DNA from: Manis javanica
Lineage: Eukaryota; Chordata; Mammalia; Pholidota; Manidae
Direction of reading: 5' to 3'
DNA: 64,000 nucleotides
Assembly: GCF_040802235.1 (NCBI RefSeq)
Contig: NC_133167.1
Location: 11,958,501 to 12,022,500, forward strand
Within the stretch, counting starts at the first letter, position 1, and the number at the start of each line of letters is the position of its first letter. Position numbers and translations under genes: made by a program. This document shows, piece by piece, positions 1 to 64,000 of the stretch. The notes beneath the pieces are model-generated. The model saw only the letters and a program-made list of their open reading frames with translations. It had not been told where the DNA came from and did no database searches.

Positions 1-1019
1 ATTGTGCGTCTTTATGTTTTCATAATATGCTTTATCTTTTGATATCCCACCTCCTACCTCAACTAATTTTTCTCTTTCCTCATTTTTATTACTTAAAAAA
101 ATAATAAACCCTATCATTAGTAGTTAGTTTGTAATTTCCCATTTTGCGACAAGATGAAGAATAAGAAATTCCCATGTATATATATTTGCATGGTCTGAAT
201 TTTCCTCTGCCTCATAATCTTTTGTGTATGTGATCTAAGATGAAGAGTTCAAAGCAAATTTCATCAAGTCCTAGTCCATTAGTACTTCCTGGACCTCTGG
301 TTCCTGGGACCTCAGAATCTTCTCCAATAGCTGCATGAATTCCCCAAGGCAGTCTGACTCATGGATAAACATGGCCTATGCAACTCCCAGGTCCACGAGG
401 TAATCCATACAGACCCATCAGCTCTGTGCTCTGTCCCTCCATTACTATGGTTCTCTGCCACCTCAGAGTTTCACTTTTGTCCTCATGGTGTCTGATAGCT
501 TTGAAGTATCCTGAAAAGTAAACAGTTGAATGACTTTTACCCTCTGTGAACATGCATCCATGGGGGTCTCATTGCTGAGTTATTTGATCCCATCATTATT
601 ATACAACTAATATCTCCCTCATATATTCATGTTATCATGAATATGGTAAAAGGATGGATTGAGATATCATCAGACCCTCTGTGAAGGTGACAACAGTTTT
701 CTTCCAACTGTGAGAACTTATTGTTGAATCTAGTTTGCCTTGAGTTGGTTCCTTATTAAGTTAAGCAAACTGTCAAGCAGGAAACCTGTCATTCTGCATT
801 TTAATATGATTTCTGTTTGTGCCCCCCCATTACTACTACAACCACCCAACTCACCAGACATCTCTGCACAAAGACAGATTGCATTGGAAGGGTAAGAGAA
901 GATGCTACTTGTTGATGACATCACCCCTTCCTGAGGCCGGAGGAGCATCATGCAGAGAGGTCTCCCATGAGCCTCTGGTCCCTCCAGTGGGGAAAGATAA
1001 CCCAGAAGGTACACCTAGC
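1..1019. other. Unassigned AT-rich sequence
   Basis: I recognise no gene, RNA or named repeat here. Open frames are short, overlap on both strands and have no recognisable domain. Confidence 0.5.
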
Positions 1020-1985
1020 ACTTGCCACCCCAGTATTGGTCACTTTTTAGGAGCCCCTATTCTGATCTCACACCTTGGAGATTATAGGGGAATCTACAGG
1101 ACTCAATCACTGGGAATCTGACTGTGACAAAGAAGGGGATGATCTTGCAACAATTCACATGTGGATCTTGTCAGACTAAGTTCATGCCTGCAGTACCCAA
1201 GTAGTAATTCCAACCAGAAGCTTTGCTCATCTGCAGAACCAAGCTGGGGGCACTTTCTGACCAAGGAATATGATGCTTGACTTGGATTCTTAACGGAGGC
1301 GCCGTGTTGGCCCTAGATCCTGGTTTGCCCACACCCATGCAGAAGGCTGAATCACAGCCACACCCACTGTGGAGAGTATCTTCCAGGCCCATCTGACCAG
1401 GAGGGTTGGTGACAACTCCTGGAAGCAGCACAGTGCAGTGGTGCTTTAGGCGAGGGGTGGGTGGTGGGTAGAGCTAATCACCTCCAGATCAAACGATGCC
1501 CGACTGATGTGGAGCATTCCCATGCTTTTGCACAGACAGGGGGTTAACCCACAGCCAAGGCTGAGGGGAGCTACCAGCCCTCCCAACCAGAAAGCCTACT
1601 TAGGAAATTGAGAGTAGCCTAGAGCAGACCTTCCTTTTTGCATCCAATCAAGGGAGCTGAGTTATAGCTCCACACACTGCAGAGAGTGTTTTCCACCTCC
1701 ATCTGACCAGAAGGGCTGAGGACAACTCCTCGAAGCTGTGCAGCCCAGAGACACTTGAGCCAAGAGATGGGCAGGTAGAGCCAAGAGTTTGCCAAGCAAA
1801 GCCAGTGCCCCATGTTGGGTCAGAAAATGTGGGGTGAAGTTTGACTTGAGCTAAGTCAACAAAGAGCTTTAACAGTTTTAGAACCACTTCTCCCACTGTG
1901 CCTGGGCAGGGAATTGAATGCATGGCTGCCTTCATTACTGAATACAGTCTTCAGCCTGTTCAACCAGGGAGCCTAAACAGAGCAC
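1020..1985. repeat. Divergent duplicated segment, possibly old L1 5' UTR
   Basis: Two stretches about 310 bp apart (roughly 1345-1475 and 1655-1785) resemble each other. Each has a 'cagagagtgtttcc' or 'gtggagagtatcttcc' type block, then 'catctgaccag', then 'gacaactcct'. Moderately GC-rich, internally repeated DNA next to L1 ORF2 pieces fits an ancient L1 5' UTR, but I cannot assign a family. The similarity is seen in the sequence; the L1 origin is inference. Confidence 0.35.
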
Positions 1986-2004
1986 AAAATTCAACATTCG
2001 TTCA

Positions 2005-3045
2005 TGATAAAAAGTCTTAACAAATTAAACATAGAGTAACCATATCTCAACATAATGAAGGCCATATATGACAAGCCCACAGCTAGCATCATACTCACTG
2101 ACGAAAGGTTGAAAGCTTTTCCTCTAAGATCAGGAACAAGATAAGGCTGTTCATTCACCCCTCTTATTGAACTTGGTATTAGAAGTTCAACTTAGAGAAA
2201 TCAGGCAAGAAAGGAAAACAACAACAACAACAAATATCAATTGATATTTTGAAATAAACAAGTGGGGTTACATCAAACTACAATCTTCTGCACAGGAAAA
2301 GGAACCACCAGCTAAGTGAAAAGACAACTGAGGAATGGGAAAAAATATTTACAAATGTACATATAAGGGGTTATTATCAAAAATACATAAAAAACTCACA
2401 CAACTCAATAACAAAAGCAAACAACAAAAGAATTGGAAAGAAAGAAGAAAGGAATTGTCTTTATTTACAGATGATATGATTTTATGTATAGAAATCCTGA
2501 AGACTCAACCAAAAACTCTTACATCTATTCCATTATATATATATAATGGAATATTATTCAACCATAAGAAACAAGGAAATCTTAGCATTTGCAACAACAT
2601 GAATGGACCTTGAAGGCATTTTGCCAAGTGAAATAAATCAGATAGAGAAAGAAAAATACCATATAATCTCACATACAGTTGGAATCTAAAAAACAAACAC
2701 ATTCATAAGAAAAAGAGATCATATTTGTGCTTTGCCAGAGGTGGGAGGTGGGGGGAGGGAGAACTGGAGGAAGGCGGTCAAAAGGCACAAACTTCCAGTT
2801 AGCAGATACGTAAGTACTAGGGATTCAATGTACCACATGCTGACTGTAACTAACACTGCTGTACAATATATAAGAGAGTTGTTCAGAGTTAATTCTAAGA
2901 GTGATCAGCAGAAGGGGAAAATTTTTTCTTTTTCTTTTCTTTTTGCATGTATATGAGATGGATGTTAACTGAACTTATTATTATCTTTTCATGACATATG
3001 TAAATAAAATCATCATTGCTATAAGCCTAAAAGAAAAAAAAACGT
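2005..3045 (+). mobile_element. Old L1 remnant with blocks out of order
   Basis: Broken L1 ORF2 sequence on the plus strand. 2041-2206 matches the reverse transcriptase block just before the catalytic motif. 2230-2435 matches the C-terminal region, which normally lies about 1 kb further downstream. 2440-2525 returns to the reverse transcriptase, with a degenerate F-T-D-D motif. 2540 onward matches the end of ORF2 and an L1 3' UTR, finishing in an AATAAA-type A-rich end near 3,035. Stops and frameshifts are frequent, so it is dead. Compare the intact copy at 15,602-19,444 for the normal order. Confidence 0.85.
2526..2553. repeat. Perfect 28-bp AT-rich palindrome
   Basis: A perfect inverted repeat centred between 2539 and 2540, with an alternating TA core and a CC/GG pair in each arm. 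It lies where the old L1 jumps from reverse transcriptase sequence to the 3' end. Confidence 0.9.
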
Positions 3046-4982
3046 TAATAGGAAACACCACAGGCTAGAAAAGCAGAGAGAAAAGAATTCTGTGGCATTA
3101 AGTGTGATGTTTTTATATCTATTCATTATAGAAGTTTCTTCCCCCCACAAAAAGAACCCTCTACACAAAAACATAAGATAAAAAGAAACTGTAAGTTCTA
3201 CTTGCCTTTAAAAAATGAGTTTTATTCTTCTTCCATTGCCAAATGAAACATCATATTTGCTTTGAAATAACATACTGTTTCATTTTAAATTATTCATAAA
3301 GACAAGATACATCTCCGGCATATTTTCATTATGTGTCCAAATAACTTTGTCTTATAAGAAATGTCATTTTCAAATTAACAATCACAAAAGATGAAGGGAC
3401 TTAATATTCCATCTCAAAATTGGTTTAAATATGCTGTTTTCTTGTGCAGACTTTGATATGATTTTATCACGTTCCTTATGTGACCATGATCTCTTCATAT
3501 AGGTTAATCACATTCCCACAGTCCCAGTAAATTTCATGAATCTGTTAGAGATGAAGGAATGTAATAAATATTATGACAACAAGAAAATGTCTTACAGTCT
3601 TAGTAACCAGACTCAGGCTGATACTGCGTGATTTGGGTCTCAGGTCCTCTAAGTGGCCTGCAGTACTATCAGCAATTGATCTGATTCATTCTCTGTCATT
3701 ACATGTTCAGATAAATCTACACAGTTTATTGTCCTAATTGCTTCACTAGGTTTTAAATTGTAAAGAAGAGTTACACAGAGAAACCAAGTTATGTTTGGAG
3801 AATGTCCGTTTGTTTATTGACAGCTGGTAGTTTGAAGTATTCCACCTCAGCGTGAATATTGTCTATTATTCAAATGAAGTCAAATATTTCTGGTGGCATA
3901 TTTCAAACTGATTTCCCCTTTCCTCTGATCATTCATGAAACTCCAGTGTTATAGTGGGATTTTAGTCTTTTCTATAAAGCTATCTAAAAAATCACACAGT
4001 TAGTTCTATTCAACTTCAAATACCATTGTTCATTGATCCAAGATATTTAGCATGATTCCTGGTGTCAAAAAATCTTAGTTACTTTTTTAAATATTTTCAA
4101 GAATTTAATTATGATAATCTAGATTTTTCTTCCTCTTTTTCTTTTGTTTGATGGCCTCTAATGCCAAGAGCTTTTCTCATAGGAAGCAGACTCCTTATAT
4201 CTAAGTGATTTATGTACTTCCCTGAAAGGAGATACTTAAACCTCACTGGTTTCTGTATAAAAGGCAGAAGTGGTGTTTGTTTTGTTATATAGTCTATCTG
4301 ATGTCCAATATCCAACATCCATGACAAGTGGATCAGCAAATCAGACTGAGGATGATATGTCACTGGCTTAAAGCAGAGAGAATGTTTTCAAGTATAAAAA
4401 ATGTCAGTAAAAACAGAAACATGTCAATGAAACGGTGTTTGTAAGTTATATTCACAGAAATAATACATTACTTTCAAATTAAAAATGACTATTGTAGGCC
4501 TTGAAAATAAGTTTTATATATCTGTACAAATATTTTTCTCAAGCTAGGAATTCATATTTATTCCCCATAAAGGTAAATTTGAGCTATGGCTTAAGGCAGT
4601 ATCAAAAATTAATACCTAATTTTTAATTTCTTTCTGCAGAAAAATACCTAAAAATATATTTTTTTGCTGTTGACTACCTTTACCTAAGCCACTAAAAATT
4701 ATATTTTCCAAGAGAACTGGGTGATGTTCACATAGGAATAAGTAAATATTTGTAATATTTATTTACTTTAAAAATATTTGAATGTATTTTAAATAATTAT
4801 TTCACCTAATTCCAGGAATCAGCATAGCTGTATTTTATCAGCTATTCATTCTTCATTTTTCATTGTTCTCCCTTATCCTTAACTCTCTGAGTAAGTAAGG
4901 AATAATAATAAAGCAAGACAAGCTGTTTGTGTAAGATTTATCCATGAGGCCAGTCACTGGAGAATGGAAAGAATGGAGAAAT
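3046..4982. other. No recognised feature
   Basis: AT-rich sequence without repeats, RNA genes or exon-like frames that I can support. Confidence 0.5.
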
Positions 4983-5236
4983 GCATTCATTTATTCACAC
5001 ATTTTATATTGAACTCTCTACCACACCAGCCAATATGCTAGATGGTAAAGGTTTAAGAGTGAATTACAGATTGAGTCTTGAGGCATATACTTACGCTTAT
5101 AAAACATCAAAATACAATATGACTAATGATGTACAGACCTATGCTTAAAGTAAAATGAAAACAGAGTGGGTAGATCCGAACGTACTTCAAAGAAAAGGCT
5201 TCATGAAGGAGGCAGACCTTGAGCTGAATCTTTTTA
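4983..5236 (-). mobile_element. L2-type LINE 3' end, reverse orientation
   Basis: On the plus strand this begins with the 'attcatttattca' pattern, then 'ccaatatgctagatgg', and ends 'gaaggaggcagaccttgagctgaatctt'. This is the order of the reverse complement of an old L2 3' region. Strongly diverged. Confidence 0.5.
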
Positions 5237-6949
5237 AAGTACATTTTGTGGGTTTTTTTAAATCATAAAAATATTCAAAGCTTAGTACAAAGTTAGAACA
5301 TATAGAAACATGGGCACATATAAAAAATATATTCTTTGTTAACAGTTTGATGTATTTCATCCTATGTTTTCAATGCAAAAAAATTTTATTTTTAAATAGC
5401 AAAATTCACAATGTTTATAAAATGTTTTCAAATAAAACCATACCATAAGGAAGTTTTCATCTTATATAGTCATATAAGCATCAGTTTTTCTGAATTTTCT
5501 TTTAATCAAAGAGCAAAGCATATATGTCATACAAAATTACCAACAAAAAAAAATCATCTGAACTTTTTTCTGATGTTGCAATGATCTGTTCTTCCTTCTT
5601 TTTGCTTTCTCCATTTAATACCACATGTTGTATGATAATTTATATAACACCCCCCCCCCTTAATTTGTTGATTTTCCAATATCTGGCTATTTTAAATAAT
5701 TCAGGAGGAAACATTTTTGTTCAAAAATATTATCCGCATTTCTAATTATTTTGTGGGAATATATTCTAAAAGGTAGAATTACTAGGCACAGGGAAAATGG
5801 CCCATGCAGGATCCATAGCACTGCACAGGATGAGAAGAGGAGAGTGTACACTGCCCAGGGAGAGCAGAGAACATACCCAGGCTACAGAGGCGCTGGTCGG
5901 TTGCTGTCAGAGGAGCTCGGCTGGGCTAGGACAGCACTCTATCTTTCACTGACAGTCGCAGAATGAGGCCCCCTCCAGCATTAAAAGTTGTTCACTCTTT
6001 CCAGGTGTATAAAATTACAAGTGCTGGGAAATGCTGCATCTTGCAGCGTCAAAGCACTGTAATTCCTGATAGTTCTGAGTAACCCACGCTGCTGAAATGA
6101 CCTATAAGACAAGCTGCAGTAATAGGAGCACATAAAAGAGCTCTGCTGATCGTAGAAGGTAAGAATTTTCTCCATGGCCCTAAATAATGACGAATAGTCA
6201 GATTGTCTCATTGAGTTCGCAGAAAATGATATAATCTCTAAGGTCTCACCGACTCTAAAATTCTGTGTGGTAATAATGTCATCTAATGGTTTTCCACCAT
6301 AATTCTGCTGGATACCTGGCCAATATAATTACGTCCTCCTCAAATTGTTTTGTGAAATGAGGTTGAATATATATATATACATTTATATAAAAATATTATC
6401 AGCAGATGGGGTTTTAGAAATATTCCTTACAAAATGTATATCTTCTAAAGAAAAGGGAAATTATTAGAACAACCAATTGAGAGCTCCAGTATAAAAATTC
6501 CAAACTCATGCTGTTTTATTTCCCTTTGGCTTTTATGTGAGTTGGTAGCTTCCTAGAAGTCTGCAGCTGTGATAAAAGATGCATTCGATTTTTTTTTATG
6601 AAGTTCACACTTTGTTTGCTAAGTGTTTAACTGGGGAATAGTGACTACATTGAAGCAAATAGTGTTCATCTTACCCTGCAGACCATTCTTTCCAATTACC
6701 CTCACTCAGATTTGTATTAAGGAGTTTAATGAACAGAAGCTACTATACATAGCATATAGTTATCAAGGAGTACAGACTGCACATGGGCTCTGAGAATTAG
6801 CAAGAAACCTCAATCTTTAAATGCCCTCAGAGGAACCCTGTTGTTCAAGTTTCTCAGTTTCCACAATTTCCTTCCATTCCAATGAATAGACCAATTAAGA
6901 CTTCCTCTGAAACCTATTCTCTTAGAGTGGTTTCATTTCCAAAGAAATA
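5237..6949. other. Unassigned, partly old LINE-like
   Basis: 5,250-5,790 has the wording of an antisense old LINE 3' end (for example 'ctaaaaggtagaattactagg'), but it is too diverged for a family call. 5,800-5,960 is a short GC-richer patch. A TA-rich low-complexity stretch is at 6,367-6,400. I see nothing else. Confidence 0.35.
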
Positions 6950-7056
6950 GGGTGACCATTTTCCCTGACCAAATAGAACCAGTTCTATTGCCCCAGAATA
7001 ATTATTAATAGTGCCCAGTTTCACTAACAAATTTGGATGATAAATTATATGCTCAC
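6950..7056. mobile_element. Short DNA-transposon-like relic
   Basis: Starts 'gggtgaccat' and ends with an imperfect inverted counterpart, 'atatgctcac'. This is the form of a small non-autonomous DNA transposon found throughout placental genomes. The family name is not certain. Confidence 0.4.
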
Positions 7057-8040
7057 AAATAAGGAAGAAGTTCTGCAAAATGATGGGCTGAGAAATGGGG
7101 GAGCCACCTCATCCCCTCTATACATAGAGAAATGCTCAGTAAAGTATATTTCAAGAATTAAAATGTAAGCTAAGCTCAAAGCAAGACAGAAAAATATCCA
7201 GGTGACAAAACGAGTCAAGAAAACTCACAGCCTTAGAGGTAAATAAGAATTGAAACTCCATGGCTGGCCATCAAGATCGTGGAGCCAGATATAAATCAAG
7301 AAATGGGGTTCTGATGCCTGAAATGGAGTAGGGTTTGATATCAGAGAGCCAGGTTGGGACTTATTTCATTGAAATGAAATTTGGAAAAAATTTGACTGGC
7401 TCACAAATTGTAATTGCAAAATTTCCACTAGCTGGTGATGATCTTTGGCACAGAGACCATGTGTGGAAAGATTGTGACACAGCATTTTTAGGAGACATGC
7501 ATGCCTACTACATTTACAATGCTCCTGTGGAATTGAAACCTCAGGGAAAAAATGTAAAACCTTGCTTATATTTAATAACTTCATTTACCCAGACAGAAGT
7601 AACTCTGAAACTGCCCCCAGTGGGAGCTCTCCACAGTCCAAAGGACATGTCATTTTTAGAGGATATTTTCATAGAAACCGAAGCCATAGACAAATGCCAC
7701 AAAAATTTGAGTTAAGTCCAACATCAAGCAAGATTGATTAGAGGCCCTCCAAAGAAGACAATTGCACTGAGAATCTCAAATGTGGAATTTAAAAGAATCT
7801 TTGTAAATATATGCAAACTGTTCAGAGAGACAAATTAATGCCAAACAAAAGAGATCATGATACAAAACAATCAGATTGTTACAAATGAAAGAAGCATATG
7901 TCCTAGAAAAATATTTTTAAATGTGGATAATTTTTTAAAGTCAACAGAGGATAAAAAGTTAATTAGACATGGCTGAAGAGATAATTAATGAATTGAAGGC
8001 AGATAGGAAAAAGTTTTTAGGTTTCTTTCCAGTGGAACTT
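7057..8040 (+). mobile_element. Old L1 5' region / start of ORF1
   Basis: 7,950-8,020 has the order 'attagacatggctgaagaga', 'attaatgaattgaaggcaga', which corresponds to the ORF1 coiled-coil start of ancient mammalian L1s. The A-rich DNA upstream fits an L1 5' region. A 126-codon open frame at 7,335-7,715 lies inside it. It has no domain I recognise and no good splice or promoter context, so I treat it as chance or a relic rather than a gene. Confidence 0.5.
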
Positions 8041-8061
8041 GGAAAGGTATAAAAGTAATAA

Positions 8062-8275
8062 AGGATTCAAAGTGAACTAGATTTGAATTTGAATCTTCAC
8101 TTTACCACTTATTATCTGTGACTTTCAGAAAGTCATCTAAGCTGTATTTCAGTTTCCTCTTTTACAGATCTAGAACAGCAATGTATATATTATAGTATTT
8201 TTATAAAGATTAAATAAAGTAAGTGTAAACCATGCAATGCATTTCCTGGCACCTATTAGATACCCAGAAAGTTTT
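8062..8275 (+). mobile_element. MIR SINE
   Basis: Shows the MIR order: a 'tttgaatcttcactttaccactta' type core, then 'tcagtttcctcttttacag', then 'aagattaaataaagtaa', then 'ttcctggcacctattagata'. Tens of percent diverged, as expected for a pre-radiation mammalian SINE. Confidence 0.85.
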
Positions 8276-8374
8276 TCTTTTCCTTTCTCCCTTCTCTTTC
8301 TAACAACTGCTTATTGGACTTTTCTGAATACTAATAGAACATTTACAGTATGAGCATTAACTATGCGCACTCTT

Positions 8375-8530
8375 CTTTGCATTCATGTACCCAATAGTAG
8401 TTAAACCCTACAACTCTGTAGGATAGATAAATCTAGTTTATAGAATTAAAAAATGGGGCATATAAAATAATTTAAACACTCCTGGTCACAGTAGGTAGCA
8501 GAGACAGATATTTGACCTAGGACTATTACA
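8375..8530 (-). mobile_element. MIR SINE, reverse orientation
   Basis: The plus strand reads 'aaccctacaactctgtagga', then 'aatggggcatataa', then 'cctggtcaca', then 'agcagagacagatatttgac'. This is the reverse complement of the MIR body. Confidence 0.75.
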
Positions 8531-9117
8531 TATCAAACCTCACTTTATTAACTCCTGATTCTTTTACATTTATCTCTCAGGAACCAACAAATACTATCAA
8601 ACAGTCAATCAACTTCCCTTGCTATAGGCTGAGCAAAGACAGGCCCCAAGGAATCATAAAGATTCCACAACAGGCTAGTGCTTAGGACCAGACTTCATAA
8701 ATTCCTTGTTTTCCATATTACGTCACTAACTTACCTCACACCCTTCTCTTAGAGAGGTGCAGGCTCAGATACAAATGCTAAGGGGTAGTTTCAATTAAAG
8801 ATGGATTTATTTTTTACTAATAAAGTAATGGGTTGGCAAATTCATTGATACGGAGGCACTTTATATTTTATATTCAAACAAGGTGTCTTACAGAAATAAA
8901 GTGAAGTAGCACTTCATCACACAGCTATTTTAAAGAAAAAAACAAGTCTTTGTTTCTTTGATTTAAAACAAAAATGAATCCCTAAGCAAAACACTTTTTA
9001 CATTGCAGTTTCTAGGGAAGTAAAGATGAAGGCATTTTAACTCATGTTTTGAAAATTTAAGAGAAAAATAAAGAAAGTTAATAGAGATAATGACAAAGCA
9101 CAATCTGTTATCTTTTT
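8531..9117. other. No recognised feature
   Basis: AT-rich sequence; nothing recognised. Confidence 0.45.
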
Positions 9118-9182
9118 AGACTCAAAGCCCCAAACAGTGCCTGGAATGTGAGAGACAGTCAATAACTATTTGTTAAACTGTC
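9118..9182 (+). mobile_element. L2/MIR-type 3' tail
   Basis: 'cagtgcctggaatgtgaga' followed by 'cagtcaataactatttgtta' is the shared 3' tail of L2 and MIR. Too short to decide between them. Confidence 0.5.
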
Positions 9183-9681
9183 TCAAAATAAGATTTGTTT
9201 CATTTAGTTAGGGGTTCTCTGAATTAAATTCTCCCAAAATATTTAAAATAGACATATTATCTTTGTCTCCTAACTTTAGTATTGCCTCATAATAACATCA
9301 GAATATACATTCTGTCTGAATCATATATAGCTCTGATAGGTAAAACTGTCAATTCATTTTGCCATATTACAACAGCATGGGTGAGCATTTTGAGTGATTT
9401 ACAAACACCCTAATTACAATCATACTAAAATTTATGTTGTATTCATTGCCTTTAAAGGGAACACTAAACTGAGAACTTCAGATACATGAGAAAATGATTT
9501 TTACAGCTTTTTGAAACAACTGAGCAAAATCATTTCTCCTCCTATGAGGGTGCTCAAGATGTGTTTATATTTTAAGGAGGTTACCCTGATTCAATATGAA
9601 ATATCAGCTCAACCTGGAATATATGATCATTTGGTACAGCCTTTATGCTTCTGATTCTGTATATTAATTTTTATGATTCAC
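9183..9681. other. No recognised feature
   Basis: Nothing recognised on either strand. Confidence 0.45.
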
Positions 9682-9850
9682 TTACTTCATGAATATCTAA
9701 TGAGTGTCAACTATTTGTGATGTGAGGCTCTATGTCAGGCACTAGAAATGCATCTACAGATGAACCCTGACCCTTATTCCTAGAAGTTTACTGCTGATTG
9801 TGAGACAAATAAGGAAACCAGTCATTAAAATAGAACATGCTCAGCACAGT
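9682..9850 (-). mobile_element. L2-type LINE 3' end, reverse orientation
   Basis: The plus strand has 'tatctaatgagtgtcaacta', then 'tgtcaggcactagaaatgca', then a diverged 'cccttattcctagaagttta' block. This matches the antisense L2 3' end. Confidence 0.5.
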
Positions 9851-9922
9851 GATGGGGTTAGCGCCGGACGCTATGGAGAGCTAGAGGGGCAAGAGCCATG
9901 AACACAACCAGAGTGATGTGAC

Positions 9923-9995
9923 ATTTAAATCCAGATGCACAACCAGGAGATAAACATTGGGAGCAGATGAAGGTAAAGAAACCCCGGGAGAAGGA
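9923..9995 (+). repeat. Direct repeat, copy 1 (73 bp)
   Basis: Matches 10,483-10,555 at about 64 of 73 positions by eye, including the unbroken 'gcacaaccaggagataaaca'. Confidence 0.85.
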
Positions 9996-10174
9996 AGCTG
10001 CTTGTTTAAAGAAAAGAAAGAGCAAATAAGACACACAAGTGGCAGGTCAATAGTGCCTGGAGTGCAGCTTAGATGGAAGCTCCAGAGGGCAGCGTTGGCC
10101 ATGTTAACAAGGTCGTTTTCATGACACCATGAAGAGTTTGGCCGTTTTTCAGGGCAACTCAGAAACGATAAATC

Positions 10175-10440
10175 TATTAGGCAGGTGTGAAGACCAGTTT
10201 TATGTGTCTGTTTGGCTGGTCTATGGTGCCCAGTTATTCAATCAAATACTAATCTAGGTATTGCTGGGAAGGTATTTTGTAGATGTGATTAAAGTCCATG
10301 ATCAGTTTAAATAAGGAAGATTATCCCAGATAATCCAGGTGGGCCTGCTTCAATCAGTTAAAGGCTTAGGAGAAGAACTGAGGCTTCCCCAAAGAAGAAG
10401 AAATTCCACCTGTGGACAGGAGCGTCAGAAAGACAGAGGG
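10175..10440 (+). mobile_element. Old LTR-like interspersed repeat
   Basis: The order 'ttttatgtgtctgtttggct', 'ggtattttgtagatgtgatt', 'gtgggcctgcttcaatcagt', 'aaagaagaagaaattccacc' follows a common old mammalian LTR-type repeat. I am unsure of the family. It lies between the two copies of the 73-bp direct repeat. Confidence 0.5.
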
Positions 10441-10482
10441 AAGCAAGAAAGAATAGGAAACAGCTCAGCCACAGGTCGTGAT

Positions 10483-10555
10483 ATTTAAATTCAGAAGCAC
10501 AACCAGGAGATAAACAATGGGAGTCAATGAAGGTAAAGGAATCCCAGGAGAAGGA
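10483..10555 (+). repeat. Direct repeat, copy 2 (73 bp)
   Basis: Second copy of the segment at 9,923-9,995; about nine substitutions and no indel. Confidence 0.85.
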
Positions 10556-10953
10556 CACAGGACAACACTCCCTCCCCCTAACAGCAGGCACCCCCACTAC
10601 CCCCTCTAGTGTTCTGCCATAACAGTGACCCAGTTGTTGGCTTTCGGTATTATTGACGTCTAACGTTAACGACTGCCTCTCCTATTTAACTCTTCAAGAG
10701 AGTGTCACCAATCCAAATGATGGCCTCTCCAGGAAGCTGAAGGCATTTTGTGTTCCATCTTCCCCTCATGTCAGCCCTTCTTATACTACAGCCAGGGGGA
10801 GGAGTAAGAATCTGAACGCCACAGTTAAGGTCAGAGACAGGGTCACTCTTTGTATGAATATGAATGAACCTCTTCAAGAAGTAAGAGAATTTCTTGATTT
10901 AGTGTGGCCCATAATCCTCCCCCATCCATGAGGCTGATAACGTGGCATGGCCG

Positions 10954-11012
10954 TTTCTGTCTCTCTCTCTCTCTTTCCCTCTCTCCTCTCTGTCTCTACT
11001 TCCTCCTCTAGC
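10954..11012. repeat. CT-rich low-complexity tract
   Basis: Pyrimidine-only or near pyrimidine-only (CT)n-like sequence on the plus strand. Confidence 0.85.
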
Positions 11013-11214
11013 TCTTTTTCTCCACTCTGCATGAGTAGTAAGAGGCCTAGAATTGTTCCTAATACAAGATTTTCTTCTTCATGCCCCCTTTGAAGGATTG
11101 CTCATTTCCCATGTGACCAGCATGCTGCGGGCTACTGACAGCCCGAGAGGGTCAAGATTCCTGGGCGAGTGGTGGTATTGACACTGAGACCAACACGCTC
11201 TTCCTCTGTAAATA

Positions 11215-11345
11215 TATGACGCTACTGAGCAGTCACTCTGCGGCAGACCTCAGGAATCCCGGCTAAATGCTTCACTGGTATCTTCTCATTCAATCTTCTT
11301 GGCAGCCCCATGAAGTAGAGATTCTAATTATTCTCATGGCAGGGG
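11215..11345 (-). mobile_element. MIR SINE, reverse orientation
   Basis: 'gctaaatgcttcactggtat', 'cttctcattcaatcttcttg', then 'gcagccccatgaagtagaga' and 'tctaattattctcat' follow the antisense MIR core. Confidence 0.7.
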
Positions 11346-12533
11346 TAGGATGGTGCGTGGTTTGAGGCTATTTGAGCTTGCTTGGGAGTGGAAAAATGAA
11401 AACCTCCATGTGGTCTATTTTAGCTCCTTCTAGATATTTAGAACAAAATCTCTAGCTAATAATAAAAAGCAATTTTTTACCTTAATTTTCCCTTTGTTCT
11501 CTTGTGTGTTTCAGTACTTCACAAGCAGAAATAAATGTTGAGGAACTCTAGGTGACTCATTCTGCCTAACCTGCCTCAACACCTTTATGATGTCACCCCT
11601 TTAATTGGGTTTTTAGCTTAGTACTTCTAGCAAGTGACCTACTCACGCTGAAAGGAGCAGAACAAAAGCTGTGTTTGGAGACAGGGGTCGAAGTGCATGT
11701 CCACTAAATGACTAGGGGGGGCCTTTTTGTTCTGCTGATTCTCTAACTCTTCATATGAAGATATTTTCTAGAGGCACCTGGGACAGCTGTCCGACTTTGC
11801 ATCTGATACTTATTTTACCCACAGACCTTTGAGCATGCTGAGTTATACGGGCATGCCCTGTGTCTTTCTGAATGTACTAGCAAGAGCTCTACATGGAATG
11901 GGGATAGCACCATTATAAGAATGAATTGACCTTTGTTATCACTGAGGAGTTAGAGCACGTTCCATCACACAAGGATGGAGATGGCCTCTTGGGTATGTGT
12001 AGTAATAACCTATGGCATATTCATCAGTTTGGATAGAAAAATTATTAAAAATCGAATGCCAGTGGCTTAGCTCATCTTCCTAGGATGTTACATCCATCAG
12101 CATCTCCACATGGAAGACTGGGTTGTTTCAGTAGTCTTTCAGGGTGCCATAAACTCTCCAGTACATCTATGGGCTTGTGTTCTACCAGTTAAGGGGTGAA
12201 AACTAAGAAGATAGAGAGAGAAGGTACTACCACCCAAGGGACATGCTCATGCTGGCTCCTTCCTACAGGCTTGGAAGAGCCAACTGTCAAATTTTCAGGA
12301 ACGTTGCAAACTAGTTGTTCGAATAGCCATTATCACAAATTAAATCCTATGTATTTAAAATTAAATAAGATATGAAAAGCAAAAGTAAAATACTCTAAAA
12401 CCATCATTTACGAATTATTTCACTACCTTTTACTAAAATCTATGCACTTGAGGTTATTTGTGTCTATATGGTGGACATATACCATATAGTGGGGTGCCCT
12501 TGGGTGTCTTTTCCCAGTCAAACCAGCTAGAAC
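11346..12533. other. No recognised feature
   Basis: Mixed-composition intergenic sequence. No exon-like frame or named repeat that I can support. Confidence 0.45.
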
Positions 12534-12719
12534 CAGTGGTTCTCAAGATGTAAGGTACATCAAAAGTACCTGAAGGTTTTTTGTTTGTTTTTGTTTGTTT
12601 GTATGCAGATTGCTGGGCATCAAAATATTCAGCTGATCTGAGGCAGGACTTGAGAATTGGCACTTTTGACAGGTTTCTAGCTGCCTCTGATATTCCTGAG
12701 ACGGCCCTGTGAGAACACT
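12534..12719 (+). mobile_element. MER5-like non-autonomous hAT transposon
   Basis: Begins 'cagtggttctcaag', has an internal 'ttgctgggcatcaaaatatt', and ends 'cctgtgagaacact', the inverted partner of the start. A GTTT-rich low-complexity insert lies near 12,578-12,602. Confidence 0.65.
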
Positions 12720-13069
12720 CATCTAAACAAGCCCAAGAAATAATCTTTGCTGTCTCAATTGAAAAATGAGGAAACAAATTTAGAGAATCCAAACATCCCA
12801 TTCATTTCCACCTAATAAATACACGTACTAATTATTTGCATCTCAAACATGTATTTTCATACCACAGCTTGATCACAATAGTACTTTGACACCGAAAACC
12901 AGAGCTCTTGCCTGCAGCTCATCATCCAGATAATAGAAAACCGTCAGTGTGACATTTTGACAGCACAGATACACAATTCATATGCTTATCTGAGAATAAA
13001 GTTCCTACCCATATAATTTGTCATTTGTTGTCCCATCCCTCTATGTTGGATGTTTTACTTACTGTAAGA

Positions 13070-13160
13070 GCCCTGATATTCTGCTGTTTCTCTCCTTTAC
13101 AAATGAAGAAACAGGCCCATAGGCATTCATGATTGCCCAAGACATTTGATATATGATTGC
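13070..13160 (-). mobile_element. Possible MIR fragment, reverse orientation
   Basis: 'tcctttacaaatgaagaaac' followed by 'aggcccataggcattcatga' and 'ttgcccaaga' fits part of an antisense MIR; short and diverged. Confidence 0.4.
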
Positions 13161-13374
13161 TATCCCAAGATTAAAAATATTTTACATTGACCTGCCACAA
13201 AGTCTTATTTTTATTTTGTCATGAAATACTTCAAGTATAAATACAAAATAATAATTTATGATCAATAATTCTGAAGGAATAATTCTATTTTTCCCAGGGT
13301 GCTACTAACCTTAAAGTGGGCACCACTGGCCCTCTGTCGTCTTCCATGGAATCATCAGGTCATTGCTCAACTTT

Positions 13375-13385
13375 TTAATTTATTT
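13375..13385. repeat. Target-site duplication, 3' side of the composite
   Basis: 'ttaatttattt', identical to 22,136-22,146. Beyond it the sequence merges into ATTT repeats and the T-run, so the true duplication may be a few bases longer. Confidence 0.7.
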
Positions 13386-13426
13386 ATTTATTTATTTATT
13401 TTTTTTTTTTTTTTTTTTTTTTTTTT
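13386..13426 (-). other. Terminal poly(A) tail of the composite
   Basis: On the element's sense strand this is an A-run of about 28 (T-run at 13,399-13,426) continuing into AAAT repeats. A-tails of fairly young L1s often become patterned this way. It is the priming end of the insertion. Confidence 0.9.
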
Positions 13427-13749
13427 GAGAGGGCATCTCTCATATTTATTGATCAAATGGTTGTTAACAACAATAAAATTCAGTATAGGGGGGTCAATGC
13501 TCAATGTACAATCATTAATCCATCTCAAGCCTAATTCTCGTCAGTCTCCAATCTTCTGAAGCATAACGAACAAGTTCTTACATGGTGAACGAATTCTTAC
13601 AGAGTGAATAAATTCTTACATGGTGAACAGTACAAGGGCAGTCATCACAGAAACTTTCGGTTTTGATCATGCAATATGACCTATAAACCATCAGGTCAAA
13701 TATGAATATTCATTTGATTTTTGTACTTGATTTATATGTTGATCCCACA
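13427..13749 (-). mobile_element. ERV LTR, U3-R only
   Basis: About 323 bp starting with TG directly after a purine tract and ending at the poly(A). A poly(A) signal sits about 20 bases before the end. Near 13,565-13,630 there are three imperfect units of about 20-22 bp built on 'ttcttacatggtgaac', a small U3 tandem repeat. There is no U5, as expected if the copy came from an RNA that ended in R. Confidence 0.7.
13445..13450 (-). promoter_or_regulatory. Poly(A) signal AATAAA used by the composite
   Basis: The plus strand reads TTTATT, giving AATAAA on the sense strand about 20 nt before the poly(A). This is normal spacing. The signal belongs to the LTR part, not to L1. Confidence 0.8.
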
Positions 13750-13757
13750 TTTCTCCT
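13750..13757 (-). other. Retroviral polypurine tract
   Basis: The sense strand reads AGGAGAAA directly before the LTR's TG, preceded by an AAT-repeat run. A purine tract abutting the LTR is the plus-strand primer site of retroviruses and is not part of any L1 3' UTR I know. Confidence 0.7.
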
Positions 13758-14386
13758 ATTATTATTATTATTTTTATTTTTAATAAAATGCTGAAGTGGT
13801 AGGTAGATGCAAGATAAAGGTAGAAAACATAGTTTAGTGCTGTAAGAAGGCAAATGTAGATGATCAGATGATCAGGTGTGTGCCTATGGACTAAGTATTA
13901 ATCCAGGCTAGACAAGGGCAGCAAGACATCCACGGATGCAGAAGATTTCTCTCAAAGCAGGGGGGGTGAGGTTCTGAGCCTCACCTCTGTTGATCCCCAA
14001 ATTCTCACCTGATGGCCCCCCTGCGACTGTGCCTGTCTTAGGTTGTTCCTCCCTTGAGGAATCTTACCCGTCTCTGGCTAACCAGTCATCTTCCGGGGCC
14101 ATACAGGGAAATGTAAAGTTGGTAAGTGAGAGAGAAGCCATATTGTTTGCAAAGGTTAGCTTTTTACTTCTTTGCAGATTTATGCCCTGTGGCTTCTATG
14201 CCCAGCACTTGTCTCGAGGTATCTTTACCACCTGGAGGAATTATGATACTCGGTAAATTCGATATGAGGCACGAATTCTATTTAAAGTTTGTAATTAGGA
14301 AGGAAGAAGAAAAGCTATAGATGTAGCATATGAAGGAAACTTGGGAGGATTGATTATTTCTTTGACATATCTTCTTGTATAGTACC

Positions 14387-14760
14387 TTAAGTATGTATAG
14401 GTTTTAAACTACTAACTAATTTGCACACACATATTGACATAATAGGAATACGGTGACATAAACAAAGCAAATCTATAATCACCAGCCATCTCCAGTGAAG
14501 CCAAGAAAACCATTTAGGCACCCTAGGCATTTGTGAAAATTTATCTATGATATGATGGATATTTTCCAACTGTACTTGAACCATCAGACAAATTAAAGCA
14601 GCCCATTTCTGGGATCTGTTCACATCCCATATGTTCTTTTAACCATAGATAGTCTATAGTCATGAGATTTTGGGGTGCTACAACTTGCACCCCTCCCAAC
14701 TCCTGGTTGAGTTCCAACAGTACAGATCCAGTCAAATTCGTTGTCTCACTGTATGCACAT
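14387..14760 (-). pseudogene. ERV env transmembrane-subunit relic
   Basis: Two overlapping sense-strand frames carry the parts. The upstream one (to about 14,541) has a heptad-like stretch, then a QN-containing segment and two cysteines separated by seven residues, the layout of the TM immunosuppressive/CX6CC region. The second frame (14,623-14,387) has a tryptophan-rich stretch followed by a hydrophobic anchor and further cysteines. The reading frame breaks between them, and the whole surface subunit is absent. Non-functional. Confidence 0.6.
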
Positions 14761-14939
14761 GCCAGCCTAGACATCTCCCTCCTCCTTCTCATGGCAAGTC
14801 CAGGAGATGGTGGGCTGGATGCAGCCACAACCGCAGCATCGTCCGGATCCCTGTGGAGGCTTTTTGATGATCATCCCCCGGCACGAGTCCTCCAGAGAGT
14901 GCTGATGCCGGAAGCTCCTCCTCATATCGTATCTTAGTT

Positions 14940-15231
14940 CATTTTCTGGGTATCCAAGCTAGGCCTTGATCTTCTGCGTAGAAACAAACAGACCCTTTGC
15001 CCACACTTTGACATGCCCTCTATACCACTGTGCAGAACTCATAGGAGGTCAGCACACAGTAACTGCTTTTTTTTTTTTTTTTTTTAATTAAGAGAAAGGA
15101 ATATTATCAGAAAAGAGTACCTCCATAGCTGATCATCTGACACCCTTTAAGTGATCAACATTAAGGATATTTAAAGCATGCGTTGATCTTTGATTTACCA
15201 ATAGTTTTATCCTGTTAAGGAGTAATCCCCC
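14940..15231 (-). pseudogene. ERV integrase C-terminal relic
   Basis: The sense strand shows a segment like the ALxxLNxxxxxxxG helix of betaretroviral integrases near 15,165. It then shows a V-x-V-W-x-K-G stretch and, after a frame change, G-S-V-C followed by an A-W-I-P-type end and a stop near 14,943. A pure A-run (15,067-15,085) interrupts it. Stops and shifts make it dead. Confidence 0.6.
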
Positions 15232-15259
15232 TTTTCTTTCTTTCTTTTTTTTTTTTTTT
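15232..15259 (-). other. Internal L1 A-tail marking the L1/ERV junction
   Basis: The sense strand has A14 followed by GAAA repeats, directly after an AT-rich L1 3' terminus and directly before sequence reading as retroviral integrase. It marks where L1 sequence ends. Confidence 0.75.
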
Positions 15260-15601
15260 AAATTTTTAATCTACACTTACCTGAAGAATACTATGTTTAC
15301 TATGCTCTCCCCTATATCAGGTCCCCCCTAACAACCACATTACGGTTACTGTCCATCAGCTTAGCAAAATGTTGTAGAGTCACGACTTGTCCTCTCTATG
15401 TTGTGCAGCCCACCCTCCCCTTTCTCCCTCCCCCCCATGCATGCTAATCTTAATACCCCCCTTCTTCTTCCCCCCCCTTATCCCTCCCTGCCCACCCATC
15501 CTCCCCAGTTCCTTTCCCTTTGGTACCTGTTAGTCCATTTTTGGGTTCTGTAATTCTGCTGCTGTTTTGTTCCTTCAGTTTTTCCTTTGTTCCTATACTC
15601 C
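15260..15601 (-). other. L1 3' UTR with G-rich polypurine tract
   Basis: About 340 bp between the ORF2 stop and the A-tail. 15,410-15,520 is C-rich on the plus strand with several CCC runs, so G-rich on the sense strand. This is the potentially G4-forming tract found in L1 3' UTRs across mammals. A consensus-like splice donor (CAG/GTAAGT, plus-strand complement at 15,275-15,283) lies close to the 3' end. Confidence 0.8.
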
Positions 15602-18600
15602 TCAGATGAGTGAAATCATTTGGTATTTCTCTTTCTCCGCTTGGCTTATTTCACTGAGCATAATACTCTCCAGCTCCATCCATGTTGCTGCAAATGGTTG
15701 GATTTTTCCACTTCTTATGGCTGAGTAGTATTCCATTGTGTATATGTACCACATCTTCTTTATCCATTCATCTACAGATGGACATTTAGGTTGCTTCCAG
15801 TTCTTGGCTATTGTAAATAGTGCTGCGATAAACATAGGAGTGCATCTGTCTTTCTCAAACTTGATTGCTGCGTTCTTAGGGTAAATTCCTAGGAGTGGAA
15901 TTCCTGGGTCAAATGGTAGGTCTGTTTTGAGCATTTTGATGCACCTCCATACTGCTTTCCACAATGGTTGAACTAATTTACATTCCCACCAGCAGTGTAG
16001 GAGGGTTCCCCTTTCTCCACAGCCTCGCCAACATTTGTTGTTGTTTGTCTTTTGGATGGCAGCTATCCTTACTGGTGTGAGGTGATACCTCATTGTAGTT
16101 TTAATTTGCATTTCTCTGATAATTAGCGATGTGGAGCATCTTTTCATGTGTCTCTTGGCCATCTGTATTTCTTTTTTGGAGAACTGTCTGTTCAGTTCCT
16201 CTGCCCATTTTTTAATTGGGTTATTTGTTTTTTGTTTGTTGAGGCGTGTGAGCTCTTTATATATTCTGGACGTCAAGCCTTTATCAGATCTGTCATTTTC
16301 AAATATATTCTCCCATACTGTAGGGTTCCTTTTTGTTCTATTGATGGTGTCTTTCGCTGTACAGAAGCTTTTCAGCTTAATGTAGTCCCACTTGCTCATT
16401 TTTGCTGTTGTTTTCCTTGCCCGGGGAGATATGTTCAAGAAGAGATCACTCATGTTTATGTCTAAGAGGTTTTTGCCTATGTTTTTTTCCAAGAGTTTAA
16501 TGGTTTCGTGACTTACATTCAGGTCTTTGATCCATTTTGAGTTTACCTTTGTATATGGGGTTAGACAATGGTCCAGTTTCATTCTCCTACATGTAGCTGT
16601 CCAGTTTTGCCAGCACCATCTGTTGAAGAGACTGTCATTTTGCCATTGTATGTCCATGGCTCCTTTATCAAATATTAATTGACCATATATGTTTGGGTTA
16701 ATTTCTGGGGTCTCTAATCTGTTCCACTGGTCTGTGGCTCTGTTCTTGTGCCAGTACCAAATTGTCTTGATTACTATGGCTTTGTAGTAGAGCTTGAAGT
16801 TGGGGAGTGAGATCCCCCCTACTTTATTCTTCTTTTTCAGGATTGCTTTGGCTATTCGGGGTCTTTGGTGTTTCCATATGAATTTTTGAATTATTTGTTC
16901 CAATTCATTGAAGAATGTTGCTGGTAATTTGAGAGGGATTGCATCAAATTTGTATATTGCTTTCGGCAGGATGGCCATTTTGACGATATTAATTCTTCCT
17001 AGCCATGAGCATGGGATGAGTTTCCATTTATTAGTGTCCCCTTTAATTTCTCTTAAGAGTGACTTGTAGTTTTCAGAGTATAAGTCTTTCACTTCCTTGG
17101 TTAGGTTTATTCCTAGGTATTTTATTCTTTTTGATGCAATGGTGAATGGAATTGTTTTCCTGATTTCTCTTTCTATTGATTCGTTGTTAGTGTATAGGAA
17201 AGCTACAGATTTCTGTGTGTTGATTTTGTATCCTGCAACTTTGCTGTATTCCGATATCAGTTCTAGTAGTTTTGGAGTGGAGTCTTTAGGGTTTTTTATG
17301 TACAGTATCATATCATCTGCAAATAGTGACAGTTTAACTTCTTCTTTACCAATCTGGATTCCTTGTATTTCTTTGTTTTGTCTGATTGCCGTGGCTAGGA
17401 CCTCCAGTACTATGTTAAATAACAGTGGGGAGAGTGGGCATCCCTGTCTGGTTCCCGATCTCAGTGGAAATGCTTTCAGCTTCTCGCTGTTCAGTATAAT
17501 GCTGGCTATGGGTTTATCATATATGGCCTTTATTATGTTGAGGTACTTGCCCTCTATTCCCATTTTGCTGAGAGTTTTTATCATGAATGGATGTTGAATT
17601 TTGTCAAATGCTTTTTCAGCATCTATGGAGATGATCATGTGGTTTTTGTCTTTCTTTTTGTTGATGTGGTGGATGATGTTGATGGATTTTCGAATGTTGT
17701 ACCATCCTTGCATCCCTGGGATGAACCCCACTTGGTCATGGTGTATGATCCTTTTGATATACTGTTGAATTCTGTTTGCTAATATTTTATTGAGTATTTT
17801 TGCATCTACGTTCATCAGGGATATTGGTCTGTAATTTTCTTTTTTGGTGGGGTCTTTGCCTGGTTTTGGTATTAGGGTGATGTTGGCTTCATAGAATGAG
17901 TTTGGGAGTATTCCCTCTTCTTCTATTTTGTGGAACACTTTAAGGAGAATGGGTATTATGTCTTCTCTGTGTGTCTGATAAAATTCCGAGGTAAATCCGT
18001 CCGGCCCCGGGGTTTTGTTCTTGGGTAGTTTTTTGATTACTGTTTCAATTTCTTTGCTTGTAATTGGTTTGTTTAACTTTTGTGTTTCTTCCTTGGTCAG
18101 TCTTGGGAGGTTGTATTTTTCTAGGAAGTTGTCCATTTCTTCTAGGTTTTCCAGCTTGTTGGCATATAGGTTTTCATAGTAGTCTTTAATAATTCTTTGT
18201 ATTTCTGTGGAGTCTGTCGTGATTTTTCCATTCTCATTTCTGATTATGTTGATTTGTGTTGACTCTCTTTTTCTCTTAATAAGTTGGGCTAGAGGCTTAT
18301 CTATTTTGTTTATTTTCTCAAAGAACCAGCTCTTGGTTTCGTTGATTTTTGCTATTGTTTTATTCTTCTCAATTTTGTTTATTTCTTCTCTGATCTTTAT
18401 TATGTCCCTCCTTCTGCTGACTTTAGGCCTCATTTGTTCTTCTTTTTCCAGTTTTAATAATTGTGATGTTAGACTATTCATTTGGGATTGTTCTTCCTTC
18501 TTCAAGTGTGCCTGGATTGCTATATACTTTCCTCTTAAGACTGCTTTCGCTGCATCCCACAGAAGTTGGGGCTTAGTGTTGTTGTTGTCATTTGTTTCTA

Positions 18601-19444
18601 TATATTCCTTGATCTCTATTTTGATTTGTTCATTGATCCATTGATTATTTAGTAGCATGTTGTTAAGCCTCCATGTGTTTGTGAGCCTTTTTGTTTTCTT
18701 TGTAGAATTTATTTCTACTTTCATACCTTTGTGGTCTGAAAAATTGGTTGGTAGAATTTCAATATTGTGGAATTTACTGAGGCTCTTTTTGTGAGCTAGT
18801 ATGTGGTCTATTCTAGAGAATGTTCCATGTGCACTTGAGAAGAATGTATATCCTGTTGCTTTTGGATGTAAAGTTCTATAGATGTCTATTAGGTCCATCT
18901 GTTCTAGTGTGTTGTTCAGTGCCTGTGTGTCTTTACTTATTTTCTGCCCGGTGGATCTATCCTTTGGGGTGAGTGGTGTGTTGAAGTCTCCTACAATGAA
19001 TGCATTGCAGTCTATTTCCCTCTTTAGTTCTGTTAGTATTTGCTTCACATATGCTGGTGCTCCTGTATTGGGTGCATATATATTTAGAATGGTTATATCC
19101 TCTTGTTGGACTAAGCCCTTTATCATTATGTAGTGGCCTTCTTTATCTCTTGTTACTTTCTTTGTTTTGAAGTCTATTTTGTCTGATATTAGTACTGCAA
19201 CCCCTGCTTTCTTCTCACTGTTGTTTGCCTGAAATATGTTTTTCCATCCCTTGACTTTTAGTCTATGCTTATCTTTGGGTTTAAGGTGAGTTTCTTGTAA
19301 GCAGCATATAGATGGGTCTTGCTTTTTTATCCATTCTATTACTCTATGTCTTTTGATTGGTGCATTAAGTCCATTTACATTTAGGGTGACTATTGAAAGA
19401 TATGTACTTATTGCCATTGCAGGCTTTAGATTCGTGGTTACCAA
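15602..19444 (-). CDS. LINE-1 ORF2 protein (endonuclease-reverse transcriptase)
   Basis: An uninterrupted 1280-aa frame, close to the usual 1275 or so. ORF2p nicks genomic DNA at TTTT/AA-like sites and copies L1 RNA from the nick. The N-terminal AP-type endonuclease (about residues 10-245) keeps N22, E51 in Q-E-T-H, the G-D-F-N-T segment and S-D-H near 236-238. The reverse transcriptase has F-A-D-D at 708-711 and the R-Q-G-C-P-L-S-P-L block. The C-terminal zinc-knuckle-like motif C1138-x3-C1142-x7-H1150-x4-C1155 is complete. M10 is an alternative start that aligns better with short-start relatives. It lies 168 bp downstream of ORF1 on the same transcript, so translation should be reinitiated. 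No stop or frameshift: this copy looks coding-competent. Confidence 0.97.
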
Positions 19445-19612
19445 AGGTTCAAGGTTAGCTTCTTTAGTATCTTACTGCCTAACTTAGCTCGCTTATTGAG
19501 CTGTTATATACACTGTCTGGAGAGTCTTTTCTTCTCTCCCTTCTTATTCCTCCTCCTCCCTTCTTCATATGTTGTGTGTTTTGTTCTGTGCTCTTTTTAG
19601 GGGTGCTCCCAT
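19445..19612 (-). other. L1 inter-ORF spacer
   Basis: 168 bp with stops in all frames between ORF1 and ORF2. The ORFs do not overlap. Confidence 0.85.
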
Positions 19613-20536
19613 CTAGAGCAGTCCCTGTAGGATGCCCTGTAGAGGTGGTTTGTGGGAAGCAAATTCCCTCAGCTTTTGCTTGTCTGGGAATTGTTTGATC
19701 CCACCATCATATTTAAATGATAGTCGTGCTGGATACAGTATCCTTGGTTCAAGGCCCTTCTGTTTCATTGCATTAAGTATATCATGCCATTCTCTTCTGG
19801 CCTGTAGGGTTTCTGTTGAGAAGTCTGATGTTAGCCTGATTGGTTTTCCTTTATAGGTGACCTTTTTCTCTCTAGCTGCCTTTAAAACTCTTTCCTTGTC
19901 CTTGATCCTTGCCATTTTAATTATTATGTGTCTTGGTGTTGTCCTCCTTGGATCCTTTCTGTTGGGGGTTCTGTATAATTCCATGGTCTGTTCGATTATT
20001 TCCTCCCCCAGTTTGGGGAAGTTTTCAGCAATTATTTCTTCAAAGACCCTTTCTATCCCTTTTCCTCTTTCTTCCTCTTCTGGTATCCCTATAATACGAA
20101 TGTTTTTCCTTTTGTATTGGTCACATATTTCTCTTAGTGTTGTTTCATTCCTGGAGATCCTTTTATCTCTCTCTATGTCAGCTTCTATACGTTCCTGTTC
20201 TCTGGCTTCTATTCCTTCAATGGCCTCTTGCATCTTATCCATTCTGCTTATAAATCCTTCCAGGGATTGTTTCACTTCTGTGATCTCTTTCCTGACATCT
20301 GTGATCTCCTTCCGGACTTCATCCCACTGCTCTTGCATTTTTCTCTGCATCTCATCCCACTGCTCTTGCATTTTTCTCTGCATCTCATCCCATTGCTCTT
20401 GCATTTTTTTCTGCATCTCTGTCAGCATGTTCATGATTTTTATTTTGAATTCTTTTTCAGGAGGACTAGTTAGGTCTGTCTCCTTCTCAGGTGTTGTCTC
20501 TGTGATCTTTGTCTGCCTGTAGTTTTGCCTTTTCAT
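19613..20536 (-). CDS. LINE-1 ORF1 protein (RNA-binding chaperone)
   Basis: An intact 307-aa frame, slightly shorter than the roughly 340 aa seen in humans. ORF1p trimerises through an N-terminal coiled coil and coats L1 RNA in cytoplasmic particles. Residues 41-73 are three near-perfect 11-residue repeats of the type MQ(K/R)KMQEQWDE. Two VRKEIT(D/E) heptads follow (74-87), then a longer coiled coil to about 140. The RRM runs from about 143 (N-I-R-I-I-G-I-P) to 225 and the C-terminal domain to the end, with conserved basic residues such as those at R-R-E-W near 250. The start M is the first in frame after the 5' UTR. DNA repeats of 33 bp underlie the 11-mers, showing recent slippage. Confidence 0.96.
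   Translation of the reverse strand: MKRQNYRQTKITETTPEKETDLTSPPEKEFKIKIMNMLTEMQKKMQEQWDEMQRKMQEQWDEMQRKMQEQWDEVRKEITDVRKEITEVKQSLEGFISRMDKMQEAIEGIEAREQERIEADIERDKRISRNETTLREICDQYKRKNIRIIGIPEEEERGKGIERVFEEIIAENFPKLGEEIIEQTMELYRTPNRKDPRRTTPRHIIIKMARIKDKERVLKAAREKKVTYKGKPIRLTSDFSTETLQARREWHDILNAMKQKGLEPRILYPARLSFKYDGGIKQFPDKQKLREFASHKPPLQGILQGLL
20318..20416 (-). repeat. Three tandem 33-bp units inside ORF1
   Basis: 'atcccactgctcttgcattt' recurs at 20,321, 20,354 and, with one change, 20,387 on the plus strand, exactly 33 bp apart. Each unit encodes 11 residues of the ORF1 coiled coil, so expansion keeps the frame. Confidence 0.95.
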
Positions 20537-20900
20537 GGTGATAGAGATAGTCTGCAGAGCTGGTACAAGTGACCGCTGGAAGAGCTTCCCTTCTTGTTGG
20601 TTTGTAGCCTTTTCCTGGGAGAATAGCGACCTCTAGTGGCTTGTGCTGGGCAGCTGTGCGCAGACAGGGCTTCTGCTTCCTGCCCAGTTGCTTTGGGGTT
20701 TATCTCCACTGTTGCTGTGGGCTTGGCCTGGCTGGGGCTGTTCCTCCAAAATGGTGGAGCCCCGTTAGAGGGGGAGCAGCCAGGAGACTATTTATCTCCG
20801 TAAGGGGCCTCTGTGCTCCCTGCTGCCCAGGGGGTTAGAGTGCCCAGAGATCCCCAGATTCCCTGCTTCTGGTCTAAGTGACCTGTCCTGCCCCTTTAAG

Positions 20901-21880
20901 ATTTCCAAAAAGCACTCTCCAAACCAAAACAACAACAGCAACAATGAGAGAGGGAACAGAAAGGAAAAAAAAAAGAAAAAACACGCGATTTTTTTTTTTT
21001 TTTCCTCAGGTGCCGGTCCCAGGCACCCGCGCACTGGTCCTGCTGCCCTGTCTCCCTAGCACCAGGGTCCCTGTCCTTTCAAGGCTTCCAAAAAGCACCC
21101 ACCCACCGGTCCCGCAGGGAAGGAACGCTCAATATTCTTTGTCCTCAGGCACTGGTCCCACGCACCCGCTCACCAGTCCTGCCGCCCTGCCTCCCTAGCA
21201 CCGGGGTCCCTGTCCCTTCAAGGCTTCCAAAAAGCACTTGGCAAAAAGAGAGAAAAAAAAGGGGAAAAACGCGCGACTTCTTCCGTCCTCAGGTGCTGGT
21301 CTCAGGCACCCACCCACCGGTCCCACAGGGAAAAATGCGGGATATTCTTTGTCCTCAGGTGCCGGTCCCAGGCACCCGCTCACCAGTCCCGCCGCCCTGC
21401 CTCCCTAGCACCGGGGTCCCTGTCCCTTTTAGGCTTCCAAAAAGCACTCGCAGAAAAGAGAAAAAAAAAGGGGAAAAACGCGCGATTTCCTCTGTCCTCA
21501 AGTGCCGGTCTCAGGCACCCGCCCACCGGTCCCGCAGGGAAAAACGGGGGATATTCTTTGTCCTCAGGTGCCGGTCCCAGCCACCCGCTCACCAGACCCG
21601 CCACCGTGCCTCCCTAGCACTGGGGTCCCCGTCCCTTCAAGGCTTCCAAAAAGCGCTTGCCAAAAAGAGAAAAAAAAAAAGGGGAAAAACGCGCGACCTC
21701 CTCCGTCCTCAGGCACCGGTCTCAGGCACCCGCCCCCAGGTCTTGCAGGGAGAAACGCGGGATATTCTTTGTCCTCCGGCGCTGTTCCCAGGCACCTCCT
21801 CACCGGTCCCGCCACCCTGCCTCCCCAGCAACGGGGGCCCGTCCCTCTAAGGCTTCCAAAAAGCGCTCGCCAAAAAAAAA
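20901..21880 (-). repeat. Tandem ~210-bp monomers in the L1 5' UTR
   Basis: The landmark 'ggcttccaaaaagc' on the plus strand starts at 21,083, 21,222, 21,432, 21,641 and 21,851, with a degenerate copy at 20,901. Steps are 139, 210, 209 and 210 bp, so one unit is internally deleted. Each unit also carries a 'caccggtccc' block, a 'gatattctttgtcctc' block and, in most, an A-rich run followed by 'cgcgcga'. Three to five CpG-containing promoter-like units are thus stacked. Confidence 0.93.
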
Positions 21881-22112
21881 AAACTGCTCCGGTTTCTCTC
21901 CACCCGCCGGGAGCCGGGGGGAGGGGCGCTCGGGTCCCGCCGGGCTGGGGCTTGTATCTTACCCCCTTCACAAGGCGCTGGGTTCTTGCAGGTGTGGATG
22001 TGGTCTGGATGTTGTCCTGTGTCCTGTGGTCTCTATTTTAGGAAGATTTTTCTTTGTTATATTTTCATAGCTCTATGTGTTTTTGGGAGGAGATTTCCAC
22101 TGCTCTACTCAC

Positions 22113-22124
22113 GCCGCCATCTTG
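22113..22124 (-). promoter_or_regulatory. YY1-like site at the L1 5' end
   Basis: The minus strand reads CAAGATGGCGGC within about 15 bases of the element's first base. The same placement in human L1 directs accurate transcription initiation. The function here is inferred. Confidence 0.75.
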
Positions 22125-22135
22125 GCTCCCGCCCA

Positions 22136-22149
22136 TTAATTTATTTTTT
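22136..22149. repeat. Target-site duplication and endonuclease site, 5' side
   Basis: 'ttaatttatttttt', immediately followed by AAC. The first 11 bases match 13,375-13,385, and the TTTTTT/AA edge is a good L1 endonuclease target. Confidence 0.72.
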
Positions 22150-22489
22150 AACATGGCTGTGCATTCTTCTCCTGCAACCCTGGCCTGGCAGTTCAGTGAA
22201 CTTCTAGCGGTGCTCAACAATAAGGCCTCAGTACAATAAAGCCTAGGGGAAAAAAACATGTGGCATAAAATTCAAGTTCTCCTTTACCACTCAGGTTAAT
22301 AATATCTCAACCTTCAATCAGACCCCAAACATCAGAGACCAAAAGTATGTGTAGATGAGTAGATGATTTTCTTTTTAAAGGAAGTGGCTTAAAAGGACAA
22401 GCCATGGAGCAACAGAAAACAAATTAGCACACATGTTGAAATGGAGGCATCTGTCTGATATATTGCTATTCGCCTAGGACACTGTTGAG
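22150..22489. other. No recognised feature
   Basis: Unassigned sequence at the right flank of the composite. Confidence 0.4.
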
Positions 22490-22660
22490 TCGTGAGGCAT
22501 TTATGTATTCAGGACCATGGTGAGCGCTGAGCAGACAGAGATGAGCAAAAGGATAATACACGCTCAGGGGAAGTGACAATCTTATAGGACTAACGAGTCA
22601 GAGATGTTTAAATATCACACGCATCATATTCAAAGAGGAAGAGCTCTATAAAGGAGTCTG
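22490..22660 (-). mobile_element. Possible L2-type fragment, reverse orientation
   Basis: 'aggaccatggtgagcgctga' with 'gagcaaaaggataatacacg' and 'gaagtgacaatcttatagga' loosely follows the antisense L2 3' region. Confidence 0.35.
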
Positions 22661-22749
22661 AAAATTACTCCATGATAGTAAGAAAGTTTGTGGGCTTGCA
22701 TTTTTTAAACTCTTTTTGTTTCATTTTCTTTTAAAGATAAATGATAAGA

Positions 22750-23480
22750 AAGGTGTGACATCATGATTCATAATAAGAACTATATATTTGTACTATGTCT
22801 CCACTTCTGACACACAGCTCCTAAAACCATTGGAACTTCCTAAGTGAAAAGAAAGCTGAGAATGTCTTTTGTTGTGTTAATGCCATTTAGGTAACCTAAG
22901 GATGGGGGCTGGTTACCATAGGGCACAACCATGTGACTAAAGGTTTGGAACCTTCAGTCCCACCCTCACTCCGTCCCTACTTCCAGGTCAATTGCCAATG
23001 GCCCACGATTTAATCAGTCATGCCTATGTAACGAAACTTCCATAGAAACCCAAAGCATGGTGTGTAGAGTGCTCCAGCTAGCCCATTTCCCCATACCTTG
23101 CCCTATGCATCTCTTCCACTGGCTGTTCCTGAGTTATAACCTTCTATAATAAACTGGCAATCTGGTAAGTGAAATGTTTCTCTGAATTCTGTGAGTCACT
23201 CATTGAATCCAAGGAGGTTGTGATGGGAACCTCGGATTTACAGCCAGTTGGTCAGAAGCACAGGAAACAACCTGGACTTGGGCTGACATCTGGCGTTGGG
23301 TAAGGGGCAGTCCTGAACCCTGAACCCCCCAGGACCTGACGCTCTCTTCTAGTGTCAGAATTAAGTTGAATTGTAGGACACCCAGCAGGTCTCCAAGAAT
23401 TGGTTGGTGGTATGTGGGGAGTACCTCCCCCACTTTATACTGGGTGTAGAATTGTTTGTTGAATCTTAAAAGGAAACATG
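22750..23480 (+). mobile_element. Old solo LTR of an endogenous retrovirus
   Basis: Contains 'tgtgttaatgccatttaggt', 'ggcacaaccatgtgactaaa' and 'atgcctatgtaacgaaactt' in the order of a known mammalian LTR family whose name I cannot give. AATAAA sits at 23,148-23,153 after 'cctgagttataaccttc'. The downstream U5-like part includes 'ggtcagaagcacaggaaaca'. No internal retroviral genes are attached. Confidence 0.6.
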
Positions 23481-24289
23481 AACTATAGGTGAGTAGAGAG
23501 GAAGAAGTTACCAAACCAGTCCATGTGGAAGAGATCTTCAGAAAGGTCTCCAGAGACATTTGGTTTGGTTTTCAAAATGGACCATTAATTCATTGAATGG
23601 AGAAGCAAAAACATATCATTCTTAAGGAATATGAGAATTTGATACATAGAGATGTAAAAGTGTGAGTCCAAGCAAGGGAAAGGAGCCTGATTTTTCTAGA
23701 GCCGTGATCTCAAAACAGTAATAATGCCGCTTATCCATTTCTGCCTTACATTCACTTCCTGCTCACATTTAATATATCCTATATTGCTAATTTTTTATTT
23801 AAAAAATATTTAACAAGAGACATTGTGTCACTAAAATGAATTGAATCACAGTATGTCTGCACATAAATAGACAAACACTGACAAAAATAAGTCCAATGAA
23901 TTTTGATGGAATGGAATGATTTCCAAAAGACTCCCGTCTCCTGGTCTCTTGCAATGATTAAGGCCACGCCCTTTTCATGCCTCCCACCCAACTTCTCCGT
24001 TTTCTGAGAACTGGAAAATGACATCTGAAATTATATTCTGGGTCTAATGCTGTCTCTTGCCTGTGAGGGTGCTTAAAACTAAGCCTTCTCTCCTCACCCA
24101 TCCTTTATGAGGCAGTAATCTTCCCAAAAGTATCTTCTGTAACTCCAGCAACTCTTTATTTCAGAAGCATTAAGCTGGAATATAAAGTATGTGAATCAGA
24201 ACCAGGAATCACCAAAAATGAGCCTCAAAATGTTATAGGGGCCAAACTGTCCATGACCTTCAATTTCTTGTTAAAGATAAAAACATCAC
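23481..24289. other. No recognised feature
   Basis: AT-rich sequence up to the U2 pseudogene; nothing recognised. Confidence 0.4.
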
Positions 24290-24476
24290 ATTGCTTCTTG
24301 GCCTTTTGACTAAGATCAAGTGTAGTAGCTGTTCTTAATCAGTTTAATATCAGAAACATCCTCTATCTGAGGAAGATAAATTAAATGGATTTTTGCGGCA
24401 GGAAGTTGGAGTAGAAGCTTACTCTGCCCACTTCATGCATAGACCTGGTATTGCAGCACTTCCAGGAACAGTGCAA
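24290..24476 (+). pseudogene. U2 spliceosomal snRNA pseudogene, full length
   Basis: About 187 bp, against 188 nt for U2. It keeps 'cttggccttttgactaagat', 'caagtgtagtagctgttctt', the remnant 'atcagtttaatatcagaaac', 'ttaaatggatttttg' and the 3' 'gacctggtattgcag' hairpin region. Several substitutions and an extra base disturb stems, and a U2-type proximal/distal promoter element is not visible upstream. It is therefore a pseudogene rather than a working copy. Confidence 0.95.
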
Positions 24477-24485
24477 ATATCTTCT

Positions 24486-24765
24486 CTCATTCAATAGGTT
24501 TCTTTTTCGTTTTGTTGATGGTTTCATTTGCTGTGTAAAAATGGTTTAGTTTGGTGAGCACCCATTTGTTTAGTTTTCCTTTTGTTGTCCTTGCTGAAGG
24601 CAGATCCAAAAAAAGTGGTCCAATTTCATTCTTTTGCATGTAGCCATTCAATTTTCCCAGTACCATTTAGTGGAGAGATTGTGTTTTTCACATTGAATAT
24701 TCTTGCTTTCTTTGTCATAGATTAATTGACCCTATAAGTGTGGGTTTATTTCTGGGCTCTATAGA
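24486..24765 (-). mobile_element. L1 ORF2 fragment, reverse orientation
   Basis: Matches the C-terminal half of ORF2 in the same orientation as 16,309-16,720 (for example 'tttgttgatggtttcatttg' and 'ccaatttcattcttttgcat'), with an internal deletion. It begins within about ten bases of the U2 pseudogene's 3' end. Confidence 0.8.
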
Positions 24766-26190
24766 GCATCTATTATGTGAAAACACATATCAATAGCTCA
24801 GCTTTTGATGTGAGCACATATTCACTATTTAGTAATGATTGGACTGATTGGGCCCCTATTTTTATTAATCTTTGAGAAAAACTACCCACTAGAAAAACAT
24901 ATTTAAAAACTGATATGACTGAATAACCTTCACCACATGAAAAATATGTCCCCATTTTTGTCCAAGAAAAGAACATCTCAGATTCCTTAAATTGATTTCA
25001 AGAAGAATTTCTCTCATCTCAGAATTCAGCTTCTATACATGAGGTACAAAAAGCATTTCAGAAGTAGGAAATCTGACTTAAATTTTCTTGTCATCAAGAT
25101 TTGGTAGATTTTCTTTAATGTAAATAGATTAAATAATACACAAATAACACAATATAAAAAAGTTCCTTTAAGAAATATAATCAAGCATGTGTTTGTACAT
25201 GAACTTTACAGCTGACTACCATCTACAGTCCACAGAATCTCAGATACTTAGTTTTATTCAAATTTCCTATGGAGGGCTTAAGTGATGGATATGTCTGGGG
25301 CATTTCAACCAATCTTCCAGGCTCCGTCTGCCAGGCCATCTGGATTTTACATCCACAGAGAACTACTCAGTGAACAATTACAGATATGACTTTTAAAAAA
25401 AAGAAAAGAAAAGAAGGAAGGAAAAGAAAAAAGTAAATTGTACCCTAAACACAAGTAGAATAAAATCATCTTTGTGCAGTATTCTATAAAAGGAGAAAAT
25501 TAACAAGTAGGAAAAAGAAATGCATATTTTTTCTTTTTTCTATCAGTCACATGAATTACGATAAGTGCCTGACCTTTTTCCATAAGATGTTTAAATGGCA
25601 GCTGTTACGGCTGCAGTAAACCATTTGATCAAAAGCTCTTGAGGACAATAGTTTGTTTTGCAAAGGTCATGTTCCTTATATACTTGTGCATGTGTTCAAA
25701 AGGCTTACCAACTGAATATACAAGACTTTCATGGAGAATAAATTATATAAAAGCTTTCAAATTAAATGTAAGCTAAGAAATCTATAGGGAATACTTTGAG
25801 AGAAGTTTGAAAATCCATCTCATAGTTTGTAAAGGATATTCTTTTAAAACAAGTTAACTTGAATTGATAGGAAATATAGGGGCTTGTATTAAATGGTTTA
25901 TTAAAGTTGCTTATATAGAAACAAGACACTGGTTAAATCTTATATCATACATAACATTTAAAAAGTGGAAATATTTTAATTTAAGAATCTGTGTACTCCT
26001 GGCAGAAAATAGGAGAAGAAAAGTTAGGGTCTTCACACCATGTTTTCAATAAGGAGATTTTTCTCAACTCTTATATTGACAAGGAAGCCCCAACACTTGT
26101 TGCTTTTATGTCACCATTAGAAAAATAAAAGCTCAGAATAAATTGTGTAGGTAATGCTAACTGATTTCTCCTTATAAACACTAGTTTATT
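24766..26190. other. Unassigned; one AAAG-rich tract
   Basis: AT-rich. A purine-rich (AAAAG/GGAA)n run lies at 25,395-25,437. Nothing else recognised. Confidence 0.45.
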
Positions 26191-26194
26191 TCTC

Positions 26195-26925
26195 TTTTAT
26201 TTTGTCAGGTGTATGGAGGTACAAATTTCACACAATAAAATTCTCCCTTTTGAAGGATACAACTTGGAAAATTTTAACAAATATGTATAGTTGTGTAATA
26301 ACCACAACAATCAATAAATAATTCGTTTTCATCAATGTTTAAAGTGCCCCTCTGGCCCTTCTCTCTCCCCATTCCAACCAGTTGGGTTGCTACTTATGTT
26401 CTCTATAGTTTTGCCTCTTCTAGAATATCATATAAACGAAAACATTCAATTTGTAATCCTTTGTGCCTAGTTTTTTTCAATTATATAATGCTTTTAAGAT
26501 TTACTCATGCTATTGTACATATCAGGAGTTTATTCATTTTTACTGCTGACTACTATTTCCCAAATTAGGTGCACCATAACTTGTCTATCAATTCATCACC
26601 TAATAGGCATCTGGACTGCTTCTAGTTTCGAGTGATTACTTGTCATAAACATTGGTATACAAGTCTTAGGTCATAATTACCAAGGAGTAGAATTGCTGCA
26701 CCATAGGGAAAATGTGCATTTAACATTATAAGAAATTGCCAAATTATTTCCCAATATGACTACACCAGTTTATATTCTCACCTGCAATTCATGAATGTTC
26801 CTATCATTCCCACATCCTCATTAACACTTGGTATTCTCATTATTTTTAAGTTTTAGGCATTCTACCAGATGTATACCAATTAAAATCTCAGGCTTCTCTT
26901 TTTAGTAATTAGCAAGTTTATTCTG
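26195..26925 (-). mobile_element. Old L1 3' end (inverted partner A)
   Basis: The plus strand reads as the reverse complement of an old L1M-type ORF2 end and 3' UTR. From left to right it has 'cacacaataaaattctccct', 'tcatataaacgaaaacattc', 'aaggagtagaattgctgcac', 'cacatcctcattaacacttg', and it stops in the ORF2 segment before the CX3C motif. Confidence 0.8.
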
Positions 26926-26934
26926 AATATTATA

Positions 26935-27700
26935 GAAAAGCAAAACACTAGAATTGCCAAAACAACCTTGAAAAGAACAAAATTGGAAGACTCACATTTT
27001 CTGTTTTCAAGATTACAGAAATCAGTATTTTGATGCTTGGCATAAGAACTACCACATAAATAATGGAACTTAATAAAAAGTCAAGAAACAGATCTAAAAA
27101 CTTATGTTCAATCAATTTTTGACAGCAATGCAAAGGGAACTCAATGAGGAAATGCTAGCCTTTTCATTATATGGTCCTAAAATACCACTTTTTAAAAAAA
27201 ACTCAATCTTTATCTAAAGCCATGCATTAATTAACCTAACATGGGTCATAGATCTAGATCTAAGAGCTAGAATTATAAAAACTCTAAATGGAAATATTCA
27301 ATAAAATTTTTGTACCCTTAGGTTAGGCAGAGACTTCTTATATGGGACATGGAAAGTGTGCAATAAAATAAAATATAGCTTGGATTTCATAAACAATAAA
27401 ATATTCTGCCCCAAAAAAGACATTTAAGAAAAGGTGAAGACAGTGACAGACTATAAGAAAATATTTCCAAAACATATATATGATAAGAACTTGTATCTAG
27501 AATATATGTAGAATTCTTACAACCCAAAACTTATCAAATAAACCAATTAGAAATAAAGGCAAAAGATTTGCACCGACTCTTCAGCAAAGATGAATGTATT
27601 ATAATGAGCATATAAAAAATGCTCAACATTATAGTCATTAGGGAAATACAGGTTAAGAGCACAAAAAATACCATTAGAAATACCTTAAAAATACATTTCT
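26935..27700 (+). mobile_element. Old L1 ORF2 segment (inverted partner B)
   Basis: Sense-orientation ORF2 sequence (for example 'gaaaagcaaaacactagaat' and 'tgtatctagaatatatgtag') running up to the same ORF2 point where partner A begins. Many stops. Confidence 0.78.
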
Positions 27701-28035
27701 TAGAGAACATAGTAAAATATTTGGGAAAGAATTTAGATCAGAATATGCTATTTAGTATGTTATAAGTAAAACAGGGATTGAAAAACAATTTTGAAGAAAG
27801 ACAGATTTTGTCATTAATATATTACCTGTACATTACTTGTAAACATATACCCTTAATATACATGTTTGTTATGTAATACATTATTTGTAAGTACAACTAA
27901 GACGCTTATGGAATATTTTTAATATAAATTTTAAAAGGATACTTTTGATGCTTTGTTTGTTATTTTCTTTTTTCTTTGATAGATTTTAAATTAGACTTTG
28001 TATCTGTATTTCAAAATGATAAATTCTACATTTAA
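27701..28035. other. No recognised feature
   Basis: AT-rich linker between L1 copies. Confidence 0.45.
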
Positions 28036-31000
28036 TTTAAAATTATGTGCTTACTGGGGAAAGGAATTGATGATCTCATCCATAACTTTAACAAAAAGAT
28101 AGAAAATTTGACAAAAAGCCACTCATAGCTGAAGAATACAAGAACTGAAATGAAAAATACAATAGAATGAATGAATAGTATACTTCTGGAAGAAGAGGAA
28201 ATAATCAATGTGATGATAGAGAATAGGATAGGAACCAAGCTAAGAAACAGAGAGAAAAAATAATTTTTAAAACTAGAAAATGCTAAGAAACATGTGTGAC
28301 AACTACAAATGAAACTATATTCTCATAATATGGGTACCAGAAGGAGATGAGAGAGTAAAATGAGTAGAAAGTCTCTGAAGAAATAAAAACTGAAAACTTC
28401 CCCAATCTGGGGAAGGAAATAAGAAACCCAGGTCCTAGAAGCACAGACAGCCCCTAACAAAAGGATCCCCAGGGAGACAACACCAAGACATATAATAATT
28501 AAAATGACAAAGATTAAAGATACAGAGAATCTTAGAAGCAGCAAGCAAAAGGTGGACAGTTAGCTATAAGGGAAACTGCATAAAGTTCTAGAAAAATTTC
28601 TTAGCAGAAACTTTATAGGTCAGAAGGGAGTGGCATAATGTATTGAAAGGAAAGAACTTATAACCAAGAATCCTCTTCCCAGAAAAATTATCATTCAGAA
28701 TTAAAGGAGAGTTTAAAAGTTTCCCAGTAAATGGAGGTTAAAAGAATTTACCACCACTAAACTGCCCTTACAGGATATGTTAAAAGGACGTCTGTAAATG
28801 GGAATGTTCTTATGCCTGAATATTTTTCATTAGTGAAAATAAACCTACTGTAAAGATAGGAGACAAATTACTTACTAAGCACATATGAAGTAAAAAAAAA
28901 ATAGTAAAATCAACTATATACAAAATCAGTCAAGGGATATACAAAAGATATAAATTAAGACATCATAAAGTATGGAGGAAGAGAACAAAGAAAAAATAGC
29001 ACTTTTGGATTGTGTTCAAAATAGAGCAACCATCAGCTTAATATGGACTGTTATATATTTAGAAAACTGTGAACCTTATGGCAACCACAAACCTAAAGCC
29101 TATAATACACATACACAAGATATTTTTAAAAAGAAATCCAAGGATAAGACTAAAAAAAAAAAAAATTGGGTACCAAAAGGAGAGTATAAGAGAGGAACTA
29201 AAAAACCAGAAAAATCTCAACAGAAACAGCATAAAGGGAGCATATATCAACATACTGAAGGCCATATAAGACAAACCCACAGCTAGCATCATACTCAATG
29301 GCAAAAAGCTGAAAGCTTTTCCTCTAAGATCAGGAACAAAATAAGGATGTCCAGTCTCACCATTTTTATTCAATATGGCATTGGTAGTCCTAGCCACACC
29401 AATCAGATAAGAAAGAGATAAAAATCTCCCAAATTGGTAAGAAAGAAGTAAAACTGTCACTATTGCAGATGACATGGTACTATATATAGAAAACCCTAAA
29501 GATTCCACCAAAACACTATTCAAAACTAGTAACTGGATTCAGCAAAGTTGGAGGATACAAAATTAATATACAGAAATCTATTGCCTTCCTTTATACTAAC
29601 AAAACAAAGTAGTAGAAAGAGAAATCAGGAAACCAATTCTGTTTACAACTGCATCAAAAAGAAGAAAATATCTGGGAATAAACCTAACCAAGAAGGTGAA
29701 AAACCTGTACTCTGAAAACTACAAGACACTGATAAAAGAAATTGAAGAAGACACAGATAAATGGAAGTCCATCCCATGCTCCTGTTTAAAGCAATTTACA
29801 GATTATAGGGCAATCCCTATCAAAATACCAGTGGCATTTCTCAAAGAACTAGAGCAAAGAATCATAAAATTATATGGAACCAAAAAACTCTCAATGCCCA
29901 AAGCAATCTTGAGATAAAAGAACAAAGCAGGAGGTGTTAAGCTCCCTGATTTCAAGGTATACTACAAAGTTACAGTAATCAACACAGTATGGTACTGACA
30001 CAAGAACAGAACCATAAATCAGTGGAACAGAATAGAGAGCCCAAAAATAAACCCACACATATATGATAAAGGAGCCATGAATATACAATGGGTAAAAAAT
30101 CTTGTCAATAAATGGTATTGGGAAAACCTCACATATACATGCAAGAAAATGAAACTGGATTCTTCTAACTCCATACAAAAAAGTAAATTTGAAGTGGATT
30201 ATATAAGACATGAAATCATAAAACTCTTTGAAGAAAACATAGGCAAAAGTTTCTTGAACATAAGCATGAGCATTTTTCTTGGACACATCTCCTTAGGCAA
30301 AAGAAGCAAAAGCAAAAATGAACAAGTGGGACTACATCAAATTTAAAAGCTTCTGTACATCAAAGGACACCACCAACAGGGAACAAAAGCAACCTACAGT
30401 ATTCATAAAATATATTCATAAATGATTTTTCTGATAAGCAGTTAACAACCAAAATATATAAGGAACTCATAACTCATGCACCCCAACACCAAGGAAAAAA
30501 AAGAAATAACCCAATTAAAAAATGACCTGAACAGACATTTTTTCAGAGAAGAAATACAGATGACCAATAGGCACATGAAAAGTGCTCCACATCACTAATC
30601 ATCAGGGAAATGCAAATCAAAACCACATGAGATATCAACTTACACCAGTCAGAATGGCCACTATCCAAAAGGCAAGATATAGCAAGTATTGGCAAGGATG
30701 TGGAGAAAGGGGAACCCTCCCACATTGTTGATGAGAATGTAAATTAGCACAGCCACTGTGGAAAGCAGTACGGAGGTTCCTTAAAAAAGTAAAAATAGAA
30801 ATGCTGTATGAGTCAGTAATTCTACTTCTAGGAATTTACCTGAAGAAAACAAATCTCTAATTCAAAAACATACATGCACCCCTATGTTTACTGCCACATT
30901 AATTACAATAGCCAAGATATGGAAGCAACCAAAGTGTCCATCAATAGGAGAATGAATAAAGAAGTGGTGCAAGTACAGAATGGAACATTATTCAGCTATA

Positions 31001-31445
31001 AAAAGAAAGAAATCCTGCATTTGCGACAGGAAGATAGAGAATATTATGCTGAGTGAAATAAGCCAGGTGGAGAGACACAAACACCATATGATTTCATCTG
31101 AAAACAAACAAAACAAAATGAACAAAACAGCAGTAGACACATAGACAGTGAGAAGTGACTAGTGGTTGCTGTGGGGGAGGAGTTGAGGGGGAGGATGAAA
31201 AAGTTGAAGGGGATAAAGCAACTCAAAATCTCAATTATAATATAAATTAGTCATGGGGTGAAAGTACAGCATAGAGAATACAGCCAGTAGTTCTGTAACA
31301 TCTTTCTATGTTGACAGATAATAACTATACTAGTTGGGGTGTGCATTTAATAATGCATATAACTGTTGAATCACTATGCCTCATACTTGAAACCAATATA
31401 ATATTGTATATCAACTATACATCAATAAAATAAAAATAAAATTCT
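28036..31445 (+). mobile_element. L1MA-like element with internal ORF2 deletion
   Basis: Begins in the ORF1 coiled-coil region (28,036-28,330) and continues through the ORF1 C-terminal part ('agacaacaccaagacatata' near 28,480) and post-ORF1 sequence. At about 29,245 it jumps into the reverse transcriptase segment before the catalytic motif, so roughly the first half of ORF2 is missing. The rest of ORF2 follows with many stops. The 3' UTR has 'gtggttgctgtgggggagga' and ends with 'catcaataaaataaaaataa' near 31,440. Confidence 0.85.
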
Positions 31446-32240
31446 GTGCTTAATTTTTAGAGGAAAAGTATTGTTTCAGATTATATAAAATAATGAAACA
31501 AAATTTATGTTAGAACATTTATAAGAGAAACAATGAAAATAAATATTTAAAATAGTAGGTTAATCAGCTAACATAGAGAAAATGCTTTATTGGCAGTTTT
31601 AGTTTGCATTTTTCAATAGTCAAGTTAAATATTTTCCTCACAGTCATAATTATTTATATAACCTCTTCTACAAAGGAACTCATATTTTCTATTGTGAGTT
31701 TGGCAAATATTTTTAACAGGTTTTTTTTTTCCATAATAGCCTTTGACAGATTATTCTAAAGCAAAAGAGTCCTTATGCTCCCCATTACAGAGCAGTAAAT
31801 ATTCCTTTATATTTTTAATCAATCTAACACTTTGGCTACATGATGCCAAAACATCTGGCTGAAAAGAAAAAACGAAAAGCAAGCTTAATGTATTGTTTTA
31901 AGCACATTTGAATGCAAACAGTGGAATCACAGCTTTTGATGTACTGCTTAAATCTGTTGAAGGTGAATTTACATCACATCAATTTTTCACTTTTTAACTC
32001 AATAGTAAGGTTGCCAAATATATATAAAATTTATCTGTATTGCTTACAGTAAAGGATAAGTATTGAATTCATATTTATAGGAGGTATTAAAATATTTGTA
32101 AAGTTGTAATCTTTGCAAGCAAAAATACAGTTTGGGTATGTTATAAGTAGACTGATAGATCATAACATGGATTTTAGAAATCTAGAATATTGCAATTTCA
32201 TTAAACATATGAAAACATTTATTTGACATGTATACTTTCC
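31446..32240. other. No recognised feature
   Basis: AT-rich; nothing recognised. Confidence 0.45.
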
Positions 32241-32244
32241 CTCC

Positions 32245-34010
32245 TGGCCAAGATGGAGTAACAAGAACTGGACTTACCTTCCACCTTTGCAATAACCACA
32301 TATTGCATGATTATATGCACATGAAATGTCCAGAATAAGCAAATCCCCTAGAAACAGACAATATATTAATTATTGCCAGGAGCTGAAGGTATGGGAGAAT
32401 TCAGAGTGATTGCTATTTGGCACAGGTTTTCTTTAGCAGATACTGAAATGTTTTAAAATTAGGTAGTGATGATGGTTGCATAACTATAACTCTGAAAATA
32501 ATTAAAACTATTAGATTGTACACTTAAGGTGAATTTTATGTATATGAATAATAGCTCAATAAAATTGTTACAAAAACATGAAAAAAGAACTGAGAACTGC
32601 AGAGAAACACATGAATCCAAAATTTTGCTCATGGGTTTCAATATCCTTCTATCATTAAGTAATAAAACAAATAGACAGAAAATAACAAAGATACAGTAGA
32701 ATGGAATAACACTGTCAGTACCTTGACCCAGTTAAAAGAACATATTCTTTTCATGATCACATGGCACTTTTGCCAAAATAGACTATATGTTAAGCCATAA
32801 AGCAAATCTCAAAAATTTTAATAGGATTCAAATCATACTAAGTATTTTGTATGATCACAAAAGATTTAAAGTACAGATCAATTTTACAAAAATATGTAGA
32901 TAATCCTAAAATATATGGAAACTATATAACATATTCCTTATGAACTCAAGGAAGAAATCAAAACAGAAATTAAAAGTTATTTTGAAGTAATTAAATTATT
33001 TTGAATTGAAAATAAAAATAAAACACCATATATTAAATTGAATGTGATACAGGTACAGCAGTACTTAGAGGAAAATTTATAGTTCTAAATGTTATATAAT
33101 AAAGGACAGTACCAAATAATGAACTCAATTTTCACTTAAAAAGACAATTAGAAAAAGAAGAGCAAATTAAACTCAGAGTAAGTGGAATAACTGAGATAGT
33201 AAAGATCAGAAAGGATACTGTCAATAAAATAGAAAACAGAAAAATTCACTGCAACCAAAAGTGTTTTGTTGAGATGATTAATAAGACTAATGAAATTCTA
33301 GCCTTTTTATACAGAAAAAAGGAGTAACACACAAATTAACAATGTCACAAAGCAAAGAGATATCATTATAGCTTCTACAAATATTAAAAGGATAAAGGGA
33401 TATTGTGGACAAGTTTATATCTCAATAACTCGAATGAAATGGACAAGTTGCTTGAAATATACAAACCAGCAAATCTCACTTAAGGACAGTTAGGTTGCTT
33501 GACTTGCGCTGTGTCTAGTAAAGAAATTATAACTGTAGTTAAAATTGTTCTAACAAAGAAACCTTAAGGCCTACATGTTTTTGCCAAAAATAATAATTTT
33601 TATAATAATAATAATTCTACATAAAATATTCCAGAAAACAAAGGAGGAGTAGGAAATGCTTCCTTAATTATTCAATGAGGCCAGCATTATGATGACACCT
33701 AAACAAAACAAGAGAAAAAAGACATTTAAGGAAAAGAAAAATAGAGATGGGAATCCTTTATGTACACCAATGCAAAAATTGTTAATAAAATTTAGTGAAT
33801 TCAATTCAAACATATATTTTAAAAGAAGTATAAACTCTGACCTAGCAGGGTTTATCGCAGAAATGCAAAGTTGGCTTAACCTTTAAAAATCAATCAATGT
33901 GATTCATTATATTAACAGAATAAAAAAGGAAAAAAAATAGAAGGTGAATTCAAAATACACAGAAAAAACATTTGACAAATTTCAACACCTCTCAAAAAAT
34001 TACATGGGCA
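32245..34010 (+). mobile_element. Old L1 pieces: 5' tip, 3' UTR, then ORF2
   Basis: 32,245-32,315 resembles an L1 5' terminus ('cctggccaagatggagtaac'). 32,345-32,575 is an L1M-type 3' UTR ('agtgatgatggttgcataac', 'ttagattgtacacttaaggt', 'aatagctcaataaaattgtt'). 32,580-34,010 is degraded ORF2 from the endonuclease/RT linker into the reverse transcriptase (near 33,850 it matches the segment around 'caagttggcttaac'). Confidence 0.75.
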
Positions 34011-37000
34011 TGTAACTCAAATCTAGTTAATAAATATGAGAGGAAGCCTGGGAACATCCAAAAAGTTGTCCCCACAGATTAAACATGAACAACAAACAAT
34101 GGAACCGTAGGGATAACAGCCCCTTTCTAGACTCTCAACGCTACTGCGTAGGCGAAGCTGAGGATAAGATCGGACTGCTGTACTCATAAGGGTGAGGACT
34201 GCAATTACATGGCAAAGATGGCAAAATAGAAAACACCCGAGTTACTAGATTTCAGGGGAAATCACCAAACTGCTGAATGACGCAACCCAAAAACTTCTAG
34301 AATCCTATTCCATAGCCCTACTTACAAGAGAAAATAATTTCATTATATTTTAAACAAGCTGACTTGGTGTTTTTAGACACATTACATATACAGTATCAAA
34401 TGCCACTCGGAAGGGTTCATAGAGTCTGGAAACTATATATTATCACTAAGTATTAGTCTTGATCAAAGTTTCACCTTATACTTGTCATCACTGTAATATA
34501 TGACATATGTCTTCTTACTAGGAAGCACCCAAGCATCAATCTTTGGGACGCATCACGTGTGATGGAGTCGCACGTACACAAGTCTGCATTCTTCGCTGGC
34601 CATGCAAGGAAGAAAAGGACATAAAATAACCAATTATACGATGGCATATTCCATGGCTCTCCATGATTTTTTCTTTTCTTTTCTCCCTTCTTTGCCTTCC
34701 CTCCTCACATACGTCCTAAGATATACAGCTTCCCCTTTTGCAGCCATGGTGTTTTATTTCTGGGGGGTACAGGTATGAGGACTTGGCATAGACCCATGGT
34801 ACCTTTGCATAACCAGGAATCTTTAGCTAAGCAAGCTCTTTTCTTGACAGTTTTTAAGGTGATTTACTTGTTGACCCTGGCTTCATCCTTGGGCTGGTGA
34901 AGTCTGTCTTTTTTTCACCTGTCATCCTTCATCCTTACCTCCTTTTTTCTTGGCCCCAGTACTGGGGTGTGGGGGGGGGTTGAGAAGCAAGAGAGGTCTT
35001 CTCCGTGTTCATTGTCATTCCCTATTCATACCTCCCTGATCTCGTAGAGAAAAAGAAACATATTACTAGATCCAACTGCCAGATCTGTGGAATTATTTAA
35101 TATTTACAAATAACCAGATCATATCAGGGAAAGAAACCAAAGAACTTTGAACTAATAGAAAGCCAATGGTCTGTGGAATTACGATGATTGGACGTGGTAG
35201 CAGGAGGTGAAATTTAATCATTGAAGCTATTACAGGTTCAACGTGTTGATTTTTAAAACTGACACCAAATTAATGGGAATTTTGTAAACATGATTTTAGC
35301 AGTCCCCAATTTATTAGAAGTATCAGGGAGGGGAAAAATCACTTGGAAAGAGGTCGAATAATTATCAGCAGGAACAATTAAAGCTATGTGTGATATTCCA
35401 TGTAACTACCCCACTGTGCTTCCTAACAGATGGGTTTAGATTAGCAATATGGAATAAGTTCCCCTGAAAATAACATGAACTATTGATAGAGAATCCCAGC
35501 AACCGAGAAATACAGATTTGTTTCTAGTAATATCTAATCTCTCTTGTATTTTTGCTGAAGTGGATTGACCAACAATGCAATCAAATAGCTTTCTATACTG
35601 CCCATGGCATTGGGTGAATTACTGTGACTAGGTTGTGTACTGAGCAAGCAAGCCAGTCAAATAGAGTGTTCTTCCCTAAAATGATTTCTGAAATTTTGAC
35701 AGAGATTAGTCTTCTCATTAGCCCAACTGAAGCATAATTTTTAGCTGCTCTCCCCACTGGCAGCCTCAACTGAAACAAACCTTAGACTTACTGGGAGTTT
35801 ATATTCAGTTTGTAAAGCATACCATAAAAAAGAGTACTTAATAACATAATAAAAAAACATAATAAAATAATAAGTAAAATATCCTTAATAAAAATATAAT
35901 TAAAATATTTATTATCTTCAACATCCCAAGTCATTTTATCTATGGCATCTATTAGCCATAATCACTTATAAAACAATTACCAGTAAGCTTTAGAAAGAGA
36001 GTTAGGTCACCAGTACTCAAGTGATTTTTCATCCAGTGCATCTCCAGTCATTAAGAATAACTGGGAATATGACTAAAATGTGAACAAAAGTTAAATGGGA
36101 AGAAAAATGCTGTTGTAAGATGCACAAATGAGCACAAAATAGCCATCGTCCTCATCTACCACCTTCAGCCAAGATAAAAGATGGATCAGCTGTAGCTGGG
36201 ATTTTCTCTGTGTAATTTCTCCAAGTTCATACACATCCTTTTCTGCAGAATTCCTGAATTTCTGAGTTGAAGTATAATTATCTTCTGCCTGCTATGTGCA
36301 GATGTGACAGAACTACATGAAGTAAAAGGTGGACTGGACTGTCTCCAGTTTCATGAACAATCATGCGATGTGTGTACATTGTCACAAACCAGCACTATGT
36401 TGCATAAACAAATCAGAGTCCCGACACACTTGCCTGGCTTTTTGTAGCCTTTACAGGTCACGTATGAGGAGGCAGGATGCAATAGTAGCATCCTTAAAGG
36501 GGTGTACACATACCCTAGCAAGGCAGCTCATCTCGAAAGCTTTATAAACATCTTCCTTAGAAACACCCCCCAATTTCCCTGTTGCGAGATCAAACTTCTT
36601 TGTACTTAACCAATTTCGACTGCCTATCTAGCATCCATTCCCACTTCTCCCCATAACAGCCTCCAGTTTCTAGCTCTCTATTCTTGTCTCCCAGTAGGCT
36701 CCCTTAGCCCCGAGGGCAGGATGCAAGCATGATCACAGGCAGGCAGTGGTTTCTATCTCTGTAACAGCCTGACACCCAATAGAAACAGATGGCATAATCC
36801 AGACAGCATAAATTGAGGAGGGCTTGTTTACAAACAGACTAATTCCAAAGGGTGCGTAGGGTATAGAGGAACCATTAGTGATAATGTGGAAATCCAAGTT
36901 CATTGGAGCTGTTACCACCCAGTATTTGAAAGAGGAAGAGATTAAAAGCTTCAAATACTTCAAAAGTATTTGAAGAGGAAGAGATTAAAAGCATGTGGAA

Positions 37001-37473
37001 GCAGAGAGAATCTCAGCAGACCAAGGCTTTTCACCAAGCCCGAAATGACCGCACGCGCTAAACAAAGGGTTAATTACCCTGACCCTCTCTCCTTTGTGCC
37101 TGTGATTTCCTGCTGGGACTTCCTGCTGGCTGAGCTCAAACCAAAGTGGGAGGACTGGGAGCCTGTTGCTGTAATCCTTAGAGATCAGCCTCCCGCATCT
37201 GAGAGCCGGGACCACAGGGGGTCTGGAGAGCCAGGAGAAGACAGCTGATACAGCCCTCCTAGCCGGCAAGTAGGCATCCTTGGCTTTCCTAGATACTGGG
37301 ATGGAGGGAGCATGAAGCTGTGGGCCCACCAGGTAGACTCAGAGAATGGAGCCAGCACAGGAGAGACAGAGCCCAGCAATGATCCAGGTGACGCTGTGTA
37401 AGTCTTGAGCACATCACACCTAAGGACAGAACTTTCTATTTAAGAATTGCTTTTTTATTCCTTAAGCAAATTG

Positions 37474-37475
<2 letters not shown>
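34011..37475. other. Unassigned sequence
   Basis: No repeat or exon I can support. 34,964-34,980 is a short G-run. 35,820-35,900 is TAA-rich. 36,330-36,720 and 37,060-37,430 are GC-richer patches that could be old LTR material, without a convincing match. Confidence 0.35.

Positions 37476-37526
<51 letters not shown>
37476..37526. repeat. (TG)n microsatellite, about 25 units
   Basis: Uninterrupted GT dinucleotides; long enough to be polymorphic. Confidence 0.98.
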
Positions 37527-37527
<1 letters not shown>

Positions 37528-38365
37528 ATGTTACTTTCCACTGATAGAGCCCTAACTAAAACACTCTTGGACATCACTAAGTGACAGATTAAAATCCGAG
37601 GTCATATGCCCTTTTGCTGCCAAAATTCAGACCACTGAAGGACCACTCTTTAGCCCACCCAATTAGCTCCCTAAAACCTCCCTCAAACCTAGAGACCCCA
37701 ACCTCTCCAGAAACTCACCTCCAAGGATAATGCTTCTCTCAAAGTCAAATTTGTGCATGTTTTGACAGAACAATCCCTTTTCAAAAATAGCTTTGCAAAA
37801 ACTTTATAGGACATTTTTTGTAATGCAGATATGTTTTCAGTATTCCCTAAACCCTCTTATATAATGGCTGACCAAACACTGAGAGCATTCTCTAACATTT
37901 TTTCTCAACCATAGTGTCAGTACATACTGACCTACCAGTTGTGAGATGCATCACAAAAATTGTGTTCTAAATAATAAGAGCACCAAACATTCATGAATTA
38001 TTTAATTTTTCTAAGAAGAGGTATAATATTAACCCTGTAGGGATGCATCTCATTTGTATTCCAGAATATTTTCTGAATGAGATGGGAGAGAGTGGGAGAG
38101 GAAAGAGATGGTGTTTAAGTAACGTAAAGGGAATTACATGCCCTCTAACATAAGAATTGCGTGGCTATCTTATAGACGATACTATCCAATGAGAAGGCTT
38201 TATTGATATATCATTCATGGTGATGGTGACTCAAAATGATTGCAATGCTTGGTAGACTTGGGAGAAAAAAATGAGAGTTTTCTCAAAATCTGGGGAAGCC
38301 TACAAAAAGCAGATACCAGAGCAGAATTAATATGCAAGGGATTCAATGTTAGAAATATTTGTGCA
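37527..38365. other. No recognised feature
   Basis: Nothing recognised. Confidence 0.4.
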
Positions 38366-38770
38366 TTAGTTATACACTAGTATGCAACAAATTACCCCAC
38401 ATTTTACAGCTTAAACAAGTTTTTATTATATCAAACATGTTCTGAGGGTCAGGAATCCAAAAGTGGTTTGCTGGGTGGTTCTGACTCAGGGTCTCTTGGG
38501 ACGTTACAGTCCAGTTATTGGCTGGGGAGATAGTCATTTCAAGCTTGACTGCAGCTAGAGAATCTGCTTCCAGTTTCATTCACATGATTGCTGGTGGTCT
38601 CAGTCTCTCACTAAATATTGCTGGGAAACTTTATTTCCTCATTATATAAGCCTCTCCATAGGCTGCTCATAGCATGGCATTTGTTTCCCTTGGAGTGAGC
38701 AAAGCAATCAGACAGACAGAGACAGAGAGTAATTTCGCAAAAGCAAGCGAAAGAGTACACGCAGAAGAGA
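38366..38770 (+). mobile_element. Old interspersed repeat, family not assigned
   Basis: The order 'atgcaacaaattaccccaca', 'cagcttaaacaagtttttat', 'tctgagggtcaggaatccaa' follows a widespread old mammalian repeat of LTR or DNA-transposon type. A related copy is at 53,050-53,500. Confidence 0.45.
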
Positions 38771-40681
38771 AGTCACACCCTTTAACCTATCTTGGAGATG
38801 TCTCCACAGGGGCGTGGATTCCGAGAGGCGGAGAGGTCACTGAGGGCCATCATCTTGGACATGGCTTTCCTCATATGTGAAGGAGAAGGAGGTAGGACTC
38901 AGGAGCAGATAAGAATCGTCTTCAAGTCATGCTGCACATCTACCACTTGTGAAAGCAGAGAAGGAAGAATGGAGTAGGCAGTCTTCACGTGCAGCCCAAT
39001 ACTGAGAATGTTTTGTCCGGGCTGAAGGGCAGCAATCAAGGCAACCCTGCCACTTGGAAGAGTCCACACTGTGAAGCATGACTAGATTCTTGTGCACTGC
39101 TGTGCTCAGTCACTGGCCGGCCGGAGCTTGGCAGAAGCGCGGGCTAACAAGTATTACGCTCATCCAAAGATGTGGCCTTTGGAACCAGTCAATGATGCTC
39201 CCTACAGCAATTTATCTTGAAGGGAGGGCCAGAGCACCCCACGGGCCCCATACTGTGAGATGATGGTCTGCACTTGGACAGATGTACTTCCATGAGCCAA
39301 AGAGGGAACCACTGCCAGTCAATAGCCATATCCTGAAAAACCAAAGTCCTACAGAACACAGGCAAAGAACAGAGGTGAGTGAATGACCCGAGGTGACCCA
39401 GAGGAACTAGAGAATGAATGGCCATCAAAGGGAGTAGCTCAGCTGGACCTGAAGGTTTCTGAGTGGAAAAGTCAGCTTCCAGCCCCATTCTTAATTTTCC
39501 AAAAGAAGTCAGAAATCTGAAAATTTCCCATGAACTCTTATGAATTCTAAATGTTATTAGTGAATTCAATTAAAAACACACACACACATACAATAGGCCC
39601 AAAAAAATGCCTAAAGGCCATAAGTAGACTGGTGGCTACCTTTTTGTGACACCTTATTTACAGTAATGCAGAAAAGAAAATTCTTGTCATTCAGACATAC
39701 AAGCTAAAGAAAAACTGCCACTAGATCCACTCAGTGTTCAAAATGTATAATTTTACTATTTTACTCTTTTCCTACCATAGTGTATTTCCTCAGATATGTT
39801 TAGCTTAACTTATGATTTTTTTAAAAGTCACAGAATTCTTTTGTCTTTTAAAAACCAGATTTGCATTAATAGTTATTTTGAAGTAGATATAAATATTTTG
39901 ATCATGACCAATGATAAGCCATTAATGGCATGTATATTCATAATAAAATATATTTATTGAATGGTGGTTGATTTTCAGTATTAAACTGCAACATTTTACT
40001 TTTCTAAAGAAAAGAAGCTCGCAAATCTATCTTCCCCCAGCCGAATCTCACAGCCTTTCTTAATTTATTTTTAGTAAACATATTCAATCCCTGTGGATCA
40101 AAGGAAGGATAATGAATCCACTGGGATTTACCTCCCCACACAATTTTCTCTGAATCCTAATTCACTTCCTTTGAAGTAGAACCTAATTCCATATGTATAC
40201 TCAACTTGCCTTCTTATCACAAATATTAACTAAAAGTAGGACAAACATGCTTCTCTTACTCATTCAAAGCACCTAAATTTCCTTACCATTATTTGTAAGG
40301 GTATAATAAAATTATACTAGTCATAAATTTAATTTCTAAAGATTTTAAATTATTCCACATTATTGTTTCTCATGAGATGTACATAAACTAAGCAGATCTT
40401 CCAGATTTTGACACATTATTATACAATATCATTCTTAGAAGCACTTCAATAATATCATCACCAAACTCATCAAAAAAGTCCATGAAAGCAGGTACAAGCT
40501 TTCAAAATTATATTTTTATGTGAAAGTCTGAATTTGATTACTAGAACCATGTACTCAACTATTTTCCTCAAAGAAGTTGCTCACTTTGTACACTTCAGAT
40601 AAAATATCTACCAAATATTCAAATCTGAATATCCCTAGTTTGTCTGTTAGTCAGTCTTTCAAGTAAGAACATCGTTTCATC
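38771..40681. other. No recognised feature
   Basis: Mixed then AT-rich sequence. Short (CA)n at about 39,576-39,588. Confidence 0.4.
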
Positions 40682-40703
40682 AAAAAAAAAAAAAAAAAAA
40701 AAA
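40682..40703. repeat. A-run of 22
   Basis: Homopolymer; no retrocopy body recognised beside it. Confidence 0.9.
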
Positions 40704-41589
40704 CACCTCACTGGGCTGACAACTCAATCCCAAAAGTGCTTTACCTTGAGACAAGCATCATAAATCTGGTATCCAGCAGAAACATACTATGCTTGTTTCT
40801 TATTTTAAGACACAGAACATTAAATCAAGAGTTGATATTTAATACTTTGCTTCCAGCTTTTACCAGAGGTTTATTCACCATTGATTTTGCACCACCTACA
40901 AATGTCAGCATAGTGAAAAAGGCAAATAATATCTTACTATTATTATGAAAACAATAGTTTTTACTTCATGAATCTCCTAAAGGAGTTCCAAAGGCCTCCA
41001 GACTTCACTGACCACATTTTGAGAACCAGTAGTATAGCAAATAATTTTATTTGATATTATTAATCTTATAAGAATAATTGAGCATATTGAATTTATGTGA
41101 ATGGCATTACATTATTTCATACTAATTTTGTTAGTCTCCCTTAAAAATCTTAAGATACACCATTCAACTTGAACTCTATAGAACAGACTTGATATAACTT
41201 ACATTTGCTACTACAATATAATGAAATGTACACTTATTTTAGGTACCATTTATTTACAAAAGTTGGATTCCATCCTACTCAGAACACAGTGATGCAATTA
41301 AAATTAAAAACAATCGTTAGCATAAAGCCATACCTGCTCATTCAGAAGAAATGCTTTGAGCTGCCCAATGAAGCATCATTCCAAGGCCAGCAGAATGAAT
41401 TGAGTATAACTAAGACTGTTGGCTTAAGAGTCATACATGTGATTTTTCCATGGCAATGTGGAAATCATTTCATTTAGTTTGTGGCAAATAGAAAAATTAA
41501 GAATCTTTAGCCTTAGCTACAACTAAAAGTTCCTGCAGAAAGTATCAAGGATGAAACAAGATAGAGTATAGAATAAAGATCGAAGATGG
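40704..41589. other. Unassigned; possible hAT scrap
   Basis: 40,980-41,035 ends 'cattttgagaaccagtagta', similar to a MER5-type terminus. The rest is unassigned. Confidence 0.35.
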
Positions 41590-41815
41590 AGCCAAATGAC
41601 TGGGGTGAAGTCTCATCATTTGCTGCCTATGAGAGGTGGGCCATCTGTGAGATGACGATGGAAATAACATTTCCTCATACTATTAGTAGTGACTATTATT
41701 ATTGATGACAAGATGGTTTTTGAAAGACAAATAAAGTAATATGTGTAAAGTTCTTAGAACAGTATTACTTATAGCAGAATGTAAGTAATAAATATTATTT
41801 TATTTGTCAGGAAAA
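41590..41815 (+). mobile_element. MIR SINE
   Basis: 'agtaatatgtgtaaagttct' followed by 'tagaacagtattacttatag' and 'cagaatgtaagtaataaata' is the MIR 3' half. The upstream part is weaker. Confidence 0.7.
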
Positions 41816-44489
41816 TTTGTGAAAGGCTTTGAAATGTGCAGAAAGAAGATTATGAGTTTCCTATCCAGTCTATCCCTTGATTTATCTCAGCCTTTACTTG
41901 TCTTTGTTTGTTACAACAAAGTTACTATTTTATAACTTAAGAAATCCTAAAAACCTAATAGTAATGCAAAATTGTGAGGTGGAAAACAACTAATTACTGA
42001 CATGTGGATACTGACCGATTTTACAACTCTGTGCAAATTTATTTCACCATTCTTGACTATCTAGGCTTGTATGCATTTTTTCAATCTTCATTTGAGCAGG
42101 TTGGAATGTCTTCTTGGTGCCCTCATTAATTAATGAATTATAAAATCTTTGATGAGTGTTCATTTTATGCTTGTATAAGCATCATGATTTTACTGTTTTT
42201 AAAAATGATTCTTTAATGCATCATTATTGTTAAGAAATCTGACATTAATTAAGGAGGAAAACACACTATGAGTAAAATTAATGTAATTTTGGGATATGGT
42301 AGGACCAGGTGGCATCGCTTATTGGAGACAGCATTGGAAATCCTTGGAGAGCATCATAATGACACTGAATTATTAAATCAAAGGCAATCAGTTTAGAATT
42401 TTCACTATTTAAAAAGGCAGGAAAGTGAAAACAATATTTTTTCAAGTCATTTTTAATTGTCAGTGTTTAAATATTTTAGGCTTACTTATCCAAAATATTT
42501 ATTTTGTTAGAATAACTCATTTTTTGAAAAAAAACTCCAGATATAAAATGCTATCTACAAAAACCTAAGAGCTTTTTCTCTCCTGCTCTGTCACCATAAT
42601 TTAAGTTGATTCCCTGGGTGATCTGTCCAAAGTTATAATTCTGGAACTGAAGCAAATCATCTGCTATTTCCATCCCACCCTTTTCCAGGGGCAGCCTAAA
42701 CATTCACAGAACTTCCATATTGAATTTCTAACCCGTTGTATGATGGCATCTCATCTTATCGTTTAAAAAATGTCATTTTTTTATTTCATACACAACTTAT
42801 AACTGTTTTTAAGGATGCTTAAACATATCTGCTTTTGAAAGATATGTATTTTTATTTTTATTTTTCCTTTTCATATCGCCCTACATTTAAAATACTAATA
42901 CAGTAAAACCAGGAAGTTAGAGCTCAGTAATTTGGATGTCTTACTAATTAAAGCAGGGAAAAATTAAATTGACACTGACTTTTTAATCTTTTTATCTTAA
43001 TTTTGGAAAATTATTTACTGAGTATATTTAGTGTGGAAGAGTTCAAAATATCTTATATTTATTAAAGGGAGTAAAATACTTCAAGGGCTTAATTCATTCA
43101 TTTCCACATAATTCACTTGATAATGACAGATAATTATTATATTCTAATTTAAAATATCTACTTTAATGTTTAAGATCGTCTGACATCCCAGTGTTCGCTA
43201 CACTTACTTCAGTTGCTTTTTTTAACACTATCCCACAAAGTAATCTGATAAATAAGCAAAAATGTCGGTGTTTCTTTGCATGTGTAGAATATAAAAATGT
43301 TTCTCTCCTAAAATACCTAAACGTCACTTCATTTGTACAAATGTATTAAGCACACTGAATTGCCTGTTTTCTATAGCAAGGATTCAATAACTGACGTTAG
43401 CTTTCTGCACTTGTTTTATTCCAAGAAGCTACTTAATTATACCCTCCAAGCCATATGAAAAGAGAAACCTTACACATCAACATGGCAGAACCAGGCAACA
43501 AAGCAAAATGGGGAATTTGGCCAATGCATTTCTCTGGCTATCACAGAACCAGAAAGCTCTAATAGATTTGCACCCTCATTCCAACTTTCTGACATGCAAT
43601 TATTTAAGTAGACCTAAAACTAAAACCTTCTGGAAAACCAGTGTTTAACCAGCATAAAATTCAGTATTTCCCAAATGACCAATACTTGCATACAGTACTT
43701 CCGAAAAGTAAATTCAACAACTCCTTGCATTCTTGTGTAAGTGGACTCAAATGATAGCCCATCTTGGACCATTTGGATTAGTCAAAAGATTATGGATCAT
43801 TCAAGATCAACATTCCTACGTACTATCAATAAAGAATGCAGAGAGTCAGAGAATGAGGGGAAGAAATTCCTGTTTTTGATGAAACATTAATGGACTTTTC
43901 ATTGAATTAAAAAATGATTCCCAAAACAAAAGCTTGGTGCATCACCCTGTAACCACAAATTATGCAAGCTTGCTGCCAGTTAAGCTTTCTTAACTATGTG
44001 GGAAGCTCTTAAAGGCAACAGTGACGAACTTGGAGAAATACTGCAAGAGACACGAGGAGGGCTGCTCCAGGCAGCCTTGGATGCAGGAGGCCTGAAATTT
44101 ATGAACTGAAATTAGAGTAAATGAGTGAAGCCTGTCCTTCTTCCACAAGCTGTCTCTGTGGTTTCAGGTCATGGACCTCACTTAGTCATTTTTTCTTTAA
44201 CAATGCTTTAGGTACTGGCTTGGCTTAAATCTAATGAGCTTTAGTGTATCTTTATGGGTAAGAAATTAATGCCTACTTCTTTTCAATTTTACAAGAAAAG
44301 ATGATGACTTTTCACTGTATGAATAATATTTGGAACTATTAAGGAAGAACGATATGTCTTCAAAATGTAAATTAAAATTATTTTAAGACTAGAAGCAAAT
44401 TAACTTTTTTTGGCCCTATATGCCTATTACTTCCAGTAATAGATTTACACTATATTTATAACTAAAACAAATCTCCTAAGCATAATGTG
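41816..44489. other. No recognised feature
   Basis: AT-rich; no gene or named repeat recognised on either strand. Confidence 0.45.
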
Positions 44490-44620
44490 ACTTGGTAAAA
44501 TAGCATCTGTCCTGAATCCTCCCAGGGGCTGTCGTGAGAATAAAATACAACACTTTGGCTAAAGTGTGTTTCACTGTAGCACAATTATATAAAGTCAAAA
44601 GTAACATGAATGATTGTATT
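44490..44620 (+). mobile_element. Possible MIR 3' half
   Basis: 'gtaaaatagcatctgtcctg' then 'ctcccaggggctgtcgtgag' then 'aataaaatacaacactttgg' follows the MIR pattern loosely. Confidence 0.45.
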
Positions 44621-45789
44621 TGATACTTATGTCATGTTTATGTTTTAATATATATCCCTTACATTTTTATTTTGAATATATAGATATTCTGTGAATGAAA
44701 TAGATCTTAATTTCTAAATCATTAAGAAAGTTTTTGTTAATTTTGTAAGTTCAGGTTCACTTTCTTTTACCACAACTACTAAAGTCATGGTAAGAAGAAA
44801 TGCAAACAGTAATAAGTAGATTTTTTTAAAGATGATATTAATTCTGGCATGTTGTCTTTTGACCTTTTACAGGTCAAGTCTGGGAAACAGAAATCTCATT
44901 CTGTCCCAGCAAAATGCTTTATTCATGACTTTGAAAATGCCAAGATCAGAAGGGGGTAGATTCAATTTAATTCAATTTGCTCAAGTGGACAGAAAAAATG
45001 TTCTTACATTCAAATGACAAAGACATTTGATCCAGAAGAGCTGTGGTACTTCATTCTTGAGGAAGGGCACACACCTTGCTTTACGAATTCTGCTTTGAAA
45101 ATTTCTTCGTTGATCAACTTATTAATAGTCTGATCTAAATAAGAGTCTCAAAATGAGGCAATTAGCAAGTTTTGGGCCAAAAAGGAAAAAAAGATGCATT
45201 TCTTTATCAACAGCCAATGAGCCGAAAGAACCATCTAAGAGATTCTGCTTCTCTGAAACCCCGGGTGGGGTCAGAGGGATGTCACTTAAGTTCTGTGCAT
45301 TGAGAGAAAAAGGGAATTCATGTAGTGCCAATACATCTATCTGGTGTGTCTATCAAAGGCCAGAGGACTATCCTCATTATCTACTCTTGGGGATAAAGGA
45401 GACTGTATGGTTTTCCTATAAAAGATTTTCCTAAATTATACCTATGCCACTGTCATTTTGCCAAAAACCTAGGACAAATCTGCATCTTTGCTCACAAATG
45501 AGCTGTTTAGGTGGTATACACCCATGGTTGGTCATGTGATGAGGAAACATAAAGGGGGGAGTGCTTGAAAACAAAGTACAATAAAAATTAAATTAAGGGA
45601 TGTAAAAGAGTCATTCCATTAGAGTGGGGCATTTTAGGGAATGTGGGATTTAATACAAATAAAATGTAGGATTCCAAGGACAACACGGACAATCCATTTC
45701 AGCTTTCCTGAAGTTTGGCACCTTACTATATCCTGATCAGCCTCTTCAATATCAGCCTCTGGCCTTTCAGCCCCATTGGGGAGAGGGAC
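44621..45789. other. No recognised feature
   Basis: Short open frames of 60-93 codons only; nothing recognised. Confidence 0.4.
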
Positions 45790-45950
45790 TCCAGGAGGTT
45801 CGCACCACTGTCGGCCCATCAGCATCACTCAGAGACCTTGTATAAAATGTGCAAGTCTGAGTCTTATCTCTTAACCCATTAAATCTGGGTATTTGGGAAT
45901 GGCTCTAAGGACCCCACAACTGTGCAACAAGAGTTGAGAATCACTCTTTA
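45790..45950 (+). mobile_element. MER5-like hAT relic
   Basis: 'catcagcatcactcagagac' near the start and 'aagagttgagaatcactctt' at the end follow the layout of small hAT (Charlie-type) elements. Confidence 0.5.
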
Positions 45951-46326
45951 AGGGAAACGGGATTTTCTATGTTAAAAGGTAAATTTAGGTCATACAACAA
46001 TTCGAGAAATAGAATGCAAATGCATTCTTTCTCAGGACTCACTTGACATGTCCCAAGTTCTGAATACCGCTTGTCCTCTCTCTGTAGTATTTCCGGTCAC
46101 AGAGGAACCGTGTTTATGCAATACCACTGTTCCATGCTGTCCTTTTTCCTCTTCTCCCAATCAGACATCAAGGCAGCAAGAAAAATGACTTCCTCTCATA
46201 ACACTGGCACCAGTCTTCATTTGCAACCTTTTGCCCAACAACGTAGGCTGCAGTGGCATTTCCAAGAGAAAACGTGGACCTTAAGTAAACTTGGCCTGGT
46301 AGGTAATTGCTTTGGAGCTGCAGAAT

Positions 46327-46497
46327 CTATGAGATTTGATGAACTGAAATATTATCTGTTGTCTTGCTGATCTCATCTTTGGAAATAAGAACCTGGGTTT
46401 CCAGGTAGGTACGTGAAATGGCAGGAATGCTCGGATGCTTTGTGTAAAGATGCTGTGGTAAAGCAGAAAGCAGCTGGCACAACTCCACCATAAACAC
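46327..46497 (-). other. Exon-like open stretch with good splice acceptor
   Basis: On the minus strand a pyrimidine-rich tract with a CTAAC branch-like motif and CCTTACAG ends at 46,498. After it, a frame runs 57 codons without a stop and reads like ordinary protein (balanced composition, no low complexity) to TAG at 46,327-46,329. No strong donor (GTAAGT-like) follows; GTTCTT and GTACCT are weak. No poly(A) signal is obvious nearby. I do not recognise the peptide. It may be an internal or terminal exon of a gene with long introns, a decayed exon, or chance. Confidence 0.3.
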
Positions 46498-47309
46498 CTG
46501 TAAGGCAAAGGGGTTAGCAGTGAATGACCAGTGGAGACAGAGGAGATGAACGAACACTGCTTGAGTCTCAATCCTCCCTGTCTCAAGAGATGAACAACAG
46601 TCGGCAGACTGCTGTTGTCAAGCTGGCTTCTGCCCACTTGTTCCTCACTGAACACACACATTGACAGCCTCGAAAGAATTAAGTACCTAGTCTGTAATGA
46701 TGGTGGTGATTGAGCCAAACTGTTGTGTTTCCAAGAAATATACACACTGAATCACACACAGAATAGCTCTCAAGTACATATATACCATGTTCAGTCAACC
46801 TGAAAAATCTTTTATAGGCTGCCTTCCTATTAATATCTCAGGATGAATTCAGATAGTGGCAGAAGTCTCCAAAACATCAAGAAAATTATGTCACTGATAA
46901 TTTTAAACTTAATGTTGTTAAAATGATTTTAGAGAAAGAGGACAAAAAAGTATCTGAGCTCTGCTCCAGACCAAAAACAATCACCTTCACAAGATTCTCC
47001 ATAGAGATGAATACACAGAGAATGTCAGCAAAAGAAATAAAAGGAACACATTTTTATCATCCTGGCTTAATGCAAAGATCAGAAATACCGAACTGGAAAA
47101 AGAGACCTGGGCTAGACGCCTCCTGTGTGTTAACTTCCGATCTGAATCTCAGCTTTCATCAAACTTTAGACAGAACTATTTGGAGAAAGAGTCAGAAGAG
47201 AAAAATGTTGAAGAGCAATCCCTGTGTCAATTTGTCGGGGATGCAAAGAGAAAAGAAAAGTATACCTGGTGATGACTTATTTATTAAATATTTTTTAGTT
47301 TGAATTCAT
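46498..47309. other. No recognised feature
   Basis: A 126-codon plus-strand frame at 46,923-47,303 has no recognisable domain or splice context. Confidence 0.35.
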
Positions 47310-48730
47310 TGAAAATTCCTATACAGGTATAAGAACTAAAACAGAAAGATCCTGTATACCATAAAATTAACAACTTGCAAAACTATACCATAACTAGGAT
47401 ATTGACATTGATATGATCCACTAATGTACTTGTGTGTGTGTGTGTTTAACTATGTAGATTTTATCACCTCTACTAGGTTCATGTATCCACCAACACAGGT
47501 AACATACAGAACAGTTTCATCACCCTGGGGATTCTTCATTTTGCCCTTTAATATCACATCCTCATCCCTAAGCCCCCACCCCTAATCCCTGGTAACCGCT
47601 AACATGTTCTCCATTTCTAACATTTTGCCACTTCAAGAAGGTTATGCAAATGAATTCATATCACATGTAACCCTTTAGAATTGGCTTTTTTCACATATCG
47701 TAATTGCCTTGAAATTCATCCAAGTTGTTGTATGTATCAGTAATTTGTTCCCTTACATTGCTGAGTAGTATTTCATGGTCTGTATGTAACACAGTGTGTT
47801 CAACTATTCACTTGTTGAAGAGTACCTAGGATGATTCCACATTTTGGCTATTGTATATAAAGCCACCATAAATAGTTGTTTATTGTCTAGCTGTGTGAGC
47901 ATAGTTTTCATTTCTCTGAGATAAATGTCCAAGAGTACAATTGCTGGGTCACACAGTAGTTAACACATGTTTTTAAGAAATTCCCAAGAAGTTTTCCAGA
48001 GTGGCTCTACCATTTTACACTTCCACCAGCAATGTAGGAGTGATACAGTTTCTCCACATTTTTGCACACATTTGGTGTGGTTACTATTTTTGTGGTCATT
48101 CTGGTATATAGTAATATCTCATTATAGTTTTAATTTACATTCTCCTAATGGCTAAGGATGTTGAACATCTTTTTTATGTGCATATTTCTGACCTGTATAT
48201 CCTCTTTAGTGAGATGTCTATTTATAAGTTTTGCCCATTTTCTAATTGGATTACTTGTTTGTTTTTACTGTTGAGTTTTAAGGGTTCTTTATATATTCTA
48301 GATATTACTCTTTTGGCAGAAATGTGTCCTGCAGAAGCTTTCCTTCTGGTCTTTGGTTTATTTTTTTTCACCATTTTACAGGGCTTTTCAAAGGGCAAAA
48401 GTTTTTTCATTTTAATGAGGTTCAAATAATTATTTTTTCCATATATAAATCATGCTTTTGGTGTCAAGTCTAAGATTCTAAGTTTTCTGACTAGTCCCAG
48501 ACCCCAAGACTTTCTCCAATTTTTTTCTAAAAGTTCTAAAGTTTTATGTTTTACATTAAAGTCCATGATCTATCTTGAGTTAATTTTTGCAAGAGATGTG
48601 ACGTTTAGGTCAAGGTAAAATTGTTTGCCTATGGGAATCTAATTACTCCAGTACTAATTGTTTTTAAAAAATGATTTCTTTCATTGTATTGCTTTTTCAT
48701 CTTTGTCAAAAATCAACTGAGTTTATTTAA
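47310..48730 (-). mobile_element. Old L1 (L1M-type) 3' half, reverse orientation
   Basis: Reverse complement of ORF2 C-terminal and 3' UTR sequence. Landmarks are 'ctgagtagtatttcatggtc', 'tacaattgctgggtcacaca', 'ccaccagcaatgtaggagtg' and 'gggttctttatatattctag'. Diverged and full of stops. A short (TG)n lies at 47,431-47,446. Confidence 0.85.
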
Positions 48731-51274
48731 GTTGATCTCTTTTTAGTTTTTCTGTTCTGTCCTCAGCACAGCGACTGTCCTCACTAGTAAACATGGCCCA
48801 GTGACAAATGCTTACCAGCTTCTCCCCGATGGAAATGAGAATGGAATAGAAAAACATTAAGGGACCTTGAATGTCAGTCTCTGATGGAAACAGCCTAGTA
48901 ATTTTTTCTTTTATTACCACTGCATTAACAGACAAGTATACCTGAGCAAATTACAGCCTTTCTTCCTTTGACATAAGCAAGATGAGTGCACCATCAAGAA
49001 ATTTCACTGCAGACTCACACAATCCCTTGCTCACACCAGCCCCTGCTCCTGTGTATCTGCGGAGTCCTGTTCGAAGGCAGCTCGTTCCCAGGGTGAATGT
49101 TACCAAACATTGATGACTTGGATCAGCACGAGAAACAATTCCTGTTCACTTCTAGTTCTCATTTATTACTGTGCCCAGTTCTAGTCTGTAAACTAGATTA
49201 CCAGATGTATTACACACATTAGAGTGTTTAGTGGAATAACTGAAATGACAAACAGCCAGCAACGCCAAATGCCCTAACTTAAACTAGAAAGAAATAAATA
49301 AATAGCTGGGAAACCCAAGAGTGAATCTAACTTGAGTGAAGCATGATGCAAAGTCCCCCGAAGTACAAAAGCCAGCCTCTCTCTCACACACACACGGAAT
49401 TTCTTTCTCTTTTCCATTGTCTTTATATCAGATCCCATGGAAGAGATTGGAAGGGCCTGACTTCCTTCCCAGGCTCACTCCCTGGGCCGACCCCTGCCAA
49501 TAACGCATAGGATTCAGTGACTGGCCATTCTCTGGATACACATTGAGATTTGAGATTGCCAGACCCATTTAGAGCCACATGGGATCATAGCGCAAACTCC
49601 TGAGTTCAAAGGTGACTGAGTATGTACACGTAAGAAGGGTCCACTCTCCTGAGGTGGACGAGAGGTCAGAATCAGCTCCCTTGTCCCACTTGCATCCAGG
49701 GAAGTCTTACTCAAGTTTTTGTCTCTGTCTAGTTCCTTCTTGAGAACCTACACCCCAGCCATCTTCCACTGGGGGTTTAGCTCCTGTTTCCCAGATATTG
49801 GGAGAAAAAATCTACTTGTCTCTGACTCAGAAACCATCCCATATTCTTGTAAACTATAGGAATTTGAAATTATGGTAACTGAAGTCCTCAAGCTTTCTTT
49901 GACTTTCTTTCCTTTTCCTTCATTTCAATCCTCAACGTTTAAAAACAATTTACTGTCTATTTCCCTTTGTACCCTGAGTATGTGGCATCCTGACATAGGA
50001 ACCTTATGTTTGTGACAGGAAACCCTACAAGTGGTGTACAGCCAGTACGTCCCTGGTCAGATACTGCTCACCCCAAACCTCACCTGTACTCAGAATCTGA
50101 TTTTTCCTGGGACTTGCCTAAATCATGACTTATTTAATGGCAGCAGAAGCGTTCTCTTCTGTGGTGTTTTTCCTGCAGCAGATGGATATGTCTGTGTTTC
50201 CTCCCTGTTTCCATTTCTATTTCCTTCCGTTATTACCATCTCCTTTCAAGCAGATCTTAGCTGAGTTTTTTAAAACTTCAACCTGCTTCTTCAGTTAGAT
50301 CCTGTTTCTATATTTGTAAGGCTAAATACTCATCAGATCAGAACATCCTTTCTCTTTCTTTGTTTTTTCCTACAGTTCCTCTTTTTACTGAAAAACAAAA
50401 CTTCTGTGTGGTTTTGGTTGGTTGGTTGGTTGGTTATTCAGCTAATATTAAAACTTGTGCCTGATATTCGTCTTCCAAATCCTAAGTAGTAATTCTTTCT
50501 CCACGTGTGAGACAGTCGATTCTAGTTCTTGCAATAGACAATCCCTGAAATCTTAATGACTTATGATAAAAGTTCACTGATTGCTCGCATGATAGTCAGA
50601 GACAGGGGAGTGGTCATCACCCATATTGCAGCAGTGCCATCTGGACCACATGGCCCCAAGCCACCATGGCAGGAGAAGGGACGGATGGAAGGCTGCATGG
50701 CATGGGCATAAGGGCCAGACTTGGAAGTGGCTCACATGACTTACCCCCCATATGATACGGGCTAAAAATTAATTCTATTTTCTCAGTCTAACTCCAGGGC
50801 AGTCTGGGATAGATGCATGGACACATGCATGTATAGAGAAGATGGATGATAACCACTACTAGTCTCTGTTAATAGTCCACACCCTCTATTCCCCGCATTC
50901 ATTTTCTCTGTCTCAGAGCAAGTGACTAGTATGAATTGAGATAGGCTGTGAATATAAATTATACTGAGTTTCAAAAGCAGTAAAAAAAAAAAAAGATATC
51001 TCAATTTTTGTACTGATTATCTGTTGAAATAATAATAGTTAGGATGTATTTGGTTAAATAAAATATATTACTAAAATTAATTCCACCTGGTACCTCTGCT
51101 TTTAATTTAATGTGACTCATTAGAAAAGTTTTGAATTTCGTATATGGCTAATATTGTGTTTTGATTGGACAACACTGCCTTAGAGATGTTGCAGACATAA
51201 GCGTTTATTTAGTTGCAATGATTTCCTTGAGATTTTCTACCTCTAAATCCAAGAGAATGACATGCAATACCTGC

Positions 51275-51278
<4 letters not shown>
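48731..51278. other. Mostly unassigned
   Basis: Single-copy-looking. A (TTGG)n patch is at about 50,417-50,440. 50,510-50,760 could be a diverged copy of the repeat seen at 38,366 and 53,050. Nothing supported as a gene. Confidence 0.4.

Positions 51279-51326
<48 letters not shown>
51279..51326. repeat. (TG)n microsatellite, 24 units
   Basis: Pure TG run directly abutting the antisense L1 fragment. Confidence 0.98.
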
Positions 51327-51327
<1 letters not shown>

Positions 51328-51965
51328 AGAGGACTTCCAGTACTATATAGACTAGGAATGGTCAGAGTGAGCACCCTTGTCTTGTTCCTGATGGTAAAGG
51401 AAATGCATTCAACCTTTCACCACTGAGTATGTTTCAGCTGTGAGTCTGTCATATATGGCCTTTGTTATGTTGAGGTATGTTCCTTCTATACTCAGACTAT
51501 TAGAATTTTTATCATGAAAGAATTTTGAACTTTGTCAAATACTTTTTCTGCATCTATTGAGATGATTATCTTTTTTTGGCCTTCATTCTATGAGTGTGAT
51601 GTACCACGTTTATTGATTTGTGTGTGTTGAATAATCCTTGCATCCCAGGGATATAAATGATACTTAACCACAGTGCATGCTCCTTTTAGTGTACTACTGA
51701 ATTCAATTCCTACTATTTTGTTGAGAATTGTGGCATCTATACTCACCAGGAATATTTGCCTGTTGTTTTCTTTTCTTATAATGTCCTTATCTGTCTTGTT
51801 GTCCCGATAATGCAGGCCTCACAAAATGAGTTTGGGCGCATTCCATCCTCTTTAATTTTTCACAAGATTTTGATAAGGATGGCATTAACTCTTTTAAATG
51901 TTTGGTAGGATTCACCCATGAAACTATCTGATTCTGGGATTTTCTTCATTGGGAGGTTTTGACTA
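51327..51965 (-). mobile_element. L1 ORF2 fragment, reverse orientation
   Basis: Parallel to 17,395-18,020 of the intact copy, for example 'tatatggcctttgttatgtt', 'gcatctattgagatgattat' and 'ttgcatcccagggatataaa'. It spans the reverse transcriptase region and is broken by stops. Confidence 0.85.
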
Positions 51966-52554
51966 CTGGCTGGGATCTCTGCCAGCAGGAATATGGTCTG
52001 CCAAGATCTGTACACCCCTTGATGTGAGCCCCACCCCCCTTTGCTATCTCTAGCAGATTCTCCCAGTGATCCCCAGGAGGCAATGCCTAAGTGGGCCTCG
52101 CAGGAAGCATCCCAGAATGCTGAGAAAGCAGAACGCCCACACTGGGCTCTTCTTTTCTCACTGGAGAAACTACAGGCCGAGGAGGACCACCTACGGGCTG
52201 GCCTGAGAGAGGGGCGCTGCAGTCAAAGTGAATCCATTCCTCTTGCCCTTCTGATGCAGTTTTTCTCAATTTTTGTGTTCCAAGGGATGCTTTACCCTCA
52301 CCACTGCACCCAGGATCTTTAGAAAGGCATTTTGTCTATGGAGATGTACTAGTTGCTCTTTCTATCTAAAGCACCAAAATTAGGAATGACCTATTTTTGT
52401 TGATGTGACTCTCTTTTACCCAGAAGTCTTCATCTTGGTAAGAGGAGGTGGAATATTAATAAAAATATGTATAAATATGTAAAGAAGATCATTTTAGTGT
52501 TTTATAAGCACTATGAAGCAAATAAACAGAATTGCTTGCTTGTAGAATAACCTG
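51966..52554. other. No recognised feature
   Basis: GC-richer stretch; nothing recognised. Confidence 0.4.
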
Positions 52555-52795
52555 GAGTGTGCTGGAGTGGGTGGCCTGGGGTGGCTTTGAATCAGATGGC
52601 CCCGGAAAGCCTCCCAGAGGTGAACATCTGACCTAAGAGTAGAAGGACGTAAGGGAGCCAGACCTTTAAGGAGCCAGGGAATGTGCTTTCCAGGCTGTAA
52701 GAACGGCACACTGAGCGCCCCTCAGGCAGGAACATGCTTACGGTCTTTGCAGAAGTGAAGTTAGCCAGGGTGAAGAGTTTGGTCGGCTGGAGCAC
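52555..52795 (-). mobile_element. L2-type LINE, reverse orientation
   Basis: 'ggtgaacatctgacctaaga', 'ggagccagggaatgtgcttt', 'ctcaggcaggaacatgctta' and 'ggtcggctggagcacacaga' follow the antisense L2 3' region. Confidence 0.6.
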
Positions 52796-52799
52796 ACAG

Positions 52800-52988
52800 A
52801 TCAGCAAACATCTTCTGCAAAGGGCCTAATAGTAAATAATTTAGGTTTTATAGATTATGTTTCGGTTACAACTACTCAACTCTTTGTTGTAGCCTGAAAA
52901 AAAAAGCATAGACAATATTTATTCGAATAAAACTGTGTTTATAAAAGCAGGATGCCACCATCAGGCTGCAGTTTGCTGACCCCTGACC
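52800..52988 (+). mobile_element. hAT-type non-autonomous transposon
   Basis: Starts 'cagcaaacatcttctgcaaa' and ends 'gcagtttgctgacccctg', which are inverted counterparts. Internal landmarks 'agggcctaatagtaaataat' and 'acaactactcaactctttgt' fit a common mammalian hAT relic. Confidence 0.7.
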
Positions 52989-53049
52989 TAGAGGAAATGG
53001 TGGGCAAGTTTAGGGAGGTAGCCAGACGTCAGAGCAGGTAAAACCTGGA

Positions 53050-53500
53050 ACACCGCTGTGCATCAGCTATCTGTCTCCGTGAGACAAACCACGCCAACTC
53101 TCTGTGCCTTAAATCAACAACCACCATTCATTTGTCCTTAATGCTGAAATTTTGGCAGAGCTCAGTGGGAATGATTCCTTTCTGCTCCACATACTTTTAG
53201 CTGGGCTGGCTCTTGCGGGCCTGCCGACTCTAAACATTTTCCTCTCTGCCTGGTGGCTCAGCAGAGGTACATGGAGGATGCAGGGGCTGTCTGGGCTTCC
53301 CTCTCTTTCCCTTCAGGCACTCAGCCTCCAAGGCCCCTTTTCTCTCTCACCCCATGTGGACTAAGGATTTTCTCTGCAGCAAAGTAGCTGGGCTTCTTTG
53401 GTGGCTGGCTTTATATGATGCAATGCCTCCTAAAGCCCAGGAACAGTGTCATTTCGTTCACATTTTATTGTTCAGAAAAGTCACAGGATCCTCCAGATTC
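53050..53500 (+). mobile_element. Old interspersed repeat, family not assigned
   Basis: 'cttaaatcaacaaccaccat' near the start, 'tttagctgggctggctcttg' in the middle and 'aaaagtcacaggatcctcca' toward the end follow the same family as 38,366-38,770. Confidence 0.45.
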
Positions 53501-55774
53501 AAACGTACAGAAAACAGATGCTACCTATTGATAAGAGAAATTCTTGATATAGCCTTATTTGCAAACCAATCTTGACCCACAGTAAGAAGTTTAGATATTT
53601 TTCTGTTTAAGTGAATTTGGAAGCCATTTTATCTAGCAGGGGAATGATATACTATAGCTTAAGTTTTGGGAAAAATAAATGAGGAAAGAGAAATGTCTTA
53701 GTTACATATTCTCACTGCAATCTTTTCACTGTGCCTGGGCAACGTCAGCGGAAGCAACATACAAGAACTCAATGGCTAATGAAGTAACAATGAATCTCAT
53801 AGTACTTGACCTGAAATTCCCTATTTGAAAAGGTCTCAACTCTAACCAAATGGTCTGTAGAAGATGTATCAGTATATTAAGACTGGGGACTCGATGCTTT
53901 CACCCATTAGCTTGCTTGATTTTATTCCATAATTATGGACTATACCCATGATTCAAGCTGCCTATTTTACAAATCTGCTCACTTAACCACAAGGTGGATA
54001 AATTTGCATGAACTGAGAGTTGACTTGACTTATATCCAACATAACTACAAAAAATATCAAAGTCCATGTCCTACTGACATCTAGTCATTAAAGACAAAAT
54101 GATCTTATAAATTTACTAAGCTCTTAAATTATCAGCTTTAATTATTCTAGTATGGAAATAACAGGTATATCAGAAACCAAGAGTTAATTGTCATACTTAT
54201 AAAAGACCTGTAAATGCAAACACTAGTTGCATACAGTGTTAGCTTTCTCTATTATCTTTTCATATAAACTTTGCTATTCAGTCACTCACCCATTTTGTAT
54301 TTCTATTTTTAATGATCTTGTATCACACAGTAAACACTCTATACATTCACTTATATTCTTCTGTTGAAGACACAAATGTCAATTTGACTTCAGTCCACTT
54401 TTAACTGTACTATGAACATTTATTTATGTCTCTTTAAAGACAAATGAATGCCTTAGGGGAAATTTACAGTGAACAGTAAAGAGACTTAATTTCAGTAGAA
54501 GGAGTGTTTTCTAAAATAAAAATTAAAAGCATCAGGTATCAAATTATTAGACAAGTCATTAGTGATAATGGAAATCATGCAATGGCCTTATTTCTTTGTC
54601 ATTGAGAATAAGGCAGAGAAATGTGCTCTAAGAAAATTATTCAAGAATAGTCTAAAAGTCAAAAGTAGCCAATCAACTATTTTTCCCTAGGTAGCAGAAG
54701 TAATAATACAATTTTCTTCCTGTCATAGTGTCAGGAGAATAGAATAAATGTGTTTCAAGCATCACCTGAAAGGGGAAATAGGAACAAGTTAAAAACATTC
54801 TCATTAAGTTTAGCATGATTTCATTGTCCTTCAGCAAAACATATTTCCTATCAGGGAACTCTATTTCACTATTCTCTTGGAACTGACTTGGGGAGAGAGG
54901 CATGAACAGCTTGAATGATTTCCTTCTAGCTATATGCTGTTTTCTTACTACTGCTTTTCAGGTTTTGCCATTAAAGTAGACTTGGCTTTACCTAAAATTG
55001 AGAGTTGCAAATATTATGTTTATGTACTGAACCACAATCAGCAATGAATAATTTTTTAGAGAACTTATTTGAGTTTGTTGTACAAGAAAGGTTTCTTTTG
55101 TAACACAAAAAAGGGCACTTGATTTCTTTATTTTGTTCTTGGGGAAAGATAGAGAAACTCATGCCACTGGTAGGAGAAACTGATTAAGGGCTTCACAAAG
55201 AACAGGAATGACAACAATAGAAAAGGATGGCCAAGGCAGCCGTAAGGGCAGTGTTTGAACAAGTGTTTGAACAAGTGTTTGCTATAAAGGCTTCCCAACC
55301 ACCCACTCTGATTAACACTGAGGACTTGGATATTATCTCCATACCTCTTCCTGCCTAATAAAGACCATAATGTAGAAATATAACCTAAGTGATAGCGACT
55401 GGCTTCTCTTCCCAGGCACCATGAAATTTGAACATAATTAATCAAGCACTGAATAAATGGAGGGAGTTGATTCCTGCAGTGAAGGTAGTAGAGCCATAAT
55501 AAAAGATGATTTCTATATTGAGAGTCCCTAAACTTACTATTGGTAGTACTTGTTATTTCCAAACAGTATTTTGCTTTTCATTCATTTCTTTAAGTTTCTA
55601 TATACCCACCAATAAATTAACTTACTGCTTAAGAAAGATAGAAGTATTTACTCTTGCTTGCAATAAAAATATACAAATAGAATCATATATGTTTAGGGTA
55701 AAATAATGGTTATAATTGCTTTATAACTGCTAAGGAAACCAATCCCACTTTGCATAATACAGTTTTATTAAAAA
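53501..55774. other. No recognised feature
   Basis: AT-rich. 55,251-55,278 holds a tandem doublet of 'aacaagtgtttg'. No gene found; a 144-codon minus frame at 55,128-55,562 has no recognisable domain. Confidence 0.4.
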
Positions 55775-57640
55775 TCAGATTTTTGATGGATCATTGCCCC
55801 ATCAGGCCAACAGTTTCTTGATGGTGTGCTACATGATGAGACCTTGGCCATGGGTCCATGACTGCACCTCCTGTGCTGTAGACTGGGTCCCTTGGTCTGA
55901 TATAATTGTATGTGTTATTCTGTGTCAAAGACTCTGTCAATGGTCAAATACAATAAGCCTTCAAATAATGGCCATGAAGGTAGCAAAGACACACCAGTGC
56001 CAGGAATATGTATCATTTCCAGTTGAGATGAATCACAGCCCATACCAGGGTGGAAGAACTCCAGTGTGATCAACTTGTCACAAAGTAGCTGACCTGTCAC
56101 TTTGAGGGATGGCACCATGTCCAAGGGGCTGTTACCTGTTGCTGTTGTGTGTGTCTGCTGGACCTTCAGTAAAGGTAGTAGTTAAACCAGCTTTGATGAA
56201 TGGGGACCTAGCTCCCTTTTCCCTCAGCAGTTTCTGAGTCTGAGAGCTGTCCCAAGTCAGAAACTAGGCAAAGGATTGTGACTTTTTATTGCCCTCAGTT
56301 TCATTATCATCCATCCTTGATTCTTTTGACTTTATATATTCAATAAGTCTCATGCCTATCCATCTTTGCCCTAAGTAAAGCCATGTCCTACTGACCAACC
56401 ATCTCAAAAACTATCTGTGGGACAGGCCAGCCTGGCTGCCTCTTTGATTCTGCTGCTCAGTATGACAATCATGCATGCCTTGCTTCTGAGGGTTAAGTGC
56501 CACCACCTGCCTCTGTTATTTTGAGACTGTGTTACCCTATTATAATCAGGGAGCCAAGATCTGCTACAGCACCTCCAACCATCATCCCTAGTTACAAGGG
56601 ACAGCCCCACTGGGATTCTCCCATACAGTGCCATCCTTCTCACCAGCACTTTCTTATATTCATAAAGTATGGAGTATTCCCTGGACCCTCCCACAGAAGG
56701 TAACTTATTCTCTAGCCTCAGGTATCTTGTCCACTGTATCACATCCATTTCCTGGGCCTTGTGTTTTCTTCTATCCTTTGCAGAGTAGTTCTAGAATTTC
56801 TTCTTCACTTAGTACAAGCCTTCATTTTCTCCAGTCTTCCAAGAGCCAAAGTAGCAGCATATTTTCATTGTTTCCCAAGGTCCTTGCCAGATTATAAAGT
56901 TCTATATCAAAAAGTAGGTTCTTATATTAATAAACACTCCCTTATCCAACTTTGTATTCTGCCTTCCACCATGATCCAGCACCCTCAGGATCCAGTTCCA
57001 TATGTTCATTCTTGGTCTTGCTGTTACAAGTTGACAAGGTTCTACAGCTCTTTCAGGAATTAGCCCTTCTCCTCCTTTAGCAGAATACACTAAATTACAC
57101 TTGTCAGGTTACCTTGTTATAACCCCAGTTATTAGTCTGGCATCCAGGAGGAGAGGTGGGGGTAGATCACGATGTGCAAGGCAGAAGCCTCTGTGTCTTC
57201 AAGTAGGTTGGGGAAACTTTGTCTGAAGTGGACCATTTCTTCAGAACCAGTGAATTCAGGGTTATCTTGGGGTTTTAAGTTCTAGGATCAGAATTTCATG
57301 TGTCCCCATTCCAATTTTTAGGTTCCAGACCTTTTCAGCCATAATCCTGACTTTTGCAATAATAGACTTGCCAAAGGTAAAAATTCAGCCTTCTCTGAAG
57401 CTCTGCTACGCTTATCATTATATCCTGATGCTCTCCTTTTTCTGGCCTCCACTGGCAAAAGATGGGGTTCTTTTATATGCTGCCAAATAGCCCCTCTGAT
57501 TTTCATATTTTGCCTTAAATTGTTGATTAATCACCATCAGCCTTTCATTGTCTTTGTCCAATGCATCAATAGCTCTCCATTCCATTGTCATTACAGCCGC
57601 CACTTCCCCAAACCTCTCTAACTGTGAGATATTTCAAGAG
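55775..57640 (-). mobile_element. ERV internal relic, reverse orientation
   Basis: On the minus strand, about 55,845-55,905 reads as an integrase-core stretch (S-D-Q-G-T context followed by a T-A-x-E-V-Q-x-W pattern). 57,318-57,603, upstream in the viral sense, looks gag-like, with W-Q-H-I-K-E and basic residues. The order gag-side then integrase is as in a provirus, but only about 1.7 kb separates them, so reverse transcriptase is largely deleted. Frames are broken throughout. It resembles class III (ERV-L-like) internal sequence; the class is inferred. Confidence 0.55.
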
Positions 57641-58480
57641 CCACTGCATTACTTACCCCAGCATCTCATTCCAGTCCACCACTAGGGAACATTTTAACAA
57701 TTGTTCTGCACAACAAGTCAGAGGCCATCTGCGCTCCACCTACCAGTGAAGCAATTCACATTGCCAGCTGGTCAGGGCTGATCCAGCTCTAAATTCCTGT
57801 CTTTGAATCTACTTCCTAGTAGATTTGAATCTACTTGACATCAAATATGTAAGTCCTACATGCTGTGAGAAAAGGTTTGCACGCAGAAAGGTTACTGGGG
57901 AGTGTGCACGGGGGCAGCACATGCTAAGGAGCAAGGGAAGAAGAACTAGGCAGAGGATGAAAATGAATGTCATGCATTTGCCAAATGGCCACAGCCAGGA
58001 TGACCTTTCAGAGCTGTCCAAGATTGAGGTGGGGGGCAGGTCTCTTCAGCCACAGTAACTCAAGGATGCAGACTGAGCCTGGGGAAGGACTATAGACTCC
58101 AGAAAGCAGCTTACTCAGACCAGCACTTCCCTCAACTAGCGACTGAGTCCTGATTTTCAGAGACATCTCTCAGCATCCACCTCAGTTGTGCCATCACCCT
58201 AGGGGAGAGCTGTAGATTTGGAGTGAAAACTAAAAGTCCTGACTTGCACCCCGGCCCCACCAGTAACAACACAAATGACTGATATTCAAGATATCAAGAC
58301 AAGATATTCAACTCGTCTTGGTGTTGGTTGTCTTCCTTGTGGAAAGTACCCTACTTACTTTTCTGCTTTTTCAACATTATCTGGGTTTTTCTCACTTAAG
58401 TATTCTTTCATATGTATCATAGATTTACCTTGATAAAGCCCCATCAGCATTAAAATCTATTAGCATTTTAAATGAAATTA
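57641..58480. other. Unassigned; possible MIR scrap
   Basis: 58,205-58,275 ('gactgcaccccggccccacc'-like region) may be a MIR core fragment. 57,809-57,835 has a doublet of 'tttgaatctactt'. Confidence 0.35.
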
Positions 58481-60000
58481 AATATATGGATTAGTTTGGA
58501 AGATAATTATATCTTTTCTATTCAGGATTATTGAACTTCCCTTCTTTATAAACAACAGAAATTTATTTATCATAGCTCCTGAAGCTAGGCACCTGAGATC
58601 AGGGTGCCAAAATGCTAGAGTTCGGGTGAGAGCCCTCTTTTGCATTGGGGGCTATGATTTCAGCATATGAATTTGGGGTAAAACACAAACATTCGGTCAA
58701 TTGCAGGGAAACTGAAGCTAAGTTTAGATATTATAAATAGGCATTTCTAAAGATTTCTTTGAACTGCTATAGGGCTATGAATCCTCTTTTAAAATTTAAT
58801 TTTTAATTTGCTTACTTAGTAATCTTCTGTTTTTGAATGGAATGAGGAATTTGTTCACAGTTTCCAAGAAAATAATTTCATTTATAATGGTATCTCATCT
58901 TTTCAAATGTGTCAGCACTGATTTGAAGCTATTTTCTCACATTTAAAAAATTACATCTATGCTTGCATTTAAATCTTTCTAAATTCCATTTCATTTTGAC
59001 TTTTCCTTTTTCTCATTAAACTTTGAAGGTTTTAAAGAGGTTTTTCTTGTTGGATTTATTTCAAGAACAAACGTTTTTATTTATAAGTTCAGTTGTTTTT
59101 CTGTTTTCAAATTCTATAATTTCAGATTATTTATTATGATTCTTTTCATTCACTTTCCTATAACTTAAAATTTTAATTTACTTACATTAATTTTCTTCTT
59201 GTTTAATAATGAAAATCACTAATTTTTCTCAGAATTTAGTTTCATCTTCTGTTTTGATGTGTGGTATTATCATTTTTATTATTTATTTAGCAAAAAAGAC
59301 AATTTTGCTTGAATGTTAAATTTCCAGATTACTAGGACTTTTGAAATGTTTTGAATTTTTACATTAATTTGAACTTTAACACTTTTTGTTAGGGAATTTA
59401 TGAAATTGTTAAATTTTGAAATATGTTGAGATTTCTTATGATAATAGAATATGATCTATTTTTAAAATATATATCCATTAAATAAAACACATAAATTTTG
59501 TTATCAATTTCCTCTATATTCCTTTTTCTCTATCAAATCCATCAAACCTTTGGTTTCCCATTATCTATTTTTATGATGTCTTATTTGTCACACACACACA
59601 AAATCGTAACTATTGATTTTGTCCTGAGGTTTGTATCTTTTATCTTTCTAGAATGCAACACTTTTTGTCCCACTGAACATTTTCTTTAACCCTGTTGCAT
59701 GTTTTTTATTTGTGGCTGCTGGGTATTCATTACCTATTCTTTTAACAACTTTGTTGTGTTACAATTTTTAAGTGCTGTTCATTTCAAATAACAAGGGATT
59801 TGTTTCTTTGCTTTCTGTTTAACAGAAACATTTTTAAACTGAAGGCTTAGCTCATTTTCATTATGATAACTGATATGTTAATTATTGTTACTGCCAATGT
59901 TTTAATTCTGTTTTTTTTTTAGCCCCTGTATTTCCTAATACTCCCTTTTGTATACCACTTTCCTAATATCATCCCATATATGGTAAAAGGCATAGATTTA
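58481..60000 (-). mobile_element. Very old L1 ORF2-like sequence, reverse orientation
   Basis: T-rich on the plus strand with scattered antisense L1 landmarks ('gatctatttttaaaatatat' near 59,452, 'ttatctatttttatgatgtc' near 59,562, 'taattattgttactgccaat' near 59,880). A different repeat fragment sits at 58,545-58,645. Divergence makes this tentative. Confidence 0.4.
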
Positions 60001-62417
60001 TTTGATGCTTTAATTTTTTACAGAGAATTTAAACAATACCATATTATTCTTTAATTAATAAATACATTAAGATGTTTCAGATTAGACCTTGTAATGAATA
60101 GGAAAGGTGAGCCCAGATTTATTGATTCCCCTCCATTGAATATACAAACATTTTTTCATGTTCTTAATTCTCTCTACCTCCTCCTCTCCAAAATTTTTCT
60201 GGGACTTCAAAGACAGTTGTGGAGTTTGAACACTAAAGAAATATGGAGCATAACATTTATATTAACAACATAATAAATTTTTATATCATGATGGGAAGTT
60301 TCCAACATTTAGCACTGAGTCTGGTGCTAACATAATCAATATATTATGACAATTTCCCAAAGGATGAAAGTGAGCGGTTCTTATGCAAGGGCATCTTTTT
60401 CTAATTTACACGAAGGCAACATATGGTCCATTCATGGCTCTGCATAACAAAATATGAAATATGTTTATTATAGTTTTCATTAAATATTCTTTCAATAATT
60501 TTTGCTAATATTTTTCTAAAATTTTTTGTCTTCATTAAAAACAATATAGACAGAGGAAATTCTGTTTGCAACAAACGTGGTGTTGGCACCAACTTACAGC
60601 AAACCAAGTTACCTTTCTGCCCCAAACAGACAGAAAGCCAAATAAAATAAGAGTAGTTTTTAGAATTGCTTTCAGACACACAGTTTTTGAGCAACAAGCA
60701 GCCCCTGTTAGTGATCCCTGGGGGAGGGAAAGCAAACTTGGGGAGACCTCTGATTGCCCCAGATTACTGCCTGGAATGTTTAAACGCTGAAGGGCAAGAA
60801 GGGGAAACCAAAGCAGGGCCTGATCGTCTCTCTGATTTGAGCAAACTGAGTTGAGAAATGGGTGAAACCCAGGTAGCTGGTGTTGGTCAGCAGATTACCA
60901 GAATGGAAACAGATACCTGGAGAGAAGAGAGCTGCACAGACAGAGCTCTGGAGACCTGCAGAAGGTTTCCTTTAGTCTTCAGCACAGTGTCGATCAGCAC
61001 GTGAATGAGAGAAAACAAGGAGCGGCCAAGGTAAGAATGGCCAGATGTATAAGAGCTGATGGATTCATCACCGGCCGACCCGCCCTACGGGACAAGGTGA
61101 AGGAAGTACTTCAGGCAGAAGGGGAGTGAAGCCAGGGCTCAGACCTTGGTTTCTAAATACCATTCTCTAAGAAAAGAAACGGAGGCTCCTTAGAGAAATG
61201 GCTGACTCTGGATCTGGAACACAGAAAGTGCAAGTTCAAGTGAACCTTGAACATCTTGTAGGACCAGAAAGTGAGTAAGTATTCTAAAAACAAGAGGGTG
61301 GAGACATTTCCAGGGACATGGAGCCAAACCGAAACAACTCCTGATGGTCAAAACTGGAATAACTGGCGCAACGAATTAATGTAGTACTGGGATATAAACC
61401 AAAGTGTAAAATAAGTATATCTAAGTCCATCCTGATATAAATAAATAATTGAGTGAATAAATAAACAGGGGTAAGGAAGTGGCAAAACTTCCGTATAGGA
61501 GAATGACAAGCAACAGAAAATTTTATATAATTTGAAGGTTGTGACTATGTGAGAAACTTTGGATCAACAAGGATGGAGTAGATCATGCCCGATGCCCATA
61601 GGAAGATGAGTGATCAGTGCATTTACCAGGCTCCTTTGTGTTACACAGTCTTGCATGATATTCTAAGGCTTACTCGCCTCAGTCAAACTTGAGTGTTTGA
61701 AGAGGTTCTTTGCATGAACAGCTTCCTGGAGGCAGCTCAGCTGGACTCCATTGTAGTTGCCCCACAAGGCAGCTGAGGGAGTAACACCAAGCTAACAATT
61801 AATAATCATGCAGAATCCTTCCTGGGAAGGAACAAATACTTGGGAATATATAAAACCACTCTTTAGAATTTTTGACCATCTAGCATTAAAAGGAGACTCT
61901 TGGGACTATTGCTTGTAAAAACAATTGCAAAGGAGCACCTCTGCAGCCCTGAGAAGCTAACTCTGGGATGGCAGCAACTGCTGCGTGTTACTATCATCCT
62001 GGGCAGCTGTCATCAAGGGGCCCTGGGCACCCTCTCTCTATGATATGGCATCCGAGTGTGTTGCCTGCTTGGCACCTTGAACTCATCATGTCCTAAATCA
62101 AAGTCATGACCCAACCCCAAATCAGTCACCCTGCCCCAAACTGGCAGGATTCTAGTTAGTAACATTTACTACCTAATGAATGATAACATGAACCAGTAGC
62201 TATCACAGTTGGATCATCTGCATCTCCCAAACTCAGCCCACCACCATGTTCAATTACTCTGATATCCTAGCTAACCCTTAACCCTGCCTACCTCTCTATG
62301 TCTTCACTACTCTATCCAAATAAATAGCCTTCAGCTTTTTTCCTGGTGTAAAGCTACATTTTTTCCTAACTGGTTTTTCTGCCATCCCAAACTCCACATT
62401 TCAGCCAAGGATCAGAA
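60001..62417. other. No recognised feature
   Basis: Nothing recognised. The open frames near 60,401-60,854 overlap on both strands and have no domain. Confidence 0.4.
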
Positions 62418-62550
62418 AATGCAAAAGTGATCATATCACACCCTTCCAAAACACCTGTCAATGTGCCCCCATTGCTCTTAGAATAAAAACAAAAATGTTT
62501 AAGATTTCACACAGGCTTGTCGTGTTCCAGACTTTGCTTATTATTCCAGA
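62418..62550 (+). mobile_element. L2 LINE fragment
   Basis: 'gtgatcatatcacacccttc', 'cccccattgctcttagaata' and 'ttcacacaggcttgtcgtgt' follow the L2 3' region in the sense direction. Confidence 0.65.
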
Positions 62551-64000
62551 CGGGCCAGTAACAGCTCAACATGACCACCACCTCCTCCCAAGAACTTGTC
62601 TGTGAGCAACAAGAGAAACTAGGAACTAAGTTTCCCAGAAGACTTTTCTATGATTCGAGTCTGTGGGTGACAGGAACTCAGATGAGATTCTAAAGGCAAA
62701 AATGAGGAAAATTCATGGTTCTCATGTTGTGGCAGCAGAAAGCACAAGCTGGTGTGAGAGTGATGGCAGCTTCTAGCAAGTTCTTGGAAAGCACAGGCAT
62801 TGCTAGAATCCCTGAAAGCAGTTTTGTTTTCTTTTTTCCTGCTCTGAAGTTGTCTCCAATCTTCAGTAGCAGCTTTCCTGACCTCCAGTGGCGACCTCTC
62901 CTCTCTGATCCTTATTCCTTCATCTCTTCCCATGGTTGCCTACAGCCCTGTATTCTGGACCCAAAAATACAGAGAGATGTCTGTTTGCCTGCCCAGGCCG
63001 GACTGATATGAGTTTTTATCTTAGAATTGGTTACAGGCACAACCCTTAAAGATGAGACTCTGTGTTTGATTTGCAAATCTGATCCGATTGAAGGCAGTAA
63101 TGACCTCATGGCCAATAGACAAGGGTGTCTTTGTATGGTTTCCCCCAAAAGCAGGCCTGAGACAAAAATGTAAGTGTAAGTGATTAATCTGACAAGTAAT
63201 CCTAGGGAACACTGTTTCAAAAGATGGAAACTGAGAGAGCAAGGAAAAGAAAGATGATTTGAGAAGTCCTTTATGAAAACTCTACTGCTGTAAGCAACTG
63301 GCTCACAACAGTACCAAACAACAGTGGTACAAGGGACAAGATGGTATACATCCCAACTGAGGAAGGACGCTGGGCTTTCTATCCACTCACTTCCCATTCA
63401 TTTTGGTAAGAAACTGCTTCCAGGGGCATGAATTCTGCAGTCAATTTAGTTTCCCCTGACAACAGGTTAAGTGTGCTCCCACATCAGGAATAAGACTAGA
63501 GAAGTCTTCACCAGAAGCCACAGGTATTCACGGTAAACAAGCCACAGCATACCAAAGAGAATACAGAGGAAACGGCTGAAGCCCAGTGATAGTATCTGCT
63601 CCGGGGTGACAAGGGCAGTCTCTCACATGAATCAGGAAAAGAGCTGTTAACGTTATAAGCTGCAACTACATGGAGTCACATGCCTGCAGGAGGCAAGGCT
63701 TTAGAAGACAATTAGCTGCTGCAACAGATGTGACTTTATGTAAGTGCACTGCAACTTGGACAAAGAGACTGACCAGCTCAGGTCTGACATTCTCAGTTCA
63801 AGTCACAGAAGAGAGAGCTACAGAGATTACATGACTTCCTTGGAAGAATTCCTTATATCTTGAATCTACAAAATGAAATCCCTGAAGAATAAAACCTGAT
63901 CCTATAGGTGTTTGAATTATAAGACAAGTTGAATTATAGCCTTGATAGGGCTATGATGTTGAAGTTAAAGCATTGATGGAAAAAGAAGGGGGCCTTAATA
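62551..64000. other. No recognised feature
   Basis: 63,120-63,230 could be LTR-like, but it is too diverged to support. A 161-codon minus frame (62,912-63,397) shows no recognisable domain. Confidence 0.35.

Follow-up and report, generated by a model that had tools for sequence, protein, structure and literature searches.

An L1 family of Manis javanica with a probable endogenous retrovirus-derived 3' end

In the window, by which we mean the whole 64,000-nucleotide stretch of Manis javanica contig NC_133167.1 that was analysed, a full-length L1 continues on the same strand into about 1.8 kb of other sequence, an AATAAA signal and a poly(A) tail, and the exact junction recurs thousands of times in the genome. 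These copies are best explained as a young and abundant L1 family with an ERV-derived 3' end, a reading that we consider likely as a whole. The ERV end was probably gained through 3' transduction by read-through, with the LTR terminator now serving the family.

Layout of the element and probable retroviral content of its tail

The earlier note on this DNA had described an intact L1 joined to such a tail, and this arrangement was confirmed over positions 22134-13399. The internal A-tail that it placed at 15,232-15,259 has the same coordinates in our analysis and is an A/G-rich run. The element consists of the following features.

13399..22134, minus strand: whole chimaeric element (L1, probable retroviral tail and poly(A)); junction common to thousands of copies
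21095..21883, minus strand: L1 5' UTR monomers, 3.8 x 209 bp (TRF)
19613..20536, minus strand: ORF1p, 307 aa, intact (open frame and L1 domains)
20319-20419, minus strand: internal repeat of ORF1p, 3.1 x 33 bp (TRF)
15602..19444, minus strand: ORF2p (EN and RT), open from TTG; first ATG at about 19417, judged from the translation
15260..15601, minus strand: L1 3' UTR; AATAAA absent, ATTAAA at 15270, AGTAAA at 15301
15232..15259, minus strand: A/G-rich run at the junction, interpreted as the old A-tail of the L1; similar runs at the junctions of other copies
13427..15231, minus strand: probable retrovirus-derived tail, 1805 nt (sequence reading and env TM match)
14912..15231, minus strand: two-frame relics resembling an integrase C-terminus (judged by eye only)
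14544..14726, minus strand: envelope transmembrane (TM) relic (PDB match to 5h9c_A and 4jpr_A)
13427..13749, minus strand: LTR U3-R-like end, about 323 nt, after the short purine run AGGAGAAA; U5 absent (sequence reading, putative boundary)
13445..13450, minus strand: AATAAA poly(A) signal, 18 nt upstream of the shared poly(A) site
13399..13426, minus strand: poly(A) tail, A28 (sequence)

The L1 begins at base 22134, and both ORF1 and ORF2 are open. Pfam domains were detected in ORF1p (L1 RBD PF02994, E 4.5e-25; dsRBD PF17490, E 3.7e-20) and in the single open frame of ORF2 (RT PF00078, E 6e-47; EN PF03372, E 3.4e-24). The target-site duplication of this copy, an A/T-rich 11-mer, is not decisive. 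The tail contains a second AATAAA at 13778, with no poly(A) after it. Neither a second copy of the tail nor a tRNA was found in the window, and the sole match of an Rfam search was a U2 copy.

The presence of retroviral env in the tail is supported by one PDB match, that of the 61-aa TM piece (14544-14726) to 5h9c_A (E 2.7e-4) and 4jpr_A (E 2.8e-4). These two entries, both retroviral TM, were the only ones reached up to E 10 among 177,635 distinct PDB sequences; the match is moderate (24.5 bits) and its target is an avian (ASLV-type) TM. The tail had been called betaretrovirus-like. A retroviral TM is supported and the "beta" part is unconfirmed, the nearest TM and sole protein match being alpharetroviral, not betaretroviral, in a PDB library that is small and in which the pol pieces are unmatched. 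The integrase C-terminus, the polypurine tract and the LTR boundaries claimed alongside env were read by eye, as was the integrase C-terminus-like character of the segment 14912-15231 in two frames. A second A-run in the tail (15085-15067), considered as a seam of serial transduction, was set aside because the integrase-like reading seems, by eye, continuous across it.

Several searches would suit a tail of non-retroviral nature, either an unusually long native L1 3' UTR or unrelated host sequence: Pfam returned nothing for four tail pieces, one of the two integrase-like pieces had no match in PDB and the other hit an unrelated sialidase (E 1.2), and exact tail patterns were unmatched in the viral and GTDB collections. 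However, the TM piece finds retroviral TM and nothing else in PDB, and all four older L1s compared end without the tail, so that we hold this explanation to be very improbable. A tail lacking similarity to any ERV, the adverse outcome foreseen in the earlier note, did not arise, given the one short env match. A search of viral contigs for loci related to the TM piece and ORF2p confirmed none.

Copies of the junction across the genome

The exact L1-tail junction has 4437 matches in the whole 2.56-Gb genome and the reversed pattern has 0; the junction is therefore not a product of chance. The L1 3' end pattern alone gave 5025 matches (reversed control, 2), and among the first 100 of them listed, 84 also belong to the exact junction matches and 16 do not. 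In one copy, L008, the tail is present though one base differs from the junction pattern, which shows that mutation can remove a tail-bearing copy from the exact matches. A nucleotide query with 13427-13800 gave 0 candidates in the genome that contains it; the search passes over very common words, and its result does not speak for absence. All 30 junction loci that were fetched, extending about 1.5 kb into the tail, pass from L1 into the tail at 92.8-99.6% identity. The 3' end before the poly(A) falls on the same base in each of nine copies read (the window copy, L008, L018 and six more). The sharing of one junction by many copies, proposed earlier as the mark of a family, is thus established.

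The L1 and tail parts have diverged together, with a correlation of r 0.935 across copies that was reached in 0 of 2000 permutations; in the closest copy the two divergences are 0.20% and 0.27%. Within the 3' portion of ORF2, divergence is 1.01, 1.35 and 2.06% at codon positions 1, 2 and 3, respectively, and for the tail it is about 2% in every phase, which suggests that ORF2 is under constraint and the tail is free of it. The earlier note had spoken of a live family on condition that other copies share the retroviral terminator. The junctions and the copies down to 0.2% divergence bear out this sharing, and the shared junctions, common 3' end and near-identical copies make it presumably active today.

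Two copies display the hallmarks of L1 insertion, namely a terminal poly(A), a truncated 5' end and target-site duplications lying outside the tail (13 bp in L008, about 16 bp in L018). In L008, non-L1 sequence stands between the internal A-run and the terminal poly(A), within the duplications, as in an L1 3' transduction. L018 is a tail-only copy (93% identity) whose 5' start lies inside the tail. It could represent an independent SINE-R-like retroposon, an ERV end with poly(A) mobilised by L1, into or just upstream of one copy of which an L1 later inserted. We find this order of events improbable: L018 is the sole tail-only copy seen, and its start inside the tail and L1-type duplication fit a 5'-truncated family member equally well.

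Origin of the tail and absence of AATAAA from the L1 3' UTR

The final 40 bases of the 3' UTR of this L1 align loosely with those of the four older L1s. The terminal AATAAA is kept in two of the four, reads AGTAAA in one and is degenerate in the other; it is absent from the L1 3' UTR of the window element. The retroviral tail appears to have replaced the L1's own end-of-transcript signal. Some RNAs may still stop at the old L1 end, because ATTAAA and AGTAAA persist nearby.

The lineage is best traced to a single event in which an ERV end was acquired, by 3' transduction or through a template switch. Under transduction, the progenitor L1, already devoid of the terminal AATAAA that is usual in older L1s, would have landed in sense orientation at an A-rich site in an ERV, apparently at the end of pol. 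Its transcript would have run on through what was left of env TM and through U3 as far as the LTR poly(A) signal. This read-through RNA would have been retrotransposed whole. Descendants would then have retained the tail because termination would now occur at the LTR signal, on which they may depend.

In a template switch, the L1 reverse transcriptase, copying a polyadenylated ERV RNA by target-primed reverse transcription, would have left its template at an A-rich stretch and resumed on the poly(A) of an L1 RNA, producing in one step the chimaera from which the family descends. The A/G-rich run that separates the L1 end from the tail at the junction could accommodate either mechanism, and the cited part of PMC6500023 describes L1 chimaeras of such origin as known from human and mouse. 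The jump, however, must reach a full-length, competent L1 RNA, whereas 3' transduction requires read-through only. The absence of AATAAA from the L1 3' UTR therefore favours read-through, and we consider the switch possible but rather unlikely.

We lean slightly towards two propositions taken jointly: that an autonomous L1 lineage has permanently given up its original 3' terminator and taken a retroviral LTR U3-R in exchange, and that many new insertions of this lineage consist mostly of ERV sequence. L1 insertions are usually 5'-truncated, and the second proposition follows from this. Such insertions would look like LTR fragments yet be spread by L1, scattering U3 genome-wide with no retroviral activity.

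Relation to known systems

An L1 3' transduction comprises the L1, an internal A-run, downstream DNA and a new poly(A), with target-site duplications outside, and the element described here has the same order of parts. To our knowledge, L1 3' transductions carry unique flanking DNA and occur as single loci or in small lineages, whereas the junction described here is common to at least 4437 copies, which carry an ERV end with an LTR poly(A) signal attached to an L1 whose own AATAAA is absent. The transduction process is set out in the cited part of PMC6500023, which also describes a chimaeric L1/MaLR-LTR sequence in mouse Axin1 and states that template switching or transduction can yield such joins. 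That chimaera likewise joins an L1 piece to an ERV LTR, but it is a partial ORF2 in a CRISPR-inserted test sequence and not a naturally amplified full-length L1 family.

The SVA elements of hominoids (SINE-R-VNTR-Alu) also have an ERV-derived 3' end, from HERV-K, followed by poly(A), and are mobilised by the L1 machinery (PMC7353768, in the part cited). SVA is composite and non-autonomous, whereas in the present family the retroviral end belongs to an autonomous, full-length L1 whose ORF1 and ORF2 are open. The element was accordingly not assigned to SVA or SINE-R (non-autonomous, hexamer-Alu-VNTR-SINE-R), the likeness being confined to the 3' end. Turnover of L1 5' UTRs, for example in perissodactyls, offers another parallel, in that a lineage gains non-homologous regulatory sequence and then expands (PMC5872511, in the part cited); it affects 5' promoters, whereas the change here concerns the 3' terminator.

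L1 promoter swaps and a retroviral end riding the L1 machinery, as in SVA, are known separately; an autonomous L1 with a captured retroviral terminator, amplified to thousands of copies, would unite the two themes. Such a family allows a direct test of the 3' sequence needs of L1 and of whether a stronger poly(A) signal is advantageous. For annotation it counsels caution, since what looks like an LTR fragment in such a genome may be an L1 insertion, so that "solo LTRs" there could be miscounted and misdated.

A pangolin retrovirus, ERV-Gamma.b9-Mpen, harbours a nearly complete L1 that separates ENV from the 3' LTR (PMC12584738) and is the kind of locus able to start a transduction like the one proposed here. 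It differs in belonging to a Gamma lineage and in being a single locus, described as an insertion, with no mobilised family mentioned in the cited part of that report. A gammaretrovirus with two pangolin copies (PMC4643047, in the part cited) is a different virus and was set aside.

Structure and copy number of the tailed L1 family

The chimaeric L1 of the window starts at 22134 with an GGGCGGGAGCCAAGATGGCGGC-type L1 5' end and lies entirely on the minus strand.

22134-13399, minus strand: whole element, a single unit of L1, tail and poly(A)
21095-21883, minus strand: 5' UTR monomers, 3.8 tandem copies of 209 bp with 86% matches

ORF1, of 307 aa, is intact, and Pfam clearly recognises the L1 ORF1 domains in it; in ORF2, which is open, it clearly recognises the endonuclease and the reverse transcriptase. 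The N-terminal, presumably coiled-coil part of the ORF1 protein carries 3.1 near-identical 33-bp (11-aa) repeats (20319-20419, minus strand). The L1 3' UTR ends at about 15260 and is followed by an A/G-rich run and then by 1805 bases of non-L1 sequence, the tail.

The earlier note had asked whether this arrangement is shared by other copies, and it is: the tailed L1s form a family. A junction pattern comprising 14 bases of the L1 end, 15-45 arbitrary bases and 13 bases of the tail start has 4437 exact matches genome-wide (2191 + 2246), and the reversed pattern has none. The L1 3' end alone, represented by 17 bases, three more than the L1 portion of the junction pattern, gave 5025 matches (2505 + 2520; two for the reversed control); of 100 such ends listed, 84 also occur in the junction list and 16 are absent from it. 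Two further tail copies were found within 200 kb near the window. One (L008; 97.5% identity) is truncated in ORF2, has the same junction as the window copy and is missed by the junction pattern owing to one changed base, and the other (L018; 93% identity) is 5'-truncated within the tail. The two copies terminate at the identical base, and target-site duplications, read by eye, flank each of them outside the tail. All 30 fetched junction loci, the first listed and from one contig only, match the element at 92.8-99.6% up to element position ~8413, where the fetched sequence ends about 1.5 kb into the tail. In one of them, L032, the match begins only at position 6508, near the ORF2 end. Another tailed copy, L028, lacks about 400 tail bases (element 7993-8401; around its position 2621), which could reflect either a splice-like RNA deletion or a genomic deletion.

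Across the window copy plus 28 of the 30 loci (all but L028 and L032), mean pairwise divergence is 1.69% in the L1 part and 2.07% in the tail. The two values are correlated (r 0.935, reached by none of 2000 permutations), and between the window copy and L048, the closest one, divergence is 0.20% for L1 and 0.27% for the tail; the two halves have thus been copied jointly and recently. Over the final 1.17 kb of ORF2, divergence amounts to 1.01, 1.35 and 2.06% at codon positions 1, 2 and 3, respectively; the tail gives 2.15, 1.94 and 2.10% in its three phases, and the L1 3' UTR 2.36%. As a comparison of raw percentages, this pattern would be expected with selection acting on ORF2 while the family expanded and with a tail that is non-coding.

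Retroviral features of the tail

A 61-aa reading of 14726-14544 (minus strand) matched two PDB chains among 177,635 distinct sequences (E up to 10), namely 'Envelope glycoprotein gp95' and 'ASLV fusion TM', with E-values of 2.7e-4 and 2.8e-4. Both are avian alpharetroviral TM chains. We consider this env TM match moderate in strength, yet specific. It agrees with the retroviral origin of the tail proposed earlier; the label 'betaretrovirus-like' was not confirmed, the sole protein match being to an alpharetroviral TM. The integrase C-terminus proposed at the same time is retained as a likeness only: tail pieces upstream of the TM relic resemble, by eye, the end of a retroviral integrase, and Pfam and PDB searches gave these pieces no support. 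Provided that both readings hold, the parent ERV would have been env-deleted, because the integrase-to-TM stretch could not accommodate a complete surface envelope.

The last 323 tail bases, beyond a short purine run that reads AAGGGAGAAA in L018, may be read as U3-R without U5, with a boundary that we infer. The tail closes with ...AATAAATATGAGAGATGCCCTCTC, followed by poly(A). It also contains a further internal A-run, 19 bases long (15085-15067, minus strand) and slightly different in L008, perhaps another seam or an A-rich tract that has grown.

Terminator and origin of the family

All nine copies whose 3' ends were read (the window copy, L008, L018 and six picked from the least diverged copies, L051-L056) stop at the same base, 18 nt past AATAAA, and continue with an A-tail. 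In the latter six, the tract contains 15-38 pure A, and the flanks are mutually different. The exact end string was unmatched in L028, though its BLAST alignment extends to the element end. An additional AATAAA in the tail (13778) is not followed by poly(A). The L1 3' UTR of the window element contains no AATAAA; ATTAAA directly precedes the old A-tail, and AGTAAA lies 31 bases further up. Among four older L1s examined nearby, two have an exact terminal AATAAA, one AGTAAA and one a degenerate signal; the terminal AATAAA is not seen in the tailed element, to which these ends align loosely. The family may depend on the LTR terminator.

In the simplest account, a progenitor L1 with a weak terminator would have landed in an ERV of matching orientation; its transcript would have run on as far as the LTR signal, and L1 and ERV end would have been copied as a unit. 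The LTR signal would then have assumed the terminator role, and nothing would have restored the old one. Template switching instead of such 3' transduction would fit the present data as well: both leave an A-rich junction. The earlier note was suitably cautious about the mechanism. Its essential point was right: an L1 family, by now thousands of copies strong, appears to have captured a retroviral terminator.

In the literature, 3' transduction and template-switch chimaeras are known, and an engineered chimaera of a partial L1 and a MaLR-LTR has been used (PMC6500023); 5' UTR turnover is the better-known route by which L1 lineages refresh themselves (PMC5872511); and a pangolin ERV is reported to carry, between its ENV and 3' LTR, an L1 that is almost complete (PMC12584738). 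The closest relative in principle is the SINE-R of SVA, likewise an ERV-derived 3' end and mobilised by L1 (PMC7353768). Among the open-licence literature matches listed, none was seen to describe an autonomous L1 family that terminates in a retroviral LTR.

Outside the element, the window contains a 126-aa open frame (7335-7715, plus strand) for which Pfam gave no match at E 0.01 and, at a distance of about 2.2 kb from the 5' end of the L1, a full-length match to the U2 spliceosomal RNA (24290-24481, plus strand; 131.3 bits), probably a U2 retrocopy or gene.
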